Made by a program: the position numbers and the translations under genes
Source: an uncultured Flavobacteriales bacterium
GTDB lineage: Bacteria; Bacteroidota; Bacteroidia; Flavobacteriales_E; Vicingaceae
Reading direction: 5' to 3'
NCBI GenBank assembly: GCA_905479995.1
Contig: CAJQON010000037.1
Location: 1 to 64,000 of the forward strand
DNA: 64,000 nucleotides
Part shown: in pieces, positions 1 to 64,000 of the stretch
Layout: each line of letters begins with the position of its first letter
How positions within the stretch are numbered: the first letter of the stretch is position 1
Notes under the pieces: generated by a model
Seen by the model: the letters and a program-made list of their open reading frames with translations, nothing else
Told to the model about the DNA's origin: nothing
The model's database searches: none

Positions 1-1
1 G

Positions 2-1141
2 GTTTTCTCTGAGAACAAAGAATCCCTTGAAGGTAAAGGTATTATTCGGTCAGTATTTGACCCTTGTTGTGGAACAGGTGGAATGTTAACGACAGGAAAG
101 GAATGGGTAAAAAATAATATTGATAATAAAATATTATTGAATCTTCAAGGTCAGGAATTAAATCCCCACACTTATTCTATTTGTAAATCAGATATGTTAA
201 TTTCTGGTGAAGACCCCGATAACATTCGATTAGGTTCTTCATTATCAAACGACCATTTTGAGGGTAAGAAATTTGATTATATGATAACAAATCCACCTTT
301 CGGTGTTAGTTGGAAATCTGAAAAGGAATTCGTCATACAAGAATCAAAAAACCCCAATGGACGTTTTAGTGTAGGAACACCTAGGTCTTCAGATGGTTCT
401 TTATTATTTCTTCAACATATGATTTCGAAAATGAAAGTAGAGGGGTCTAGGATTGGTGTTGTTTTTAATGGTTCCCCATGTTTTACTGGAGAGAGTGGTA
501 GTGGTGAAAGTGAAATACGTAAATGGATTTTAAAGAATGATTTATTAGAGTGTATTGTTAGATTACCAAATGATTTATTTTTCAACACTCCTATCACAAC
601 GTACATTTGGTTAGTTAATAATAAAAAGAAAGACTTAAGAAAAAATAAAATTCAATTAATAGATGGTTCAAATTTATTCAAATTAAGAAGGAAACCTTTA
701 GGGGATAAACGGAAAGAACTTTTGGATGAACATATAAATGAAATACTTAGTACTTATCTTTCATTCGAACCAAATGATATTAGTAAGATTTATAACAATG
801 ATGAATTTTTATATACGAAATGTACAATTGAACGTCCTTTAATTGAAAATAATGTTAAGGTGAAATTAAAAAATGGAAAACTGAAACCTGACTCAAAATT
901 ACGAGATTCTGAAAATGTTCCTTTTGGAAAATCTATTGAAGATTTTTTTGATACTGAAATTTTACCCCACAGACCTGATTCTTGGATCGACAGTACAAAA
1001 GACTCAATTGGATGTGAAATTAATTTCAATAAATGTTTTTACACGAAACCAGTAGTTTTAAAAGAAAAGGAAATAACAAAACAACTCTTAGAACTTGAGA
1101 AGTTATCTGAAGGAATACTCGTAAACTTATTAAAAGATTAA
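2..1141 (+). CDS. hsdM: Type I restriction-modification methyltransferase subunit HsdM (5' partial)
   Basis: Adenine-N6 DNA methyltransferase subunit of a type I restriction-modification enzyme. The reading frame is open to the window edge, so the N-terminal part lies upstream. Seen directly: the SAM-binding motif I DPCCGTGG (bases 59-82) and the catalytic motif IV NPPF (bases 290-301), in the right order and spacing for the N6-MTase fold. The C-terminal tail is helical and charged, as expected for the region contacting HsdS. hsdS begins one base after the stop codon, and hsdR follows, so this is one operon. The first internal ATG (base 83) lies inside motif I and cannot be the real start. 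Confidence 0.93.
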   Translation, partial: VFSENKESLEGKGIIRSVFDPCCGTGGMLTTGKEWVKNNIDNKILLNLQGQELNPHTYSICKSDMLISGEDPDNIRLGSSLSNDHFEGKKFDYMITNPPFGVSWKSEKEFVIQESKNPNGRFSVGTPRSSDGSLLFLQHMISKMKVEGSRIGVVFNGSPCFTGESGSGESEIRKWILKNDLLECIVRLPNDLFFNTPITTYIWLVNNKKKDLRKNKIQLIDGSNLFKLRRKPLGDKRKELLDEHINEILSTYLSFEPNDISKIYNNDEFLYTKCTIERPLIENNVKVKLKNGKLKPDSKLRDSENVPFGKSIEDFFDTEILPHRPDSWIDSTKDSIGCEINFNKCFYTKPVVLKEKEITKQLLELEKLSEGILVNLLKD

Positions 1142-1142
1142 A

Positions 1143-1763
1143 ATGGTAAAATTAAAAAAATCCAATACTATATGGTTTGACAATGTACCTTCTCATTGGT
1201 CATTGACAAAAAATAAATTCTTTTTGAAAGAGAAAAATGAAGTAGTTGGAGAAAACTCATCGGATTATACATTATTATCATTAACTACAAATGGGGTTAT
1301 TAAAAGAGATATAGATAGTGGTAAAGGTAAATTTCCCAGTTCTTTTGAGGACTATAAAGTTGTTTCAAAGGGAGACTTGATATTTTGTCTATACGATATT
1401 GATGAAACCCCTAGAACTGTCGGTTTTTCGGAATTAGATGGAATGATTTCCGGATCCTATAAAATATTTGAATGTGATGAAAATGTCTTCCCTAAATATA
1501 TCTATTATTATTATTTGAATATTGATAATTTCAAAGGTTTAAAACCATACTACACAGGATTAAGAAATGTAATCCGTCCTGAAACTTTTAAGAGTCTATC
1601 TATTTATTTACCACCCTATAATGAACAAGTTTCTATTGTTGAATCTATTGAGTTAAAACTAAATGAAATAAAAAGACTCAAAGAAATTGAAATTCAGAAA
1701 TTGCAAAAATTGGATGAATTTGTTAAGTCCACAATCAATAATAATGTAACTGGAATTATATAA
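1143..1763 (+). CDS. hsdS: Half-size type I specificity subunit HsdS
   Basis: DNA-recognition subunit of the type I system. At 206 aa it is about half of a usual HsdS (about 400 aa), with one target-recognition domain (residues about 1-155) and one long helix (about 160-200, rich in Glu, Lys and Leu) instead of two of each. The hallmark junction 'SIYLPPYNEQVSIVESIE' precedes the helix. No second half is present: hsdR starts two bases after the stop. By analogy with known truncated S subunits, two copies may dimerise and read a symmetric bipartite site. It could also be a decayed fragment, but the clean operon spacing argues against that. Confidence 0.88.
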   Translation: MVKLKKSNTIWFDNVPSHWSLTKNKFFLKEKNEVVGENSSDYTLLSLTTNGVIKRDIDSGKGKFPSSFEDYKVVSKGDLIFCLYDIDETPRTVGFSELDGMISGSYKIFECDENVFPKYIYYYYLNIDNFKGLKPYYTGLRNVIRPETFKSLSIYLPPYNEQVSIVESIELKLNEIKRLKEIEIQKLQKLDEFVKSTINNNVTGII

Positions 1764-1764
1764 T

Positions 1765-4710
1765 ATGTCTAATCCAAACGAAGAAAGATTTGAGAAACAT
1801 ATTGAACAATCCTTATTGAAATCTGGATTTGTTTCTCGTTTATATACAGAATATAACAAAAACTCTTGTCAAATTCAAGAAGACCTAATTGAGTTCATTA
1901 AATCGACTCAACAAAAAGAATATGACAAACTGTATTCTCAATTCGATAACTCAACAGATAAACAACTTTGTAAAGTAGTTAATGACCAAATCTCTAAAAG
2001 AGGTATTGTTGATGTTCTTCGTAAAGGAGTTAGTACTCGTGGTTGTTCGTTTGAACTGGTTTATTTCAAACCTAAGAGTGGATTGAATCAAGAACATAAA
2101 GAATTATACGGAAAGAATAGATTTGTTGTCCTACGTCAATTAAAATACTCTAATAAAAATGAGAATTCTATTGATATGGGGATATTCTTAAATGGTATAC
2201 CAATTATCACATTAGAATTAAAGAATCAGTTGACTGGACAAACTATTATTGATTCTGAAAAACAATATAAATACGATAGGAATCCACTTGGTGAACCATT
2301 ACTTCAATTCAAAAGATGTTTGGTACATTTTTGTGTAGATAATGACAAGGTTTCGATGACTACTAGGTTAAGTGGAAACAAAACTAGATTCCTACCATAT
2401 AACAAGGGTATTGAAAACCCAATAATCGACAATGATTATAAGACTGAATATCTATGGAATGATATATTAACTCCAGACTCTTTATTAGACATTATTCAAA
2501 ACTTTGTTCTTGTTTCAATTGAGTCTAAGAAAGTATGGAGTGAAAAGTTAAACAAGGTAACCGAAGAGAAAGATGAGGTTTTAATTTTTCCAAGATATCA
2601 CCAACTTGATGTAATAAGAAATGTCAGAGAGAAAGTGAAAGAAGAAGGTGTTGGAGAGAATTACTTAATTCAACATACAACTGGTTCGGGTAAATCTTAT
2701 TCAATTGGTTGGTTATCTCATACACTTACTTCCTTATTTAGAACCCAAGAAGATAAGAAAAGAATGTTTGATACTATTCTTGTTATAACAGATAGAAAGG
2801 TTCTTGATAAACAACTTCAAAAGACATTAATGGATTTACAACAAACGGATGGTGTTGTAAACCCAGTCGATATTAATTCAAAACAATTAAAGGAATTCCT
2901 TGAAAAAGGGAAGGATATTATCATTACTACTATTCAAAAGTTTCCAGTTATATCAGAAACTATCTCACAATTAAAAGGACAGACATTTGGAGTGGTTATA
3001 GACGAGGTTCACTCATCACAGAGTGGAGAAACTTCTAAACACTTAAAAAAGTCTCTCTCAGTTGATGTAATTGAAGATGATGAAGGGAACATTGATTATG
3101 AAGAGATGATTCGTCAAGATATTGAATCGAGGGGGAAACAATCTCATATTTCATTTTTTGGGTTTACTGGAACACCAAAGAACAAGACTCTTGAATTATT
3201 TGGTCGAAAAAATGATAATGGACAATTTGTTCCATTTCATTCTTACTCAATGAAACAATCCATTTTCGAAGGGTTTACTCTTGATGTATTAGAACATTAT
3301 ACCACATATAAAAGATACTTCAAAGTAAAACAAACTGGAGAGGAAGATGTTGAATTACCTGAGGGTAAAGTAATGAGTCAATTAGTTGATTATGTTGATT
3401 CACACGATGAGGTAATTCGTCAGAAGGTTACAATAATATTGAATCAGTTTGTATCTGTTACGTCAAAAAAGATTAATGGACAAGGACGAGGAATGGTTGT
3501 GGTTCGTTCGAGAAAACATTGTGTTTTATTCTTTCAAGAATTAGTTAGACAATTAAAAGAACGAGGATTGAATTACTCTTCATTGGTTGGGTTTAGTGGT
3601 GTTGTTAATCTAAACGGACAAGAATATACAGAGACTCAACTAAACAAAGATAATGGAATGGAGGGTACTGATATTCCAAGTGGATTGAAAGACCCTAGGT
3701 TCAGAATTTTAGTAGTTTCAAATAAGTTTCAAACTGGATTTGATGAACCATTGATTCACACAATGTTCGTAGATAAGAAATTAAGTGGTGTTCAATGTGT
3801 TCAAACTTTATCGAGATTGAATAGAACAAAAAGTGGTAAGACAGATACTTTTGTTCTTGACTTTGTTAATGATACAGAGGATATAGTTACATCGTTTCAA
3901 CCATTCTATACTTCAACTCTCTTAACTGGAGAAACTGAACCTGACAAACTTTATGATTTACAAAATGAAATTGAGTCTTTCAGTCTTTATACAGATGATC
4001 AATTAGATAGGTTTTGTAAAGAGTTTTATAAACAAACTGAAACTGATGAACTTCTTCAACCTATCATTAATGAAGTGGTTAAGAAGTGGAAAGAATTAGA
4101 AAATGAAGACCAACAAAAAGATTTCAAAAGTAAGATTCAATCATTTGTAAGATTGTATTCATACATTTCTCAAATTATGAGTTTCACAGAAGTTCATTGG
4201 GAAAAAATGTACATCTTTTTAAGATACCTCAACAAAAAACTACCAAAAGACCAAACAGAAAGAATTGACATTACTGATTCAGTTGATTTAGGTTCATTGA
4301 GAATTCAAATGATGGGAGAATCGAGATTATCATTGGAAGATAAACAAGGTGAGATAGAACCAATGAGTCCAGAGACTGGAGGTATGTCTATTGAAGAAGG
4401 TCTTGATTTGTTATCTCATATTATTGAAAGAATAAATGAAGTATATGGAATTGAACTTTCAGAGGAAGATAAATTAGATTTGAAAAATGTATCTGAAAGA
4501 ATTGGTAAGAATGAAGAACTAGGACTTGTTATGACGGGGAATAATTCAGAAGATGATAAGAGGGATTTCTTTAATAAGTTATTAAAAGATGAGGTTTCTG
4601 AATATTATGGTGACCGATTAGATTTCTATAAGAAGATAACGAATACCAAAGTGTTTCCAATGATTCTTGAAGGTATGTATAAGGATTATAGTAGAGAGTT
4701 AGGTAAATAA
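1765..4710 (+). CDS. hsdR: Type I restriction endonuclease subunit HsdR
   Basis: ATP-dependent translocase and nuclease subunit, 981 aa, full length for the family. Domains in order: an N-terminal PD-(D/E)xK nuclease with E151-L-K153; helicase motif I HTTGSGKS with Lys310; motif II DEVH at 413-416; motif III FFGFTGTP; and motif VI 'QTLSRLNRTKSG'. The C-terminal helical region probably binds the methyltransferase core. All catalytic motifs look intact, so the enzyme should be active if HsdM is complete. It is the last gene of the operon, starting immediately after hsdS and followed by a hairpin terminator. Confidence 0.95.
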   Translation: MSNPNEERFEKHIEQSLLKSGFVSRLYTEYNKNSCQIQEDLIEFIKSTQQKEYDKLYSQFDNSTDKQLCKVVNDQISKRGIVDVLRKGVSTRGCSFELVYFKPKSGLNQEHKELYGKNRFVVLRQLKYSNKNENSIDMGIFLNGIPIITLELKNQLTGQTIIDSEKQYKYDRNPLGEPLLQFKRCLVHFCVDNDKVSMTTRLSGNKTRFLPYNKGIENPIIDNDYKTEYLWNDILTPDSLLDIIQNFVLVSIESKKVWSEKLNKVTEEKDEVLIFPRYHQLDVIRNVREKVKEEGVGENYLIQHTTGSGKSYSIGWLSHTLTSLFRTQEDKKRMFDTILVITDRKVLDKQLQKTLMDLQQTDGVVNPVDINSKQLKEFLEKGKDIIITTIQKFPVISETISQLKGQTFGVVIDEVHSSQSGETSKHLKKSLSVDVIEDDEGNIDYEEMIRQDIESRGKQSHISFFGFTGTPKNKTLELFGRKNDNGQFVPFHSYSMKQSIFEGFTLDVLEHYTTYKRYFKVKQTGEEDVELPEGKVMSQLVDYVDSHDEVIRQKVTIILNQFVSVTSKKINGQGRGMVVVRSRKHCVLFFQELVRQLKERGLNYSSLVGFSGVVNLNGQEYTETQLNKDNGMEGTDIPSGLKDPRFRILVVSNKFQTGFDEPLIHTMFVDKKLSGVQCVQTLSRLNRTKSGKTDTFVLDFVNDTEDIVTSFQPFYTSTLLTGETEPDKLYDLQNEIESFSLYTDDQLDRFCKEFYKQTETDELLQPIINEVVKKWKELENEDQQKDFKSKIQSFVRLYSYISQIMSFTEVHWEKMYIFLRYLNKKLPKDQTERIDITDSVDLGSLRIQMMGESRLSLEDKQGEIEPMSPETGGMSIEEGLDLLSHIIERINEVYGIELSEEDKLDLKNVSERIGKNEELGLVMTGNNSEDDKRDFFNKLLKDEVSEYYGDRLDFYKKITNTKVFPMILEGMYKDYSRELGK

Positions 4711-4712
4711 AA

Positions 4713-4738
4713 AAAGACCTCTAGAAATAAAGGTCTTT
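4713..4738. terminator. Bidirectional terminator after hsdR
   Basis: AAAGACCT and AGGTCTTT form an 8-bp stem with a 10-nt AT-rich loop between the convergent hsdR and the minus-strand gene at 4743. Runs of A and T flank both sides, so it can serve both strands. Confidence 0.7.
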
Positions 4739-4742
4739 AAGT

Positions 4743-5279
4743 TTAGTTGTTAGAAATAATAAAATTATTATCTAACTGGTTTAGTTGTTTAGTGTGATAC
4801 TTAACAAATGTATTCAAGTCATAAAATTCATTCTCTAAGTGGATGTTGACCTCTATATTATGTTTACTAAATTCTCTTTCAACTAGACATTTTAACACTT
4901 TAGAACTTACCCTTTTATTCATAACAAATGGTTGGTAAAAGATATGTGTGTGATACCTCATTTCATTCATTATAAAATCATCTGATATATTTCTAGGTCT
5001 TCGAGTAAAAAATGTTCTATCATTCAGTAGTTTTTTATTCTTGGTGATGGATGAGTTAATCTCAATCACAGAGACGTATTTTAAGTAGTTCTTAGAGTTG
5101 TAATGTTCTTTATGACTCTTTATGTAGTTAAGTTTTGAAATGTCTCTAAAACACTTTTTTATTATTGATTTGAATTGATTGAAAGATTTTAGATTGTTGT
5201 CAGGGACAATTGTTATGTAATGAACCTCTTTCATTTTTAGTTTATTCATTTTATGTATATACAAATTTTCTGTATCCAT
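4743..5279 (-). CDS. Hypothetical protein, possible HUH/Rep-like fold
   Basis: A 178-aa protein I do not recognise by family. The order of predicted elements resembles rolling-circle Rep (HUH) endonucleases: a strand EVHYITIVP near the N-terminus, a helix, a strand YVSVIEI, then YHTHIFY (an H-x-H pair), a helix, another strand, and finally FVKYHTKQ, which could stand for the Tyr/Lys motif. The middle residue of the H-x-H pair is Thr rather than hydrophobic, so the match is imperfect. There are later possible starts at Met11 and Met16; Met16 would begin just before the first strand. The protein is Lys/Asn-rich and encoded on the minus strand, downstream of an HTH cassette, in the accessory block. 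Confidence 0.6.
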   Translation of the reverse strand: MDTENLYIHKMNKLKMKEVHYITIVPDNNLKSFNQFKSIIKKCFRDISKLNYIKSHKEHYNSKNYLKYVSVIEINSSITKNKKLLNDRTFFTRRPRNISDDFIMNEMRYHTHIFYQPFVMNKRVSSKVLKCLVEREFSKHNIEVNIHLENEFYDLNTFVKYHTKQLNQLDNNFIISNN

Positions 5280-5315
5280 ATTATTAATCTTCTTTTATGG
5301 TATAATTCAACCAAT

Positions 5316-5335
5316 ACCCTCCAGAGTAGGAGGGT
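5316..5335. repeat. Perfect 7-bp inverted repeat upstream of the 178-aa gene
   Basis: ACCCTCC-N6-GGAGGGT, the only GC-rich spot in this AT-rich stretch. It lies 37-57 bases upstream of the start of the minus-strand 178-aa gene. No T-run follows on either strand, so an intrinsic terminator is unlikely; an operator, RNA leader hairpin or Rep nick-site hairpin are possible. Confidence 0.6.
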
Positions 5336-5409
5336 CTATCAGTTGTCTATATAAAAAATCTAAGTAGTGGTCTTTTTATGATTTATTCGAAGAGTTCACT
5401 CTCTTTTTA

Positions 5410-5427
5410 ACCAGTTCCGGAATTGGT
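5410..5427. repeat. 18-bp near-palindrome after the coiled-coil ORF
   Basis: ACCAGTTCC followed directly by GGAATTGGT: two 9-bp arms with one G/T mismatch. It starts right after the stop codon of the 50-aa minus-strand ORF. It may be a protein-binding site or a transcript 3' hairpin; there is no minus-strand T-run behind it. Confidence 0.5.
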
Positions 5428-5428
5428 C

Positions 5429-5581
5429 TTATTTTAGTCTTTCTATTTTTACTTTTAATTCATCAATCTTTACTTTAAGTCTTAATATTTCCCGTTTCTT
5501 TGTGTCTTTCTCTATTTTAATCTTACCATTATTCAATTCAATTTTATTCTGTAAATCCCTTATTTTATCGTAATCAACCAT
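5429..5581 (-). CDS. Small coiled-coil peptide, 50 aa
   Basis: A 50-codon frame below usual length cut-offs. It starts with ATG at 5581-5579, inside the end of the upstream HTH gene (ATGGTTGA overlap, stop at 5576-5574), the arrangement of translational coupling. The product is almost entirely charged and hydrophobic in a heptad-like pattern (IRDLQNKIEL..., LRLKVKIDELKVKIERLK), so a short coiled coil is likely. There are no cysteines or membrane segments. It may be a multimerisation partner of the HTH protein. Function unknown. Confidence 0.55.
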   Translation of the reverse strand: MVDYDKIRDLQNKIELNNGKIKIEKDTKKREILRLKVKIDELKVKIERLK

Positions 5582-5801
5582 TAAATTCTTTCTCTATTTT
5601 CTCAATCAATATTCTTTCCATTAAACTAAATAGTGTTGGTTGAGAATACAGATATTGATTCTTGTATATCAAATCTTTAGAAAAGTTGTTCCTTTTTATT
5701 TCCCTTTGAACTTTTGACCGAGAAACACCAAGTATTCTTTTCATTGTTTCAATATCGTAGAATCGTTTATTTTCTTCGTTTACGAAACTTAGTACTCTCA
5801 T
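5574..5801 (-). CDS. Small helix-turn-helix protein
   Basis: A 75-aa protein whose residues 15-38 (YDIETMKRILGVSRSKVQRE...) read as a helix-turn-helix of the MerR/excisionase type, followed by a likely wing (IYKNQYLYSQ) and a C-terminal helix. It resembles the small DNA-binding proteins of phages and plasmids. Its first 35 bases overlap the 3' end of the acidic-protein gene and its last bases overlap the 50-aa ORF, so the three genes are probably translated as a coupled unit. It is a candidate regulator of the inverted repeat at 6096-6117 upstream of the cassette. Confidence 0.65.
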   Translation of the reverse strand: MRVLSFVNEENKRFYDIETMKRILGVSRSKVQREIKRNNFSKDLIYKNQYLYSQPTLFSLMERILIEKIEKEFNG

Positions 5802-6075
5802 ATTTCTTCTTTATTTTTTTATACTCATTTAATAGTTCGTCAATCATTTCTTCTTCATCACCTTCTGATTGGGTTTCTTCTTCATCCTCTTCTTGACTCT
5901 GAACCTCATCATCAATTTCATTTAAGAGTTTAATTTTTCTGTTCTTTCTTAATTCGGGTTCCTCAGACTCATCATCTGGAATTAGAATTTCATTTTCGGG
6001 TAGGTCTTGACTTTCTTTAGAATATTTTTCAAGTATAAACTTGATAAAGTCTGTCTGTAAGTGTTTTCTTTTCAT
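5767..6075 (-). CDS. Acidic hypothetical protein
   Basis: A 102-aa protein of low complexity. A basic N-terminus (MKRKHLQTDFIKFILEKY) is followed by a strongly acidic stretch (residues about 24-80, with runs such as EEDEEETQSEGDEEE) and a basic tail ending KFRKRRK. No known domain was recognised. Acidic proteins of this type can be DNA mimics or chaperone-like partners, but nothing here proves that. It is the first gene of an overlapping three-gene cassette, and its 3' end overlaps the HTH gene by 35 bases. Confidence 0.6.
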   Translation of the reverse strand: MKRKHLQTDFIKFILEKYSKESQDLPENEILIPDDESEEPELRKNRKIKLLNEIDDEVQSQEEDEEETQSEGDEEEMIDELLNEYKKIKKKYESTKFRKRRK

Positions 6076-6095
6076 TCATAATATTTAAGTTTTAG

Positions 6096-6117
6096 TGAAT
6101 TGAACTATGTCAATTCA
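6096..6117. promoter_or_regulatory. Perfect 8-bp inverted repeat, putative operator
   Basis: TGAATTGA-N6-TCAATTCA, 21 bases upstream of the first gene (6075) of the HTH cassette. Size, symmetry and position fit a dimer-binding operator for the HTH protein, i.e. autoregulation. Inferred only. Confidence 0.45.
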
Positions 6118-6153
6118 TAAGGTATATATTGAATGGATAAATAATTGTTGAGG

Positions 6154-6237
6154 TAATGTGGATTCTTTATTGAGATGTATATACAAGTATGGACGAATAT
6201 TACAGATTGTATCTAGTAAATTCTCTCCTCCACATTA
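6154..6237. repeat. Spaced inverted repeat TAATGTGGA next to the comM junction
   Basis: TAATGTGGA at 6154-6162 recurs inverted (TCCACATTA) at 6229-6237, within the non-homologous tail of the truncated YifB gene. Such spaced repeats could be transposase-binding sites at an element end; two copies of 9 bp are weak evidence. Confidence 0.3.
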
Positions 6238-7088
6238 AATACTGTAACATCAGAAATGGTATGATGTGGAGCACGAAAAGGCCGAACATTAATTAAGGAT
6301 GCATCCTTAATTAGCTTTCCACCAACCGAATGAATTTTAGTGGTTTCTAATGCCTCCAACAACGACAATGGTGGAAGAATGGTCGGCAATCGTTTTGCTA
6401 ACATTGTTTTTCCAGCTCCTGGCGGCCCAATTAATATTACATTATGGCCACCAGCAGCAGCAATTTCTAATGCTCGTTTAATATTTTCTTGCCCTTTTAC
6501 ATCTTCAAAATCAAAATCAACTTTATTGAGGTTTTCATAAAAGGTTTTTCGAGTATCTAATTCTTCTCTCTTCAGAGATGATTCTCCATCAAAAAAATCA
6601 ATAACTTCTTTAATGTTGTTGGCACCATAAACCTCCAACCCATCAACTATAGCAGCTTCTAATGCATTTTCCTTTGGCAACACAAACCCTTTAAACCCTT
6701 CTTTTCTTGCCTGAATGGCAATGGGCAAAGCACCTTTTATAGGCTGTAAGCTTCCGTCTAACGACAATTCTCCCATAATAAGATACTCGCCTACTTTTTC
6801 TTCACTCATTTGACCAGAGGCTGCTAAAATGCCTGAGGCAATGGTTAAATCATAAGCCGAGCCTTCTTTTCGAATGTCAGCAGGAGCCATATTTACCACC
6901 ACTTTTTTACCAGGCATTTTGTATCCTACATTTTTTAAGGCCGCTTCTATCCGTTGCTGACTTTCTTTTACTGCATTATCGGGTAATCCAACCATAAAAA
7001 ATTTCATACCTCTATCTACATTAACCTCTACGGTAATAGTAATAGCATCAACGCCCAAAACGGCACTTCCAAAAGTTTTGACTAACAT
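6213..7088 (-). pseudogene. YifB/ComM-type Mg-chelatase-like AAA ATPase, 3'-truncated
   Basis: The first 281 residues are a normal YifB/ComM protein: the N-terminal ChlI-type domain ('VGLPDNAVKESQQRIEAAL'), then an AAA domain with Walker A GPPGAGKT (Gly221-Thr228) and the family signature FRAPHHTISDV ending at Val281. The family continues for about 230 more residues (Walker B, sensors, zinc-binding C-terminus). Here homology stops at about base 6246 and ten unrelated residues lead to a stop. ComM is a branch-migration helicase used in natural transformation; this product would lack half of its ATPase. The break coincides with the edge of the accessory block, which suggests disruption by insertion. 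The remaining 3' half may lie left of the window. Confidence 0.85.
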
Positions 7089-7218
7089 AACTAATTCATT
7101 TTAAAATTATTGGCACACTAAGAAAGGCCATGTCTTATCGGAAATTCAATCCAATTTTCGATACTTAAAATGATAGGAAATAGAATACGCAGTTTAGCTT
7201 CTTGCTCAGGAAGAAATG

Positions 7219-7791
7219 TTATAGATGTTCTTCGATATAGTGAATCAAAGAATGAATAATTTTAATGTGAATTTCTTGAATTCGATCGGCATAACCCATA
7301 TGAGGAACCCTTAGTTCTATGTCACAAAAACTAGCTAACTCACCACCATTTTTGCCAGTTAAAGCAACTACTTTTATGCCTTTATTTTGAGCAATTTTAG
7401 CCGCTTTAAGTACATTTTCAGAATTCCCACTGGTACTTATTGCCAACAAAACATCTCCAGATCTTCCCAATGAATCAATATATCTGCTAAAAATTTCATC
7501 GTAACCATAATCATTACCAACACAACTCATGTGCGATGCATCAGAAATTGAAATTGCTGGCAAAGCCGATCTATCCTCTCTAAACCTTCCTGTCATCTCT
7601 TCAGCAAAATGCATAGCATCACACATAGAGCCTCCATTGCCACACGAAATCACCTTTCCATCGGCCTTTATAGCATCAACCATAAATTGGCCAGCTTGAG
7701 CAATTTTATCAATATTGCTTTCATCATTAATAAACTGGTCTAATAGTTGCTTAGCTTCTATTAAATTATTTTTGATTAGCTCTGAACTCAT
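7219..7791 (-). CDS. gmhA: Phosphoheptose (sedoheptulose 7-phosphate) isomerase
   Basis: 190 aa, the usual GmhA length. It converts sedoheptulose 7-phosphate to D-glycero-D-manno-heptose 7-phosphate, the first step to the LPS core heptose. A SIS domain fills the protein: [21 protein letters not shown] carries the sugar-phosphate loop and a catalytic Glu, [11 protein letters not shown] the second phosphate loop, and [12 protein letters not shown] the C-terminal catalytic His. It stands alone: a truncated ATPase gene lies downstream and a divergent secreted-protein gene upstream. A CAAATTTA (minus strand TAAATTTG) -7-like box lies at 7826-7833. Confidence 0.93.
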
Positions 7792-7884
7792 TTTCTAGTT
7801 TTAAGAAATATAAAATTATAGCTATCAAATTTAGATAATAAATAAAGTATATTTACTTTTATGTTCAATATTAAGATTTACCCT

Positions 7885-8328
7885 ATGAAAAAATTTTTAA
7901 TCTGCTTAATTACTGTGATGACTTTCACAACAATTAAAGCACAGGAAAAAGAAGCTACAAAAACGTGTCACCAAAAATATGTTGAAGTTTTTGAAAAAAG
8001 AGGAGCCTTCCCAATTGAAGATGGTGTTTATGACAATGTGATTATAACATTTAGAAAAGGAAGTATGGCCGATTGCTTTTATGGAAAAGTAAAAGTTCAA
8101 AGCGGAGCAATAAATGTTTATGAAATGTATTTGAAATTTGAAGATGACTCTTTCGAAAAAGTTCAAAGAAAATACCGTTACCCTGAAGAAAAAGTTACTG
8201 TTGAAGGTGGAATGAGTAAAACCATGATTACTTCAGATGACGAACTAATTACCGTATTATTTGTAAAAAGTATTCGTCCAAAAAAGAAATCTTATATAAA
8301 GGCTGCAAGTCCTGACTTCGACTTTTAA
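7885..8328 (+). CDS. Small exported hypothetical protein
   Basis: 147 aa when started at the second ATG, which gives a textbook signal peptide (MKKFLICLITVMTFTTIKAQ, cleavage after KAQ). The longer frame from 7861 adds eight residues that would spoil it. The mature part is short and charged with one pair of Cys residues (TCHQ... and DCFYG). No known domain was recognised. It is probably periplasmic or outer-membrane associated. Transcribed alone, divergent from gmhA, and closed by a strong terminator. Confidence 0.7.
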   Translation: MKKFLICLITVMTFTTIKAQEKEATKTCHQKYVEVFEKRGAFPIEDGVYDNVIITFRKGSMADCFYGKVKVQSGAINVYEMYLKFEDDSFEKVQRKYRYPEEKVTVEGGMSKTMITSDDELITVLFVKSIRPKKKSYIKAASPDFDF

Positions 8329-8346
8329 TAGCTATAAAATTAAATA

Positions 8347-8374
8347 AAAGGCTAACCAATGGTTAGCCTTTTTT
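8347..8374. terminator. Bidirectional terminator
   Basis: AAAGGCTAACC-AAT-GGTTAGCCTTT, an 11-bp perfect stem with T-runs on both strands, between convergent genes. The stop codon of the minus-strand gene (8363) lies inside the hairpin. Confidence 0.9.
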
Positions 8375-9028
8375 TATGCTATAAAATACTCTATTGATGC
8401 TTTGAAGTTTAAACGTTTCAACATTCCCAAATACATGATTTAACCTTTGCTCAATAGCACTAACCTCTTCTTTAGCTTCATAATTATACGCCACAAAATT
8501 CAGCAACAATTGTCCTTCATTATTTAAGTTAGTTTTTAAATGCTCAAAAAAGGGTTGATTTAAAAATTCTTTTGGTACGTTCAATCCTTCAAAAATATCT
8601 ACCGCAATTAAATCATATTTAGCACCTGTATTTTTAATATAGTTTGCAGCATCGTCAATTATTACTGTTAATTTCTGAAACTCATCTAATCCAAAATATT
8701 TATTACCAAGCTCAACTACTTTCTCATCAATTTCAACAGCATCCATTTCCACATCTAATTGTAATTCATTATAAATTATAGATGGAATACTCCCGGCACC
8801 GCAACCCAAAACCAACATTTTTTTAGGTGGTTTTTGATCAATTTTAATTCTCTGAAACACTTGTTGAAAAACGCGATGCAAACTCGCAAATGAGTAATTA
8901 GCATTTTTTGAATTAAGAATCAGCTTTCCATCTTGTAATGCGACTTCTAATCTTTCACTATAAGTACTAGAAGTTTTTTCAACTCCAATTTTAACAAAGT
9001 AACTCAGGTATTTTTGTAAGGCATTCAA
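8363..9028 (-). CDS. Spermidine-synthase-like methyltransferase-fold protein
   Basis: 221 aa with a Rossmann methyltransferase core: motif I LVLGCGAGSIP, acidic motif II AVEIDEKV, then IDDAANYI and YDLIAVDIFEG. This is the pattern of the spermidine synthase (SpeE-like) family, but the N-terminal beta-hairpin domain of true SpeE is missing, so the substrate is uncertain. The start is TTG at 9028, overlapping the stop of the upstream 60-aa gene (ATTGA); a TGA/TTG overlap with no ATG nearby points to translational coupling. No decarboxylase partner is near. Confidence 0.8.
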   Translation of the reverse strand: MNALQKYLSYFVKIGVEKTSSTYSERLEVALQDGKLILNSKNANYSFASLHRVFQQVFQRIKIDQKPPKKMLVLGCGAGSIPSIIYNELQLDVEMDAVEIDEKVVELGNKYFGLDEFQKLTVIIDDAANYIKNTGAKYDLIAVDIFEGLNVPKEFLNQPFFEHLKTNLNNEGQLLLNFVAYNYEAKEEVSAIEQRLNHVFGNVETFKLQSINRVFYSIKKG

Positions 9029-9207
9029 TCTTGTTTTCTTTTGTTGGAAGTATTAATTGAATTGCCGATAAGTATTAGTGCACAAAAAGGAATAAAAAAA
9101 GTAAAGATAAAAGGCGAAAAATGGTCGGCTACATAAAAGATGAATCCTATCATCGAAATAAAAACCAAACCAATAAATCCAATTTTTTGCGCTAAATTCA
9201 ATTTCAT
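9025..9207 (-). CDS. Small two-helix membrane protein
   Basis: 60 aa with two predicted transmembrane helices (residues about 8-27 and 32-50) separated by a short DHFSPF turn, and a basic tail NKRKQD. No family was recognised. Its stop codon overlaps the TTG start of the spermidine-synthase-like gene, so the two are co-expressed. Confidence 0.65.
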   Translation of the reverse strand: MKLNLAQKIGFIGLVFISMIGFIFYVADHFSPFIFTFFIPFCALILIGNSINTSNKRKQD

Positions 9208-9219
9208 GGTGTAAATATA

Positions 9220-9250
9220 AAGAAGCCTTTCCAGTTTGGAAAGGCTTCTT
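9220..9250 (-). terminator. Terminator of the groES-groEL operon
   Basis: AAGAAGCCTTTCC / GGAAAGGCTTCTT, a 13-bp perfect stem with a 5-nt loop, 23 bases past the groEL stop on the minus strand. Confidence 0.9.
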
Positions 9251-9272
9251 TTTTGATTGTATGTTTTTTGGT

Positions 9273-10931
<1,659 letters not shown>

Positions 10932-11207
10932 TTAAACAATTGCGAAAATATCTGATTCACGCATAATTAAATAATCTTTTCCTTCTACAGATACTTCTGT
11001 TCCAGCATACTTCCCATAAAGTACCGTATCTCCAGTTTTAACTGTCATAGGCTCATCAGGTTTTCCATTTCCAACAGCTACAATTTTGCCTCTTTGAGGT
11101 TTTTCTTTTGCAGTATCTGGAATAATAATTCCTCCAGCAGTTTTTTCTTCTGCAGCTTGAGCTTCTACAATTACTCTATCTGCAAGTGGTTTAATTTTAA
11201 TAGCCAT
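10932..11207 (-). CDS. groS: 10 kDa co-chaperonin GroES
   Basis: 91 aa from the ATG at 11207, giving the standard N-terminus [15 protein letters not shown]. The open frame extends 16 codons further upstream, but those residues do not belong to the family. It carries the mobile loop [17 protein letters not shown] that docks on GroEL, and the conserved end [13 protein letters not shown]. It forms the heptameric lid of the chaperonin. First gene of groES-groEL. Confidence 0.98.
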
Positions 11208-11249
11208 ATCTTTTATTTTAATGTTATCAATTTTTCTCTGAATGAATAT

Positions 11250-11267
11250 AGTCACATTCTATACCAA
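11250..11267 (-). promoter_or_regulatory. Weak sigma54-like element upstream of groES
   Basis: On the minus strand TTGGTATAGAATGTGACT matches the -24 GG and spacing of a sigma54 promoter but has GA instead of GC at -12. A clear TAnnTTTG box is absent in this leader. Speculative. Confidence 0.2.
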
Positions 11268-11315
11268 TGAAGAAATGACAGGATTCTCAGCCATTTTTTC
11301 AGTTTATTCCATAAA

Positions 11316-11351
11316 AAAAGTGTCAGCCCATTGGTATAAACTGACACTTTT
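11316..11351 (-). terminator. Terminator after secG
   Basis: AAAAGTGTCAG / CTGACACTTTT, an 11-bp stem around a 14-nt loop, 18 bases past the secG stop, with a run of T on the minus strand. It separates secG from groES. Confidence 0.85.
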
Positions 11352-11369
11352 ACATATTTCTTAATTCTT

Positions 11370-11723
11370 TTATTCTGCAGGAGCTGAAGCCGGTCCAGTT
11401 GTTGGAACAGTTACTCCATTATTAACTGGTGCAGCTAATGGTGCATTATCAACTTGTTCTTGCATTTTAGTTCCTCTTCCTTCACCTTCTACTTCAACAG
11501 TTGAAGATGTTGTAAAAGCTGAGGATGCAATACTTAATATTACCAAAGCAATACCCATTGACCAAGTCGCTTTTTCTAAGAAGTCAGTTGTTTTTCTAAC
11601 TCCCATCACTTGGTTGTTAGTAGAAAACGCAGAATCTAATCCTCCTTTAGGATTTTGAACAAGTACGATTAGTATTAACAATACACAAACGACAATTACT
11701 AATATGGTGATTAATGCAAACAT
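11370..11723 (-). CDS. secG: Protein-export membrane protein SecG
   Basis: 117 aa. Two transmembrane helices (residues about 1-22 and 53-73) flank the conserved cytoplasmic loop VQNPKGGLDSAF; the C-terminal Pro/Ala/Glu-rich tail is typical of Bacteroidota SecG. It assists SecYE translocation. Its ATG overlaps the stop of the upstream TPR gene (TAATG), so it is the last gene of the miaB-to-secG run. Confidence 0.95.
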   Translation of the reverse strand: MFALITILVIVVCVLLILIVLVQNPKGGLDSAFSTNNQVMGVRKTTDFLEKATWSMGIALVILSIASSAFTTSSTVEVEGEGRGTKMQEQVDNAPLAAPVNNGVTVPTTGPASAPAE

Positions 11724-12619
11724 TATTTTATTTTTTTGTTTAAAATTTTAATTTGGGATGCAAAATAACTTCTTTTTTTCGGATTATTCAAACTTAATTT
11801 CTCGTAAGTCCGAATTGCTTCTTCAAAAGCGCCTTGTTCAACCAAAATAAGAGCGAGGGTTTCACTAACCACTCCCTTATTACTTACACTCTTTTTCGCC
11901 ATGCTTCCTGGTGAATAAAAGGGTTCTTTATTGGGGTCAATCTTAGGGTCTTCCTGAATAAATTGATCTATTAAATCGGCATTGCTCTTTTTTGTTGATT
12001 TGGCAATAACAACTGGATCAATGTCTTCATCACTAAAATGGCTTAACCAATCTGTAAAACTATGTTCTGTTTTTTCATCAAACAAATCAACTTCTACAGC
12101 GGTCTCTTCAACTTGTTTTGTTGCTTGTTCTTCAATGTCACCTGGCAAGTCCTTATCTACTTCTAGCTCTATACTATAACTAATTGCTTGTGTTATGTAT
12201 TCTTTTTCCAACACATCAAGCTCTTCCACTTTTATTTTGGGAGTTTCTTCTTTTAACTCTTTAGGCTTTTCTTCTTCAACCAATAATTCAGGCTGAACCT
12301 CAACAGGCTTTGCTTCTTTCGTTTTCTCTTGCGCAACAATTTTCTCTTCAACCACTGGCTTAATTACTACTTCTCCTGCTGCTTCCTCTATAGGCTGTAA
12401 TAATTCAAAAAGTTGAGTTCTATCAGAACAATATGCTGCGGCTTTTTTTAATTGTTCATCAAACAAAATGCTATCGCTACTATTTAAATTAATAGCATAC
12501 ATCAACTGTCCGGTTTGACAATAAGGAAATTCATTTACAATAGGCAACAAGTCTTGCCCATTAACTTGAGCTAATAGTTCGGGCTGGGTAAGATATTTTA
12601 CAAAATCTTTTACTTGCAT
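11723..12619 (-). CDS. TPR-containing hypothetical protein
   Basis: 298 aa. The N-terminal 90 residues form a helical domain (MQVKDFVKYLTQPELLAQ), followed by a long acidic Glu/Lys/Val-rich linker (about 100-190). The C-terminus has one tetratricopeptide-like helix pair (SETLALILVEQGAFEEAIRTYEKL). Precise function unknown; genes of this kind lie between lptE and secG in many Bacteroidota. It starts two bases after lptE ends and overlaps secG, consistent with one envelope-related operon. Confidence 0.75.
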   Translation of the reverse strand: MQVKDFVKYLTQPELLAQVNGQDLLPIVNEFPYCQTGQLMYAINLNSSDSILFDEQLKKAAAYCSDRTQLFELLQPIEEAAGEVVIKPVVEEKIVAQEKTKEAKPVEVQPELLVEEEKPKELKEETPKIKVEELDVLEKEYITQAISYSIELEVDKDLPGDIEEQATKQVEETAVEVDLFDEKTEHSFTDWLSHFSDEDIDPVVIAKSTKKSNADLIDQFIQEDPKIDPNKEPFYSPGSMAKKSVSNKGVVSETLALILVEQGAFEEAIRTYEKLSLNNPKKRSYFASQIKILNKKIK

Positions 12620-12620
12620 A

Positions 12621-13127
12621 TTACCAATTACTTACCGATTTATTAAAAATATCTTGGGTCAACTGATCATTAATATCTTCAATCAATTCATCCTCAATAC
12701 TCGCTATGTTCTGAGAACTCTCATAATCTGCAAAACGCGAAAAACGCGTCTCAAAATCTTGCGTATGGTCTTTGGTATTTACAAAAGTTACTTTTACTGC
12801 AATCGTTAATCGATTTAATGCCGCCTTATCATTCCCTTGAATGGCAACGGACGAAATTCTATAATTTGTTATTGCTCCTTCAAAACGCAAATCTCCATCT
12901 CTGGTCACTAAATTTAAATTGGTTTGTGAGATAAAAACATCTTTTAAGGCTTCAGTAAACGTTTGACTTAAATTGGCATTTGCCAATGGTGCATAAACTT
13001 GAAATGTTTTTACAGAAACTGTTTTTACATCTTCGGCAATAGAAGCTCCGGTAAATGAATAATTTACTTTACACGAATAAATAATCGTGAGCAACAGAAT
13101 TAATATGGCAGCTAACTTTAGTTTCAA
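12621..13127 (-). CDS. lptE: LPS-assembly lipoprotein LptE-like
   Basis: 168 aa with a lipoprotein signal ending at IIYSC (Cys19), then YSFTGASIAEDVKTVSVKTF, the typical start of the Bacteroidota LptE family. It plugs LptD in the outer membrane for lipopolysaccharide export; LptD itself is not in this window. The start is TTG at 13127 overlapping the TGA stop of the sigma54 activator gene (ATTGA); no ATG is available, and the TTG gives the correct signal peptide. Confidence 0.85.
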   Translation of the reverse strand: MKLKLAAILILLLTIIYSCKVNYSFTGASIAEDVKTVSVKTFQVYAPLANANLSQTFTEALKDVFISQTNLNLVTRDGDLRFEGAITNYRISSVAIQGNDKAALNRLTIAVKVTFVNTKDHTQDFETRFSRFADYESSQNIASIEDELIEDINDQLTQDIFNKSVSNW

Positions 13128-14362
13128 TTGTCTATTTCGTATTCTTTAATTTTTCTATAAAGTGTTCGTTCTGAAATTCCCAATTCATCTGCGGCACTTT
13201 TACGTTTTCCATTGTATTTGGCCAAAGCTTTAATAATCATTTCCTTCTCCTTATCGGCTAACGACAGCGATTCCTCAACCAATTCTTCATGTTGTACTGA
13301 GGATTCTTCTTTGGGTAATATCTGCGGCTTATAGACTTGATTGTCTTCTTGTCGATCTACTTCTTGAGGCTTATTGTACAAGTTTTTTATGCTTTGAACC
13401 AATGCAGGATTATTTTCTAAGTCTCCTAATTCATTGCCTTGATTTTTCATTAAACCAAAAACCAAATTCTTCAATTCAGTAACATCCCCTTTTAAATCAA
13501 ACAAAACTTTATACAAAATATCTCTTTCCGATAAATCCGAATTAGCATCACCTTTAAAAACTGTAGGTAAATTCTGGTCGATTGTATTCGGCAAATATTT
13601 TAATAAAATTTCTTCGCTAATGTCTCTCGAGCTTTCAATAACCGAAACCTGTTCAGCAACATTTTTTAGTTGACGAATGTTTCCATTCCAACGGTAATTT
13701 TCAAGTAAAACAATAGCTTCTGGAGATAATTTAACGCTCGGCATTCTGTATTTACTCGCAAAGTCTGAAGCAAATTTTCTAAACAATAAATGGATGTCTT
13801 CTTTTCGATCTCTTAAGGCTGGTAAAACAATAGGAACTGTATTTAAACGATAAAAAAGGTCTTCTCTAAACTTGCCTTTTTTGATTGCTTGACCAATGTT
13901 AACATTGGTAGCAGCAACCACTCTAATGTCGGTTTTTAGCACTTTAGAAGAACCTACTTTAATGAATTCTCCTGTTTCTAAAACCCTCAATAATCGTACT
14001 TGGGTTTGTACAGGTAATTCTGCTACTTCATCTAAAAAGATGGTTCCACCATCTGCTACTTCAAAATATCCTTTTCTAGAATCGTGTGCACCTGTAAAAG
14101 CGCCCTTTTCATGTCCAAACAGCTCCGAGTCTATTGTTCCTTCAGGAATTGCGCCACAATTTACTGCTATGTATTTGTTGTGTTTTCTGGCACTTAATTG
14201 GTGGATAATTTGAGGCATTATTTCTTTACCAACACCACTCTCTCCTGTTATTAAAACAGACAAATCGGTTAAAGCAACTTGTGTCGCCACATCTATTGCT
14301 CTGTCCAATATTGGAGAAGCTCCAATAATTCCAAATCGTTGTTTAATTTGCTGTGTATTCAT
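13124..14362 (-). CDS. Sigma54-dependent transcriptional activator
   Basis: 412 aa. The AAA+ domain starts almost at the N-terminus: Walker A GESGVGKE (40-47), the sigma54-contacting loop GAFTGA (87-92), and Walker B GGTIFLDEVAEL. The C-terminus is a Fis-type helix-turn-helix (GKRKSAADELGISERTLYRKIK). There is no receiver or PAS domain, so activity is not controlled by a linked sensor in the usual way. It sits between miaB and lptE; the targets are unknown, possibly envelope-stress or chaperone genes nearby. Confidence 0.93.
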   Translation of the reverse strand: MNTQQIKQRFGIIGASPILDRAIDVATQVALTDLSVLITGESGVGKEIMPQIIHQLSARKHNKYIAVNCGAIPEGTIDSELFGHEKGAFTGAHDSRKGYFEVADGGTIFLDEVAELPVQTQVRLLRVLETGEFIKVGSSKVLKTDIRVVAATNVNIGQAIKKGKFREDLFYRLNTVPIVLPALRDRKEDIHLLFRKFASDFASKYRMPSVKLSPEAIVLLENYRWNGNIRQLKNVAEQVSVIESSRDISEEILLKYLPNTIDQNLPTVFKGDANSDLSERDILYKVLFDLKGDVTELKNLVFGLMKNQGNELGDLENNPALVQSIKNLYNKPQEVDRQEDNQVYKPQILPKEESSVQHEELVEESLSLADKEKEMIIKALAKYNGKRKSAADELGISERTLYRKIKEYEIDN

Positions 14363-14373
14363 TCTCTTTTTAA

Positions 14374-15816
14374 TTATTCAACTGCCGTTCCCAACAGTGT
14401 TCCTCCAGTACAATCGTGAACATGAACCTTAACATAGTCGCCAACTTTGTAGTCTTTTCTTGGAAAAACAACCACCGTATTTTGAGAGGTTCTTCCTGCC
14501 AACTCATCATCAGATCGCTTTGAGTTTTTTTCTACCAACACTTCATAAACGGAGCCAACATAGTTTTTATTGATCTCAAAAGAATGGTCTCTTTGTAAAG
14601 CAACAATTTCCGAAAGTCTTCTACTCTTATCTTCCTCACTCACATCATCATCTAACTTACGTTGTGCCTGCGTATTTGGTCGCTCAGAGTATTTAAACAT
14701 ATACGAAAAATCATACCGAACATAATCCATTAACGATAACGTTTCTTTGTGCTCCTCCTCTGTTTCAGAACAAAACCCAGCAATTATATCTGCCGAAATT
14801 GAACAGTCTGGCATAATCTCTTTTATCTTATCAATTCGCTCCATGTACCATTCTCTGGTATAACCTCTATTCATTACCTCTAAAACCCTAGAGTTTCCAC
14901 TTTGAAAAGGCAAATGAATATACTTGCAAATGTTGTCGTACTTAGCCATTGTATGTAAAAACTCATCCGTAATGTCTTTAGGATGTGAAGTTGAAAAACG
15001 AACCCTCAACAATGGACTAATGAGTGCAACTTGTTCCATTAGTTGAGCAAAATTCATACTTTCTGCTTTTTCCTCATCGCTTAATGTATCAAAATTCTTT
15101 TTCAAGCCCTCCTTTCCATACCACAAATAAGAATCTACATTTTGTCCCAAAAGAGTTACTTCCTTATAGCCTCTGTTAAACAAATCTTTTGCTTCTTCTA
15201 AAATACTTTCTGGATTTCTACTTCGTTCTCTTCCTCGTGTAAAAGGTACAACGCAGAAAGTACACATATTATCACACCCTCTGGTAATTGAAATGAATGC
15301 CGAAACACCATTACTCAATAAACGCACAGGACTAATATCGGCATAAGTTTCTTCTTTAGATAGAATTACGTTTACTGCTTTCTTTCCTTCATCAACTTGT
15401 TGTACCAAGTTAGGTAAATCTCTATAAGCATCAGGGCCAACTACAATGTCTACCAATTTTTCTTCTTCCAAAAATTTCGACTTTAATCGCTCTGCCATAC
15501 AACCCAAAACACCAATCATCATTTCTGGCTTCTTCTTTTTTGCATGCTGAAACGACTTCAGTCTATTTCTTACCGTTTGTTCTGCCTTTTCTCTAATAGA
15601 ACAGGTATTTACCAAAACCAAATCAGCCTCTTCTAGATTTTTAGTAGTGTTAAATCCATCTTTAGTTAAAATAGATGCAACTATTTCACTGTCAGAAAAA
15701 TTCATTTGACAACCGTAACTCTCAATGTAAACTTTTCTAGCTCCTTCTGTGTTCGAATCTAACATGGTTGTTTGTCCTTGCTTTGATTCGTCTATTTCTT
15801 TCTTAATCTCTTCCAT
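14374..15816 (-). CDS. miaB: tRNA-2-methylthio-N6-dimethylallyladenosine synthase
   Basis: 480 aa, slightly long because of an N-terminal extension of about 28 residues. Radical SAM methylthiotransferase that adds a methylthio group to i6A37 of tRNAs. Domains: N-terminal UPF0004 with Cys36 (YGCQMN), the Cys of NTCSIREKA and the Cys of LGCMAERL for the auxiliary cluster; the radical SAM motif CDNMCTFC; and a C-terminal TRAM domain ([12 protein letters not shown]...). First gene of the minus-strand run toward secG, divergent from topA. Confidence 0.97.
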
Positions 15817-15834
15817 TATAAATTAATTGGATTG

Positions 15835-15866
15835 CGAAGTTACTCAATTTTAAAACGAATGACAAA
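15835..15866 (-). promoter_or_regulatory. Promoter of the miaB operon
   Basis: On the minus strand TTTG, 20 bases, then TAACTTCG: a good fit to the Bacteroidota TTTG / TAnnTTTG pattern, just upstream of the miaB start at 15816. Confidence 0.55.
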
Positions 15867-15943
15867 ATGACATAAAAGTTAAATTTGCATATTTAAAAAA
15901 AGTATATTATTTTATAATATAGGAGCCCTGAATCCATATCAAA

Positions 15944-15976
15944 TTTGGAAAAGCAAAAATTTATTTCATTTCTTTG
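15944..15976 (+). promoter_or_regulatory. Promoter of topA
   Basis: TTTG at 15944-15947, 21 bases, then TTTCTTTG at 15969-15976, one base off the TAnnTTTG consensus, 29 bases before the topA ATG. Confidence 0.5.
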
Positions 15977-16005
15977 CAAAAAAAATCACTCTAACATATT
16001 AAAGT

Positions 16006-18498
16006 ATGGCAAAGAATCTAGTAATAGTTGAGTCACCCGCAAAAGCAAAAACAATAGAGAAAATTCTTGGAAAAGATTTTACAGTTAAATCAAGCTTTGG
16101 CCATATTAGAGACTTGCCTGGCAAGAACATTTCTATTGACATAGAAAATGACTTTGCCCCTGACTATGTTATTCCTGATGATAAAAAGAAAATTGTTGCT
16201 GAATTAAAAAAGCTTTCTAAAACTGCAGAAACGGTTTGGTTGGCATCGGATGAGGATCGCGAGGGAGAAGCCATTTCTTGGCATTTATTAGAAGCATTAA
16301 AATTAAAAGAAGAAAAAACCAAACGGATCGTTTTTCATGAGATTACAAAAACAGCCATTACTAAGGCAGTAGAAAATCCAAGAAAAATTAATAAAGACTT
16401 AGTAGACGCCCAACAAGCCAGAAGAGTTTTGGATAGATTGGTGGGTTACGAACTTTCTCCGGTATTATGGAAAAAAATAAAACCATCACTTTCTGCAGGA
16501 CGAGTTCAGTCGGTTGCTGTTCGTTTAATTGTAGAGCGTGAAAAAGAAATTGCTGACTTTAACTACGAGTCTTCTTACAGAGTTGTAGCTAATTTTGTTG
16601 TTGGTGGTAGTACTATTATGAAATCAGAACTTCCGCAACGATTTAAAACCAAAGCAGAAGCAGAAAAATTTCTAGAAAGTTGTAAAGGTGCAAAATTTAC
16701 AATTGACAATCTAGAAACGAAACCAGCAAAAAAGTCACCTGCAGCACCATTTACTACTTCCACATTACAACAAGAGGCAAGTAGAAAGTTAGGTTTCTCA
16801 GTATCTCAAACCATGACCGTTGCACAAAGACTTTACGAAGCTGGTAAGATTACTTACATGAGAACAGACTCTGTAAACCTATCAAACGATGCAATAGGTG
16901 CAGCTAAAAAAGAAATTACAAAATCTTATGGTGAAGAATATTCTCAAATAAGAAAATACAATACAAAATCTAAAGGAGCACAAGAGGCACACGAGGCCAT
17001 TCGACCTTCTTACATGAACGAACATACTTTTACTGGTGATCCAGGACAAGCACGTTTGTATGATTTAATTTGGAAAAGAACTGTAGCTTCTCAAATGAGT
17101 GATGCTCAATTAGAAAAGACAACTGCAAAAATTAAAATATCTACTGCCAATGAAGTTTTTGTGGCAAAAGGAGAAGTGCTAATTTTTGAAGGGTTCTTAA
17201 AAGTATACTTAGAATCTACTGACGATGAACACAATGACGATAAAGAAGGTATTTTACCTCCTTTAACCGTTGGTGAAGAATTACAATTACAAGAAATTAT
17301 TGCTACTGAACGATTTACACATCACCCTGCCCGATATACTGAAGCTAGCTTAGTAAAGAAACTAGAAGCATTAGGAATAGGAAGACCGTCTACTTACGCA
17401 CCAACAATTTCTACTGTTCAGAAAAGAGGTTATGTAGTAAAAGAAGATAGAGATGGAGCTCAAAGAGATTTTACAACGCTAACATTGAAAGATGACACCA
17501 TTGGTGATGTTACCGCAAAAGAAAATTTTGGTTTTGAAAAAAGAAAAATGTTCCCATCCGATATTGGAATTGTGGTTACAGACTTTTTGGTAGAAAATTT
17601 TGGAAAAGTACTCGACTATAGCTTTACGGCAAAGGTAGAAGAGCAATTTGATGAAATTGCTGAAGGCCAAAAACAATGGAGTAAAATGATTGCAGAATTC
17701 TACAATCCTTTTCATACACAAATTGAAGACACCCTAGAAAATGCCGAAAGAGCAAGTGGAGAAAGAGCTTTAGGAATAGATCCTGAATCTGGAAGACCAT
17801 TAATTGTAAGAATTGGAAAATTCGGACCAATGGCACAAATAGGAAAAACCGAAGATGAAGGCGGAGCCAAGTTTGCAAGTTTACTAACTGGACAGACCAT
17901 TGGAAGAATCTCTTTAGAAGAAGCCCTCGAGTTATTTAAATTCCCAAAAACATTAGGTGAATTTGAAGGTCATGATGTAATTGCTTCTCAAGGACGATTT
18001 GGACCTTATGTGAAATTTGACACAATGTTCGTCTCTATTCCTAGAGATGAAGATTTAGGTTCGGTTGACTTAACAAGAGCAATAGAACTAATAAAAGAAA
18101 AACAACAAGCTGATGCTCCAATAGATGAATACGAAAGCCTTCCTGTTCAAAAAGGAGTTGGACGTTTTGGGCCTTTCATCAAATGGAATGGAATGTTTAT
18201 TAATGTAAACAAAAAATACAATTTTGATAATTTATCGCATGAAGATATTGTTCAATTAATTGAAGATAAAAAGCAAAAAGAAATTGACAAATTCATTCAT
18301 AACTGGGAAGACAAAGGTATTTCGGTACAAAAAGCACGTTGGGGAAGATTCAATATTATAAAAGGTAAAATTAAAATTGAATTACCTAAAACAACTGATG
18401 CTCCTGCTCTTACTTTAGAACAAGTTGAAAAAATGATCGCTGAAAAAGCTCCAGCAAAAAAAGCAAAGAAAAAGAAAGCCGTAAAGAAAAAGAAGTAG
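16006..18498 (+). CDS. topA: DNA topoisomerase I
   Basis: 830 aa type IA topoisomerase that relaxes negative supercoils. N-terminal Toprim domain (LVIVESPAKAKTIEKIL, then ASDEDREGEAISWH), cleavage domain with catalytic Tyr284 in YMRTDS, and the IGRPSTYA motif. The C-terminal third holds Topo_C-type repeats (SGRPLIVRIGKFGPM, GRFGPYVKF, GRFGPFIKW) instead of zinc fingers, and a Lys-rich tail (AKKAKKKKAVKKKK) that probably binds DNA. Monocistronic start, with the arginase-fold gene 38 bases downstream. Confidence 0.98.
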   Translation: MAKNLVIVESPAKAKTIEKILGKDFTVKSSFGHIRDLPGKNISIDIENDFAPDYVIPDDKKKIVAELKKLSKTAETVWLASDEDREGEAISWHLLEALKLKEEKTKRIVFHEITKTAITKAVENPRKINKDLVDAQQARRVLDRLVGYELSPVLWKKIKPSLSAGRVQSVAVRLIVEREKEIADFNYESSYRVVANFVVGGSTIMKSELPQRFKTKAEAEKFLESCKGAKFTIDNLETKPAKKSPAAPFTTSTLQQEASRKLGFSVSQTMTVAQRLYEAGKITYMRTDSVNLSNDAIGAAKKEITKSYGEEYSQIRKYNTKSKGAQEAHEAIRPSYMNEHTFTGDPGQARLYDLIWKRTVASQMSDAQLEKTTAKIKISTANEVFVAKGEVLIFEGFLKVYLESTDDEHNDDKEGILPPLTVGEELQLQEIIATERFTHHPARYTEASLVKKLEALGIGRPSTYAPTISTVQKRGYVVKEDRDGAQRDFTTLTLKDDTIGDVTAKENFGFEKRKMFPSDIGIVVTDFLVENFGKVLDYSFTAKVEEQFDEIAEGQKQWSKMIAEFYNPFHTQIEDTLENAERASGERALGIDPESGRPLIVRIGKFGPMAQIGKTEDEGGAKFASLLTGQTIGRISLEEALELFKFPKTLGEFEGHDVIASQGRFGPYVKFDTMFVSIPRDEDLGSVDLTRAIELIKEKQQADAPIDEYESLPVQKGVGRFGPFIKWNGMFINVNKKYNFDNLSHEDIVQLIEDKKQKEIDKFIHNWEDKGISVQKARWGRFNIIKGKIKIELPKTTDAPALTLEQVEKMIAEKAPAKKAKKKKAVKKKK

Positions 18499-18536
18499 AA
18501 ACATTATATTTGGATTTAATTCAATAATTCGAACAC

Positions 18537-19700
18537 ATGGATTTTAACGATTTTTTTGAACCGATCAATTTAAATGAAGGTGATTTGCAATATGACTATA
18601 ATAATGCTCACTTTGCAAATACCATCAGTCAATTCAACGATCAAGACCTAGATCAATTTAACATTGCTATAATTGGTGTTGGAGAAGAGCGTAGAGCGTT
18701 CAATAATCCAGGTTGCTCTCAGTCGCCAAACCATATCAGAAAATACCTATACAAGCTAACCGGCTTTACAACAGGTGCAAATATTATAGATTTTGGAAAT
18801 CTTAAAATTGGAGCTACGCCTAACGACACCTACTTTGCTTTAAGTGCTATTTTAGAGGAATTGCTTAAAAAAAACATTGTCCCTATCATAATTGGTGGTA
18901 GCCAAGATTTAACTTATGCTAATTTCTTGGCTTACAAAAACCTTGAACAAACCATAAACATTGTAACAGTCGATTCTAGATTCGATATTGGTGATCCTGA
19001 AGAAGAACTAAACGCTCAAAACTTCTTAACAAAAATAATTTTACATCAACCCAACTACTTATTCAACTATAGCAACATAGGTTATCAAACCTATTTTACT
19101 AACCAAGAAGAGAAGCAGTTAATGTCAACATTATTTTTCGACAGCTATCGACTTGGTCAAGTTCAACAGAACATAGAGGAAGTTGAACCCATAATAAGAA
19201 ATGCAGACATGCTGAGCTTTGATGTTTCCGCTATTAGACAATCTGATGCTCCCGGAAATTGTAATGCAAGCCCAAATGGCCTATATGGAGAAGAAGCCTG
19301 CAAAATTACTCGTTATGCTGGAATGAGTGACAAACTTACTTCTATTGGCTTCTATGAAGTTAATCCAGAAGAAGACCAAAACGGACAAACCGCTCACAGC
19401 GTAGCACATATGATCTGGTACTTTATAGATGGCTACACGAATCGAAAGAAAGACTTTCCTGTAGGTTCACGCAAGACCTACCTCAAATACATGGTAAACA
19501 TACAAGAAGGTAAAAACGAAGTAATCTTTTACAAAAGCGACAAAAGCGAACGCTGGTGGATGGATGTTCCTTACCCTTTACATAAAAAAATACAGTACGA
19601 ACGCCACCTACTTATCCCATGCTCTTACAACGATTATCAAACAGCATGCAACAATGAAGTTCCAGATCGATGGTGGCAAACTTTTCAAAAATTGTTATAA
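18537..19700 (+). CDS. Arginase/formimidoylglutamase-fold protein lacking metal ligands
   Basis: 387 aa with the arginase/ureohydrolase fold (PIIIGGSQDLTY, VTVDSRFDIGD, LSFDVSAIRQSDAPG). In active family members these segments supply the Mn ligands GGxH, DxHxD and DxD. Here they read GGSQ (Gln123), D146-S-R148-F-D150 and D229-V-S231, so at least three ligands are replaced. It is therefore probably not a hydrolase, although annotation pipelines would name it formimidoylglutamase. It has about 90 extra C-terminal residues rich in Trp/Tyr/Arg. It lies directly between topA and the type IX secretion genes. Confidence 0.8.
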   Translation: MDFNDFFEPINLNEGDLQYDYNNAHFANTISQFNDQDLDQFNIAIIGVGEERRAFNNPGCSQSPNHIRKYLYKLTGFTTGANIIDFGNLKIGATPNDTYFALSAILEELLKKNIVPIIIGGSQDLTYANFLAYKNLEQTINIVTVDSRFDIGDPEEELNAQNFLTKIILHQPNYLFNYSNIGYQTYFTNQEEKQLMSTLFFDSYRLGQVQQNIEEVEPIIRNADMLSFDVSAIRQSDAPGNCNASPNGLYGEEACKITRYAGMSDKLTSIGFYEVNPEEDQNGQTAHSVAHMIWYFIDGYTNRKKDFPVGSRKTYLKYMVNIQEGKNEVIFYKSDKSERWWMDVPYPLHKKIQYERHLLIPCSYNDYQTACNNEVPDRWWQTFQKLL

Positions 19701-19746
19701 CTTTTGGAGTTATCAACAAGAAATTAACAATTAAAAGTTGAAAAAG

Positions 19747-19778
19747 TTTTGGGTAAAAAAAAAAAATATTTATCTTAG
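19747..19778 (+). promoter_or_regulatory. Promoter of the porP/sprF-gld operon
   Basis: TTTTG at 19747-19751, 19 bases, then TATCTTAG at 19771-19778, close to the Bacteroidota consensus. It lies 54 bases before the ATG of the PorP/SprF gene. Confidence 0.6.
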
Positions 19779-19831
19779 CCGACTAATGATTGCAGAAATG
19801 CACTAATTATATGTTAAAAAACAATTACTAT

Positions 19832-20788
19832 ATGAAGAAATTTATTGTTTCTACAGCTTTTTTATTTGCTGCTTTTTTGGCAACTGCACAACAAGATGCG
19901 CAGTTCACTCAGAACATGTTTAACAAGCTAAGTGTTAACCCAGGTTCTGCTGGCCATAACGGTGGTTTTTGTGGAACTATACTAACTAGATCTCAATGGA
20001 TGGGATTTGATGGTAGACCTCAAACTCATGTATTTAGCGCAGATGCTTTATTAGGAAGTAAGCATGGAGTTGGTTTAACTATATTTCAAGACAAACTTGG
20101 TATAGAAAGTTCTTTTGTTGGGAAATTAGCTTACTCTTTTCACAAAACGTTAGGACCAGGAACCCTAGGTATTGGAGTAGAACTTGGTGTTATCAATAAA
20201 TCTTACGGAAGTGACTTTGTTGCAATTGATGATTATACATTAGATCCATCTATTCCAAATGCAAATACATCTGCAATGACCTTTGACGCTGGATTAGGAT
20301 TGTACTACTACATTAAAGATAAAATGTATGTTGGTATTTCTTCATTACACTTGCCACAAACTGAATTAAAAGATGTTGCTGATGGTGGCGGAGCGGGAGC
20401 ATTAAACTACGCTCAATCTCGTCATTACTATGTTATGGCTGGTTACGACTTTAACGTAGGAGCAAAATGGACAATCAAGCCGTCTATATTAGCTAAAACA
20501 GATGCTTCGTCAACTCAATTAGATGGTACAGTAATCGGTTTATACAATAAATTAGTATGGGCAGGCGTTTCTTATAGAGTACAAGACGCAGTTGCAGCAC
20601 TAGCAGGTATTGATTTTACTAAAATCAACCCAAACTTAGAAGGATTAAAATTTGGAGTATCGTATGATGTAACAACATCAACTTTAGGTGACCACAGTAG
20701 TGGAAGTTTAGAGTTTATGGTGAAATATTGTACCGTAATTGTTAAACCACCTAAAAGAGAGGTTTACAAATCAGTTAGATTTTTATAA
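19832..20788 (+). CDS. Type IX secretion system membrane protein PorP/SprF family
   Basis: 318 aa from the ATG at 19832, which starts a clear signal peptide (MKKFIVSTAFLFAAFLATAQ). The upstream extension begins with TTG and adds 14 residues that are not signal-like. The mature part begins QDAQFTQNMFNKLSVNPGSAG, the hallmark of PorP/SprF outer-membrane beta-barrels. Family members attach to the T9SS and anchor adhesins or ring proteins. It precedes gldK by 118 bases, on the same transcript or a closely linked one. Confidence 0.92.
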   Translation: MKKFIVSTAFLFAAFLATAQQDAQFTQNMFNKLSVNPGSAGHNGGFCGTILTRSQWMGFDGRPQTHVFSADALLGSKHGVGLTIFQDKLGIESSFVGKLAYSFHKTLGPGTLGIGVELGVINKSYGSDFVAIDDYTLDPSIPNANTSAMTFDAGLGLYYYIKDKMYVGISSLHLPQTELKDVADGGGAGALNYAQSRHYYVMAGYDFNVGAKWTIKPSILAKTDASSTQLDGTVIGLYNKLVWAGVSYRVQDAVAALAGIDFTKINPNLEGLKFGVSYDVTTSTLGDHSSGSLEFMVKYCTVIVKPPKREVYKSVRFL

Positions 20789-20838
20789 GAAAAACTTAAT
20801 ACAATAATAATTTAAATACCGGTAAAAAGGAAAAAGGG

Positions 20839-20883
20839 CTTGCAATTATAAGAATGCAAGTTTATCTGAACTAAAATTCAGAT
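20839..20883 (+). promoter_or_regulatory. Two hairpins in the gldK leader
   Basis: CTTGCA-N10-TGCAAG (20839-20860) and ATCTGAA-N6-TTCAGAT (20864-20883), both perfect, just before the Shine-Dalgarno of gldK. Neither is followed by a T-run, so processing or stabilisation of the transcript is more likely than termination. Confidence 0.5.
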
Positions 20884-20894
20884 ATAATCAAAAG

Positions 20895-20902
20895 AAGGAG
20901 GT
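20895..20902 (+). promoter_or_regulatory. Strong Shine-Dalgarno of gldK
   Basis: AAGGAGGT, an 8-base match to the 16S anti-SD, four bases before the gldK ATG. Most genes in this window have none. Confidence 0.75.
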
Positions 20903-20906
20903 AATT

Positions 20907-22244
20907 ATGAAACGAGTATTAATATTTATGACAATATTAACCATTGGCGTACTTTACTCTTGTAGTAAAGGAAATGGTGAATTAATTGGTGTTCAAGGTA
21001 GAGAGGAATGGTATCAACCAGACCCTTTCGGCATGCTTTTTATACCTATGGGTAGTTACAATATGGGACCATCAGATCAAGATGTACCTTATGCTTTAAC
21101 TGCACAATCCAGAACAGTATCTGTTCAAGCATTTTACATGGATCAAACAGAAATTTCAAACAATGAGTACAGACAGTTTGTACATCATGTTAGAGATTCT
21201 ATTGCCCGAAGAATATTGGGTGAGGAAGTTGATGAGGAAACATACCTTATCATGACTAATGAATACGATGAGGATTTTGATCCACCTATTATTGATTGGT
21301 ATGCTAAACTAGAATATAACAATCCAAAATACTTAGAGAATAGAGAGGCATTAGAGCCAATGTACTATTCTCCAGGTGAGCGATTCTTAAGAAGAAGAGA
21401 ATTTGATGTTCGTAAATTAAACTATACTTACTATTGGATTGATTATAGGTCTGCTGCCAAAAGAAGCAATAGAGATGCTCTATTGGGGGAAGAAGGTGCT
21501 CGACATGCATTCTCTTTAGATAGATCTAAATTTTTAATGAGAGATGTAATTAATGTTTATCCTGATACTTTAGCATGGATTCATGATTTTACACACTCAT
21601 TTAATGAGCCTTTAACACAAAATTATTTTTGGCATCCTGCTTATGATGATTATCCAGTTGTTGGAATCTCTTGGAAACAAGCTAAGGCATTTTGTATTTG
21701 GAGAACATCATTACTACACTCTTTTTTACAAGAAATGGGTGGAACTATTGTAAACGACTTTAGATTGCCTACAGAATCTGAGTGGGAATATGCTGCTCGT
21801 GGTGGACTAGATTTAAGTCCATATCCTTGGGGTGGTCCTTACATTAGAAACAGTCGAGGTTGTTTCTTAGGAAACTTTAAACCAATGCGTGGAAATTATA
21901 TTGACGATGGTGGTTTTAATACCGTTAAGATAAACTCTTACAATCCTAATGATTTTGGATTGTATTGCATGGCAGGTAATGTTTCTGAATGGACAAGTAA
22001 TGCTTTTGATGAATCTGCTTATAACTTTGCACATGATTTAAATCCAGATTACCTTTATGATGCTAAGGATGAAGACCCTGAAGTATTAAAAAGAAAAGTA
22101 ATTAGAGGTGGATCTTGGAAAGATATTGGCTACTACTTACAAACTGGAACAAGAACTTATGAGTATCAAGATACTGCTAAATGCTACGTTGGATTTAGAT
22201 GTGTAATGACTTACTTAGGAAGGTCTAAAGAAGATAACTTGTAA
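20907..22244 (+). CDS. gldK: Gliding motility / T9SS lipoprotein GldK
   Basis: 445 aa. Lipoprotein signal with lipobox VLYSC (Cys19), then a formylglycine-generating-enzyme-like (FGE-sulfatase) domain: FIPMGSYNMGPSD, FYMDQTEISNNEYRQF, RLPTESEWEYAARGG, NVSEWTSN, and VIRGGSWKD near the end. GldK/PorK forms the periplasmic ring of the type IX secretion system with GldN. Length and motifs are normal. First of gldK-L-M-N. Confidence 0.97.
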   Translation: MKRVLIFMTILTIGVLYSCSKGNGELIGVQGREEWYQPDPFGMLFIPMGSYNMGPSDQDVPYALTAQSRTVSVQAFYMDQTEISNNEYRQFVHHVRDSIARRILGEEVDEETYLIMTNEYDEDFDPPIIDWYAKLEYNNPKYLENREALEPMYYSPGERFLRRREFDVRKLNYTYYWIDYRSAAKRSNRDALLGEEGARHAFSLDRSKFLMRDVINVYPDTLAWIHDFTHSFNEPLTQNYFWHPAYDDYPVVGISWKQAKAFCIWRTSLLHSFLQEMGGTIVNDFRLPTESEWEYAARGGLDLSPYPWGGPYIRNSRGCFLGNFKPMRGNYIDDGGFNTVKINSYNPNDFGLYCMAGNVSEWTSNAFDESAYNFAHDLNPDYLYDAKDEDPEVLKRKVIRGGSWKDIGYYLQTGTRTYEYQDTAKCYVGFRCVMTYLGRSKEDNL

Positions 22245-22298
22245 CATTAAATTGAATAACCTATCTATATTATATAAACTTTAAAAAACACGAAAATT

Positions 22299-23090
22299 AT
22301 GGGATTTGTAGAATTTTTATTTGAAACGAAAAAAGGTAAGACTGTTATGGGTCTTATTTATGGCTGGGGTGGTGCCATTGTAATTATTGGTGCACTATTT
22401 AAAATTATGCACTGGCCAGGATCATCTTTATTCTTAATTGCTGGTTTAGGTATTGAAGCTGCCATTTTTGGTATTTCTGCTTTTGAACCACCACATATGG
22501 ATTTAGATTGGACTTTAGCTTACCCAGAATTAGCTGGAATGGATGAAGGACATGGTAACATCGAAAATAAAGGTTCTGCTACTGAACAATTGGATACAAT
22601 GTTAGATGACGCTAAGATTGGTCCTGAATTAATTGAAAGTTTAGGTGAAGGTTTAAGAAGTTTAAGCACTAACGCTAACAAATTATCTGAAATATCAGAT
22701 GCTTCTGTTGCAACTAGTGAATATACTGACAGCTTAAAAGATGCTTCTACTAAAGTAAGTTCTTTAGCTGGCGATTACGCTAAGGCTTCTGAATCTTTAG
22801 CTGTATTAAATGAAGCTGCTAATTCTGGCGCAGATACTGGTGCAGAAATGGCAAAAATGGCTTCTACTCTAGAGCAATTAAATGCATCTTATGCCTCTCA
22901 ATTAAACGGATCACAACAACAAGCAGAAACAATGCAAGCCATGTATTCAGGTATTACTGAATTAATGACAAACTTATCTGATTCTGTTGAAGATACGAAA
23001 CGTTACAAAGAGAACATTTCTGAATTATCAACCAACTTATCTGCCTTAAACAATGTTTACGGTAATATGTTGACAGCAATGAAATCATAA
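22299..23090 (+). CDS. gldL: Gliding motility motor protein GldL
   Basis: 263 aa inner-membrane protein. Two transmembrane helices (about 15-34 and 43-60) are joined by KIMHWPGSS; Glu53 in the second helix corresponds to the conserved glutamate implicated in proton-driven rotation. The rest is cytoplasmic and helical, rich in Ser/Thr/Glu. With GldM it forms the proton-motive-force motor that powers T9SS and gliding. No Shine-Dalgarno precedes it. Confidence 0.97.
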   Translation: MGFVEFLFETKKGKTVMGLIYGWGGAIVIIGALFKIMHWPGSSLFLIAGLGIEAAIFGISAFEPPHMDLDWTLAYPELAGMDEGHGNIENKGSATEQLDTMLDDAKIGPELIESLGEGLRSLSTNANKLSEISDASVATSEYTDSLKDASTKVSSLAGDYAKASESLAVLNEAANSGADTGAEMAKMASTLEQLNASYASQLNGSQQQAETMQAMYSGITELMTNLSDSVEDTKRYKENISELSTNLSALNNVYGNMLTAMKS

Positions 23091-23129
23091 CTAATTATTT
23101 TTTGTTAACCTAATTTAACTATTTGAATT

Positions 23130-24815
23130 ATGAGTGGAGGAAAATTGCCACCAAGGCAGAAAATGATTGGATTGATGTATTTGGTTCTTCTCGCATTATT
23201 AGCGATGAACGTATCAAAGTCTATCTTAGAATCATTTGTAATCATAAATAACGGTATTGAAAACACCGGAAAATCATTTGCAATAAGCAATGAGATAATG
23301 TACAGCAAACTTTCTAAAGCAGCGAATGAAAATGCAGCATATAAGAAGTTTAATGACGATGCATTAAAAGTAAAAAAAGAAGCACAGGCTTTAATTGATC
23401 ATATAGAGCATATTAAATCAGTAATGTATCAAAAAATTGATGGATTAACTCCTGAAGTTGCTGATACAACTCCATTGGCAAGTATTTCTGCTAAGGATAA
23501 CTATGATGAGCCTTCTCGTTTAATGGGATTAGGTGATCCAGGAAATCCAGGAAGTGCTCCTGATTGTGAAGAATGTAGTAGTACTGAGCTTAAAACAAAA
23601 CTAAATGCTTATCATGCTACACTTTTAAGTGTATTTAAAGATAAAGACATTAAAGAAGCTTTAGAAGAAAAAATAGCCTACTTAGAAACCAATACAATTA
23701 AAGCTCATGATGGTGATAAACCATGGGAAGTTGGAATGTTTTACCACAATCCTCTTGCTGCTGTAGTAACAACTTTATCCAAAATTCAATCGGATGTAAG
23801 AACCGCTGAATCTGAAATAGTTGCTAAACTATATGAAAACATTGATGGAGATGTAGTATCATTTAACACTGTAGATGGTATGGCTTTTGCACCAAAAGCA
23901 TATATTATGGACGGAGATTCATTTTCTGCTAAGATTTTTACAGCAGCTTATGATGATGCTTCAGATCCAGACATTTACATCACTAAAAATGAATTTGATA
24001 CAGCTGAAGCTTTAAAAGTTAATACCTCAGGAAAATTTGATATTAAAAAAATCATGAAAGGTTCAGAAGGTAAAGCTTGGGGTGAAGGTGATTGGTACCA
24101 AATGAGTAAAGAAGAAGTATCTGGTGGTAGAGGACATCTTAAGATTAAAGAAAGTGTTGGAGTTCACAACTACGGTGGAATTATTAAATTGAAGACAAAA
24201 AAAGGACCGAAAGTTTACCCTTTCAGCAGTTCTTTTGAAGTTGGAAAACCTTCATTGGCTGTATCTGCAGATAAAATGAATGTATTTTATATTGGTGTTG
24301 ACAATCCTGTTTCGATTGCTGCTCCAATGCCAAACTTTACTGCATCAGCTCCTGGTTTGAGTAAAAGTGGAAAAGGTTGGGTTATGCGACCTAAAAAGCG
24401 AGGTAAAGTAAGTATTACTGTTACAGGTATTGATGAAACAACTGGGTCTAAAGTTAATTTAGGTAGAGTTGAGTTTAGAGCAAAACGTATTCCAGATCCA
24501 AAATCATTTATTGGAGGAAAAAGTGGTTCTGCATCAATTAAAAAAGTTGCTTTTAAAAATGCTTCAACTGTTCAAGCAAAAATGGAAAACTTTGATTTTG
24601 ACATTAAAGTAAAAGTTTCATCATTTGTATTTTCAACTACTAAAGCTGGAGTTGTACAAGAATTTAAAGTAAATGGTAACAAATTAAATGCAAAATGTAA
24701 GCAGCTAATTGGAAAATCAAAAAGGAATCAAAAATTCTTTATTGAAAAAGTAAAGGTGAGAATGCCTGATGGTTCTACAAGACAATTAGCACCAGTTATT
24801 TTGAAAGTAATATAA
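23130..24815 (+). CDS. gldM: Gliding motility / T9SS motor protein GldM
   Basis: 561 aa. The N-terminus MSGGKLPPRQKMIGLMYLVL is nearly invariant in the family and leads into a single transmembrane helix (about 12-30) followed by the periplasmic domains D1-D4, ending with a beta-rich D4 (RMPDGSTRQLAPVILKVI). It links the GldL motor to the GldK/N ring. Two Cys (DCEECSS) in D1 may form a disulfide. Forty bases after gldL. Confidence 0.97.
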   Translation: MSGGKLPPRQKMIGLMYLVLLALLAMNVSKSILESFVIINNGIENTGKSFAISNEIMYSKLSKAANENAAYKKFNDDALKVKKEAQALIDHIEHIKSVMYQKIDGLTPEVADTTPLASISAKDNYDEPSRLMGLGDPGNPGSAPDCEECSSTELKTKLNAYHATLLSVFKDKDIKEALEEKIAYLETNTIKAHDGDKPWEVGMFYHNPLAAVVTTLSKIQSDVRTAESEIVAKLYENIDGDVVSFNTVDGMAFAPKAYIMDGDSFSAKIFTAAYDDASDPDIYITKNEFDTAEALKVNTSGKFDIKKIMKGSEGKAWGEGDWYQMSKEEVSGGRGHLKIKESVGVHNYGGIIKLKTKKGPKVYPFSSSFEVGKPSLAVSADKMNVFYIGVDNPVSIAAPMPNFTASAPGLSKSGKGWVMRPKKRGKVSITVTGIDETTGSKVNLGRVEFRAKRIPDPKSFIGGKSGSASIKKVAFKNASTVQAKMENFDFDIKVKVSSFVFSTTKAGVVQEFKVNGNKLNAKCKQLIGKSKRNQKFFIEKVKVRMPDGSTRQLAPVILKVI

Positions 24816-24832
24816 AAGTTTAACGATAAGAA

Positions 24833-24840
24833 AAAGGAGG
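24833..24840 (+). promoter_or_regulatory. Strong Shine-Dalgarno of gldN
   Basis: AAAGGAGG, matching the 3' end of Bacteroidota 16S rRNA over 8 bases, six bases before the gldN ATG. Confidence 0.75.
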
Positions 24841-24846
24841 ACGATT

Positions 24847-25695
24847 ATGAAAACGATAAGACTAATAATACTATCTACAATTTTATGCAGCGTTTTAGGT
24901 GTTTCTGAAACCAATGCCCAAAAAGTATTGGACAAACCTTGGATTAAGGAAAATACTCCTACAAGGAGAGTTGTACCTTATACTCACGTGAGAGAAGCTG
25001 ACGTTATGTGGCATAAAAGAGTGTGGAGAGAGATTGATCTTAGAGAGAAAATTAATCATCCTCTGTATTTCCCAACTACGCCTATTTTAGATAGAAAGAG
25101 TTTGTTTGACGTAATTAAAGAAGCTGTAACGATAGATAAAACATTAACTGCATATAGTACGCAGGATGATGAGTTTACAGTGTCTTTAACTGTTACAGAA
25201 GCAACTGCTGCAATGGGAGATTCGATTACCATTATGACTGAAGATGATTATGGTGACCCTACAATTCCTATGACAACTTTTGAACCTGTAGAGTCGCAAG
25301 ATATCGTTAAGTACAGAATTAAAGAAGATTGGTTCTTTGATAATGAGCGTTCTATAATGGATGTAAGAATAATGGGACTTTGTCCGTTTAAACAAGCTTT
25401 TGATGAAAATGGAAACTTTAAGGGTATTAAACCAATATTTTGGATTTATTATCCTGAAGCGAGATATGTTTTTGCCAATTACGATGTTTTTAACAGACAG
25501 AATGATGCTGAAAGAAGGTCTTTTGAAGATATCTTCTGGAAAAGAATGTTTAACAGCTATATCTATAAAGTATCCAACGTTTACGATAGACAGATTATAG
25601 AATACAAGGAAAATGATCCTATGGGATTATTGCTTGAAGCTGATAAAATTAAAGATGAATTATTCATCATGGAACATGACTTGTGGCATTTCTAA
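24847..25695 (+). CDS. gldN: Gliding motility / T9SS protein GldN
   Basis: 282 aa with a Sec signal peptide ending near TNAQ (residue about 25), then the family region DVMWHKRVWREIDLREKINHP and the C-terminal MGLLLEADKIKDELFIMEHDLWHF. It binds GldK to form the periplasmic ring of the T9SS. Last gene of the cluster, followed by a strong terminator. Only one gldN copy is present here. Confidence 0.96.
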   Translation: MKTIRLIILSTILCSVLGVSETNAQKVLDKPWIKENTPTRRVVPYTHVREADVMWHKRVWREIDLREKINHPLYFPTTPILDRKSLFDVIKEAVTIDKTLTAYSTQDDEFTVSLTVTEATAAMGDSITIMTEDDYGDPTIPMTTFEPVESQDIVKYRIKEDWFFDNERSIMDVRIMGLCPFKQAFDENGNFKGIKPIFWIYYPEARYVFANYDVFNRQNDAERRSFEDIFWKRMFNSYIYKVSNVYDRQIIEYKENDPMGLLLEADKIKDELFIMEHDLWHF

Positions 25696-25712
25696 TGTTA
25701 TATATAGATAAT

Positions 25713-25746
25713 AAAAACCCGATAGAAATAATTCTATCGGGTTTTT
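25713..25746. terminator. Bidirectional terminator after gldN
   Basis: AAAAACCCGATAGAA-ATAA-TTCTATCGGGTTTTT, a 15-bp stem between convergent gldN and the ClC channel gene. Confidence 0.93.
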
Positions 25747-25753
25747 TAATGTC

Positions 25754-27523
25754 TTATTCTTCCGAAAATTCAATGAGCATTTTTCGATAGGCATTGAATA
25801 GTTTAGATTTAGAAACAAAGCCTATGTATTTATCATCATCAATTACTGGTAAGTTCCAAGCACGTGTTTTGGTAAATTTATCCATTACAATATCCATCGT
25901 ATCGTGTGATTTAATATAATCTAATGGTTGTACCATTAAAGATTCAACTTTAACTTCATCGTAAAGCTCCGGTTTAAACATAATTTCTCTAATATTATCT
26001 AAGCTAATAATTCCCTGTAACACCCCATTATCACCAACAACAGGAAATAAACTCCGTGTAGAGGAAGAGACCACTTTTACCAATTGCCCTAGTGTAGAAT
26101 TAGGGGGAACAACATTAAAGTCTCGTTCTACTTCAGTATGGAGGCTCATTAAAGTTAACACTGCTTTATCTTTATGACGAGTAATTAACTCTCCTCTTTT
26201 AGCCAATTGCATGTTATAAATAGAGTGTGGTACAAAGTATTTAGAGGTTAAGTAAGCAATGGTAGCTGTAATCATAAGCGGAATAATTAGTTCATACCCA
26301 CTAGTAATTTCTGCGATTAAAAATAAAGATGTTAACGGTGCATGAAGTACGCCAGCAATTAATCCGGCCATTCCAACCAAGGTAAAATTTCCTTCGGACA
26401 GCTTGGCCAACCCAAAATGATTAAAGGTTTTTGCAAAAACAAAACCAGCTGAAGCACCAACAAATAAGGATGGTGCAAAAACACCACCTACTCCACCAGC
26501 TCCAAATGTTAAGGCAGATGCAATGACTTTAAATAATAAAAGCGCAAACAACAAGCCTAACACTACTAATGTGTTGTCTTGAAAATTTGACAACCACGTG
26601 TTATGAAAGATGCTTGAGGAATTACCGGAAAACAGCATTTTTATGGTTACAAATCCTTCTCCATATAACGGTGGAATAAAAAAGATTAAAACACCCAACA
26701 ACGAGCCGCCAATTAATAAGCGTTTGTATTGGCTTTTAATCTTACTGAACAGATCTTCTATCCACCAGAACATCTTATTAAAGTAAACCGATATAAGGCC
26801 TGTAAAAACGCCTAATATGATGTAAAATGGAACGTCACTCGTAACAAATAGGTCTTGAATTTGAATGTCAAAGAGTACATTGTCACCCAACATCATTCTG
26901 GAGGTTAAAGCAGCCGAAACTGATGCCACCAAAAATGGGATCATTGAAGTTAATGTTAAATCGAACATAAAAACTTCTAAAGCAAATACAAGTGCTGCAA
27001 TTGGCGCATTAAATATTCCTGACATGGCTCCTACTGCTCCACAACCAATTAATAGCGTAGTCGTCTTATAATCTAATTTAAATAATCGGCCTAAGTTAGA
27101 ACCTATTGCTCCACCAGTAGAAGCTGTTGGACCCTCTAGCCCAACAGACCCACCAAACCCAACTGTTAATGCGCTGGTAATCATTGAAGCATATAAGCCA
27201 AATGATTTGATGATGCTATTTTTTTTTGAAATGGCGTATAATACACCCGGAATACCATGCCCAACGGGCTTTTTAATAATATATTTAATGAGGATTACAG
27301 CTAAAAGTAGGCCTATGAGCGGAAAAATAAAATACAGGTAATTGTGTAAATCTTTGCTGAATAAATTGGTTAAAAGCTCTTGAATAAAGTGAACGGTATT
27401 TTTAAGTATTACTGCTGCAAATCCAGCTAGTAAACCAACTAATAAGCTTAAAATTAAAACGAAGTGTTTTGGTTTAATGTTTTTTAACCGCCACAAATAA
27501 AACCCCTCCAATAGTTTATTCAT
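25754..27523 (-). CDS. ClC-family chloride channel/transporter with CBS domains
   Basis: 589 aa. A ClC membrane core of 10-12 helices with the selectivity signatures GHGIPGVLYA, GSVGLEGPTAS (containing the gating glutamate) and GAGGVGGVFAPSLFVGA, followed by two cytoplasmic CBS domains (about 445-585; SLMVQPLDYIKSHDTMDIVMD) that may sense nucleotides. Whether it is a channel or a Cl/H exchanger cannot be settled by eye. Lies two bases downstream of the mscS-type gene; both may serve osmotic balance. Confidence 0.93.
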   Translation of the reverse strand: MNKLLEGFYLWRLKNIKPKHFVLILSLLVGLLAGFAAVILKNTVHFIQELLTNLFSKDLHNYLYFIFPLIGLLLAVILIKYIIKKPVGHGIPGVLYAISKKNSIIKSFGLYASMITSALTVGFGGSVGLEGPTASTGGAIGSNLGRLFKLDYKTTTLLIGCGAVGAMSGIFNAPIAALVFALEVFMFDLTLTSMIPFLVASVSAALTSRMMLGDNVLFDIQIQDLFVTSDVPFYIILGVFTGLISVYFNKMFWWIEDLFSKIKSQYKRLLIGGSLLGVLIFFIPPLYGEGFVTIKMLFSGNSSSIFHNTWLSNFQDNTLVVLGLLFALLLFKVIASALTFGAGGVGGVFAPSLFVGASAGFVFAKTFNHFGLAKLSEGNFTLVGMAGLIAGVLHAPLTSLFLIAEITSGYELIIPLMITATIAYLTSKYFVPHSIYNMQLAKRGELITRHKDKAVLTLMSLHTEVERDFNVVPPNSTLGQLVKVVSSSTRSLFPVVGDNGVLQGIISLDNIREIMFKPELYDEVKVESLMVQPLDYIKSHDTMDIVMDKFTKTRAWNLPVIDDDKYIGFVSKSKLFNAYRKMLIEFSEE

Positions 27524-27525
27524 CC

Positions 27526-28359
27526 CTATTCTTTAATCAAATGCACATCGTGCTGAGGGAAAGGTATTTTAATGTTATTTTCCCTGAATTTTTTATCAAT
27601 TGCAAACCTTAAATCACTTTTAATTAACTCTACACTCCACGTATTTAATACCCAAAAATGTAAGTCAAATTTGAGGGCTGAGTCTCCAAAAGAGTCAAAC
27701 AATACAATTGTTTCTGGACGGTCAGCAACTTCCACGTGATCTTTAGCACATTCTAATAAAATAGATTTAACCAATGCTATATCTGTACCATAAGCAACAC
27801 CAACTGTTACATCAAATCGGGTAATTTTGTTGTTGGAACTCCAGTTAATTACTTTTTCGTTGACTATTCTCGAGTTGGGAATAACGATGTATATTCCGTC
27901 TCTTGTTCTAATTACTGAGGTTCTTAACTTAATTTCTTTCACTTCTCCAGTTAGACCATCTACTTCTAAAATATCACCAACTGTAACATTTCCTTCAAAC
28001 AGTATAAAAATACCTGAGATTAAATCTTTGAATACATCTTGTAAGGCAAATCCAATTCCAAGTCCAAGAGCAGCAAAGGCTCCTAAAATTAAATCGATGT
28101 TTATTCCTAAGCTTTTTACCGTAATAAAAAATCCAAAAACGTACACCACATATTTTATTATTAATGCTATAGATGTAGATCTTCTTTCATCTTGCATCCC
28201 CTCTCGGGCTAGTCTTTTTTTCAACACCTTATCTAAAGAAAGGTTAATTCCTTTTACAGCAAAAAAGATAATGATGACCAACAATATATTATAAACAGAT
28301 AGGGAATGTCCTGCTATGTTTAGCAATTCAAATTCTAGTGCTTGTTCAATGTATTTCAT
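27526..28359 (-). CDS. Small-conductance mechanosensitive channel (MscS family)
   Basis: 277 aa. Two or three transmembrane helices (about 20-40, 65-85 and the pore helix FAALGLGIGFALQDVFKDLISGIFIL), then the MscS beta domain (VGDILEVDGLTGEVKEIKLRTSVIRTRDG, VIPNSRIVNEKVINWS). It opens on membrane tension to release solutes. It lies between proC and the ClC gene with gaps of two bases on each side, forming a likely three-gene operon. Confidence 0.94.
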   Translation of the reverse strand: MKYIEQALEFELLNIAGHSLSVYNILLVIIIFFAVKGINLSLDKVLKKRLAREGMQDERRSTSIALIIKYVVYVFGFFITVKSLGINIDLILGAFAALGLGIGFALQDVFKDLISGIFILFEGNVTVGDILEVDGLTGEVKEIKLRTSVIRTRDGIYIVIPNSRIVNEKVINWSSNNKITRFDVTVGVAYGTDIALVKSILLECAKDHVEVADRPETIVLFDSFGDSALKFDLHFWVLNTWSVELIKSDLRFAIDKKFRENNIKIPFPQHDVHLIKE

Positions 28360-28361
28360 GG

Positions 28362-29168
28362 TTAATTTTCTTTGTATAATCCCCCAGCTTGCTTAGCTGA
28401 AACTGTTATACCTTTTATAAATGAAGAGCTAAAACCGTTGTGCTCCATTTCGTTTAAGCCGGCAATAGTACACCCTTTTGGAGATGTTACTTTGTCTATT
28501 TCGTCTTCTGGGTGTGAGTTGTTTGCAATAAGCAAACTTGCTGCACCTTTGGCTGTTTGAGCAGCCATTTTTAATGCTTCATTGGCATGGAAATCAATTT
28601 CATTGCCTCCTTGAGATGCTGCTCTAATGGCTCTTAAAAAGAAGGCTATTCCGCAAGCACAAAGTGCTGTAGCAGAAGTCATTTGTTCTTCATTTATGAC
28701 AACTGTTGCTCCTACTAATTCAAAAAGAGTAGTTACTTCTTCTATTCTATTTTTATTTGGTGCTGTTGTACAAATACACGTCATAGATTCTCTAATGGCA
28801 ATAGCTGTATTTGGCATTGCTCTAACAACTGGAATGTCATCTCCTAAAATCTGTTGAATGTCTAATACTTTAACACCCGAAACCAAGGAAACAATCAATT
28901 GATTCGGAGCAATTTTTCCTTTTAACTCTTCTAATACCACATCAATCTTTTGAGGCAATACGGCCAATATCACTAAATCAGCATCAGCTATTGCTTCTTG
29001 ATTGTTTGATGTTACTTTAAATCCATTCTCTTTAAATGAAGTAAGTTTAGCCACATTTCTTCTAGAAAGAAAGAAGTTGTAAGGCTGAAACTGTTCGCTT
29101 TCAACCAATCCTTTTACTAAGGAGAGCCCCAAATTTCCGGCTCCTATTATTGCAATTTTTGTTTTCAC
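28362..29168 (-). CDS. proC: Pyrroline-5-carboxylate reductase
   Basis: 268 aa. It catalyses the last step of proline synthesis using NAD(P)H. N-terminal Rossmann motif IAIIGAGNLGLSLVKGL, the central VVRAMPNTAIAIRESM, and the C-terminal dimerisation domain with TSPKGCTIAGLNEMEHNGF. Normal length. Grouping with two channels suggests an osmotic theme, since proline is a compatible solute (inference). Confidence 0.95.
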   Translation of the reverse strand: MKTKIAIIGAGNLGLSLVKGLVESEQFQPYNFFLSRRNVAKLTSFKENGFKVTSNNQEAIADADLVILAVLPQKIDVVLEELKGKIAPNQLIVSLVSGVKVLDIQQILGDDIPVVRAMPNTAIAIRESMTCICTTAPNKNRIEEVTTLFELVGATVVINEEQMTSATALCACGIAFFLRAIRAASQGGNEIDFHANEALKMAAQTAKGAASLLIANNSHPEDEIDKVTSPKGCTIAGLNEMEHNGFSSSFIKGITVSAKQAGGLYKEN

Positions 29169-29258
29169 TTTATTCTTGTTTAAAAGACAAAGTTACTAAG
29201 TTAAGCTTAGCTAATCATGTTCTGAATTATTAATTTTAAAGCATAAAAAACACCAATT

Positions 29259-29612
29259 ATGCCTCACTTTATTATAGAATGCTCCAATAACGTTATTGAA
29301 TTACAAGATCCTCAAGAAATTGTTCAAGCTGTTTTTGATAAAGCACAAGCATCAACTTTATTTGCTGCTGAAGGGCCTGGAGGAATTAAGGTTAGAATTA
29401 AAAATTATGCGCATTACACGACAGTAAATTCTCAGGCCGACTTTATTCATGTTTTTGGCCATATTATGGAAGGCAGAAGCAGTGACCAGAAAAAAGAGTT
29501 GACCCACAGTATTGTAGGTCAACTCAAAGCAATGTTTCCTTCTGTACTAATTATTTCAATGAATATTTATGACATCGATAAATCGAGTTATTGTAATAAG
29601 TCTATGGTGTAG
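29259..29612 (+). CDS. 5-carboxymethyl-2-hydroxymuconate isomerase-like tautomerase
   Basis: 117 aa of the CHMI branch of the tautomerase superfamily. The N-terminus MPHFIIECSNNV exposes the catalytic Pro after Met removal, and HIMEGRSSDQKKELTHSIVGQL matches the family's conserved Arg-containing loop. The physiological substrate is uncertain because no homoprotocatechuate pathway genes are near. It is convergent with metZ, ending one base before it. Confidence 0.88.
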   Translation: MPHFIIECSNNVIELQDPQEIVQAVFDKAQASTLFAAEGPGGIKVRIKNYAHYTTVNSQADFIHVFGHIMEGRSSDQKKELTHSIVGQLKAMFPSVLIISMNIYDIDKSSYCNKSMV

Positions 29613-30770
29613 TTAAAATGCCTGTTTTATATCATTGATAATGTCATCGGCATGTTCTAATCCAACAGATATTCTTATTAATCCTGGCAATATACCTACT
29701 TCATTTCTTTCTTCTTCTGTGAGTTTAGAATGCGTTGTTGATGCCGGATGAGTGGCTATACTTCTAGTGTCACCCAAGTTTGCCGTAATTGAAACCAATT
29801 TTAAGGCATCTAAAAATTGGCGTCCTTTTTCTACTCCACCCTCAATTATAAAGCTCACAATTCCACCTCCTGCTTTCATTTGTTTTTTGGCTACCGCATA
29901 TTTTGGATGGGAAGGTAAAAATGGATATTTAACGAGTTCAACTTGAGGGTGTTTTTCTAACCATTGGGCTACTTTTAATGCATTTTCTGAATGTCTATCC
30001 ATTCGTACGGCCAATGTTTCTATACTTTTGGAAATTACCCATGCATTAAATGGCGATAAAGCTGGACCAGAATGACGCGCAAACCCTTGTACTTCATCAA
30101 TTAGGTTTTGTTTCCCCGCAATTAATCCTCCTAACACTCTTCCTTGTCCATCTAAATATTTTGTGGCAGAATGAATTACTAAATCTGCTCCAAATTTTAT
30201 GGGTTGTTGTAAGTAAGGTGTAGCAAAGCAGTTGTCTACAATGTAAAGTAGTTTGTTTTCTTTAGCAAATTCTCCTAACCATTCTAAATCCAATATATCT
30301 ACTCCAGGATTTGTTGGTGTTTCTACAAAAACCAATTTGGTGTTTTCTTGCACGGCAGCTGCCCAATTATCAGTATCATCAATGTCTACGTATGTAAATG
30401 TTATTCCCCATTTGGGTAATATTTTGGTTAATATGGTATGTGATGAACCAAATATGGAGCGACAAGCCAATACATGATCGCCTTGTTTAAGTAATGCTCC
30501 AAAGGTGGTAAATACTGCTGCCATTCCTGTTGCTGTAGCCCAGCCTGCTTCGGCTCCTTCTAAGGCGCAAATTTTTTGGATTAATTCTGTGGTGTTTGGG
30601 TTAGAAAAACGGCTGTAAATATTTCCTTCTACTTCATCGGAAAACATTGCTCTCATCTGCTCAGCATCATCAAACACAAAACTTGACGTTAAATGCAATG
30701 GTGTTGAGTGTTCGTTGTATTGCGATCGTTCGCTTTGAGTTCTTATGGCTAATGTTTCAAATTTTTTCAT
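29613..30770 (-). CDS. metZ: O-succinyl/acetylhomoserine sulfhydrylase (Cys/Met metabolism PLP enzyme)
   Basis: 385 aa, a PLP-dependent transsulfuration-family enzyme. Seen: IYSRFSNPNTTELIQKICALEGAE, ATATGMAAVF, VDNCFATPYLQQPIKFGADLVIHSATKYLDGQGRVLGG with the PLP lysine in SATKY, and the C-terminal RISVGLEHADDIINDI. Because metX (homoserine acyltransferase) is in the same operon, direct sulfhydrylation to homocysteine is the likely role. Last gene; its ATG overlaps the osmC stop. Confidence 0.93.
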   Translation of the reverse strand: MKKFETLAIRTQSERSQYNEHSTPLHLTSSFVFDDAEQMRAMFSDEVEGNIYSRFSNPNTTELIQKICALEGAEAGWATATGMAAVFTTFGALLKQGDHVLACRSIFGSSHTILTKILPKWGITFTYVDIDDTDNWAAAVQENTKLVFVETPTNPGVDILDLEWLGEFAKENKLLYIVDNCFATPYLQQPIKFGADLVIHSATKYLDGQGRVLGGLIAGKQNLIDEVQGFARHSGPALSPFNAWVISKSIETLAVRMDRHSENALKVAQWLEKHPQVELVKYPFLPSHPKYAVAKKQMKAGGGIVSFIIEGGVEKGRQFLDALKLVSITANLGDTRSIATHPASTTHSKLTEEERNEVGILPGLIRISVGLEHADDIINDIKQAF

Positions 30771-31183
30771 AATTCCTTAATGGTATAGGTTGCAGTAATT
30801 TCAATTTCTTTGTTTAAACTTAGAGCTACTGAACAATATTTTGTTAATGTTAGTTCTATGGCTTTCTCAACTTTAGTAGAATCTAAATTTCCGGTTAATC
30901 CAAAATGAATGTTAATGGTTTGAAATGCTTTGGCGGGTGTTTCATCTCTTGTTGCTGAAACCTCAACTTGATAGCCAACTAACTCTTGTCGTTGTTTGCT
31001 GAGTATTAATCCTAGGTCTATGCTAGCGCAGCCACCCAAACCCATTAGTACTAATTCCATTGGACGAGCTCCTTTTCCTTCTCCGCCAATAGCAGGGTTG
31101 GCATCAATGTTTATGGTAATTTTATCTTCAGTTGTTGCCTCATAATGGAAGGCTTTGTTTATTCTTTTTAAGTTTACTTTCAT
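30767..31183 (-). CDS. OsmC family protein
   Basis: 138 aa with the OsmC/Ohr fold: NPAIGGEGKGARPMELVLMGLGGCASIDLGLIL carries the first conserved Cys, and LTKYCSVALSLNKEIEI the second. Such proteins can reduce organic peroxides through the two thiols or bind sulfur compounds. Its placement between cysH and metZ in a sulfur operon suggests a role in sulfur chemistry. Overlaps metZ by 4 bases. Confidence 0.92.
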   Translation of the reverse strand: MKVNLKRINKAFHYEATTEDKITINIDANPAIGGEGKGARPMELVLMGLGGCASIDLGLILSKQRQELVGYQVEVSATRDETPAKAFQTINIHFGLTGNLDSTKVEKAIELTLTKYCSVALSLNKEIEITATYTIKEL

Positions 31184-31192
31184 GCTGTTATT

Positions 31193-31882
31193 TTATAAGT
31201 GTAATCCACATTCTGTTTTAGGGTTATTGTTCCACCTGCCTTCTCTTCCTTTTCCAGGAACAGTACAGTGTTTGCAACCAATAGAAAAATAGCCTTTTGC
31301 TACTAATGGGTGAAATGGAAGTTCATTTACTTTGATGTAATTTTCTCTTTCTTCTTTAGTGACATCTAACAATGGGTAAAACTTCAATATTCCACCTCTT
31401 TCTTCAAAAATATCTAATGATGCTCGATGATCTGATTGCCATTCCATTAAACCAGATACCCAAACCGTAAAGTTGTCTTTTATATTTTGTAAAGGTTTCA
31501 CTTTGTTTACTGAACAACATAGGTTTGGATCCTTTTTCCAAGTTTCATCGGTGGTAGTGAAGTCATGTTCCCATTTTTCGGCTCCTACATTCTCTACTTT
31601 CAATCCATAAAGATTGGTCAACTCTTCCTTATACTTAAGTGTTTCATCGAAATGATAACCGGTATCTATAAAGTATATTTTTTGTTGGTTGTTTATTGTT
31701 GAAAATACGCGCAACAAAAATGCAGAAGTAGCAGCAAAAGATGATGTTAGCATCACTTCTTGAGGCAAAAAGTCTTTGTACAATTCTGTTATCCTTTGCT
31801 CTACAGAAAGTTGATTGTATTTTTTGTTTAGCGCAGCAATTTGCGTTACAGTAAAAGTTCGTTTTAAGGTATTTGGCTCCAT
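31193..31882 (-). CDS. cysH: Adenylyl-sulfate reductase (CysH, 4Fe-4S type)
   Basis: 229 aa. The PAPS/APS reductase fold is seen in EVMLTSSFAATSAFLL, FIDTGYHFDETLKYK and the C-terminal ECGLHL with the catalytic Cys. Two further Cys pairs (LCCSVNKV and CKHCT) are the 4Fe-4S ligands of the APS-using type, so APS rather than PAPS is the expected substrate. It provides sulfite for cysteine and homocysteine synthesis. 121 bases downstream of hom. Confidence 0.93.
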   Translation of the reverse strand: MEPNTLKRTFTVTQIAALNKKYNQLSVEQRITELYKDFLPQEVMLTSSFAATSAFLLRVFSTINNQQKIYFIDTGYHFDETLKYKEELTNLYGLKVENVGAEKWEHDFTTTDETWKKDPNLCCSVNKVKPLQNIKDNFTVWVSGLMEWQSDHRASLDIFEERGGILKFYPLLDVTKEERENYIKVNELPFHPLVAKGYFSIGCKHCTVPGKGREGRWNNNPKTECGLHL

Positions 31883-32003
31883 TTAGTTTAAATTTATCTC
31901 GTAAAGTTCGGATTCTTGATTTAGTTTTTCGCTATAATTATTGTCTGTTATTAATAAGTTTGTGGCTTAATTCATTAACGCTATTTTATCCTCTAAATTT
32001 CCA

Positions 32004-33233
32004 TTATACTAAAACCTCTTCTTTAACAGAGGCTAATGTTAGTTCATCAATTAAATTATCATTCTCCAAAGCCAATATGGAGATCTTTTCTTTTTGAAGA
32101 TTGAATTTTATGGCCGCCAAATTCTCTAAAGAAATTTTGCCAATAAATTGCTTGCCATAAATATCTAAAGGATATAGGCTCACAAATTCGTCTTCAATAT
32201 CTTGTAATGAATAAGTATCTTTAGTAGAAAGAATTACTGAAATGACATTGGTATTGTTCACTAAGTAATTTTCATTTGCTAGTTTCTTATAATTGTATTG
32301 ATAGCCTCGGTCTATGGCTTTTAAATCGGAATAAATTACCGATCCAGTAGGTAAACTTCCAGCTCCTTTGCCTTTGTAAAATTGACTCCCAATGTCTTTC
32401 CCTTCTACTACAACTCCATTAAATTCGTTTTCTACGGTAAATAAATCATTGTTAGCACTTATTAAAGTTGGCAAAACAGATAAGGTTAGTTGATGTCCTA
32501 CTAATTCTGCTTTGGCAATTAATTTAATTTTGAGCCCATGCTGTTTCGCAAATTCAACATCTTGCTTAGAGATTCCTTCGATACCAATGTTTAAAACTTG
32601 TTCTGGCTTAAGTATTTTTCCAAAAGCATGAGCTGTAATAATAATTAGTTTATACAACGCATCAAACCCACCAACGTCTGAAGTTGGATCAGCTTCAGCA
32701 AACCCTAATTTTTGAGCTTCTAATAAGGCATCATTGTATGAAACTTCTTCGTTAAAAAGCTTACTTAAAATATAGTTTGACGAACCATTAAAAATTCCTT
32801 TTACTGCGTTTATAGATTCGTTGGCAAATAAATCATTCAACACTCTAATGATTGGTATACTACCGCAAACGGCTCCTTCATATAAGAAGGTTCCATTGTT
32901 CTCTTTTTCAAGTTGAATTAAATCCGCTAAGTTTTCTGCAATTAGTTTTTTATTGGCTGAAATTACTCTCTTTCCAATTTCTAAATTCTCTGCTACTAAA
33001 CCGTATGCTTCTTTTGCCGAACTAATTAATTCAACCACCACATCCATGTCTTTATCTAAAACGGTTTTTTCGTTAGTCGTTTCAATAATTGAAGGAACAG
33101 CCTTTCGTTGTTTTGAATCGTTTTTTACAATTATTGTATGTAATCTTTCGGCATTTTCATTTTTGGCTAAGTAATCTTGAAATCCTTGACCTACAACCCC
33201 AAATCCGTATAATTTTATGTTTTTTGTTCCCAT
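32004..33233 (-). CDS. hom: Homoserine dehydrogenase
   Basis: 409 aa, monofunctional. NAD(P)-binding LYGFGVVGQGFQDYL, the catalytic signature GFAEADPTSDVGGFDALYKL, GSLPTGSVIYSDL, and a C-terminal ACT-like segment (VISVILSTKDTYSLQDIEDEF). It makes homoserine, the substrate of MetX. Its ATG overlaps the metX stop by one base (TAATG), so the two are coupled. Confidence 0.95.
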   Translation of the reverse strand: MGTKNIKLYGFGVVGQGFQDYLAKNENAERLHTIIVKNDSKQRKAVPSIIETTNEKTVLDKDMDVVVELISSAKEAYGLVAENLEIGKRVISANKKLIAENLADLIQLEKENNGTFLYEGAVCGSIPIIRVLNDLFANESINAVKGIFNGSSNYILSKLFNEEVSYNDALLEAQKLGFAEADPTSDVGGFDALYKLIIITAHAFGKILKPEQVLNIGIEGISKQDVEFAKQHGLKIKLIAKAELVGHQLTLSVLPTLISANNDLFTVENEFNGVVVEGKDIGSQFYKGKGAGSLPTGSVIYSDLKAIDRGYQYNYKKLANENYLVNNTNVISVILSTKDTYSLQDIEDEFVSLYPLDIYGKQFIGKISLENLAAIKFNLQKEKISILALENDNLIDELTLASVKEEVLV

Positions 33234-34285
33234 TATATTGCAATTTTTAATCGTTTAACTTCTTTTTTATTTTGTTGAGCATAAAATTTTTCAAGCTCAT
33301 TTTTTAATTGTTCTGTTTCTATTAAAAACCCATCGTGTCCGTACAGAGAGTTTATTTCAACGAATTCACTATTGATAATTCCTTGGTGCAAGACTTCAGA
33401 TTCCGATACCGGAAAAAGAATATCTGAACTAACAGCAACTACCAATGTTTTCGCTTTTATTTGACTCAGTGCTTGGTAAATTCCATTTCGATTTCTAGCT
33501 ACATTGTGACTATCCATTGCCTTAGATAAAAACCAATAGGAATAAGCATTGAATCTATCGACCAATTTTTCTCCTTGGTAATTTTGATAACTGGCAGCAT
33601 TAAAATCATCGCTCAATTCATCATTATCTTGCTGAGTTGCGTTATAAGTATCATAATTTCTATAACTCAGTAAAGCAATTGCTCTTGCAGCTTTTAACCC
33701 TTTTAATCCTGCGTCAGCAGCATCAGAAAACCAGGTTCTATCGGCTTTAATGGCCAAACGTTGGGTTTCATTAAATGCTTTTCCCCATGGTGAGTGTTGA
33801 GCGTTGGTAGCTACCAAAACTAAATTTTCTGTCAAATTAGGTCGTTGTATGACCCACTCAACAGCTTGTTGTCCGCCTAAAGAACCACCCAATAAGGTGT
33901 CGATTTTTTCAATTTTTAATTCTGCTCTTAACAAGTCTAATCCTTTTACAATATCTCTAATGGTAAATTGAGGGAAATGATGGAAGTAAGGATTTCCAGT
34001 ATCTGGATTAATAGATAAGGGCCCGGTCGATCCATAACAAGAACCCAAGACATTGGCACAAATAATAAAGTGCTGTTCTGGATTGTAAAACTTTCCTTTC
34101 CCAACTAATCCATTCCACCATTCTTCTGGGTTGGAGTTTGCTGTTAGTGCATGAGTTATCCAAATAACATTGTTTTTTTTGTTGTTCAGTTTGCCAAAAG
34201 TGGTGTAACCAATAGTTATTTCAGCTAATTTTCTACCTGACTCTAACTGAAAAGTGTTTTGATAAGTATATGTTTTATTGCTCAT
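33233..34285 (-). CDS. metX: Homoserine O-acetyltransferase (alpha/beta hydrolase)
   Basis: 350 aa from the ATG at 34285, which gives the family N-terminus MSNKTYTYQNTFQLESG. The open frame extends upstream to a GTG at 34363, but those 26 residues are not family-like and lie in the leader. Alpha/beta hydrolase with nucleophile Ser in GGSLGGQQAVEW, the ITHALTANSNPEEWW segment, and SLYGHDGFLIE with the catalytic His. Acylates homoserine for methionine synthesis. First gene of metX-hom-cysH-osmC-metZ, behind a riboswitch and a Cys/Met-rich leader peptide. Confidence 0.94.
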   Translation of the reverse strand: MSNKTYTYQNTFQLESGRKLAEITIGYTTFGKLNNKKNNVIWITHALTANSNPEEWWNGLVGKGKFYNPEQHFIICANVLGSCYGSTGPLSINPDTGNPYFHHFPQFTIRDIVKGLDLLRAELKIEKIDTLLGGSLGGQQAVEWVIQRPNLTENLVLVATNAQHSPWGKAFNETQRLAIKADRTWFSDAADAGLKGLKAARAIALLSYRNYDTYNATQQDNDELSDDFNAASYQNYQGEKLVDRFNAYSYWFLSKAMDSHNVARNRNGIYQALSQIKAKTLVVAVSSDILFPVSESEVLHQGIINSEFVEINSLYGHDGFLIETEQLKNELEKFYAQQNKKEVKRLKIAI

Positions 34286-34384
34286 TGTTTTGTGATTTAA
34301 CCCTGAGGTAAAGTCAGGATATAGATTAGGGTATAGCGATTCCAGCTCGTGGAAACGAATCACCTTAATTTCAAGAAGTTTTTA

Positions 34385-34436
34385 GAAAATAAAAGTGATG
34401 CTTAGTGGTTGCAACAGCAACACATACATAGCATCA
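34385..34436 (-). terminator. Attenuator hairpin of the met operon
   Basis: On the minus strand TGATGCT...AGCATCA (outer stem, 34430-34436 with 34396-34402) encloses GTTGC-TGTT-GCAAC, followed by CTTTTATTTTC. The 5' arm and loop of the inner stem are the TGT/TGC codons of the leader peptide, so a ribosome there would open the hairpin. It lies 100 bases before the metX ATG. Confidence 0.65.
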
Positions 34437-34533
34437 TATATTCCGATTTAGAAACGGAATTATTGGATAAGCTTTTACCTTTCGAGCCAGAAGGCCTTAC
34501 TTGGTTTTTTGAGTTTTTGTTAATTGTTTTCAT
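34402..34533 (-). CDS. Putative Cys/Met-rich leader peptide of the met operon, 43 aa
   Basis: A 43-codon ATG frame between the riboswitch and metX. The N-terminal two thirds are Asn/Ser/Lys-rich and unstructured; the last eleven residues are MMLCMCCCCNH, five Cys and three Met among eleven codons. Codons for the final Cys run (TGT TGC TGT TGC) form the 5' arm and loop of the downstream terminator stem. This is the layout of a transcription attenuator sensing charged tRNA-Cys (and perhaps tRNA-Met). A shorter start at Met33 would give the 11-residue peptide alone. Not a recognised family; translation is inferred. Confidence 0.6.
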   Translation of the reverse strand: MKTINKNSKNQVRPSGSKGKSLSNNSVSKSEYMMLCMCCCCNH

Positions 34534-34543
34534 TTTGCAATTC

Positions 34544-34663
34544 TTTATATGTCCCCACTATTGGGATAGGAGTTGGCACCGGTTTTCCAATTTCGAATAT
34601 TCGAAACTTTAAGTTGGTTGCCAGAAGGTCAAAGAGCCTATTCTCTCGCTTCTTCTGTATAAA
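34544..34663 (-). ncRNA. SAM riboswitch (SAM-I/S-box type)
   Basis: On the minus strand the conserved S-box segments occur in order: GAGAGA, AGGCTC, TTGACC, CTGGCAACC, then GGTGCCAACTCC and a CCC/GGGG hairpin. TTTATA at the 5' end and TATAAA at the 3' end can pair as P1. S-adenosylmethionine binding would report methionine sufficiency. No T-run follows P1; instead the leader-peptide ATG lies 10 bases downstream, so the output may act on that frame or on the later terminator. Position upstream of metX agrees with known Bacteroidota practice. Confidence 0.85.
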
Positions 34664-34706
34664 CAATTACAAATCACGATTGGTGATGTATAACTGAAAT
34701 TCGAAG

Positions 34707-34737
34707 CAAATGTAAATATAATTTCGTTACAACAAAA
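34707..34737 (-). promoter_or_regulatory. Promoter of the met operon
   Basis: On the minus strand TTTTG, 18 bases, then TACATTTG, a perfect -7 match. Transcription would begin about 40 bases upstream of the riboswitch. Confidence 0.6.
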
Positions 34738-34856
34738 TAAAAATGATTTATATTCTGATTTCAACAAAATAAACCTATTTATAAGAATATAATTTGGTGA
34801 GGCATTAACTCAAAATTATTTAAATTTGAAGCAATTGTAATTCTGTTGCTATACTA

Positions 34857-37145
34857 ATGAGAAGTCTCCAACTAAAATGGTCTCCATATCTTTTTCAGAC
34901 TTTTCTCTGTTGTTACATTTTGCTGATGCCGTTTTTGCTTGATTATTTTTATGCTGTTGGCAATAGCAACAATTCTAATTTTAGTGCCAACCTTATTACC
35001 AAGCATTTTATTAAGGAAAGTGTTGTAATTGTTGTTTTTGCGTATCTCATTTGTCTTCCTTTTTTGTTTACCAAAAAGAGTGTCCAAAAGAGTTACTTTC
35101 TCCTGCTTTTTGTTTCACTTTATTTGGCTTCAATTTTAGATTTTTTACACCTCTTGGTTTTTAAAGCTAAAGCAAATTCATCGTCTTATTATTCAATCTT
35201 TTCATCTAATCAAAATGAAACAATTGAGTTTATTACTGATTATGCAAGTCTTAATTTATTACTCGGAACAGCTGCTTTTGCAGTACTTCCTGTTGTTATT
35301 TACTGGTGTTTTAAAAAAGGATCATCTCCCCTTATTCAAAAAGTAATTTATTGGAGCGCTACAATGGTTTTTGGAATGGCTGCAGTTGTCTTTATCTCTA
35401 GAGTAGAAACGAAATCTATTAAAGCAATCTCCATTTATCAGTTCTATTTGAATTACACTGCTTATCAGCAAGAAATTAAGCAGCTAAATAATAATGAGAA
35501 AACACTGTCTCTTTTAAAAGTAACCCATCCTAAAATTGACAACAATGAAACTTATGTGATTGTTATTGGAGAATCGACCAGTAAATTCCACATGCAGCTC
35601 TACGGCTACCACCGAAATACTACTCCAGAATTGGTTAAACTTAAAAAAGAACTCACTGTTTTTAATGAAGCAAAAAGTGATCATGTTCATACCGTTGCTG
35701 CTATAAAAGACATGTTGCTACTTTCGGATAAAGAAGAAAAAATTACTCCTTATACGCTAATAGATTGTGCTAACAATGCAGGTTTTCAGACCTATTGGTT
35801 AAGCAACCAACATTATGTGGGAGAAAATGAAACGATTGTAAGTAGTATTGCAAAAAAGGCAAAAAAACAAGTTTTTATTAATGCTGCTGGAGGAAAAAAA
35901 TTGGACGGTGATTTGTTGCCAGAAATGGATAATATTTTAAACGATAAGCCTAAAAAGAAATTGATTTTTGTCCATTTAATGGGTACTCATCTCAATTATC
36001 ACGATAGATACCCAAGCAATTTCAACGTGTTTAATGCTTCAAATATTTCTCCTTTTGGTGAACATGCGGATAGCTACATCAATCAATATGACAATGCTAT
36101 TCTTTACAATGATTTTGTTGTTGCTCAGCTTATTCAGCAGCTAAAATCAACCAAAGGAATTAACGCTATGATTTATACTTCTGACCATGGCGATGAAGTG
36201 TATGATTTTAGAAATTTTCATGGCCATTCGCAATCCTTAGAATCGAAGTACATGAATAGTGTTCCATTTATTTTATGGACCAATGCGCCTTTTCAGCAAC
36301 TCCCGTCTAGCGAAATGTTAACTGCGAAAAACAATGTGGCGCTAAATTTTTCACTAGCAAATTTCAGCAATAGCATGCAAGGTCTTTTTAACTTAAAATC
36401 TCAGCTGTATGATTCTTCCAAAAGTATTTTTAGTGATGCATATGCTAATCAAGCTACTATAAACAATGCGCTTCCTATTCTTGAAATACCAGAAATGCCT
36501 GTTCAGTTTTCATCAAAAATATGGGTTCATCGCGTAAATAGTATTGAACGATTAAATAACATCCAAGATAAATTTGCTGGAATGGAGCTTGATGTTGTTT
36601 TTGAAAATGGAAAATTTGATGTGCGCCATCCTCCGGCTCAAACTTCAGGGCTTTCATTAGCTCAATTTTTATCGAATGTTAAGAATATTCAATCCCATTA
36701 TTTTTGGTTGGACTTAAAAAATTTAACGCAAAAAAATGAGCAAGCGGCAATTAAACGTTTAGATGAGCTCTCCAAAAAATTCAATGTAAAAGCACAATTA
36801 ATTGTTGAAACTCAACACTATAAATCGATACCAGCGCTTAATAAAAGTGGCTATTTTTCTTCTTATTACTTGCCTGACTTTTCCAATACAACTGAAAATG
36901 GATTGCAATTCCCCATTCAAATAGTCCGTAAAAGTATCATTGAAAACCAGCCGACATCAATTTCTCAAGACATTAATAATTATAAAGTGATGACTGAGCA
37001 TTTTAAGAATCAGCACAAGTTAATTTGGGCGCTCAATTTAAATTGGAACGATCCAAAAACGCATCAACGAATAGAGCAATTGCTTCAAAACGACTCTACC
37101 ATAAAAGTATGTTTAGTTAATTTTGAAACAGATGGAAGGAAGTAA
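34857..37145 (+). CDS. Phosphoethanolamine transferase-like sulfatase fused to a GDPD/FAM151-like domain
   Basis: 762 aa. Five N-terminal membrane helices, then a periplasmic alkaline-phosphatase/sulfatase domain of the EptA/CptA type: VIGESTSKFHMQLYGYHRNTTPE with nucleophile Thr241, and metal ligands in TSDHGDE (Asp443, His444) and HGHS. This part should transfer phosphoethanolamine to LPS or a core sugar. From about residue 553 a second domain begins: WVHRVNS (His558), GMELDVVF, VRHPP (His591), YFWLDLKN (Asp619), the pattern of glycerophosphodiesterase TIM barrels as in FAM151/menorin. The combination is unusual. It is divergent from the met operon and converges with dnaG. Confidence 0.82.
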   Translation: MRSLQLKWSPYLFQTFLCCYILLMPFLLDYFYAVGNSNNSNFSANLITKHFIKESVVIVVFAYLICLPFLFTKKSVQKSYFLLLFVSLYLASILDFLHLLVFKAKANSSSYYSIFSSNQNETIEFITDYASLNLLLGTAAFAVLPVVIYWCFKKGSSPLIQKVIYWSATMVFGMAAVVFISRVETKSIKAISIYQFYLNYTAYQQEIKQLNNNEKTLSLLKVTHPKIDNNETYVIVIGESTSKFHMQLYGYHRNTTPELVKLKKELTVFNEAKSDHVHTVAAIKDMLLLSDKEEKITPYTLIDCANNAGFQTYWLSNQHYVGENETIVSSIAKKAKKQVFINAAGGKKLDGDLLPEMDNILNDKPKKKLIFVHLMGTHLNYHDRYPSNFNVFNASNISPFGEHADSYINQYDNAILYNDFVVAQLIQQLKSTKGINAMIYTSDHGDEVYDFRNFHGHSQSLESKYMNSVPFILWTNAPFQQLPSSEMLTAKNNVALNFSLANFSNSMQGLFNLKSQLYDSSKSIFSDAYANQATINNALPILEIPEMPVQFSSKIWVHRVNSIERLNNIQDKFAGMELDVVFENGKFDVRHPPAQTSGLSLAQFLSNVKNIQSHYFWLDLKNLTQKNEQAAIKRLDELSKKFNVKAQLIVETQHYKSIPALNKSGYFSSYYLPDFSNTTENGLQFPIQIVRKSIIENQPTSISQDINNYKVMTEHFKNQHKLIWALNLNWNDPKTHQRIEQLLQNDSTIKVCLVNFETDGRK

Positions 37146-37146
37146 A

Positions 37147-39105
37147 TTACCTTAGAATAATGATGCCTCTTTTAGCCGCCAATTGAGTTTTAACTTCTAA
37201 CCATTTTGCTTGCTCTTTCATTAAGGTTACCATTTCTTCGTAGGGCATACTGGCCTTTAATTTTTCTTGATTGTCTACAATCAATCGTTCCAGTTTGCTC
37301 AATTTAAATGCATACACTGTATTAAAAACGCCTTTCTGCAACAACTCCTCTTCTCTGGTTACAAAAATTTTGTGAGTGGCCCAATTGGGACTTAACTCAT
37401 ATTTATCAGTAAGTACATCAATCACAAATTGACTGATGTTCTTATCGGTATGATTTACAAAATCGTGGTGGGTTGGTAATTTTTGTTGCTCTAAATATTC
37501 ACTGTAAATCTCAAATATTTGCTGATATAAATTATTTTCAAATGCTAACTCATCGCCCTTAATACTCGAAACGATGTAAAGTGCTACCGCAACTTCTTGC
37601 AATATTGGTTCTGAAGTTGATGGATCTATCGTTTCTACCTCAATCGATTTATCTCCAAAGCTAATTAACAACCTTAAAATATCTCTTTCCCAATGACTTA
37701 ATTCAGTGTTTGTTTCCTGCTGCTGTTGTGTTTCTTGAGGGCCATCTATGTCATAAAAATCAGGAAATTCTTCTGGTTCCGAATTCGAAACTTTTTTAGT
37801 GACATTTTTTCGGAGAATTTTGTTGGTTTCGTTAATTAAAGCTTGCTCTGAAATATCCAGTAAACTACTACACTCTTTAGTGTAAACAGATCTTTTTATT
37901 TGATCTGGAATAATGGCAATACTCTCTACAATTTCCTTAATTAACTCTGCTTTTTTTATTGGATCGTTTCCTACTTCTTTTATTAAAATAGAAGTTTTAA
38001 ATCGAATAAAATCTTGTGCATTTTCTGTAATGTAAGTCTTTAATTCTTCAGTAGTATGGGCCTTGGCATAAGAATCTGGATCTTCTCCTTCAGGAAATAG
38101 CACCACCCTTACGTTCATCCCTTCCTTTAAAATCATGTCAATTCCTCTAAACGAAGCTTTTAATCCTGCTGCATCTCCATCATACAAAATGGTAATGTTT
38201 GGAGTAAATCGACTGATTAACCTAATTTGACCTTCAGTAAGTGAAGTTCCCGATGAGGAAACTACATTTTCTACACCAGCCTGATACATCGAAATTACAT
38301 CTGTATAACCTTCTACAAGGTAACAGATGTTTTCTTGAGTAATCATTTTCTTAGCATAGTAAATACCGTAAAGCACTTTACTCTTGCTATATATTTCGGA
38401 CTCTGGTGAATTGAGGTATTTGGCTGCTTTATCGTCTTTTTTAAGGATTCTTCCGCCAAAACCTAATACTCTCCCCGAAAGGTTATGTATCGGAAACATA
38501 ACCCTTCCTTTAAAACGGTCAAATTTCTTCTCTCCCTTTACAATAGACAATCCCGACTGATTGAGGTATTTTAACTGATAGCCTTCTTTTTCTGCAGCAT
38601 CTGTAAATGCCGTCCACTCATTAGGGTTATACCCCAGCTGAAATTTTTCAATGATGTCTTCTCTAAAACCTCGCTCTAAAAAGTAGCTTAATGCAATTGC
38701 TTTTCCTTCATCGGTTTCTGTAAGTTGCTTTTTAAAGTAATTGGCAGCATAATTCGATACAATGTATAAACTCTCTCGCTCGTTTGCTGCTTCTTTTTGC
38801 TCATCCGACTGCTCCTCTTCTTCTACTTCAATGTTAAATTTATTGGCCAAAAATCGTAAGGCTTCTGGATACGAGTAGTGCTCGTGTTCCATAATAAAGT
38901 TGACAGAATTACCGGCTTTACCACAACCAAAACACTTGTAAATTCCTTTGGCAGGAGAAACTGTAAATGAAGGTGATTTTTCGTTGTGAAAAGGACAGTT
39001 TCCTAAAAAATTAGCTCCCCTCTTTTTTAACGGAACAAACTCTCCCACAACATCTTCAATAATTGCTGCTTCAAATATTTCGTCTATGGTTTGCTTTGGT
39101 ATCAA
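37147..39105 (-). CDS. dnaG: DNA primase
   Basis: 652 aa. CHC2 zinc finger with Cys37, His40, Cys58 and Cys61 (CPFHNEKSPSFTVS...YKCFGC), catalytic core FPIHNLSGRVLGFGGR, Toprim EGYTDVISMYQAG and ILYDGDAAG, and a C-terminal helicase-binding region. It makes RNA primers for replication. The start codon is TTG at 39105: a stop lies directly before it in frame, and this start gives the family N-terminus MIPKQTIDEIFE. The stop of the upstream lipoprotein gene abuts it. Confidence 0.97.
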   Translation of the reverse strand: MIPKQTIDEIFEAAIIEDVVGEFVPLKKRGANFLGNCPFHNEKSPSFTVSPAKGIYKCFGCGKAGNSVNFIMEHEHYSYPEALRFLANKFNIEVEEEEQSDEQKEAANERESLYIVSNYAANYFKKQLTETDEGKAIALSYFLERGFREDIIEKFQLGYNPNEWTAFTDAAEKEGYQLKYLNQSGLSIVKGEKKFDRFKGRVMFPIHNLSGRVLGFGGRILKKDDKAAKYLNSPESEIYSKSKVLYGIYYAKKMITQENICYLVEGYTDVISMYQAGVENVVSSSGTSLTEGQIRLISRFTPNITILYDGDAAGLKASFRGIDMILKEGMNVRVVLFPEGEDPDSYAKAHTTEELKTYITENAQDFIRFKTSILIKEVGNDPIKKAELIKEIVESIAIIPDQIKRSVYTKECSSLLDISEQALINETNKILRKNVTKKVSNSEPEEFPDFYDIDGPQETQQQQETNTELSHWERDILRLLISFGDKSIEVETIDPSTSEPILQEVAVALYIVSSIKGDELAFENNLYQQIFEIYSEYLEQQKLPTHHDFVNHTDKNISQFVIDVLTDKYELSPNWATHKIFVTREEELLQKGVFNTVYAFKLSKLERLIVDNQEKLKASMPYEEMVTLMKEQAKWLEVKTQLAAKRGIIILR

Positions 39106-39534
39106 TTAGTAGTCTTTTTCTTTGGTTAACTGACCTGCTTCATTGTAAAATTTCCAATGCCCAGATGGTTTTCCATTTTCATAAAAACCTTCATACATTA
39201 ATTTCTCTCCAGGATAGTAAACATTGATCGCCCCAGTACTTTCTCCATTTTTAAAAATCCCAACACTTTGTAGCTCTCCTGTTTCAAAATAAGCCTTCCA
39301 TTCTCCATCTCGCAATTCGTTTAGGAACTTTCCACCCATTTTATATTGGCCATTGTCATGATAGTATTTTTCTTCTACCAAAACTTCTTTCTCACCTACC
39401 AATTCATAATAGCTCACTTTTTTGTTCGATCCGTTGGGATGCTTCACCTCAATTTTTTCAATTATTTCAGTTCCACATGCAAAAAGGCACAATACAATAA
39501 ATAGAAACAACAGTGATTTAAGTCCTTTCATCAT
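39106..39534 (-). CDS. MORN-repeat lipoprotein (YwqK-like)
   Basis: 142 aa lipoprotein with signal ending LCLFAC (Cys20). The mature part has about four MORN-type repeats (KFLNELRDGEWKAYFETGEL, GFYENGKPSGHWKFYNEAGQL). Such repeats are often labelled YwqK antitoxin, but no toxin is present and a surface role is more likely. It overlaps the upstream polyprenyl synthase gene by 4 bases and abuts dnaG. Confidence 0.85.
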   Translation of the reverse strand: MMKGLKSLLFLFIVLCLFACGTEIIEKIEVKHPNGSNKKVSYYELVGEKEVLVEEKYYHDNGQYKMGGKFLNELRDGEWKAYFETGELQSVGIFKNGESTGAINVYYPGEKLMYEGFYENGKPSGHWKFYNEAGQLTKEKDY

Positions 39535-40508
39535 TTTTTTCTTTCAGTAGTATAAATCACCAACTCAGCTAAGGCTTTATTGGCATCATTTTGTTCAAAT
39601 TCCTTTAATATATCCAACGCTTTATCTTTATAAGAAAGCATTGCATTTTGTGCATAAGTCAAGCCTCCACTTTTTATCACAAAATCAATAACCTCTTGCA
39701 CTTTTTTCTTATCTTCATTGTGCTTTTTCACAATTTTTATCATTCGTTTTTTGTCTGAATTACTCGCTTTATTTAACGCGTAAATTAGAGGTAAAGTCAT
39801 TTTTTTCTCCTTAATATCTATTCCTGTAGGTTTCCCTATGGTTTCTCCATCACTTCCATAATCAAACAAATCGTCTTTAATCTGAAAAGCAATACCGGTA
39901 TATTCTCCAAACAAACGCATTTTTTCAACCTCCATTTTATTTGAGTTTGTTGAACTACTCCCTGCAGCACAACAAGCCGCAATTAAGGTGGCTGTTTTTT
40001 GTCTAATAATGTCGTAATAAACCTCTTCTGTAATGTCTAGTTTTCGGGCTTTCTCTATCTGTAACAACTCCCCTTCACTCATTTCTCTAACAGAATTAGA
40101 CATGATTTTAAGGAGGTTATACTCTTCATTTTCAACTGCCAAAAGCAAGCCTTTCGAGAGTAAATAATCTCCTACTAAAACAGCAATTTTGTTTTTCCAA
40201 ATGGCATTTATACTCCAAAAACCTCTGCGTTTATTGGCATCATCTACCACATCATCGTGCACCAAAGTAGCCGTGTGCAACAACTCTATCATAGCTGCAG
40301 CTCTATAAGTAGAATCTGTTGTTTTGCCAAAAACTTTAGCCGTTAAGAAAACAAACATTGGACGCATTTGCTTGCCTTTTCGTTTAATAATGTAATGCAT
40401 TATTTTATCAAGCAGCGAAACTCTACTTTTCATTGAAGCACGAAAACGAGGCTCAAACTCCTTAATTTCTTGCTCAATAGGTTTTTTTATTTGATCCAGC
40501 TTACTCAT
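39531..40508 (-). CDS. ispB: Polyprenyl diphosphate synthase (octaprenyl-type)
   Basis: 325 aa trans-prenyltransferase. First Asp-rich motif in ATLVHDDVVDDANKRRG, second in AFQIKDDLFDYGSDG, plus GKQMRPMFVFLTA for the diphosphate. It makes the long isoprenoid tail of menaquinone. The exact chain length cannot be read by eye, so the symbol is tentative. First gene of the ispB-lipoprotein-dnaG operon. Confidence 0.92.
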   Translation of the reverse strand: MSKLDQIKKPIEQEIKEFEPRFRASMKSRVSLLDKIMHYIIKRKGKQMRPMFVFLTAKVFGKTTDSTYRAAAMIELLHTATLVHDDVVDDANKRRGFWSINAIWKNKIAVLVGDYLLSKGLLLAVENEEYNLLKIMSNSVREMSEGELLQIEKARKLDITEEVYYDIIRQKTATLIAACCAAGSSSTNSNKMEVEKMRLFGEYTGIAFQIKDDLFDYGSDGETIGKPTGIDIKEKKMTLPLIYALNKASNSDKKRMIKIVKKHNEDKKKVQEVIDFVIKSGGLTYAQNAMLSYKDKALDILKEFEQNDANKALAELVIYTTERKK

Positions 40509-40654
40509 TCCGAAATCAAAGTTAGTAAAAGGTAGTAGAACTAATAATCAATTTTAAGAATAAACTTATTGTAATGATTTGTATAAAATCATTTTGCCCT
40601 AAATATTTCTTTTACTTTATTACTTTTGACAATTGTAGTTTAATCTTTTTTGAA

Positions 40655-41002
40655 ATGAAAAAAACATACCACCTCTCCACGTGTTCAACCTGTTCAAGAA
40701 TTATTAAAGAACTTGGTTTAGACGATTCTTTTGAATTTCAAGACATTAAATCCAACAAAATTAATCTTGAACAATTGGATGAAATGGCAAGAATGAGTGG
40801 TTCTTACGAAAGTTTATTTAGTAGAAAAGCCATGAAATATAAATCCATGGGGTTAAAAGAAAAAAAGCTAAATGAAAATGATTATAAAAATTTAATCCTA
40901 GAGGAATATACCTTTTTAAAGCGTCCAGTAATTATTCTAAATGACAAAATTTTTGTTGGAAATGCCAAGAAAACAATTCTAGAAGTAGCCAATAATTTAT
41001 GA
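40655..41002 (+). CDS. ArsC/Spx-family protein
   Basis: 115 aa from the ATG at 40655, which gives the family start MKKTYHLSTCSTCSRIIKELG; the open frame upstream (from 40574) is not family-like. Thioredoxin-like fold with a CxxC redox pair in STCSTCSR and the cis-Pro region FLKRPVIILNDKIFVGNAK. Arsenate reductases use one Cys here; Spx-type regulators use CxxC. Function as a thiol-redox enzyme is likely, but no ars genes are near. Its stop overlaps the start of the next gene. Confidence 0.85.
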   Translation: MKKTYHLSTCSTCSRIIKELGLDDSFEFQDIKSNKINLEQLDEMARMSGSYESLFSRKAMKYKSMGLKEKKLNENDYKNLILEEYTFLKRPVIILNDKIFVGNAKKTILEVANNL

Positions 41003-41889
41003 CCTCCAACTTTAAAGCGCACATGGCTCTTTTGGGAGCCAACATTATTTATGGATTAAACTACTCTATTGCTAAAGATGTAATGCCTAACTACATTCAA
41101 CCTTTTGGGTTTATTTTTTGTAGAGTAATTGGGGCTTTAGGTTTGTTTTGGTTGGTGCATTCTTTTCGGTATGAAAAAGTAGAAAAGAAAGACTTTTTAT
41201 TATTAGCAGTTTGCGGACTTTTTGGCGTTGCTGCCAATCAACTTATGTTTTTTTATGGGCTTAATTTAACTACACCTATAAATGCCGGAATAATAATGAC
41301 CTCAAATCCTATTTTGGTTTTAGTTGCTTCAGCCATTATTCTTAAAAACAAAATCACCAAAACCAAAGTAGCTGGAATATTTTTAGGAATAACAGGCGCA
41401 TTACTCTTACTTTTATTTAAAACCGATTTTTCTTTTGGTTCAGATACGCTAACAGGTGATTTGTTTATCTTTTTAAATGCTCTATCCTACGGAATATACT
41501 TGGTTGTTGCCGTACCATTAATGAAAAAGTACCAGCCCATTACTGTTATTAAATGGGTTTTTACTTTTGGCTTTATTCTCGTTCTCCCTTTTGGATACGA
41601 GGAATTTACTCAAATTGACTGGAGTACTTTTACATTTGACATTTGGGGAAAATTTGCTTTTGTAATTATTGGAACCACCTTTTTAGCCTATTTATTTAAT
41701 ATTTATGGGCTCCAAAAATTGAGCCCTTCGGTTGTATCAACATATATTTACCTCCAACCACTTTTAGCAACAGTGTTTGCTATTTTAGCAGAAAAAGACT
41801 CGTTAGATTGGATAAAAATAGTTGCTGCACTATTCATTTTTAGTGGAGTATATCTAGTAAGTAAAACAAAAGCGCTAAAAACTCCCTAG
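40999..41889 (+). CDS. EamA/DMT-family transporter
   Basis: 296 aa with ten predicted membrane helices in two EamA repeats (repeat 1 about 6-137, with GVAANQLMFFYGLNLT; repeat 2 about 150-290, with AYLFNIYGLQKLSPSVVSTY). A probable exporter of metabolites or amino acids; substrate unknown. Its ATG overlaps the stop of the ArsC-like gene by four bases, so both are co-translated. Confidence 0.92.
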   Translation: MTSNFKAHMALLGANIIYGLNYSIAKDVMPNYIQPFGFIFCRVIGALGLFWLVHSFRYEKVEKKDFLLLAVCGLFGVAANQLMFFYGLNLTTPINAGIIMTSNPILVLVASAIILKNKITKTKVAGIFLGITGALLLLLFKTDFSFGSDTLTGDLFIFLNALSYGIYLVVAVPLMKKYQPITVIKWVFTFGFILVLPFGYEEFTQIDWSTFTFDIWGKFAFVIIGTTFLAYLFNIYGLQKLSPSVVSTYIYLQPLLATVFAILAEKDSLDWIKIVAALFIFSGVYLVSKTKALKTP

Positions 41890-41923
41890 GATTGTTAAAT
41901 TTGTATTCAAACTTATTTTACAC

Positions 41924-42799
41924 ATGATAAAATCAATGACTGGCTATGGCAAAGCCACTGGAGAAATAAACAACAAAAAGATTTCGGTTGAAGTAAAATC
42001 TTTGAACAGTAAACAAGCCGACATTAATGTTAGAATGCCTTCTTTTTATAAAGAAAAAGAACTGCCGCTTAGATCTTACCTTAGTAAAGAATTGGGTAGA
42101 GGAAAAATAGAATTAAACCTTTACGTTGAGTTACTTGGAGGTCAAACAACCTTAAGTTTAAACAACGATTTATTTAAAAAATATTACAGCGAGTTGTCTT
42201 CCATTGCAGAAGAATTGGGCGAAAAAGACAATACCAACTTTATGTCTATCATTACCAAAATGCCAGACGTATTAAAATCGGAAAGAGAAGAGTTGGATGA
42301 AAATGAGTGGGTTGAAATAGACAAGGTAATTAAAACAGCTGTTGCCAACTTAACCGAATTTAGAATTACCGAAGGAACATCATTGGCCAATGAGTTGAAT
42401 TTGCGAAATACCAATATTTCAACTTTACTAAAAGAGGTAGAGCAATATGAGGGTGCTCGAATGGCAACCATTAAAGAAAGAATTAAAAACAATTTAAATG
42501 AAGCCGTTGGTGAAAACAATGTAAATAAAGATAGGTTTGAACAAGAACTCATTTACTACATTGAAAAATTTGACATCACGGAAGAAAAAACAAGACTAAC
42601 ACAGCATTGTACTTTCTTTACAGAAACAGCAAATTCTAATAACTCAGAAGGAAAAAAATTAGGCTTTATTGCCCAAGAAATGGGACGAGAAATAAACACA
42701 CTCGGATCTAAAGCCAACAATGTAGATTTGCAAAAAATTGTAGTGCAAATGAAAGATGAGTTAGAAAAAATTAAAGAACAAGTATTAAATATATTATAA
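41924..42799 (+). CDS. YicC-family endoribonuclease
   Basis: 291 aa of the YicC/YloC family: N-terminal MIKSMTGYGKATGEINNKKISVEVKSLNSKQADINVRMP and C-terminal LGFIAQEMGREINTLGSKANNVDLQKIVVQMKDELEKIKEQ, both near-invariant. Family members are hexameric RNases acting on small RNAs or structured RNA. It lies directly before gmk, the usual neighbour. Confidence 0.94.
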   Translation: MIKSMTGYGKATGEINNKKISVEVKSLNSKQADINVRMPSFYKEKELPLRSYLSKELGRGKIELNLYVELLGGQTTLSLNNDLFKKYYSELSSIAEELGEKDNTNFMSIITKMPDVLKSEREELDENEWVEIDKVIKTAVANLTEFRITEGTSLANELNLRNTNISTLLKEVEQYEGARMATIKERIKNNLNEAVGENNVNKDRFEQELIYYIEKFDITEEKTRLTQHCTFFTETANSNNSEGKKLGFIAQEMGREINTLGSKANNVDLQKIVVQMKDELEKIKEQVLNIL

Positions 42800-42802
42800 A
42801 TC

Positions 42803-43369
42803 ATGGAAGGAAAGTGTATTATTTTATGTGCACCGTCAGGGTCAGGAAAGACATCTATCACCAAATTTTTATTGGGTCAAGATTTGGGGTTGGAATTTTC
42901 AATTTCGGCTTGCAACAGAGAAAAGAGGGGAAATGAAACAAATGGGGTAGATTACCATTTTTTTAATACCGAAGATTTTAAACTTAGAATTGATAATGAT
43001 GAATTTGTAGAATGGGAAGAAGTTTACAAAGACAATTATTACGGCACGCTTAAAACCGAAATAAACAGAATTTGGAATGTTGGTCATAATGTAATTTTTG
43101 ATGTTGATGTAGAGGGTGGCTTAAGTTTAACCAAACATTTTGGAGAAAAAGCAATGGCTATTTTCATAAAACCGCCATCAGTTGCCGCATTAGAAGAAAG
43201 ATTGAGAGGAAGAGGCACCGAGGATGAAGAAAAAATTCAAAAGCGATTGGCTAAAGCCGAAAAGGAATTGGATTATGCCAAATGGTTTGACAACATTATT
43301 GTAAATGATGATTTAGAAACCGCTCAACAAGAAGTTTTAACCATTGTGAAATCCTTTTTAAGAAAGTAA
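42803..43369 (+). CDS. gmk: Guanylate kinase
   Basis: 188 aa. P-loop CAPSGSGKTSITKFLL, GMP-binding NREKRGNETNGVDYHF and EWEEVYKDNYYGT, and the lid region RLRGRGTEDEEKIQKRL. Phosphorylates GMP to GDP. Follows yicC by three bases and precedes nadD by three bases, so the three genes form one operon. Confidence 0.97.
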   Translation: MEGKCIILCAPSGSGKTSITKFLLGQDLGLEFSISACNREKRGNETNGVDYHFFNTEDFKLRIDNDEFVEWEEVYKDNYYGTLKTEINRIWNVGHNVIFDVDVEGGLSLTKHFGEKAMAIFIKPPSVAALEERLRGRGTEDEEKIQKRLAKAEKELDYAKWFDNIIVNDDLETAQQEVLTIVKSFLRK

Positions 43370-43372
43370 CTC

Positions 43373-43972
43373 ATGAAGATAGGCCTGTATTTTGGCACAT
43401 ACAATCCCATTCATGTTGGCCATTTAATTATAGCCAATCACCTCGTAAATTATACTGAGTTAGATCAAGTTTGGCTTGTCGTTTCTCCTCAAAACCCACT
43501 TAAAAACAAGGCTTCTTTACTAGATGATATTCATCGACTAGCACTGGTAAGAATTGCGGTAGAAGGAAACAACAACTTAAAAGCATCCAATATTGAATTC
43601 GATTTACCAACTCCTTCTTACACTGCAACCACATTAGCCTACATTCAAGAAAAACACCCCAATGAAGAATTCTCTTTAATAATGGGTGAAGACAATTTAA
43701 GGACTTTTCACAAATGGAAAAACCATGAAGAAATCATAAACAACCACAAAATATTTGTTTATCCTAGAGCACTAACAGCACAAGAAAAAGAAGCTCCAGT
43801 AGCTCAGAATGAATTTAGAACACATCCTAATGTTACCTTATGTGATGCCCCAGTAATGAATGTTTCTTCGAGTTTTATAAGAGCGGCCATCAAATCATCT
43901 AAAGAAGTACAGTACTTATTAACGGCTCCCGTTTACCAGTACATCACAGAAATGCACTTTTACAAAAAGTAG
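43373..43972 (+). CDS. nadD: Nicotinate-nucleotide adenylyltransferase
   Basis: 199 aa nucleotidyltransferase. The GxYxPxHxGH motif reads GTYNPIHVGHLIIANHL, and the C-terminal SSSFIRAAIKSSKEVQYLL carries the second nucleotide motif. Makes deamido-NAD. Its last codons overlap the end of the convergent membrane-protein gene by 13 bases. Confidence 0.96.
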   Translation: MKIGLYFGTYNPIHVGHLIIANHLVNYTELDQVWLVVSPQNPLKNKASLLDDIHRLALVRIAVEGNNNLKASNIEFDLPTPSYTATTLAYIQEKHPNEEFSLIMGEDNLRTFHKWKNHEEIINNHKIFVYPRALTAQEKEAPVAQNEFRTHPNVTLCDAPVMNVSSSFIRAAIKSSKEVQYLLTAPVYQYITEMHFYKK

Positions 43973-44904
43973 CTTAAACTTAAAACCACAACTAGCGCAG
44001 CAAAAATTAATTCAGCCAAAAAAACTTTTTTTAAGTGTTGGAAAAAGTTCGCCATAATAATCGACAAAGGAATCGACATCAATAGAAATGTAGCATAAAC
44101 ATCTCCTTGATTCAAGAACAAGGTTCCCGCACCAAAAACCAAGTAAATAAACACAGCTGCCAACATTCTTTTTACTTTAGTCACACTCTTTCCAGAAGTT
44201 TTCATAAAACTACTCAACCCTAACAAAAAGATGAATGCCAATAATAGCATCAATATCTTATTCATAACCGATAAATCCTCCAACCCTCCCACATAAATTC
44301 TCGAAGCATTAATCTCTAACATTAAAGTTGATAAATCATCGAAGACATAAACATAGGATACATAATAAAGCAACGGCAATATAAATCCGATAATAGAAAT
44401 AACAAAATCGCGCCACACAGGAGTATTAATGTAAATTAAAACAACCCAAACAAACAGAAAAAACAGGACATTAGGAAAATAAATAAGAGATGAAATACCC
44501 ACCAACAAACTCGCATTAAACAATAAGGTTAATTTGCTTCTTTCGCCACTAAGTTTTAACAACTGATCGAATGCTAACAATAATAATGCATTAGATAAAA
44601 CAATTTGATAAAATGATAGGTATAGAAAACTTACACAGTTTAATAGCGTTAGCACCAAACTAGGCAAGTAAGTATTTACTGCAAACAGCTTGTGCTCATT
44701 TATAATTCGATTTAAAAAGATAGACTGAAAAATAACCAAACCCATTCCTAAAAAAAGATCAACCCATTTATTGCCAACAGAAAAACTAATGTTCACATCA
44801 ATAGGAATCTCTCTAAAAAAAGATCCAAACCAAATTATTGCCAACAGTATTGCGGCAAGAGACATAACAAAGGGTTGATTTGATTTGAAAATTCGGATTA
44901 ACAT
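43960..44904 (-). CDS. Polytopic membrane protein (DUF6427-like)
   Basis: 314 aa from the ATG at 44904 (MLIRIFKSNQPF). The frame runs to a GTG at 44964, but the short start matches the typical N-terminus of this Bacteroidota membrane-protein group. About ten hydrophobic helices, no catalytic motif. Function unknown. Convergent with nadD and divergent from the small membrane protein at 45045; the family name is from memory and tentative. Confidence 0.7.
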   Translation of the reverse strand: MLIRIFKSNQPFVMSLAAILLAIIWFGSFFREIPIDVNISFSVGNKWVDLFLGMGLVIFQSIFLNRIINEHKLFAVNTYLPSLVLTLLNCVSFLYLSFYQIVLSNALLLLAFDQLLKLSGERSKLTLLFNASLLVGISSLIYFPNVLFFLFVWVVLIYINTPVWRDFVISIIGFILPLLYYVSYVYVFDDLSTLMLEINASRIYVGGLEDLSVMNKILMLLLAFIFLLGLSSFMKTSGKSVTKVKRMLAAVFIYLVFGAGTLFLNQGDVYATFLLMSIPLSIIMANFFQHLKKVFLAELIFAALVVVLSLSYFL

Positions 44905-45044
44905 AAAATGAAATACTAATAAGGACAAATATACAGTAATAAGAAGATTAGTACTCTGAAACACTTAGAACAAAAGTATTTTTTCAAGCAAACTTTTTGT
45001 TTATAGAAGATTAGTTTTACATTTGTTGTACAAAATTTAGAATT

Positions 45045-45227
45045 ATGACATCTTTTTTATACGACTTAGGACATTTTTTTCAGTGGTTATTTGAAAACAC
45101 ACTAGCTCCATTAGGGAATATTCCAAATAATGCATTTATTGTATTAGGATTTGTAGGTTTAGGAATTTGGTTAAAAATGCAAAAGAAATTTAATGCAGAA
45201 GCCAAAGCAAACGGAACGTTAAAATAA
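45045..45227 (+). CDS. Small single-helix membrane protein
   Basis: 60 aa. An amphipathic N-terminus (MTSFLYDLGHFFQWLFENTL) precedes one transmembrane helix (about 29-44, AFIVLGFVGLGIWLKM) and a basic tail. It resembles the small proteins (DUF6341-like) often encoded beside the preceding membrane-protein family. Function unknown. Followed by a terminator. Confidence 0.65.
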   Translation: MTSFLYDLGHFFQWLFENTLAPLGNIPNNAFIVLGFVGLGIWLKMQKKFNAEAKANGTLK

Positions 45228-45249
45228 AAAGAATAAAATATATAAATGA

Positions 45250-45281
45250 AAAGGCTTCGAAGCAATTCGAGGTCTTTTTTT
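45250..45281 (+). terminator. Terminator
   Basis: AAAGGCTTCGAA-GCAA-TTCGAGGTCTTT followed by T's; a 12-bp stem with two G-U pairs, 22 bases after the small membrane-protein gene. Confidence 0.8.
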
Positions 45282-45332
45282 ATTAAAAGAGCATTATTTT
45301 GACCTGAATAACAATATATTGTTAATAAAATA

Positions 45333-45362
45333 TTGCTGGTTTAAAAAAAAGTACTAAATTCG
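45333..45362 (+). promoter_or_regulatory. Promoter of rplM-rpsI
   Basis: TTG at 45333-45335, 19 bases, then TAAATTCG at 45355-45362. It leaves a leader of about 50 bases before the GTG start; a small CCC/GGG hairpin is in it. Confidence 0.55.
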
Positions 45363-45416
45363 CAGCCCCAATTTAGGGTACATTGTATATAACAGATTGA
45401 TAAAAAACAATTTATA

Positions 45417-45872
45417 GTGGACACATTAAGTTACAAAACAATATCAGCCAACAGTGCTACAGTTAACAAAAACTGGATACTAATAGATGCTGAAAACGAA
45501 ACATTAGGTAGACTATCTTCTAAGGTAGCAAACTTAATAAGAGGTAAGCACAAAACTAACTTTACTCCTCACGTAGACTGTGGAGATAATGTAGTTGTTA
45601 TTAATGCTGATAAAATTAAGTTAACTGGTAATAAGTGGAAAGATAAGAAGTACATCACTTTCTCTGGTTACCCAGGTGGACAAAAAACTGCAACTGCGGA
45701 AGAAATGATGGCCAAAAAGCCAACATTTATGGTAGAAAAAGGTGTAAAAGGAATGTTACCAAAAAACAAATTGGGTAGAGCATTGTTTAAAAACCTTTAT
45801 GTTTATGCAGGTGGAGAACATCAACAAGAGGCACAACAGCCTAAAGCAATGAAATTAAGCGACATTAAATAA
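45417..45872 (+). CDS. rplM: 50S ribosomal protein L13
   Basis: 151 aa. N-terminus MDTLSYKTISANSATVNKNWILIDAENETLGRLSS and the motif KMLPKNKLGRALFKNLYVYAG-like segment (GMLPKNKLGRALF) are typical. The start codon is GTG; it yields exactly the family N-terminus and no ATG is nearby. rpsI follows after five bases, the universal rplM-rpsI pair. Confidence 0.98.
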   Translation: MDTLSYKTISANSATVNKNWILIDAENETLGRLSSKVANLIRGKHKTNFTPHVDCGDNVVVINADKIKLTGNKWKDKKYITFSGYPGGQKTATAEEMMAKKPTFMVEKGVKGMLPKNKLGRALFKNLYVYAGGEHQQEAQQPKAMKLSDIK

Positions 45873-45877
45873 TATAC

Positions 45878-46264
45878 ATGGAAACAGTTAACGCAACAGG
45901 AAGAAGAAAAACTGCAGTAGCTAGAGTTTACCTTTCCAAAGGAAAAGGTAACGTTACCGTAAACAAAAAAGACTACAAAGATTTTTTCCCTACAACAGTA
46001 TTACAGGGAAAAGTTCAACAAGCATTTGAAGTTACCGAAACAGCTAAAACATACGATGTAAAAGTAAATGTTGCTGGTGGTGGTATTACTGGTCAAGCAG
46101 AAGCAGTTAGACATGCAATTTCTAGAGCTTTAGTAAAGATTGATGCTGAAAACAAACCAGCTTTAAAGGCACAAGGATTAATGACAAGAGATCCAAGAAT
46201 GGTAGAACGTAAGAAACCAGGTCAGCCAAAAGCGAGAAAGAAATTTCAATTTAGTAAACGTTAA
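45878..46264 (+). CDS. rpsI: 30S ribosomal protein S9
   Basis: 128 aa. METVNATGRRKTAVARVYL at the start and the C-terminal tail RKKPGQPKARKKFQFSKR, which reaches the P-site tRNA, are diagnostic. It is in the rplM operon; a 90-base gap separates it from rpsB. Confidence 0.98.
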   Translation: METVNATGRRKTAVARVYLSKGKGNVTVNKKDYKDFFPTTVLQGKVQQAFEVTETAKTYDVKVNVAGGGITGQAEAVRHAISRALVKIDAENKPALKAQGLMTRDPRMVERKKPGQPKARKKFQFSKR

Positions 46265-46354
46265 TATAAATTATTGTTTAGTATCTAAATTTTTAAGACA
46301 GCTTATGCTCTACTTAAAGATTGAAGTATTAAAGAATGTAAACAATTAAAAAAA

Positions 46355-47134
46355 ATGTCAAAAGTAGACTTTAAAGAATTACTTGATGCAGGTGTACATT
46401 TCGGTCACCTAAGAAGAAAATGGAATCCAAAAATGGCTCCTTATATTTTTATGGAGCGTAACGGTATTCACATTATCGATTTACACAAAACCATTGTTAA
46501 ATTAGACGAAGCATCTGCAGCATTAGCACAGATTGCAAAATCTGGTAAAAAAATAATGTTTGTTGCAACAAAAAAACAAGCCAAAGGAGTAGTAGCCGAA
46601 AAAGCTACAGCCATGAACATGCCTTTCGTTACAGAAAGATGGCCTGGTGGAATGTTAACCAACTTCGTTACAATTAGAAAAGCAGTAAGAAAAATGGCTG
46701 CTATTGATAAAATGAACGAAGACGGAACAATGTTAATTCTTTCTAAAAGAGAAAGATTACAAATTTCACGTCAAAGACAAAAACTAGAAAAAAACTTAGG
46801 TAGTATTGCCGATTTAACAAGATTACCTTCAGCAATTTTTGTTGTAGATATCTTAAAAGAGCATATTGCTATTGCAGAAGCGAAAAAATTAGGAATTCCT
46901 ACATTCGCTATCGTTGATACTAATTCAGATCCAACAAAAGTTGACTTTGCAATTCCTGCAAATGATGATGCAGAAAAATCCATTGAAAAAATTATGGGTG
47001 TAATTGCTGATTCAGTAACTGGTGCTTTAGCAGAAAGAAAAAGCGACAAGGACAAAGTAAAAGCTGAAAAAGAAACGAAGAAAGCTGAGCCTGCTAAAGA
47101 AAAAAAAGCAGAAAAAGTAGAAGAAGCTAAATAA
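46355..47134 (+). CDS. rpsB: 30S ribosomal protein S2
   Basis: 259 aa. DAGVHFGHLRRKWNPKMAPYIF, then FVATKKQAKGVVAEKA, ERWPGGMLTNFVTIRKAV and AIVDTNSDPTKVDFAIPANDDA identify S2. The Lys/Glu/Ala-rich tail (last 30 residues) is a usual Bacteroidota extension. tsf follows after 27 bases. Confidence 0.98.
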   Translation: MSKVDFKELLDAGVHFGHLRRKWNPKMAPYIFMERNGIHIIDLHKTIVKLDEASAALAQIAKSGKKIMFVATKKQAKGVVAEKATAMNMPFVTERWPGGMLTNFVTIRKAVRKMAAIDKMNEDGTMLILSKRERLQISRQRQKLEKNLGSIADLTRLPSAIFVVDILKEHIAIAEAKKLGIPTFAIVDTNSDPTKVDFAIPANDDAEKSIEKIMGVIADSVTGALAERKSDKDKVKAEKETKKAEPAKEKKAEKVEEAK

Positions 47135-47161
47135 TTCAAGAACACTTAATACAACATTAAT

Positions 47162-47998
47162 ATGTCAAAAATTACAGCAGCAGACGTAAACAATTTACGT
47201 AAGCAAACAGGTGCAGGAATGATGGACTGCAAAAAAGCTTTAGTTGAAGCAGATGGTGATTTCGAAAAAGCAATTGATGTTCTTAGAAAACAAGGACAAA
47301 AAGTAGCCGCAAAAAGAGGTGATAGAGACGCAAACGAAGGATTAGTAATTGCAAAAACTACAACAGATGCTAAAAAAGCAGTAATGGTTGTAGTAAACTG
47401 TGAAACTGATTTTGTTGCTCAAAATGCTGATTTTGGAGTATTCGCTAACAAAATATTAGATATCGCAATGGAACACAATCCAGCTTCATTAGAAGACCTT
47501 AAAGCATTGAGCTTTGATGGAAATGGAACAACCATTGGTGAGAAAGCAATTGAACAAACTGGACTTATTGGTGAGAAAATTGAAGTTTCTGGCTACGAAG
47601 TAGTTGAGGCAGATCAAACAATAGCTTACAACCACCCAGGAAACAGATTAGCATCTATTGTTGCTTTAAACAAAGCAGGTGAAGCTATGGCAGATGCAGG
47701 CAAACATGTTGCAATGCAAATTGCTGCAATGAATCCTATTGCTATAGATGAAACTAGCGTTCCTGCAGAAATTCTTGAAAAAGAATTAGCAATGGGTAAA
47801 GAAATTGCTCAAGCAGAAGGAAAGCCAGAAGCAATGTTAGAAAAAATTGCCCAAGGAAAGGTAAAGAAGTATTTAAAAGAAAATACTTTATTGAACCAAG
47901 CTTCAGTAAGAAACAACAAACAAACTGTTAGCCAAATGCTAAATGAAGTTGAAAACGGATTGACCGTTACAGACTTTAAGCGCATCATGCTTAGCTAA
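47162..47998 (+). CDS. tsf: Elongation factor Ts
   Basis: 278 aa. N-terminal UBA-like domain (TAADVNNLRKQTGAGMMDCKKAL), core VVVNCETDFVAQNADF, and the dimerisation half AMQIAAMNPIAIDE. It is the nucleotide exchange factor of EF-Tu. A terminator follows, so pyrH may be partly separate. Confidence 0.98.
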   Translation: MSKITAADVNNLRKQTGAGMMDCKKALVEADGDFEKAIDVLRKQGQKVAAKRGDRDANEGLVIAKTTTDAKKAVMVVVNCETDFVAQNADFGVFANKILDIAMEHNPASLEDLKALSFDGNGTTIGEKAIEQTGLIGEKIEVSGYEVVEADQTIAYNHPGNRLASIVALNKAGEAMADAGKHVAMQIAAMNPIAIDETSVPAEILEKELAMGKEIAQAEGKPEAMLEKIAQGKVKKYLKENTLLNQASVRNNKQTVSQMLNEVENGLTVTDFKRIMLS

Positions 47999-48013
47999 AA
48001 CATATCATTTATT

Positions 48014-48048
48014 AAAAAAGAGAAAATTTATTTTTCTCTTTTTTTTTG
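48014..48048 (+). terminator. Terminator after tsf
   Basis: AAAAGAGAAAA-TTTA-TTTTTCTCTTTT with a long T-run, 16 bases past tsf. pyrH starts only 19 bases later and must depend on readthrough or an internal promoter. Confidence 0.75.
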
Positions 48049-48066
48049 ACCTAAACTTTTAAAACG

Positions 48067-48777
48067 ATGGCATTCAAAAGAATTTTGTTAAAACTTAGTG
48101 GAGAAGCTTTAATGGGCGATAAACAATTTGGAATCGATAACAACCGAATTGCAGAATATGCTCAAGAGATTAAAGACATACTTGCTGAAGGCATAGAGGT
48201 TGCCATAGTAATTGGTGGTGGAAACATTTTTAGAGGTATTCAAGCTGAAGAAGGCGGTATGGAAAGAACCCAAGGAGACTATATGGGGATGCTTGCTACC
48301 GTAATTAACAGTATGGCCTTACAATCTGCTCTAGAAACAATTAACATTGATACAAGGCTTCAAACGGCCATAGAAATGAAAGAAATTGCAGAGCCATTTA
48401 TCAAAAGAAGAGCAGTACGTCATTTAGAGAAAGGAAGAGTAGTTATTTTTGGAGCCGGAACAGGAAATCCATTTTTTACTACTGACACTGCAGCATGCTT
48501 AAGAGCTATTGAAGTGGAAGCAGATGTTATTTTAAAAGGAACTCGTGTAGATGGTATTTACACAGCCGATCCAGAAAAAGATAGCAATGCAACTAAATAC
48601 AAAGAAATTACTTTTGAAGAGGTTTACGACAAAGGTTTAAATGTTATGGACATGACCGCTTTTACACTTTGTAAAGAAAACAACTTGCCAATAATAGTGT
48701 TTGACATGAATACCAATGGCAACCTTAAAAAGGTAGTGAACCAAGATTCTTCCATTGGAACATTGGTTACTTTTTAA
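48067..48777 (+). CDS. pyrH: UMP kinase
   Basis: 236 aa, amino-acid-kinase fold. [52 protein letters not shown] and [15 protein letters not shown] are diagnostic. Phosphorylates UMP. Lies in the conserved order rpsB-tsf-pyrH-frr. Confidence 0.98.
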
Positions 48778-48809
48778 TTTTTTTTTATCTTTATTTTAAA
48801 ATAAAACAT

Positions 48810-49373
48810 ATGACCGAAGAAGTACAATTTGCAATAGATACAGCTAAAGAGGCTATGGAAAAAGCCATGACTCACTTAGACACACAACTTCAAAAGATTA
48901 GAGCAGGTAAAGCTAATCCTATGATGTTAAGTAGAGTAATGGTTGAATATTATGGAGCATTAACTCCTATACATCAAGTTGCCAATGTTTCTGCCATTGA
49001 TGGAAGAACATTGTCTGTACAACCTTTTGAAAAATCGCTCATAGAAGAAATTGAAAAAGGAATTGTTCATGCCAACCTAGGGTTAAATCCACAAAACAAT
49101 GGAGAATCAATTCTCATCAACATTCCTTCATTAACTGAAGAAAGAAGAAGAGAATTAGGCAAACAAGCTAAAGCAGAAGGGGAAGATGCTAAAGTTGGAA
49201 TTAGAAATGCAAGAAAAGAAGCCAACGATGAAATTAAAAAAAGCAAAACAGATGGCTTAAGTGAAGATGCAGCAAAAGATGCTGAAGCAAGTATCCAAAA
49301 AACAACTGACGGTTTTGTATCAAAAGTTGATGCTTTAATTGATGCCAAAGAAAAAGACATTATGACGGTTTAA
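48810..49373 (+). CDS. frr: Ribosome recycling factor
   Basis: 187 aa, nearly all helical. KIRAGKANPMMLSRVMVEYYGALTPIHQVANV and NPQNNGESILINIPSLTEERRRELGKQAK are the family signatures. It splits post-termination ribosomes with EF-G. A strong terminator follows, closing the translation cluster. Confidence 0.98.
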   Translation: MTEEVQFAIDTAKEAMEKAMTHLDTQLQKIRAGKANPMMLSRVMVEYYGALTPIHQVANVSAIDGRTLSVQPFEKSLIEEIEKGIVHANLGLNPQNNGESILINIPSLTEERRRELGKQAKAEGEDAKVGIRNARKEANDEIKKSKTDGLSEDAAKDAEASIQKTTDGFVSKVDALIDAKEKDIMTV

Positions 49374-49390
49374 TAACTAGTCAAAAACTT

Positions 49391-49425
49391 AAAAATCCGC
49401 TGACGTTGTCAGCGGATTTTTTTTT
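49391..49425 (+). terminator. Terminator after frr
   Basis: AAAAATCCGCTGAC-GTT-GTCAGCGGATTTTT, a 14-bp perfect stem plus T-run. Confidence 0.95.
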
Positions 49426-49688
49426 GCGAAAAACCGCATTAAATAAAAAATGGTTAATTTTAACCGTTGGGACATTTAGCCTCCCTCACTTTTTAAACAA
49501 GTAAACGAGATACCCAAATTTTCACCTCCTATTAAACGAGTAAAAGGCTTCGTTTCTATCGCTTAAACAAACCCTATCACACAACTAACATAAACACATT
49601 ACGTGTTTATAATTGATTAACATTTAAACCCTAATGGCTATAAATAAGCCAGAAAACAACCTCCTATCCTTAGAAAAAAAAGATAGTT
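49426..49688. other. Intergenic region frr to PH-domain gene
   Basis: AT-rich and without an ORF. It holds the inverted repeat at 49590-49610 and a small hairpin TGGCT-N7-AGCCA (49635-49651). No clear TAnnTTTG promoter box was found. Confidence 0.5.
49590..49610. repeat. Perfect 8-bp inverted repeat
   Basis: ATAAACAC-N5-GTGTTTAT about 80 bases upstream of the PH-domain gene. Possible operator; no T-run. Confidence 0.4.
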
Positions 49689-50111
49689 ATGCAATTTAAA
49701 AGTAAAATTTGCCCCAAAATGTTAGCTAAAGTTTCAGCAATAATAGTACTGATAACAGCAACAATCGTCACCTTTTCATTTGAACCAATTAACAATGGTT
49801 TTTACCTAGTTGTTGCACTTTCAGCAACTGTAATTGGTAACCATCTATGGATATTGTTTCAAACAAATTATACGCTAACAGATGAGAAAATTATTTATAA
49901 AAGCGGAGCATTAAGAGGTGAAATTAAAGTAAAAGAAATTACTGAAATTGAAGTTGGAAAAAGCGTTTCAGCAAGTATAAAACCAGCATTAGCACAAAAA
50001 GGGTTAACCATAAAATGTGAGAAAAATAAAACAGTATATATTAGTCCCGAAACACCTGCAAAACTGGTAAATGAAGTACTAAAGCACAACGAAGAAATTT
50101 GTGTTGTTTAG
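49689..50111 (+). CDS. Bacterial PH-domain membrane protein (YyaB-like)
   Basis: 140 aa. Two transmembrane helices (about 11-30 and 36-56) and a cytoplasmic bacterial PH-like domain (YTLTDEKIIYKSGALRGEIKVKEITEIEVGKS, then LTIKCEKNKTVYISPETPAKLV), matching the pattern of YyaB-like proteins. Molecular function unknown. Convergent with the MORN-repeat gene, whose stop is four bases away. Confidence 0.75.
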   Translation: MQFKSKICPKMLAKVSAIIVLITATIVTFSFEPINNGFYLVVALSATVIGNHLWILFQTNYTLTDEKIIYKSGALRGEIKVKEITEIEVGKSVSASIKPALAQKGLTIKCEKNKTVYISPETPAKLVNEVLKHNEEICVV

Positions 50112-50114
50112 CAG

Positions 50115-51899
50115 CTATTTATTTACCTTAACACCATTTTTAAAGTACATTTCTTGCTTAATCTCTCCTGCTTTTTTAGTGTAGTAAGTCCATTTTCCAT
50201 TGGCCCTACCTTTTTTAAAGTACTTTTCACTTTCTAATGTTCCAATGCCATACCACGAAGTTACTTTTCCTTCTTGTTTTCCCTTGATCAGTGTTTGTTG
50301 GTATTGCTTTTTTCCATCTTCATAGTAATAAGTCCATTCACCAGATTGCATATTATCCTCATACTTTCCATCCTCTTTTAAGTTCCCATTTTTGTACCAC
50401 AACTGATGAGGACCTTCTTGAACCGACACTAACTTTTCTTTAATAAACGTAGCGTATTTTCCACTTTCCTCTCTATAATAATTGGTGTCAGGAACATTTT
50501 TAGCTTCATACCAATCCATTAATTCTTGTTGTCCATTGTCATAAAAATGGTCCCAAATTCCATCTTTCAATCCTTGATTATAAGTTCCGGAATAATCTTT
50601 AGTTCCATTTTCAAACCAACCTTCCCACTTTCCATGCATTATGCTTTTATCAAAATTCCCTACATCCTTTTTTGCGCCACTATCATACCAACTCTTCCAT
50701 TCTCCCTGCTCTTTTCCTAGTGTAAATTTTCCATTCATCACCAATTGGCCTTCCTCATTCCAATAGCTCCATTCTCCTTCTTTTAAATCGTTTAAAAATG
50801 GGCCCTTTTTCCACTCTTTCTGGTTGGGGTACCAATAGGTCCATTCTCCATTTTTTTGATTATTGGCATAAGTTCCTTCATAATCTTTGTTCGTAGTTTT
50901 TGCATTATAGAAAGTCCACAAACCATCACGTAAACCTTTCTTAAAGTTTCCTACAAAATCCTTCTCTCCATTGGGCAGCCAAAAAATCCATTCTCCATTT
51001 TTTTCTCCAGCTAAAAATCCTCCCTCAACACTTAACTTTCCAGTCTCAAACCATTCTTTCATTGGCCCATTTTCTTTTCCATCAGCAAAAGTTATCTCCT
51101 TTAATTTCTGACCACTTTCATACCAATATTCCCAAATTTTATCTTTTTCCCCATTAATTAAAGCTCCTTTTAAGCGTGGCTGATCACTTCCTGCCCAATA
51201 ATAAACCCAATTTCCGGTCATAGTTCCTTCCTGGTAACTTCCCTCCGACACCATATTTCCAGCTGCATCATTTTCTATCCACAAACCATCTTTTCTACCA
51301 TTTTTATAATTCCCTTCCAACTTATTTACTGCAAGACCTTCATGCTTTACCAAAAATTTTCCATTCCCATCTTTTATTGTTTGTTGTCCTTTTACATCGT
51401 AGTAACTATATAAAAATAGCTTGCCTTCTTTAAATGTTCTAACAGCCTTAATTTCTTTGTTATCATACCATGTTGTCCATAACCCTATTCGATCGTCTTT
51501 CTTAAAACTACCTTCTTCTTTTTTATTTCCTGACGGATAATAAAAAGTACATAAGCTATCTTGGTAACCATTTTTACTATAACCCACCATCTCTAATTTC
51601 CCATCATCATACCACACCTTAAAAACGCCTTCCTTTTTAGCTCGAATAAATTTTCCTTCTTCTATTTTAATTCCTTTTTCATTATAATTGGCGTATAAAC
51701 CATTAAACTCACCGTCTTTGTAGGTTACCTCTTGCTGAATAATTCCCTCCTTACTCCAAAAAGTCCATTTCCCTTGTTCTAAGCCATCCTTTACAACTCC
51801 TTCAGCTTTCTTCTTCTCGTTGGTCCATTTGTAAGTGTGTAACTGTGAGAAGACCGTTGTTGATCCAATAAGTAATAAAAGTAAAAGTCGAATATGCAT
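50115..51899 (-). CDS. Large exported MORN-repeat protein
   Basis: 594 aa: a signal peptide (MHIRLLLLLLIGSTTVFSQ) followed by roughly two dozen tandem repeats of about 23 residues with the pattern G-x-W-x-x-[WY]-x-x-[ND]-G-x-x-x-x-x-G-x-[FY] (e.g. KDGLWTFYNAKTTNKDYEGTY, KNGEWTYWYPNQKEWKKG). These MORN_2 repeats form a long beta-solenoid-like array. Role unknown; possibly cell-surface, envelope or adhesion. It stands alone with its own -7 box. The name YwqK antitoxin used for such proteins is not supported here. Confidence 0.85.
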   Translation of the reverse strand: MHIRLLLLLLIGSTTVFSQLHTYKWTNEKKKAEGVVKDGLEQGKWTFWSKEGIIQQEVTYKDGEFNGLYANYNEKGIKIEEGKFIRAKKEGVFKVWYDDGKLEMVGYSKNGYQDSLCTFYYPSGNKKEEGSFKKDDRIGLWTTWYDNKEIKAVRTFKEGKLFLYSYYDVKGQQTIKDGNGKFLVKHEGLAVNKLEGNYKNGRKDGLWIENDAAGNMVSEGSYQEGTMTGNWVYYWAGSDQPRLKGALINGEKDKIWEYWYESGQKLKEITFADGKENGPMKEWFETGKLSVEGGFLAGEKNGEWIFWLPNGEKDFVGNFKKGLRDGLWTFYNAKTTNKDYEGTYANNQKNGEWTYWYPNQKEWKKGPFLNDLKEGEWSYWNEEGQLVMNGKFTLGKEQGEWKSWYDSGAKKDVGNFDKSIMHGKWEGWFENGTKDYSGTYNQGLKDGIWDHFYDNGQQELMDWYEAKNVPDTNYYREESGKYATFIKEKLVSVQEGPHQLWYKNGNLKEDGKYEDNMQSGEWTYYYEDGKKQYQQTLIKGKQEGKVTSWYGIGTLESEKYFKKGRANGKWTYYTKKAGEIKQEMYFKNGVKVNK

Positions 51900-51932
51900 A
51901 AGTATAATACGTTATATGTTTTAATTTATTGG

Positions 51933-51940
51933 CAAAGGTA
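51933..51940 (-). promoter_or_regulatory. -7 box of the MORN-repeat gene
   Basis: TACCTTTG on the minus strand, a perfect match to TAnnTTTG, about 34 bases before the start codon. No good TTTG is at -33. Confidence 0.45.
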
Positions 51941-52010
51941 TTCGTTCTTAAGTACTAAATTAATGCTTCGGCTAAATTATATAAACACTTCGTTGTGAGT
52001 TAGGCCATAA

Positions 52011-52042
52011 AAAAAGTCCTACAGAAATCTGTAGGACTTTTT
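52011..52042 (-). terminator. Terminator after the universal stress gene
   Basis: AAAAAGTCCTACAG-AAAT-CTGTAGGACTTTTT, a 14-bp stem, 19 bases past the stop at 52061. Confidence 0.93.
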
Positions 52043-52060
52043 TACTTGATCTTATTTAGC

Positions 52061-52897
52061 TTATGAACCAAACACGCTACTTGCAACAAAATGTTGAGTT
52101 GGGTTCGTAATAATTACTGGAATTTCAGCATCATTAGCAATAACCTCTTGTTCTTCACTACCAAAGAAATCAGGAAGTAAAGCTCCTTCTTGTGTATTTA
52201 CAATAGCAATCATATCTGCATCAATACGAGCAGCATATTTAATTAATTGCTTTTTAAATCCGCCAGTATCTTCTGCATTTTCGATGGTGTAGCTTATCGA
52301 TTTTTCAGTAAAATATTTTTTAGCAAAGCCTAATTCTCTATCCAACTTTTTCTGTAAAAATTGGTCGCTTTCAATGGCTGCAAAGATATGAATCTTACTA
52401 TTAAAATGTTTAGCAATACTTGCTGCAATAGTTAATTTCTGTTTAGTCACATCTGAATAGTCAATAGGAACTACAATATCATCATATGCATCTGTTTCGC
52501 TAGGCCCTTTTTCTTGAACTATAACAAATGGTACTTTAGAATGAGAAATTACTTTTAAAGCATGGCTTCCCATAATTTTTTGCATTCCTCTTGCACCATG
52601 AGTTCCCATTACAATATAACCTGCTCCTATTTCAGTAGCAACATCACCTATATCTTCAAATATATTTCCAATACGAACAATAACATGCATGTTTGCTCCA
52701 TACTTGTTTTCAGCATCTTGAGCTAGTTTAGTCAATTTTTCTTTAGCGGCATCAACCTCTTTGGCCTTACCAACTACATGAAGCAGGTAAACCTCTCCAT
52801 CATATGATTTTGCAATTTTAGATGCATGACTAATGGCACAGTTAGCAACTGAACTAAAATCATGTGGTACTAGTACTTTGTAAACTTTCTTATCCAT
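52061..52897 (-). CDS. Tandem universal stress protein
   Basis: 278 aa with two UspA domains (about 1-145 and 150-275). The first has the ATP-binding pattern G-x2-G-x9-G-S in GTHGARGMQKIMGSHALKV; the second lacks it. Known roles of the family are in stress survival. It is 29 bases downstream of accC on the same strand and may be transcribed with it. Confidence 0.93.
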   Translation of the reverse strand: MDKKVYKVLVPHDFSSVANCAISHASKIAKSYDGEVYLLHVVGKAKEVDAAKEKLTKLAQDAENKYGANMHVIVRIGNIFEDIGDVATEIGAGYIVMGTHGARGMQKIMGSHALKVISHSKVPFVIVQEKGPSETDAYDDIVVPIDYSDVTKQKLTIAASIAKHFNSKIHIFAAIESDQFLQKKLDRELGFAKKYFTEKSISYTIENAEDTGGFKKQLIKYAARIDADMIAIVNTQEGALLPDFFGSEEQEVIANDAEIPVIITNPTQHFVASSVFGS

Positions 52898-52926
52898 AGT
52901 AGAAATTTTAATGTCTTAAAGTTATT

Positions 52927-54270
52927 CTAATTTTCTTTTATTTCAAATGTTTCCATAAATTTTGTTGTAAAATCTCCTGCTCTAAACTTCTCATCTTTCA
53001 ATAATTGAATGTGAAAAGGGATGGTAGATTTTATTCCCTCAATAATATATTCATCCAACGCACGCTCCATCTTTTTTATCGCTTCCTCTCTTGTTTGGGC
53101 TACTGTTATTAGCTTCGATATCATGGAATCGTAATGTGGAGGGATAACATAACTCGCATAAACATGCGTATCTATTCTAATTCCATGTCCACCAGGCTCA
53201 TGATAAGTAGTAATTTTTCCAGGACTTGGTCTAAATCCATTAAACGGATCTTCTGCATTTATTCTACATTGAATAGAATGCAATTGTGGGTAATAATTCT
53301 TCCCAGAAATTTTTTCTCCAGCAGCCAATTTAATTTGCTCTTTTACCAAATCAAAATTAATTACTTCTTCCGTAATGGTATGCTCTACTTGAATACGCGT
53401 ATTCATTTCCATAAAATAGAAATCTCTATTTTTATCTACCAAAAATTCAACTGTTCCAACACCTTCATATTTTACAGCTTCAGCAGCTCTAACAGCCGCT
53501 TCACCCATTCTTTCGCGCAATTCTTCAGTCATAAATGGAGAAGGAGTTTCCTCTACCAATTTTTGATGTCTTCTTTGAATTGAACAATCTCTTTCTGACA
53601 TGTGGCAGGCTTTCCCTGTGCAATCTCCAGCAATTTGAATTTCTATGTGACGAGGTTCTTCAATGAATTTCTCCATGTACATCCCATCATTACCAAATGC
53701 TGCAGCAGATTCTTGTCGAGCAGAATTCCAATGGTCTTCCATTTCATCTTCGCTCCAAACAACACGCATTCCTTTACCACCTCCACCTGCAGTTGCTTTA
53801 ATCATTACAGGGTAAACTACTTTTTTAGCAGTTTTTTTGGCGTGCGCTAAATCTTTCAATAGTCCTGGAGAACCAGGAACTACAGGAACACCTGCTTTTT
53901 CCATGGTAGCTTTAGCCGAAGCTTTATCGCCCATTCCATCAATCATTTCTGGTGATGCTCCAATAAATTTTATTCCATTCTCTCCACAGATTTTAGAAAA
54001 TTTAGCATTTTCTGATAAAAATCCATATCCTGGATGAATAGCATCTGCATTTGTAATTTCTGCAGCAGCAATAATATTTGGAATATTTAAATATGATTCT
54101 GCACTTTTGGGTGGACCTATACAAACTGCTTCATCTGCAAACCTTACGTGCAAACTATCTGCATCGGCAGTAGAATATACGGCAACAGTACTGATGCCCA
54201 TTTCTTTACAGGTTCTAATTACTCTTAAAGCAATTTCCCCTCTATTGGCAATTAATATCTTTTTGAACAT
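52927..54270 (-). CDS. accC: Acetyl-CoA carboxylase, biotin carboxylase subunit
   Basis: 447 aa. ATP-grasp enzyme: [41 protein letters not shown] (ATP loop), [24 protein letters not shown], and [14 protein letters not shown] with the catalytic residues. It carboxylates the biotin on AccB. Follows accB after about 80 bases, which contain a hairpin. Confidence 0.97.
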
Positions 54271-54298
54271 AATTTTCTAAATAGCTGTTTCAAAACTC

Positions 54299-54327
54299 AA
54301 TATTCAATACAAATTGAACTGAATATT
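54299..54327 (-). promoter_or_regulatory. Intercistronic hairpin accB-accC
   Basis: AATATTCA-N13-TGAATATT between accB and accC; no strong T-run, so a processing or stability element is more likely than a terminator. Confidence 0.35.
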
Positions 54328-54349
54328 ATTGTTATTTAATTGTTATGAA

Positions 54350-54862
54350 TTAAGATGGATCTACCAAAAACAATGGTTGATCATACTCAACAGGGTCTCC
54401 ATCATCAACCAATACTTTCATGATTTTACCAGATATTTCTGCTTCTATATCGTTAAACAACTTCATTGCTTCAACCATACAAACAACGGTATCTCCATTT
54501 ACGTCATCTCCAACATTTACAAATGATGGTTTGTCTGGTGCTGGCTTTCTGTAGAAAGTTCCAATCATTGGTGATTTTATAGCTATATATTTAGCATCAT
54601 CTGAAGATGCTTCAGCAGTTGGTGCTGGAGCAGCTGGTGCTGGAGCAGAAGCAACTGGTGCCGCTGCAACTGTTGCTGCAATAGGAGCAGCAACAACTGG
54701 TGCTTGCATTTGCATTACCGGCTGAGCTTCTACAATTTGTTTCCCTTTAATATGAGGTGTAGTTTTAATAGTAATTTTAAACTCTTTATCCTCAATTTCT
54801 ACTTCACTTACGCCAGATTTCGCAACAAACTTGATTAAATCTTGAATTTCTGATGGCTTCAT
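54350..54862 (-). CDS. accB: Biotin carboxyl carrier protein (AccB)
   Basis: 170 aa. N-terminal helix (MKPSEIQDLIKFVAKSGVSEVEIE), an Ala/Pro-rich linker of about 35 residues, and the biotinyl domain with EAMKLFNDIEAE, where Lys134 is biotinylated, and the thumb (SPMIGTFYRKPAPDKPSF). Transfers CO2 within acetyl-CoA carboxylase. Order fabH-accB-accC is typical for Bacteroidota. Confidence 0.97.
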   Translation of the reverse strand: MKPSEIQDLIKFVAKSGVSEVEIEDKEFKITIKTTPHIKGKQIVEAQPVMQMQAPVVAAPIAATVAAAPVASAPAPAAPAPTAEASSDDAKYIAIKSPMIGTFYRKPAPDKPSFVNVGDDVNGDTVVCMVEAMKLFNDIEAEISGKIMKVLVDDGDPVEYDQPLFLVDPS

Positions 54863-54908
54863 AATTATATTGTTTTGATTTTTACCTTGGTAAAATTAAT
54901 TTTTTATT

Positions 54909-55904
54909 TTAAGAATTGTAAGCCCACTTTATTAAAATTGAGCCCCAAGTAAATCCTCCTCCAAAAGCAGCTAAAATAATATTGTCTCCTTTTTTTAGTT
55001 GATCTTCCCATTCCCATAAACACAATGGAATTGTACCTGAAGTAGTGTTCCCAAATTTTTGGATGTTTAACATTACTTTATCATCGCCAACACCCATTCT
55101 ACGAGCAGTAGCATCTATTATCCTTTTATTGGCTTGGTGAGGAACCAACCATGCAACATCATCTGCTGAAAGATTATTCTTCTCCATAATTTCTGCAGAA
55201 ACATCAGCCATATTGGTTACTGCAAATTTAAATACAGTCTGCCCTTCTTGGTGAATATGATGTTCTTTATTGTTAACTGTTTCAAGGGTTGGAGGATATG
55301 CAGATCCACCAGCTTTTTGGTGTAAAAAGGGTAATCCAGAACCATCGCTTCTTAAAATAGAATCGTTAATTCCAAAACCTTCTTCATCTGGTTCCAACAA
55401 AACTGCGCCACAACCATCACCAAAAATAATGCACGTTGCTCTATCGGTATAGTCAACAATTGATGACATTTTATCTACCCCAACAACAACCACTTTTTTG
55501 TGTGTTCCTGATTCAACAAATTTTGAACCGGTAACCAATCCATATAAAAATCCAGAACAAGCTGCATTAATATCAAACCCAAAAGCATTCTTAGCGCCTA
55601 TTTTGTCAGATATAATGTTTGCAGTTGCCGGAAAAATATGATCTGGCGTTACTGTACAACAAATAATTAAATCGATTTCTTCTGGTGAAATACCTCTCTT
55701 CTCACACAAGCCTTTAACGGCTGCAGCTCCCATTACAGAAGATCCTTGACCTTCTCCTTTTAGAATTCTTCTTTCTTTAACTCCAGTCCTTGAAGTTATC
55801 CACTCATCAGTTGTGTCAATCATGGTTTCTAACTCTGCGTTAGTTAACACATAATCTGGAACGTATCCATTAACAGCTGTAATTGCTGCAGTAGTTTTAC
55901 TCAT
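54909..55904 (-). CDS. fabH: 3-oxoacyl-ACP synthase III (FabH)
   Basis: 331 aa thiolase-fold enzyme that starts fatty-acid elongation. Catalytic triad segments: Cys in [10 protein letters not shown], His in VPHQANKRI, Asn in [10 protein letters not shown]; acyl-CoA-binding Trp in [10 protein letters not shown]. plsX, often adjacent elsewhere, is absent. A hairpin terminator separates it from rpmF. Confidence 0.97.
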
Positions 55905-55974
55905 AAATCTCTAATTAGCGTATGAACAAACGAAGGTATAAAATATATCTCTTCGATTATCACATAAAACAAAA

Positions 55975-56009
55975 AACTTACTGAATCATCTTTAATGAAT
56001 CAGTAAGTT
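55975..56009 (-). terminator. Terminator between rpmF and fabH
   Basis: AACTTACTGAATCAT / ATGAATCAGTAAGTT, a 15-bp stem with one mismatch and a T-run on the minus strand, 32 bases after the rpmF stop. Confidence 0.85.
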
Positions 56010-56040
56010 CTATACAATTAAATCTATTTTTTAAAAAAAA

Positions 56041-56226
56041 CTAAAGAGCTACTTCTTTGTCTACAGCTTGTTTTCCTCTATAGAATCCACATTCACCACA
56101 TACTCTATGATACAATGTTGGAGCTCCACAATTAGAACAGCTAGACAATGTAGGTGCAACCGCTTTATAATGGGTTCTTCTCTTGTCTCTTCTCTGCTTC
56201 GATGTCTTTCTTTTTGGATGTGCCAT
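56041..56226 (-). CDS. rpmF: 50S ribosomal protein L32
   Basis: 61 aa. MAHPKRKTSKQRRDKRRTHYKA is the family N-terminus, followed by a zinc ribbon with two Cys pairs (SCSNCGAP and VCGECGFY). It directly follows yceD, the usual arrangement. Confidence 0.98.
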   Translation of the reverse strand: MAHPKRKTSKQRRDKRRTHYKAVAPTLSSCSNCGAPTLYHRVCGECGFYRGKQAVDKEVAL

Positions 56227-56231
56227 TTTAC

Positions 56232-56744
56232 TTATTTTTCTTTATTAATATCTTTTAATGCCGACCACCTTGGGTCTATCTCTTGTTCTTCTTTATGTTC
56301 AAACTTATCCAATTCATCTATTAAGTCTTGATTACACAAGCCTTCAAAATGAACTCTTTTTTGAGGAATATTTACGGTAATAAATTCGTAAATAATTGGA
56401 GCTACGTTAATTTCAAATGCGTTGTCTTTTAGAATCAAAATCTCTTCCGTTTCTTGATGCATTTCATCACCAAATTTTACGATCAATTTCTCTTCAGCAA
56501 AAACATCAACTTCAACAGGGTCTAAACACCGATCACATGGAACAGTAAATTCACCTGAGATATCAAAATTAAGCAGCATCATAGTCGATTGCTTCTTAAA
56601 TTCCAAGTTCACTTTAAAAGCTACCTTTTCATAATCAAAACATTCAAACTCCTCAAAGAACATAGTATCCACATCATACTCAAACAAATGAGTGCCTTGC
56701 TTCAACCCTTCAAACTTTATTATAAAATCACTTAACGCTCTCAA
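56232..56744 (-). CDS. yceD: YceD/DUF177 family protein
   Basis: 170 aa. N-terminus LSDFIIKFEGLKQGTHLFEYDVD, central CDRCLDPVEVDVFAEEKLIVKF with a Cys pair, and C-terminal CNQDLIDELDKFEHKEEQEIDPRWSALKDI. It is encoded next to L32 in most bacteria and is implicated in 23S rRNA biogenesis. The start codon is TTG; a stop lies two codons upstream and no ATG fits the family start. Confidence 0.92.
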   Translation of the reverse strand: MRALSDFIIKFEGLKQGTHLFEYDVDTMFFEEFECFDYEKVAFKVNLEFKKQSTMMLLNFDISGEFTVPCDRCLDPVEVDVFAEEKLIVKFGDEMHQETEEILILKDNAFEINVAPIIYEFITVNIPQKRVHFEGLCNQDLIDELDKFEHKEEQEIDPRWSALKDINKEK

Positions 56745-56769
56745 AATCTACTTTTTAAGTGAAAGTTTG

Positions 56770-56800
56770 CAAAGGTAGGAATTTATTTAATACTGCAAAA
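56770..56800 (-). promoter_or_regulatory. Promoter of yceD-rpmF
   Basis: On the minus strand TTTTG, 18 bases, then TACCTTTG; the leader to the TTG start is only about 20 bases. Confidence 0.6.
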
Positions 56801-56910
56801 TAGTATTGAACAGGAAATTGTTTTTAATAATTCGCTGTTTATAAATAGCTCCTCCTCCTTAATAACACTGCAATATTAAAGGATATTATTGTAAGATAAA
56901 CTATATATTG

Positions 56911-57915
56911 ATGACTTTAAGAAAACATTATTTACTCTATGTACTGGTTGCAACAACCATTTTTTCGTGTATTCCAGCAAAAAAATATGAAGAATTAAAG
57001 GCAAAACAACAAGCTTGCAGTGAAGAATTGGCCGCTTTAAAAGCCAACAATCAATCCTTAGAGGAACAAAATCAAGAATTAACAGCTTCTGCTGCTGCTT
57101 TAAAAAAGAAAATTGATGCCTTAAGTTTGGAAACCAAACAGCAAACTACCGAAATAGATAACCTTAAAACTAATTGTGATAACCTTAAAAAAACATATGA
57201 TTTATTGGTGGAGCAAAATGACAAAGCAACATCTAAAAGCAAATCGGCTACCAACAAGTTAATGAAACAACTCCAACAAACGCAAGAAGATTTACAAGCC
57301 CAAGAAGATGCTTTAAGAACGTTAGAAACAGACTTATTGAAAAAAGAAGCTCGATTAAACCAATTGACTGCCGACTTAGAAGCGCGTGAAAAGCGGGTAA
57401 AAGAACTGGAAGACCTCATCAATAAAAAAGATGAAAAGCTAGCAGCCATTAAAAAGAAAGTAAAAGATGCTTTATTAGGTTTTGAAAACAATGGATTGAC
57501 CATTACCCAGAAAAACGGAAAGGTCTACGTTTCTTTAGATGAGAGCTTATTATTTGCTTCTGGGAAGTATAATGTTGGAACAAAAGGAACGGATGTGCTA
57601 AAGAAATTAGGCAATGTACTAGCAACAAGTACTGACATTAATGTGGTAGTGGAAGGACACACCGATAATGTGCCATTAAAAAGCAGTGGAGACATTTCCG
57701 ATAATTGGGATTTGAGTGTGAAACGAGCTACATCTGTTGTTAAAATTATTACCACCAACAGCAAGGTAGATCCTAAACGATTAACCGCTGCCGGAAGAAG
57801 CGAATATTTACCGCTAGACCTAAGCAATACTGCTGAAGGCAGAAAAAAGAACAGAAGAATTGAAGTGATTTTAACGCCTAAGCTAGACGAGCTTTATGAG
57901 TTGTTGGGAGAGTAA
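56911..57915 (+). CDS. OmpA-family lipoprotein with coiled coil
   Basis: 334 aa from the ATG at 56911 (a TTG one codon earlier is in frame). Lipoprotein signal ending TIFSC (Cys about 20), a long coiled coil (about 25-185, rich in Leu/Glu/Lys/Gln) and a C-terminal OmpA peptidoglycan-binding domain: VVVEGHTDNVPLKSSG, NWDLSVKRATSVVKII, RRIEVILTP. It probably tethers the outer membrane to peptidoglycan. Convergent with truB, which abuts its end. Confidence 0.92.
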   Translation: MTLRKHYLLYVLVATTIFSCIPAKKYEELKAKQQACSEELAALKANNQSLEEQNQELTASAAALKKKIDALSLETKQQTTEIDNLKTNCDNLKKTYDLLVEQNDKATSKSKSATNKLMKQLQQTQEDLQAQEDALRTLETDLLKKEARLNQLTADLEAREKRVKELEDLINKKDEKLAAIKKKVKDALLGFENNGLTITQKNGKVYVSLDESLLFASGKYNVGTKGTDVLKKLGNVLATSTDINVVVEGHTDNVPLKSSGDISDNWDLSVKRATSVVKIITTNSKVDPKRLTAAGRSEYLPLDLSNTAEGRKKNRRIEVILTPKLDELYELLGE

Positions 57916-58665
57916 TTAAATGCTAAGCACATCTTCTGGAGCAATAGCATCTGCTATACAAAATTCACCTATTCTGGTTCTTCGCAATTCCGAAAGGTGA
58001 CCACCAGAATCTAGCTTCAATCCAAAATCTCTTGCAATAGATCGAATATAAGTTCCTTTGGTGCAAACTATTCTGAACTTTACGTGTATCCCTTTTTGAT
58101 AAGGCAACTCTTGGTTAATTTTTGATTTTTCTTGAATTTCTGTTTTAGGGCAATCGCACAATTCAACATCAAATTCTTTTATGGTAATGGTGTTCGATTT
58201 TAAAACCACGTCTTCGCCTAAACGAGCATATTCATAAGCGCGTTTTCCATCTACTTTTTTTGCCGAATGAATTGGTGCTACTTGTTCTTGCTCGCCAATA
58301 AAACTTAAAGCAGTTTGTTCAATCAATTCTTTGGTAATGTGATCGGTTGGGAATTCTTCATCTACCGGCTTTTCTAAATCATAACAAGGTGTTGTTGCGC
58401 CTAAAGTTATTACTCCTGTATATTCCTTTTCTTGACCTTGTATTTCATCTATTCGCTTGGTAAACTTTCCAGAGCATACCACCAATAATCCTGTTGCTAA
58501 AGGATCTAACGTTCCAGCATGTCCAACCTTAATTTTTTTGACCTTTATTTCATTCTTAATTAACCAACGCACCTTGTTTACCACATCAAAAGAGGTCCAG
58601 GTTAAAGGTTTGTCAATTAAAATAAATTGTCCGGTTTGAAACTTACTTGGAACAGGTTCACTCAT
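57916..58665 (-). CDS. truB: tRNA pseudouridine(55) synthase
   Basis: 249 aa. FILIDKPLTWTSFDVVNKVRW, catalytic Asp in VGHAGTLDPLATGLLVV, and VRFRIVCTKGTYIRSIARDFG-like region near the end. It makes Psi55 in tRNA. Last gene of ftsX-DUF3098-uppP-truB, three bases after uppP. Confidence 0.97.
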   Translation of the reverse strand: MSEPVPSKFQTGQFILIDKPLTWTSFDVVNKVRWLIKNEIKVKKIKVGHAGTLDPLATGLLVVCSGKFTKRIDEIQGQEKEYTGVITLGATTPCYDLEKPVDEEFPTDHITKELIEQTALSFIGEQEQVAPIHSAKKVDGKRAYEYARLGEDVVLKSNTITIKEFDVELCDCPKTEIQEKSKINQELPYQKGIHVKFRIVCTKGTYIRSIARDFGLKLDSGGHLSELRRTRIGEFCIADAIAPEDVLSI

Positions 58666-58668
58666 CTT

Positions 58669-59463
58669 TTATTGAATGAAAGTATATACGATGGCTATTA
58701 ACCCAACTGTAAAGCAGTAAAATGCAAAGTACTTTAATTGACTATTTTTTACCAATTTAATCATCCAAGTACACGCCAAAATTCCTGTTACAAATGCTGC
58801 AATAAAACCGACTACATAAATCATTAAAGAACCACTCACTTCATCAAATGCACCATCTAAAATGTCTTTGGCCATTTTTCCTAAAATTAAGGGCAATACC
58901 ATAATAAATGAAAAGCGTGCTGCCTTACTTCTATCAATACCTAACAATACAGATGTGGCAATAGTTGCTCCAGATCTTGAAATTCCAGGCAGTATGGCTA
59001 TTGCCTGAGCAACACCTATAATTATAGCCTGACCTACACCAACTTTCTTGTCGGTACTTTTTGCTTTGTCAGCAAAAATTAAAAGAATAGCAGTTACAAT
59101 AAGCATAGAGCCAATTAATAAAACTTTACCGCCAAAAAATGCTTCTATTTCATCGTTTAATAAAACACCAACTGCTGCTGCTGGAATCATCGAAACAACA
59201 ACATTTAAAGAAAACTTAAACTCTTCGTTGTTCTTAAATTGAAACAATCCTTTAAAAATAGACAACAAATCTTTTCTAAAAACTACAACCGTACTTAGTG
59301 CTGTTGCAGCATGTAAAACTACAACCATCAACATACTATCTTCGGGCACAGATCCATCACCCAAAATTACATTGGCCAACTCTAAATGACCGCTACTACT
59401 TACAGGCAAAAACTCGGTTAACCCTTGAATTATACCTAAAATAATGGCATCAAAAATGGACAT
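58669..59463 (-). CDS. uppP: Undecaprenyl-diphosphatase
   Basis: 264 aa, seven to eight membrane helices. The BacA motifs GLTEFLPVSSSGHLEL and LPGISRSGATIATSVLLGI hold the catalytic Glu, Ser and Arg. It recycles the lipid carrier for peptidoglycan and LPS synthesis. The order with ftsX, DUF3098 and truB is a Bacteroidota signature. Confidence 0.97.
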   Translation of the reverse strand: MSIFDAIILGIIQGLTEFLPVSSSGHLELANVILGDGSVPEDSMLMVVVLHAATALSTVVVFRKDLLSIFKGLFQFKNNEEFKFSLNVVVSMIPAAAVGVLLNDEIEAFFGGKVLLIGSMLIVTAILLIFADKAKSTDKKVGVGQAIIIGVAQAIAILPGISRSGATIATSVLLGIDRSKAARFSFIMVLPLILGKMAKDILDGAFDEVSGSLMIYVVGFIAAFVTGILACTWMIKLVKNSQLKYFAFYCFTVGLIAIVYTFIQ

Positions 59464-59485
59464 AAACTAAATGAAAAAAATGTGA

Positions 59486-59728
59486 TTACTCTTCTGACTT
59501 TTTTAAAATACCCCAACCAACTGTACCCAATCCTAATAACATCATAATTGGTGCAACATACATTCGCTGTGTATTAAAAAGCTCATAGCTCATCTCTGCA
59601 GGATCTTCAGACCCTCCGCCTGAAACTAAGAAATAACCAATAATGGTCAATCCTAATCCAATTGCTATCAATATATAGTTCTTTTTACCTAAGGCAAAAT
59701 CTTTGTTCACTTTCTCTTCTTCGCTCAT
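59486..59728 (-). CDS. DUF3098 membrane protein
   Basis: 80 aa with two transmembrane helices (about 18-36 and 57-73) and the family region FALGKKNYILIAIGLGLTIIGYFLVSGGGSEDP. Function unknown; always found between ftsX and uppP in Bacteroidota, which suggests an envelope or division role. Confidence 0.9.
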   Translation of the reverse strand: MSEEEKVNKDFALGKKNYILIAIGLGLTIIGYFLVSGGGSEDPAEMSYELFNTQRMYVAPIMMLLGLGTVGWGILKKSEE

Positions 59729-59738
59729 AATGTTCGTT

Positions 59739-60614
59739 TTAGTATAAATCTCCGGTTTCTATCCGCAAGTATTTACGCACTGCTAAATTAGTGGAAATCC
59801 ATGATATAATAATTCCTAAAATTACTACTATTATAAATAGTGCACCATACAACTCCACATCTTTCATGTTAATTATTTCAGGAAACTGCTGTTGCAAGTA
59901 GTATAAAATCGCTAAAATCATTCCAATGGCAATAAAAGCTGCCACCAAGCCATTTCCAATTCCTCGCATTATAAAAGGCCTTCTAATAAAAGAATGTCGT
60001 GCTCCAACCAACTGCATGGTTTTAATTACAAATCGCTGAGAGTAGATGGCCAAACGAATCGTGTTATTAATCAAGGCGATCGTAATCAGCAACAATATTC
60101 CCACAAATATTAAGGTATACAAACTAATTTTTTTAGAGTTTTTATTCAATGCTTCCACTAAATTCGACTGATAAAAAACCTCCTTAATTTTGGTGTTTTC
60201 CAACAACTCTGCTTTTATTAACGACAAGCTATCCGGATTCGCATAAGCGGCATTCATTTTTACATCAAAAGAAGGTAACAAAGGATTTTCTCCAATAAAT
60301 TCTACAAAATCTTCTCCCAATGCTTCTTGGAATTCTGCTGCTGCAACTTCAGGATCTACATAAGTAATCCCTTTTACATAAAGCTCTGCATCCAACAAAT
60401 CTTTAATCCGAGTGATCTCTTGCGCTTTAACATCTTTATTCAACACAATAGAAAACCCAATGTTTTCTTTTACATGGTTGGTAATTTGCTTTACATTTAA
60501 AATAAAACCGCCTAACAATCCCAACAAAAAAAGCACCAAAGAAATGCTAATTATTGTCGTTAAATAACCCGATCGTAACCGTTTTGCTGTTTGTTTATTT
60601 CCTGATTTAGACAT
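59739..60614 (-). CDS. ftsX: Cell-division ABC transporter permease FtsX
   Basis: 291 aa. Four transmembrane helices (about 20-40, 165-190, 215-240, 262-282) with a periplasmic loop of about 125 residues between the first two, and the FtsX region LVGARHSFIRRPFIMRGIGNGLVAA. With FtsE (not here) it controls peptidoglycan hydrolases at division. First gene of the operon. Confidence 0.95.
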   Translation of the reverse strand: MSKSGNKQTAKRLRSGYLTTIISISLVLFLLGLLGGFILNVKQITNHVKENIGFSIVLNKDVKAQEITRIKDLLDAELYVKGITYVDPEVAAAEFQEALGEDFVEFIGENPLLPSFDVKMNAAYANPDSLSLIKAELLENTKIKEVFYQSNLVEALNKNSKKISLYTLIFVGILLLITIALINNTIRLAIYSQRFVIKTMQLVGARHSFIRRPFIMRGIGNGLVAAFIAIGMILAILYYLQQQFPEIINMKDVELYGALFIIVVILGIIISWISTNLAVRKYLRIETGDLY

Positions 60615-60632
60615 CTATACGTAATATCACCG

Positions 60633-60663
60633 CTAAACTAACATTAAAGCGGCTGTTTGCCAA
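60633..60663 (-). promoter_or_regulatory. Promoter of the ftsX operon
   Basis: On the minus strand TTG, 20 bases, then TAGTTTAG, about 20 bases before the ftsX ATG. Confidence 0.5.
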
Positions 60664-60695
60664 TTGATTTCTTCAAAAATACGCTTAAATATTGT

Positions 60696-60703
60696 TAATT
60701 TCG
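60696..60703 (+). promoter_or_regulatory. -7 box of leuS
   Basis: TAATTTCG, one base off TAnnTTTG, 25 bases before the leuS ATG; no clean TTTG at -33. Confidence 0.4.
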
Positions 60704-60728
60704 CACCTTACAACAAGACTTATTAACG

Positions 60729-63572
60729 ATGCAATATCAATATAACGAGATTGAAAAAAATTGGCAAAAGTACTGGGCCGACAACAAAACCTTCGCTGCC
60801 GAAGACAATAGCATAAAACCAAAGTTTTATGCCTTAGACATGTTTCCTTACCCTTCTGGCGCTGGATTGCATGTTGGCCATCCACTTGGCTATATTGCAT
60901 CTGATGTTTATGCGCGTTATAAGCGTTTAAAAGGCTTTAACGTTTTACATCCTATGGGTTATGATTCTTTTGGATTGCCTGCCGAGCAGTACGCCATTCA
61001 AACAGGACAACATCCTGCTGTTACCACTAAAACCAACATTGAAGGTGGAACTGATAAAGATGGAAATGTTATTCCTGGCTACAGAAAACAACTCGATAAA
61101 ATTGGTTTTTCTTTTGATTGGGGTAGGGAAGTTAGAACTTCTGAACCCAATTATTACAAATGGACACAATGGATTTTTAAACAAATTTTTAATTCGTGGT
61201 ACAACAAAGAGACCGATAAAGCAGAGAGCATTGATGCATTAATTGAAACATTTAAAGCAGAAGGAAATATTAATGTAAAAGCTGCTACCGATTTTGATGA
61301 AATATTTACAGGACTAGAATGGAGCAACTGGAACGAAGAGCAACAGCAGAAAATGTTGATGAACTATCGGCTGACTTATCTGTCTGACACATGGGTAAAT
61401 TGGTGTCCGGCTTTAGGTACCGTTTTGGCCAACGATGAAATTAAAGACGGTGTTTCTGAACGAGGAGGACATCCAGTTCAGCAAAAACTAATGCGCCAAT
61501 GGAGCATGCGCATTACCGCTTATGCCGAGCGTTTATTAAAAGACTTAGATACCGTAGATTGGACAGATTCTATTAAAGACATCCAACGCAACTGGATTGG
61601 AAAATCTCAAGGTGCTGCAGTTCATTTTGATGTTGATGGTTTTGACGAGAAAATTGAAGTGTTTACCACTCGACCTGACACTATTTTTGGCGTTTCATTT
61701 ATGGTATTGGCTCCAGAGCACGAGCTGGTTGCAAAAATTACTTCTAATGCTCAAAAAGCAAAAATTGAAGCCTACCAACAAGCAGCTTCTTTAAAGTCGG
61801 AAAGAGACAGAATGAGCGATGTAAAAACCATTTCTGGAGAATTTACTGGAGCTTATGCCATTCATCCTTTTACAGGAGACAAAATTCCCGTTTGGATTGG
61901 CGATTACGTTTTGGCCAGTTATGGAACTGGAGCAGTAATGTCCGTTCCTTGTGGAGATCAACGTGATTGGGATTTTGCCAACCATTTTAAAATTGACATT
62001 CCAAACATATTTAAAGACAAAGACATTGCTGAAGCAGCTTACGCAGAAAAAGACGCAATTATTACCAATTCTGATTTTTTAAATGACCTAAAAGTTAAAA
62101 AAGCCACCAAATTGGCCATTTACGAAATAGAACAACGCGGTTTTGGGAAAGGAAAAACACAATACAAACTAAGAAATGCGGTTTTCTCTCGCCAACGGTA
62201 TTGGGGAGAACCATTTCCTGTTTACTATAAAGGCGGCACTCCTTATTTGTTGGATGACAATGCTGTTGTTGAATTACCTGAAATAGACAAATACTTGCCT
62301 ACCGAAGATGGTGAACCACCTTTGGCCAGGGCCAACAAAGAGGCATGGAATGTTACTTGCCCAGGCGACCGTATGGAATACAACACTATGCCGGGTTGGG
62401 CTGGTTCTTCGTGGTACTTTTTACGCTACATGGATCCGGCTAACGACAATGAATTTGTAGCCAAAGACAAAGTGAACTATTGGCAAAATGTAGATTTATA
62501 TATAGGTGGTGCAGAACACGCTACCGGGCATTTATTATACTCTCGTTTTTGGACCAAATTCTTATACGATTTAGATTACATACCTTTTGAAGAGCCTTTT
62601 AAAAAGATGATTAACCAAGGAATGATTCAAGGGAATTCGGCTTTGGTTTATAGAGATGTTGAATCTGGAAAATTCATTTCAAAAGGAAAAAAAAGCGAAT
62701 ACAAGGTTACTTCATTGCATGCAGACGTCAACTTTTTAGATGGAGACAAATTGGATACCGAAAAATTTAAAAACTGGCGAGCAGAATACAACAATGCAGA
62801 ATTCATTTTAGAAGATGATGACACTTATCTCTGCGGAAGAGAAATAGACAAAATGTCTAAATCTAAATACAACGTACAAACTCCAGATGAGTTGGTAGAG
62901 AAATATGGCGCAGACACCTTACGCTGTTACGAAATGTTTTTAGGTCCACTGGAGCAACATAAACCTTGGGACACCCAAGGAATTACTGGTGTTCATGGGT
63001 TTTTGAAAAAACTATGGCGCTTGTTTCATAGTGGAGAAAACGGAGAATGGAATATTGACAATACGCCCTTAGAAGAATTACTAGCTGGCTCTCTACCTTC
63101 GGGGGAGTTGGAGGGGGCTCTAAAAAGTCTGCACAAAACCATTAAAAAAGTAGGCGAAGACATAGAGCGTTTTGCTTTCAACACACCTGTATCTACCTTT
63201 ATGATATGCGTAAACGAGTTAACTGCTTTAAAATGCAACAAGCGCGCTATTCTTTCTGATTTGTGTATTATTCTTTCGCCTTATGCTCCGCACATTGCGG
63301 AGGAATTGTGGAACAAATTGGGGAACAACGAAAGTATTTCAACTGCCGTTTTCCCGCAATTCAACAATGAATTTTTGGTAGAAAGCAACCACAAGTACCC
63401 GGTATCATTTAACGGTAAAATGCGCTTTATGCTAGAGTTGCCTGCAACTATGGGCAAGGAAGACATTGAAAAAACCGTAATGGCCAACGAACAAACGGCC
63501 AAATACCTAGCTGGTAAAACTCCTAAAAAGGTAATTGTTGTTCCTAAAAAGATTGTAAATATTGTAATCTAA
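60729..63572 (+). CDS. leuS: Leucyl-tRNA synthetase
   Basis: 947 aa class I synthetase. HIGH-type motif HVGH in YPSGAGLHVGHPLGYIASD, editing CP1 domain (VFTTRPDTIFGVSF, YGTGAVMSVPCGDQRDWDFA), GWAGSSWYFLRYMDP, and KMSKS in EIDKMSKSKYNVQTPDEL, then the anticodon-binding region and a C-terminal domain ending KKVIVVPKKIVNIVI. It is longer than the E. coli enzyme because of inserts typical of Bacteroidota. Monocistronic with a strong terminator. Confidence 0.98.
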   Translation: MQYQYNEIEKNWQKYWADNKTFAAEDNSIKPKFYALDMFPYPSGAGLHVGHPLGYIASDVYARYKRLKGFNVLHPMGYDSFGLPAEQYAIQTGQHPAVTTKTNIEGGTDKDGNVIPGYRKQLDKIGFSFDWGREVRTSEPNYYKWTQWIFKQIFNSWYNKETDKAESIDALIETFKAEGNINVKAATDFDEIFTGLEWSNWNEEQQQKMLMNYRLTYLSDTWVNWCPALGTVLANDEIKDGVSERGGHPVQQKLMRQWSMRITAYAERLLKDLDTVDWTDSIKDIQRNWIGKSQGAAVHFDVDGFDEKIEVFTTRPDTIFGVSFMVLAPEHELVAKITSNAQKAKIEAYQQAASLKSERDRMSDVKTISGEFTGAYAIHPFTGDKIPVWIGDYVLASYGTGAVMSVPCGDQRDWDFANHFKIDIPNIFKDKDIAEAAYAEKDAIITNSDFLNDLKVKKATKLAIYEIEQRGFGKGKTQYKLRNAVFSRQRYWGEPFPVYYKGGTPYLLDDNAVVELPEIDKYLPTEDGEPPLARANKEAWNVTCPGDRMEYNTMPGWAGSSWYFLRYMDPANDNEFVAKDKVNYWQNVDLYIGGAEHATGHLLYSRFWTKFLYDLDYIPFEEPFKKMINQGMIQGNSALVYRDVESGKFISKGKKSEYKVTSLHADVNFLDGDKLDTEKFKNWRAEYNNAEFILEDDDTYLCGREIDKMSKSKYNVQTPDELVEKYGADTLRCYEMFLGPLEQHKPWDTQGITGVHGFLKKLWRLFHSGENGEWNIDNTPLEELLAGSLPSGELEGALKSLHKTIKKVGEDIERFAFNTPVSTFMICVNELTALKCNKRAILSDLCIILSPYAPHIAEELWNKLGNNESISTAVFPQFNNEFLVESNHKYPVSFNGKMRFMLELPATMGKEDIEKTVMANEQTAKYLAGKTPKKVIVVPKKIVNIVI

Positions 63573-63580
63573 AAACATTA

Positions 63581-63616
63581 AAAAATCCCTTGTGTACAAT
63601 TACACAAGGGATTTTT
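63581..63616 (+). terminator. Terminator after leuS
   Basis: AAAAATCCCTTGTGTA-CAAT-TACACAAGGGATTTTT, a 16-bp perfect stem. Confidence 0.95.
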
Positions 63617-63954
63617 AGCTTTCATCCAACCTAAAACCTATTTCTAAGTTTTCCCGCTTTTTTGCCTAATAAATGGAAGCGTTTAAGTGTAAATAACGCC
63701 TCTTTCCTCAAATAAAACTCAAATTCTTGTAAGATTAAAGCGCTGACAAATAGCGAGTTATATGTGTTGTGCATTATTTGTGCACCTTAATTTATCTAAA
63801 AAATCAACCCATCCTACCTAACGTTGCGTCAAGGGTTCAAACAATTTCCGACAATTAGTCAGGAGAAAAAATTAACGAACGAACATTTTATTAAACAAAC
63901 AATCAATTGGCTAAAAATTAAACCTGCACAATTGATTCTTAAAACCAATTTACA
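63617..63954. other. Intergenic region after leuS
   Basis: No ORF was seen. It contains TTGTGCA twice (near 63770), an isolated ACCTAAC/GTTGCG stretch (near 63820) and the inverted repeat at 63901-63937. It probably carries the promoter of the next gene, but no TAnnTTTG box stands out. Confidence 0.4.
63901..63937. repeat. Perfect 9-bp inverted repeat
   Basis: AATCAATTG-N19-CAATTGATT, ending 17 bases before the start codon at 63955. Possible operator or leader stem. Confidence 0.4.
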
Positions 63955-64000
63955 ATGAAAAAATTTACTAAACCTTTTATTATAATTGCTTGCATAGCTA
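63955..64000 (+). CDS. Exported protein, 3' partial
   Basis: Only 15 codons are visible (MKKFTKPFIIIACIA), a basic N-terminus followed by a hydrophobic stretch: a signal peptide start. Preceded by a long leader. Nothing more can be said. Confidence 0.6.
   Translation, partial: MKKFTKPFIIIACIA

Follow-up and report, generated by a model that had tools for sequence, protein, structure and literature searches.

A putative four-gene nicking operon as a candidate constant core of a family of Bacteroidota integrative elements

What are three small, overlapping genes doing next to a restriction-modification (RM) system and behind a perfect inverted repeat? This question is raised by the window, the whole stretch of 64,000 nucleotides that we analysed (contig CAJQON010000037.1, positions 1 to 64,000, of assembly GCA_905479995.1, from an uncultured Flavobacteriales bacterium). 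An initial annotation, made from the sequence alone, had described a cassette of genes for an acidic protein, a helix-turn-helix (HTH) protein and a 50-aa peptide, and had suggested that it could control the RM system or maintain an element. Missing from that description are a co-oriented gene for an HUH-type nuclease-like protein, a split comM gene and a recombinase on another contig.

The cassette and the island that carries it

The cassette consists of three minus-strand genes whose coordinates and overlaps are as the initial annotation gave them (Table 1). The acidic and HTH genes share 35 bases (5767-5801), and the HTH and 50-aa genes share 8 bases (5574-5581, ATGGTTGA), with the start of the 50-aa gene inside the HTH stop. 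The acidic protein had been called DNA-mimic-like; its acidity holds across loci (pI 4.5-5.1 in 15 loci), but the mimic label is weak, as these proteins contain 16-25% lysine plus arginine. The window protein is acidic in its middle and basic at both ends.

Beyond the cassette lies the 5' half of comM, and the 3' half is found on contig C5, where a large serine recombinase (Resolvase 1.7e-31, Recombinase 3e-18) stands beside it and is cut by the contig end. A zinc-ribbon domain from the missing end of this recombinase was sought in the same genome and was not found. As comM is split between the window and positions 4306-5934 of the C5 sequence (L009), contigs C5 and C37 adjoin each other, separated by a gap in the assembly. 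When both junctions were joined by eye, an intact comM was restored around HTISDVALV, and the element side became a long palindromic attP centred on GA; attachment sites of serine integrases are palindromic around a central dinucleotide. Among 12 other genomes of the same genus, 10 contain a strong comM match in an open frame of 512-524 aa, and the remaining two gave no comM match (a genome that is 72% complete) and a weak one (E 5.9e-4). As comM is split with both junctions present, and is intact in same-genus genomes, we conclude that the left end of the window is an integrated island. The cassette is at the att end of this island and reads inwards, and the type I RM genes run in the opposite direction.

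Table 1. Features of the window and of the contig that carries the other half of comM
Feature	Position	Strand	Description
Type I RM cargo	83-4710	plus	hsdM (cut by contig edge), hsdS, hsdR
HUH-like gene	4743-5279	minus	178 aa; fourth gene, 149 bases after the 50-aa gene
HUH motifs (residues of the window protein)			E73, motif I; H110-T-H112, motif II; Y161-x-x-K164, motif III
Stem-loop	5308-5345	minus	between 50-aa and HUH genes; 90-base fold z -3.65
50-aa gene	5429-5581	minus	basic peptide, pI 9.8; coiled coil judged by eye
HTH gene	5574-5801	minus	75 aa; predicted MerR-like winged helix
Acidic gene	5767-6075	minus	102 aa; pI 4.8
Acidic protein, conserved stretches			N-terminal HLQTDFIKFILEKYS, C-terminal LLNEYKKIKKKYE; acidic middle variable
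Dyad	6096-6117		TGAATTGA-CATAGT-TCAATTCA; 8-base arms, 6-base spacer; 20 bases from the acidic ATG
ATATATA block	6123-6130	minus	beside the dyad
ATAAAGAATCCAC block	6158-6170	minus	contains AATCC
comM 5' half	6213-7088	minus	291-aa frame ending in element-derived codons
Island/comM junction	6219-6260		att half-site, read by eye; GA of the comM strand at 6250-6251
comM 3' half	4306 to about 5010 (contig C5, L009)

Recurrence of the gene set on islands with different integrases, targets and cargo

By its own terms, the initial annotation would have been refuted if the three genes (hereafter, the triad) never co-occurred elsewhere or if the 50-aa frame were not conserved. We found the genes together in 17 loci: the window, four loci from a search of genomes of the class and 12 new ones from a search of genome contigs (the 16 besides the window being L039-L042, L045, L047 and L049-L058). 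The HTH protein matched nine of 395 class genomes at E of 0.01 or below, five of them strongly, its own genome included (E of 2e-11 or below). An alignment search of the genome contigs gave 148 candidate stretches, of which 16 were confirmed, four of these being already known. Further draws from the phylum (2 of 395 genomes) and from one family (3 of 64) returned only loci within the 17. As so few loci were found across these genome searches, the set is rare. Record titles of the contig-search matches name Chitinophagaceae, Chitinophaga, Mucilaginibacter, Flavobacterium and Flavobacteriaceae, among others; the carrier of L055 is Flavobacterium sasangense DSM 21067.

In a profile search of all open reading frames (ORFs), the order and strand of the acidic, HTH and 50-aa genes were constant across loci as far as contig edges allow. 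The acidic gene is present in 16 of the 17 loci, the exception being L057, whose contig starts just before the HTH gene, and the 50-aa gene is likewise present in 16, the exception being L054, whose contig ends 26 bases past the HTH gene; in L058 the HTH frame is broken. The overlap between the acidic and HTH genes measures 29-47 bases in 13 of 14 loci and 14 bases in L042 (L050, L057 and L058 are left out of these counts). The tight coupling read from the window thus belongs to a module that recurs, and the 50-aa frame is conserved, with 15 of 51 columns invariant in five loci. The 50-aa proteins are basic (pI 9.8-10.2 in the five measured), as are 14 of 16 HTH proteins (pI 7.9-9.7), the remaining two having pI values of 6.3 and 5.4.

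A programmed frameshift from the HTH into the 50-aa gene was also considered, since their relative frame is identical in 14 of 14 loci, and is unnecessary. The relative frame of the acidic and HTH genes is identical in 13 of 13 loci, and a constant frame arises because the genes overlap in most loci, which fixes it. In L040 and L042 the HTH and 50-aa genes do not overlap and are 10 and 7 bases apart.

The HUH gene is complete in nine of the 17 loci, and in all nine it follows the 50-aa gene. It is cut by the contig end in three more (L042, L049 and L052, the last recognised by its N-terminus only), decayed in one (L040) and untestable in one (L054, whose contig is cut before the HUH position). 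It was not found in the triad-bearing loci L045, L050 and L058 with a first profile run over all ORFs and a better profile run near the triad; as the gene was not found in three of 17 triad loci, the triad may act without the HUH protein. The first profile also missed the HUH genes of L053, L056 and L057, which were recognised by position and motifs and then aligned. Distances are correlated among the four genes (Mantel r 0.50-0.91, with at most 3 of 2000 permutations reaching the observed value), and this measure takes host relatedness and horizontal transfer together. Such correlations would be expected if the four genes travel together, and are inflated by close relatives and host phylogeny. 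In particular, L052, L053, L056 and L057 are closely related (the HTH proteins of L052 and L053 are identical), which inflates both our counts and the Mantel values.

The sites occupied by the gene set differ. In five of the 17 loci comM is split or truncated (window, L039, L041, L050 and L058), and in L039 a tyrosine integrase has used another place in comM, with a 10-base repeat. The acidic gene lies about 200-265 bases from a tRNA gene in six loci (Ala in L040; Arg in L042, L047 and L049; Phe in L053 and L055) and at a like distance from a tmRNA gene in L051; these targets are assigned by nearness only, except in L055, where 14 bases of the tRNA-Phe end are repeated directly, at 9485 and 17358, and bound an island of about 7.9 kb (about 9485-17371). 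In L052 more than 7 kb and another integrase separate the tRNA-Phe gene from the module; L054 and L056 are located upstream of guaA, and L045 and L057, which begin at a contig edge, are assigned no target.

The integrases differ as well, the main enzyme being a large serine integrase in the window (L009) and L058 and a tyrosine integrase in L039 and L055; in these four loci an integrase and att sites are found together in a chromosome. A tyrosine integrase about 1 kb from the triad in L045 is a candidate for the same island, and no recombinase was seen in the L050 island. Small serine resolvases occur in L041, L055, L057 and L058; L039 and L047 each carry a small tyrosine recombinase. The cargo comprises type I RM genes in the window and L050 (in L050 only HsdM being checked with Pfam), a C5 methyltransferase in L039, N6/N4 methyltransferases in L047 and L058 and a D12 methyltransferase in L045; among the ORFs of the L055 island, delimited by the direct repeat at the tRNA gene, we saw no methyltransferase by eye. 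A constant gene set combined with changing integrases, targets and cargo argues for a core function other than integration or restriction.

Several observations on individual islands may be recorded here. Between tRNA-Phe and the acidic gene of L052 (2385-9730) lies an integrase-like 430-aa ORF of an apparent further, stacked island, an arrangement that suggests tandem accretion at the same site. The small tyrosine recombinases of L039 (2593-3183) and L047 (10379-10942) are very similar on islands that are otherwise unlike. About 80 comM codons are absent between the halves that flank the recombinase-less island of L050 (7780-7840 and 16640-16720). Two Mucilaginibacter records share with the window the comM site at the HTISD codons (L058, 5370-5480 and 17150-17320; L041, 15180-15360); compared with the attP arms of the window, those of L058 look unrelated and the arm of L041 looks similar. 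A 330-aa protein of L058 (13611-14600) without a Pfam hit resembles family A DNA polymerases by eye.

Predicted proteins and DNA signals of the operon

The structural model of the 75-aa HTH protein (pLDDT 85.7) contains a helix-turn-helix, a wing hairpin and a following helix, as predicted for a MerR-like winged helix. Foldseek matched it with probability 1.00 to chains of RacA, MtaN and pSK1 Par (best E 0.0062). The best structural matches were the DNA-binding domain of pSK1 Par (Z 8.5, 1.1 Å over 53 residues) and RacA (Z 8.4, 2.3 Å over 60 residues), followed by translation factor IF2 (Z 7.9) and MerR regulators (Z up to 7.3). MerR-type proteins act as dimers on inverted repeats, and binding of this type by the predicted fold fits the dyad upstream of the acidic gene.

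The HUH proteins are highly divergent, complete members being 18-39% identical to the window protein. Nevertheless, the residues E73, H110, H112, Y161 and K164 are kept in all nine complete proteins, as are a motif II of the form HTHI or HFHL in a hydrophobic context and a motif III YxxKQ downstream of it. The accessible part of PMC5714925 gives the motif order I-II-III for plasmid Reps and III-II-I for Mob relaxases. The tyrosine follows HxH in nine of nine proteins, which is not the canonical order of Mob relaxases (MOBF/Q/P/V). The model of the window protein (mean pLDDT 74.6) runs strand, helix, strand, strand with HxH, helix, strand and helix with the tyrosine. Its top VIA-align matches were origin-binding domains of AAV Rep (Z 7.2, 3.3 Å, 113 residues), tied with unrelated ferredoxin-like folds; Foldseek matches in the PDB were weak, with none below E 0.066. 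Against viral models one match, unnamed, fell below 0.001, and among the 50 listed nine matches are named, six of them replication proteins. The L055 and L056 proteins matched PF23343 (REP_ORF2-G2P) at 20.2 and 18.3 bits, below the curated cut-off of 27.8, and this family was not among the Pfam matches of the window protein. Two HUH members weakly match a replication-initiation PHROG, and no RAYT, relaxase or Rep_1/Rep_2 model was among the Pfam matches. That such proteins are missing from a fold list is given no weight.

Used as a single sequence, the 178-aa protein found nothing useful in plasmids, genome contigs or viral contigs, and only three records in phages (best E 0.1); in 395 phylum genomes its matches in five other genomes had E values between 7.6e-4 and 0.01, and stops interrupted four of these five. 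Likewise, the L055 HUH protein gave nothing useful in plasmids and phages. Plasmids, phages and viral contigs, where a Rep-type module might be expected, thus held no convincing relatives of the proteins tested. The HTH protein had no match in phages and 107 records in plasmids, with E 0.3 among the matches listed and mostly annotated as an unrelated gene; nothing useful came from the HTH and acidic alignments in viral contigs, the 50-aa protein in phages or the L055 HTH protein in plasmids. Searches of the PDB by sequence gave nothing convincing, those of Pfam, PHROGs and NCBIfam gave weak matches only for the triad proteins, the HTH protein included, and PADLOC had no match for the four window proteins or for the HUH proteins of L055 and L047.

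Upstream of the acidic gene, the 8-base arms of the inverted repeat are perfect as first reported, but lie 20 rather than 21 bases from the ATG; this dyad is the likely operator of the operon. The neighbouring ATATATA block, possibly part of a promoter, is exact in 14 of 15 aligned loci and has one change in L040. The AATCC of the block beyond it is kept in 13 of 15 and absent in L041 and L050; this block (ATAAAnAATCC in many loci) lies about 80-105 bases upstream of the acidic ATG. The palindrome has counterparts elsewhere: between the ATATATA block and the ATG many loci contain a repeat whose arms vary (TGAATTGA, TGAACC, CCGAAT, TCCAACC and others). Summed over the 15 loci, the best inverted-repeat scores give 109.5, against 80.0 (sd 4.5) in shuffled sequences, and none of 200 shuffles reached the former value. 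A score of at least 7 was reached in 11 of 15 loci and in 18 of 120 control upstream regions (sampled out of 155). Among these 11, the best repeat of L053 is located elsewhere. Outside the 11, L042 has a repeat in place with a score of 6; a strong repeat upstream of the acidic gene is absent in L039, L051 and L058.

A stem-loop precedes the HUH gene in the window, and folds with z of -3.3 or below occur there in 7 of 11 loci and in 18 of the 120 controls, which themselves fold better than shuffles (mean z -1.1); no significant fold was present in the other four (L039, L041, L042 and L053). The stem-loop is a candidate nick or origin site, leader hairpin or terminator, and the G-T pairs present in some arms would be more in keeping with RNA than with DNA. 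Both the dyad and the stem-loop recur with different sequences in many loci, not in all.

A proposed replication or mobilisation core

On balance we favour the reading that the cassette opens a four-gene operon (encoding the acidic, winged-helix, 50-aa and HUH proteins, in this order), which would be the constant core of a family of small Bacteroidota integrative elements and would serve their replication or mobilisation. As the HUH protein has its motifs in the order of Reps, nicking for rolling-circle replication or mobilisation is the most likely core activity. We propose that the integrase would excise the island as a circle and that the HUH protein would then nick a single strand and start rolling-circle replication, mobilisation by a helper or both; the probable nick site would be the stem-loop that directly precedes the HUH gene. 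A dimer of the winged-helix protein would bind the dyad at the start of the operon and repress it, giving autoregulation, so that the nicking enzyme would be made only upon excision or entry. The simplest view of the 50-aa and acidic proteins is that both are partners of the winged helix, in roles that we infer: the basic peptide may be its dimerisation arm, and the acidic protein may act in release or as a relaxosome factor. The RM genes would be cargo. The presence of resolvases on several islands is in keeping with a replicating circle, whose dimers must be resolved, and the initial suggestion of element maintenance comes near this reading.

In rolling-circle plasmids of the pMV158 type (copG-repB), a control operon combines a small repressor with an HUH Rep. 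The operon described here resembles this arrangement in having a small DNA-binding protein encoded upstream of a Rep-order HUH protein, a dyad at its start and a stem-loop near the rep-like gene, and differs from it in lying on integrated islands, in two extra small proteins, in the MerR-like head and in the lack of a Rep_1/Rep_2 Pfam match. As far as the accessible parts of PMC6499999 and PMC11389934 describe them, MOBT elements use Rep-type relaxases of the Rep_trans kind with acidic metal ligands, and integrative mobilizable elements share with ours an integrase, a nicking enzyme related to replication initiators and a small size. Compared with MOBT as described there, ours is an HUH rather than a Rep_trans protein, and the transfer origin is represented by the candidate stem-loop only. 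Among the ORFs read in the islands, no mating-pair genes were seen.

Other explanations were weighed against the same evidence. The winged helix, assisted by the two small proteins, could be a recombination directionality factor (Xis), as suggested by a weak HTH match to the excisionase/regulator family phrog_66 (E 0.0037), by mycobacteriophage Pukovnik Xis in the fold list and by the position of the gene set at the att end. Directionality factors are integrase-specific, however, and the set occurs with large serine integrases in window/L009 and L058 and with tyrosine integrases in L039 and L055; L045 has a separate, excisionase-like 75-aa ORF (by eye) adjoining its tyrosine integrase, and the HUH gene would be left unexplained; this reading is live but rather unlikely. 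Equally live but rather unlikely is the reading that the winged helix and the 50-aa peptide form a split tether of the RacA/pSK1 Par type for the excised circle, with the dyad as centromere. The two proteins carry MerR-like heads on coiled coils and are the best matches of the HTH model, but MerR regulators score nearly as well, there is a single dyad rather than an array, and integrated islands need no partition unless excised. The likeness to pSK1 Par and RacA extends to the predicted fold of the 75-aa protein and to a DNA-binding head next to a coiled coil, with the difference that head and presumed coil are encoded here by separate, mostly overlapping genes.

An anti-defence, defence or toxin-antitoxin cassette, with an acidic DNA mimic and its regulator, would agree with the small genes, the pairing of an acidic with mostly basic proteins and the location on islands, yet is improbable given that the four window proteins had no PADLOC match, that the set has its own recurring upstream signals and that the acidic protein ends basic. 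Similarly improbable is a domesticated REP-associated or other small transposase regulated by the triad, with the islands as mere hosts. A Foldseek match to the REP-associated tyrosine transposase 4er8 (rank 12, E 0.19) points in this direction, whereas no Y1 transposase model was among the Pfam matches, the HTH partner is single-copy in its own genome and a complete HUH gene follows the 50-aa gene in all nine loci. Control of the neighbouring RM system, as first proposed, finds support in the type I genes that adjoin the module in the window and in the contigs of L039, L050, L047, L058 and L045, which also carry methyltransferase genes; it is nonetheless highly improbable, as the RM types are unrelated with no constant linkage to one system, their orientation to the module varies (opposite in the window and L050, the same in L039 and L047), and no methyltransferase was seen by eye among the ORFs of the L055 island, which carries the module too.

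If the four genes do form a nicking operon, the islands may represent a new class of Bacteroidota integrative elements, an interpretation that we offer tentatively. Its constant backbone would be this operon, with exchangeable integrase, target and cargo; overlapping genes would encode the two parts of a MerR/RacA-type regulator, its DNA-binding head and, as a separate 50-aa peptide, its coiled coil, and the HUH nickase would be loaded by a complex that an acidic partner releases or assembles. No Pfam, PHROGs or NCBIfam model matched the four-gene set above threshold, and the gene set is not described in the accessible parts of the literature searched (including PMC5714925, PMC6499999, PMC11389934, PMC3146451 and PMC7508600), a search that covered few subscription journals and no preprints. 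Taken singly, the parts belong to known kinds; their combination and their role as a portable core appear to be new.

AbaR islands move by a transposition system, in contrast to the serine and tyrosine integrases of the elements here, and we know of no such four-gene core in AbaR. The two share a target, as AbaR islands interrupt comM of Acinetobacter according to the accessible part of PMC7508600. comM has been targeted repeatedly, both by a tyrosine integrase and by serine integrases whose attP arms look unrelated, and one may speculate that disrupting a transformation gene benefits the islands.

The gene set also illustrates that genes below annotation size can rank among the best conserved parts of an element. 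As one carrier, F. sasangense DSM 21067, is a named culture-collection strain, the proposed replication or mobilisation core is directly testable. Many small islands carry an integrase and defence cargo without a recognisable means of spreading. If a nicking operon is indeed common to islands with unrelated integrases, it would provide a marker for finding and classifying them, a candidate origin and a mechanism for their replication or transfer.

Follow-up and report, generated by a model that had tools for sequence, protein, structure and literature searches.

The window, i.e., the whole stretch of 64,000 nucleotides that was analyzed, carries on its minus strand a run of five genes that the preliminary description had named as a metX, hom, cysH, osmC, and metZ operon. 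Comparison with NCBIfam upheld these names at the family level, with the matches of metX and osmC lying below the curated cut-offs (cf. Table 1). The metX gene most likely starts at the ATG at position 34285 rather than at the mechanically called GTG at 34363. An S-box aptamer had been proposed upstream of metX, and the Rfam covariance search indeed gave one match in the window, which covers the full length of the RF00162 model (positions 1–108) with a score exceeding the gathering score of 44.4 and an E value of 1e-11. The short frame ending in MMLCMCCCCNH and the hairpin with a T-run over its last Cys codons were likewise found as described. The range of 34385–34663 given for the whole element turned out to be too narrow, since it misses the 5′ strand of a P1 extension on one side and an antiterminator segment on the other.

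Table 1 Coordinates of the features found at the metX locus
Feature	Coordinates	Strand	Evidence
Candidate Bacteroidota -7 promoter box (TACATTTG)	34707..34714	-	sequence, flavobacterial sigma-A consensus
P1 extension, 5′ strand (UUUGUAAUU), pairs with 34534-34542	34665..34673	-	MFE fold, conservation
SAM-I (S-box) riboswitch aptamer	34542..34665	-	RF00162, 61.1 bits
P1 extension, 3′ strand (AAUUGCAAA), abuts leader AUG (leader initiation region)	34534..34542	-	MFE fold
Leader peptide ORF, 43 codons (MKTINKNSKNQVRPSGSKGKSLSNNSVSKSEYMMLCMCCCCNH), stop TAA	34402..34533	-	conserved in 82 distinct loci
Control codons Cys-Met-Cys-Cys-Cys-Cys	34411..34428	-	Cys-rich end common to all leaders
Terminator hairpin (segment 1 : segment 2) over last codons and stop	34396..34436	-	folding, covariation
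Antiterminator segment 2 (AUCACUUU)	34392..34399	-	alternative pairing, folding
Terminator U-tract (UUUUAUUUU)	34386..34394	-	sequence
Antiterminator segment 3 (AAGGUGAU)	34359..34366	-	complementarity z = 9.5 (15 loci), folding
Short hairpin immediately following segment 3, with similar counterparts within the genus	34337..34357	-	sequence, folding
metX, homoserine O-acetyltransferase, first operon gene	33233..34285	-	TIGR01392, 331 bits, below curated cut-off of 500
hom, homoserine dehydrogenase	32004..33233	-	NF004976, above cut-off
cysH, phosphoadenylyl-sulfate reductase	31193..31882	-	NF002537, above cut-off
OsmC-family protein (osmC)	30767..31183	-	NF008009, 87.5 bits, below cut-off of 138
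metZ, O-acyl-homoserine sulfhydrylase	29613..30770	-	NF006003, above cut-off

By its covariance model, the aptamer is of the SAM-I type and presumably binds SAM, and the metX operon provides the downstream sulfur/methionine genes that are typical of this class. Farther upstream, the candidate -7 box matches the flavobacterial sigma-A consensus TAnnTTTG (PMC9723704) and is accompanied by a TTTG at 34733–34736 (minus strand), so that transcription is predicted to start near 34701. Between this predicted start and the aptamer lies a palindrome, ATCACCAATCGTGAT (34673–34687, minus strand), which is retained as TCAC-N5-GTGA in several members of the genus and might be either an RNA hairpin or a DNA operator.

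Distribution and coding character of the Cys-rich leader

The distribution of the leader was followed in 149 relatives, from which 60 aptamer loci of the family and the wider class were fetched; 42 of them precede metH and 18 precede metX- or metZ/metY-type genes, these counts taking in related genomes whose loci are not independent. A strict leader, defined by at least three Cys among the last 14 residues and an ATG start close to the aptamer, was present at 16 of the 18 metX/metY-type loci, and a 17th leader (genome G012), which ends in LCCYNR, falls outside these. None of the 42 fetched metH-type aptamer loci had a strict leader, which rules it out as a general feature of Bacteroidota SAM aptamers. 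Named genomes with MetX (Vicingaceae MAGs, Mucilaginibacter, Pedobacter, Olivibacter, Adhaeribacter, Parapedobacter, and Albibacterium) contributed 80 loci, 79 of which have the aptamer, and 76 of these 79 have the strict leader. The two sets overlap partly, in Vicingaceae genomes, and yield 82 distinct leaders; the recurrence of the layout in so many distinct sequences is therefore not due to chance. In a second class-level set, leaders occurred mostly with MetY-type first genes (about 70–79% identity to the Mucilaginibacter protein), and no association was seen with the remoter MetZ-like first genes (34–40% identity).

The genome from which the window derives has a second SAM aptamer, ahead of metH (L001, G000:C8:5621-5726), which is followed by a terminator-like G+C hairpin (CCCCTTTC/GGAAGGGG) with a T-run and no Cys leader ORF. 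A version of the leader with two Cys was observed in genome G084 (L028), where a SAM aptamer is followed by MTITSSKSTFQACCITRMR ahead of metY.

Comparison of the 82 distinct leaders bore out the conservation of a Cys run, in frame and with free exchange of TGT and TGC (242 and 190 Cys codons, respectively). The preliminary description had expected the end to be rich in both Cys and Met; Met codons are frequent and absent from some leaders, leaving Cys as the signal common to all. Among 19 independent pairs, substitutions at the three codon positions showed an excess at the third, both in the leader body (88, 82, and 123; p = 0.007) and in the last eight codons (7, 14, and 23; p = 0.012), and no such excess past the stop codon (26, 27, and 26; p = 0.99). 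For 49 pairs, the body had a pN/pS ratio of 0.43 and the tail one of 0.32. These effects of coding selection are modest; more weight attaches to the fact that start position, Cys run, and stop are all conserved. Judged by this comparison of sequences, the leader ORF is coding, and it has two hallmarks of a ribosome-mediated attenuator: (i) coding selection and (ii) a short frame rich in codons for an end product of the pathway (CMCCCC; 82 distinct loci).

The peptide had no match in NCBIfam, and tblastn found no copy in its own genome besides the leader itself; a scan of the same genome for the TGY-run pattern gave 28 pattern matches. A function of the peptide as such, for example in metal or thiol binding, is suggested by its C-terminal Cys cluster and is highly improbable, given a body that varies in length (25–59 aa) and sequence, the lack of a family match, and a position tied to aptamer and terminator.

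Pairings around the leader start and the Cys codons

At 82 of 93 loci, the leader ATG lies 5–9 nt past the aptamer (8 nt in the window, with the start at 34533), and the nucleotides between them form base pairs with the sequence flanking the aptamer on its 5′ side, so that P1 is lengthened up to the AUG. This extension amounts to 9 bp in the window leader, and its sequence differs between clades while the pairing is kept: UUGUAAUU/AAUUGCAA in the genus of the window, GGUU/AACC in Mucilaginibacter, GUCUU/AAGAC in Olivibacter and Albibacterium, and GUAAUUG/CAAUUAC at locus L112. Across 87 loci, the pairing score of the flanks was 11.86 for each leader's own strands, compared with 9.74 for shuffled (z = 11.3) and 10.08 for swapped ones. 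At metH-type aptamers, the flanks did not pair above shuffles (z = -1.2), and a P1 extension was accordingly ruled out as a general trait of SAM aptamers.

The MFE fold of 34528–34700 contains the P1 extension together with most aptamer helices. The helix of the ligand-bound state thus overlaps an initiation region, as it does in translational riboswitches, and since the P1 extension covers the leader initiation region up to the AUG, SAM would act via translation of the leader. No alternative partner that would release the leader AUG was found, and the fold of the free RNA retains the extension; a helix of this stability could persist even without SAM.

The terminator hairpin, with 7+7 bp followed by TTTTATTTT, spans the last codons and the stop of the leader ORF. 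The first Cys codons (34414–34428) lie in its 5′ side and loop, while the last Cys codon (34411–34413) and the stop codon lie in its 3′ side, and the MFE of the 176 nt around it is lower than that of shuffles (z = -3.0). In Vicingaceae, the 3′ arm of the terminator (segment 2) can pair alternatively with a segment 3 located 30–40 nt downstream. This competing antiterminator hairpin had been missed when it was proposed that a ribosome paused on the Cys codons melts the terminator, a proposal with which the overlap of terminator and Cys codons agrees. Elsewhere in Vicingaceae, segments 2 and 3 read AUCAUUCUU/AAGAGUGAU, UAUCGUUCA/UGAACGAUG, UACAUCUUU/AAAGAUGUA, and AACAUUACC/GGUAAUGUU.

Because MAFFT misses the structural register of segment 3 across clades, a swap-and-shuffle test was used for the 2:3 pairing beside counts of pairs. 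In the 15 loci of the Vicingaceae set, the score was 17.8 for own segments, 12.4 for swapped, and 11.5 for shuffled ones (z = 9.5), with two of the 15 (G011 and L103) not above chance. In an alignment of 11 sequences, the covariation scores of both 1:2 and 2:3 were reached by none of 500 shuffles and exceeded those of all slid registers. Folding of the window sequence gave the terminator when segment 1 was included and the 2:3 antiterminator when it was left out. Vicingaceae leaders therefore possess a predicted terminator and a mutually exclusive antiterminator, as known for attenuators.

In Mucilaginibacter, the 2:3 pairing was above shuffles (z = 5.1), with own segments no better than swapped ones. 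Pedobacter has a near-invariant CUUCC/GGAAG helix, which shows no covariation, and no clear U-tract terminator; its expression platform may differ from the Vicingaceae layout. As the automatic terminator search returned weak or no hairpins at many Mucilaginibacter and Pedobacter loci, we do not claim the same terminator there.

A putative two-input attenuator and its alternatives

What emerges from sequence comparison is a conserved architecture, a coding frame, a P1 extension, and two alternative hairpins. These led us to hypothesize that the leader is a two-input transcription attenuator, which would turn the operon on only under joint scarcity of SAM and Cys, a reading that we consider the probable one. 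From these elements we infer that SAM binds and keeps ribosomes from initiating on the leader, that ribosomes stall, and what happens under plentiful Cys. With SAM bound, the aptamer would close P1, and its extension would cover the nucleotides up to the leader AUG; no ribosome would load, the terminator would form over untranslated Cys codons, and transcription would end before metX. With SAM low, the leader would be open to translation. If Cys-tRNA were low as well, a ribosome would stall on the Cys codons and mask segment 1, and segment 2 would then pair with segment 3 in a trp-like antiterminator, allowing the operon to be transcribed. If Cys were plentiful, the ribosome would reach the stop codon and depart, and the terminator could re-form. 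The last step is the weakest, since segment 2 would be covered by the ribosome while it stands at the stop codon. With ribosomes that are closely coupled to transcription, read-through might occur whether Cys is low or plentiful.

The preliminary description had pictured SAM and charged tRNA as two signals integrated in series. The aptamer, the conserved Cys leader, and the overlapping terminator fit two signals; owing to the P1 extension, they are probably not independent. A version in which SAM is sensed separately, with Cys-tRNA acting on the terminator and no effect of SAM through leader translation, would account for the presence of both sensors and one terminator. It is nevertheless unlikely, as no separate SAM-controlled terminator was seen between aptamer and leader, and merely 8 nt, paired into P1, separate the two.

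Rather unlikely, too, is an ordinary SAM-I transcription switch, in which P1 would compete with the terminator or antiterminator, the ORF would be untranslated or irrelevant, and the TGY runs would merely build the hairpin. The aptamer and terminator are both there, the MFE fold shows complementarity between the U-tract and the A-rich initiation region, and the metH aptamer of the same genome is itself followed by a terminator-like hairpin in place of a Cys leader. However, the AUG spacing, the Cys-rich end, and the immediate stop are kept though the hairpin sequences differ between clades, TGT and TGC interchange freely, the third-position excess ends at the stop codon, and metH aptamers lack all these leader features.

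We give a similarly low probability to an inverted or uncoupled logic, in which the leader would expose or hide RNA for Rho, or full translation would give read-through as in pyrBI. The coverage of segment 2 by a ribosome at the stop codon and the Pedobacter loci devoid of an obvious U-tract terminator are in line with it, but the clear hairpin, U-tract, and covarying antiterminator of Vicingaceae are not, and the Cys runs point to sensing of Cys-tRNA.

Compared with known systems, the two-input attenuator resembles SAM-I riboswitches in its full-length RF00162 aptamer ahead of Met genes and differs from them in its expression platform: in place of a terminator or of the ribosome-binding site of the regulated gene, there appears to be the initiation region of a leader peptide together with an attenuator. 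With trp/his-type and Cys-codon attenuators, it shares a short ORF, a run of control codons, and mutually exclusive terminator and antiterminator, whereas here a riboswitch apparently governs leader initiation, the terminator stem itself contains the control codons, and both phylum and genes are different. The polycysteine leaders of mycobacteria are Cys-codon attenuators as well. The rtpA (anti-TRAP) leader of B. subtilis combines a T-box with a Trp-codon leader peptide and thus also has two RNA-level sensors in series, but there the T-box, as the first sensor, responds to the same amino acid, and no aptamer is known to gate leader initiation. A further Cys-codon attenuator is uORFC-8-2 of cysS in Rhodobacterales (PMC8632094), and leader-peptide attenuation has been suggested in flavobacteria (PMC9723704).

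The nearest published riboswitch-uORF interplay that we found in the open-access literature is that of Mycobacterium tuberculosis metE and ppe2, where B12 riboswitches occur with uORFs and act as translational OFF switches (PMC11260477). These leaders likewise unite a riboswitch and a translated uORF; their ligand is B12, and the sections considered here describe no amino-acid-sensing control codons with a terminator (PMC11260477). The SAM-II metA leader of Sinorhizobium meliloti has a SAM riboswitch, an upstream AUG, and a terminator between two AUGs, but its second AUG starts metA itself, and no control codons are described in the part of the paper considered here (PMC9373788). In open-access PMC literature, we found neither a pairing of a SAM riboswitch with a Cys leader nor a leader-peptide attenuator gated by a riboswitch. 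Taken singly, Cys-codon attenuators and SAM-I aptamers are both known. Kipkorir et al. 2024 (PMC11260477) note that the effect of riboswitch-associated uORFs on expression was still to be addressed.

On balance, we lean toward a widespread Bacteroidota RNA in which a riboswitch controls initiation of a leader, control codons sense the tRNA of a second metabolite and decide on transcription, and one terminator serves both. If this is true, it would be a natural two-input RNA gate, with a riboswitch working through ribosome-mediated attenuation, that spans several Bacteroidota orders and is absent before metH in the sampled genomes. It would also offer a ready test case for transcription-translation coupling, in a phylum where knowledge is scant, and a compact design for synthetic gates.

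Supply of methionine and cysteine

In the genome of the window, no serine acetyltransferase scored over the cut-off of TIGR01172 or NF041874 (cysE/epsC), and the two strongest matches, when inspected, were hexapeptide transferases in sugar clusters. The same genome encodes a CBS-type protein (TIGR01137, 484.8 bits, a little short of its cut-off, 510) along with one of the CGL type, and in a set of 46 genomes of the order, CBS-like matches occurred in 43 and cysE-like matches in four. Since no clear serine acetyltransferase is found and a cystathionine beta-synthase is present, homocysteine probably feeds both Met/SAM and Cys. Going by gene content, homocysteine is thus the probable source of cysteine, and both SAM and Cys would be supplied through the metX operon; a two-input gate, if real, would explain how one homocysteine supply is balanced between SAM and cysteine.

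The clearest cysE-like genes were those of G012 (L050) and G030 (L067), whose leaders have fewer consecutive Cys codons, although two cases prove nothing. In genome G102, two SAM aptamers (L199 and L201) are followed by Cys-rich short ORFs, and the genes behind them, named by eye, are an ATP-grasp-like/LLM-monooxygenase pair and a SusC-like TonB receptor; at these loci, the pairing of aptamer and leader may also control sulfur scavenging.
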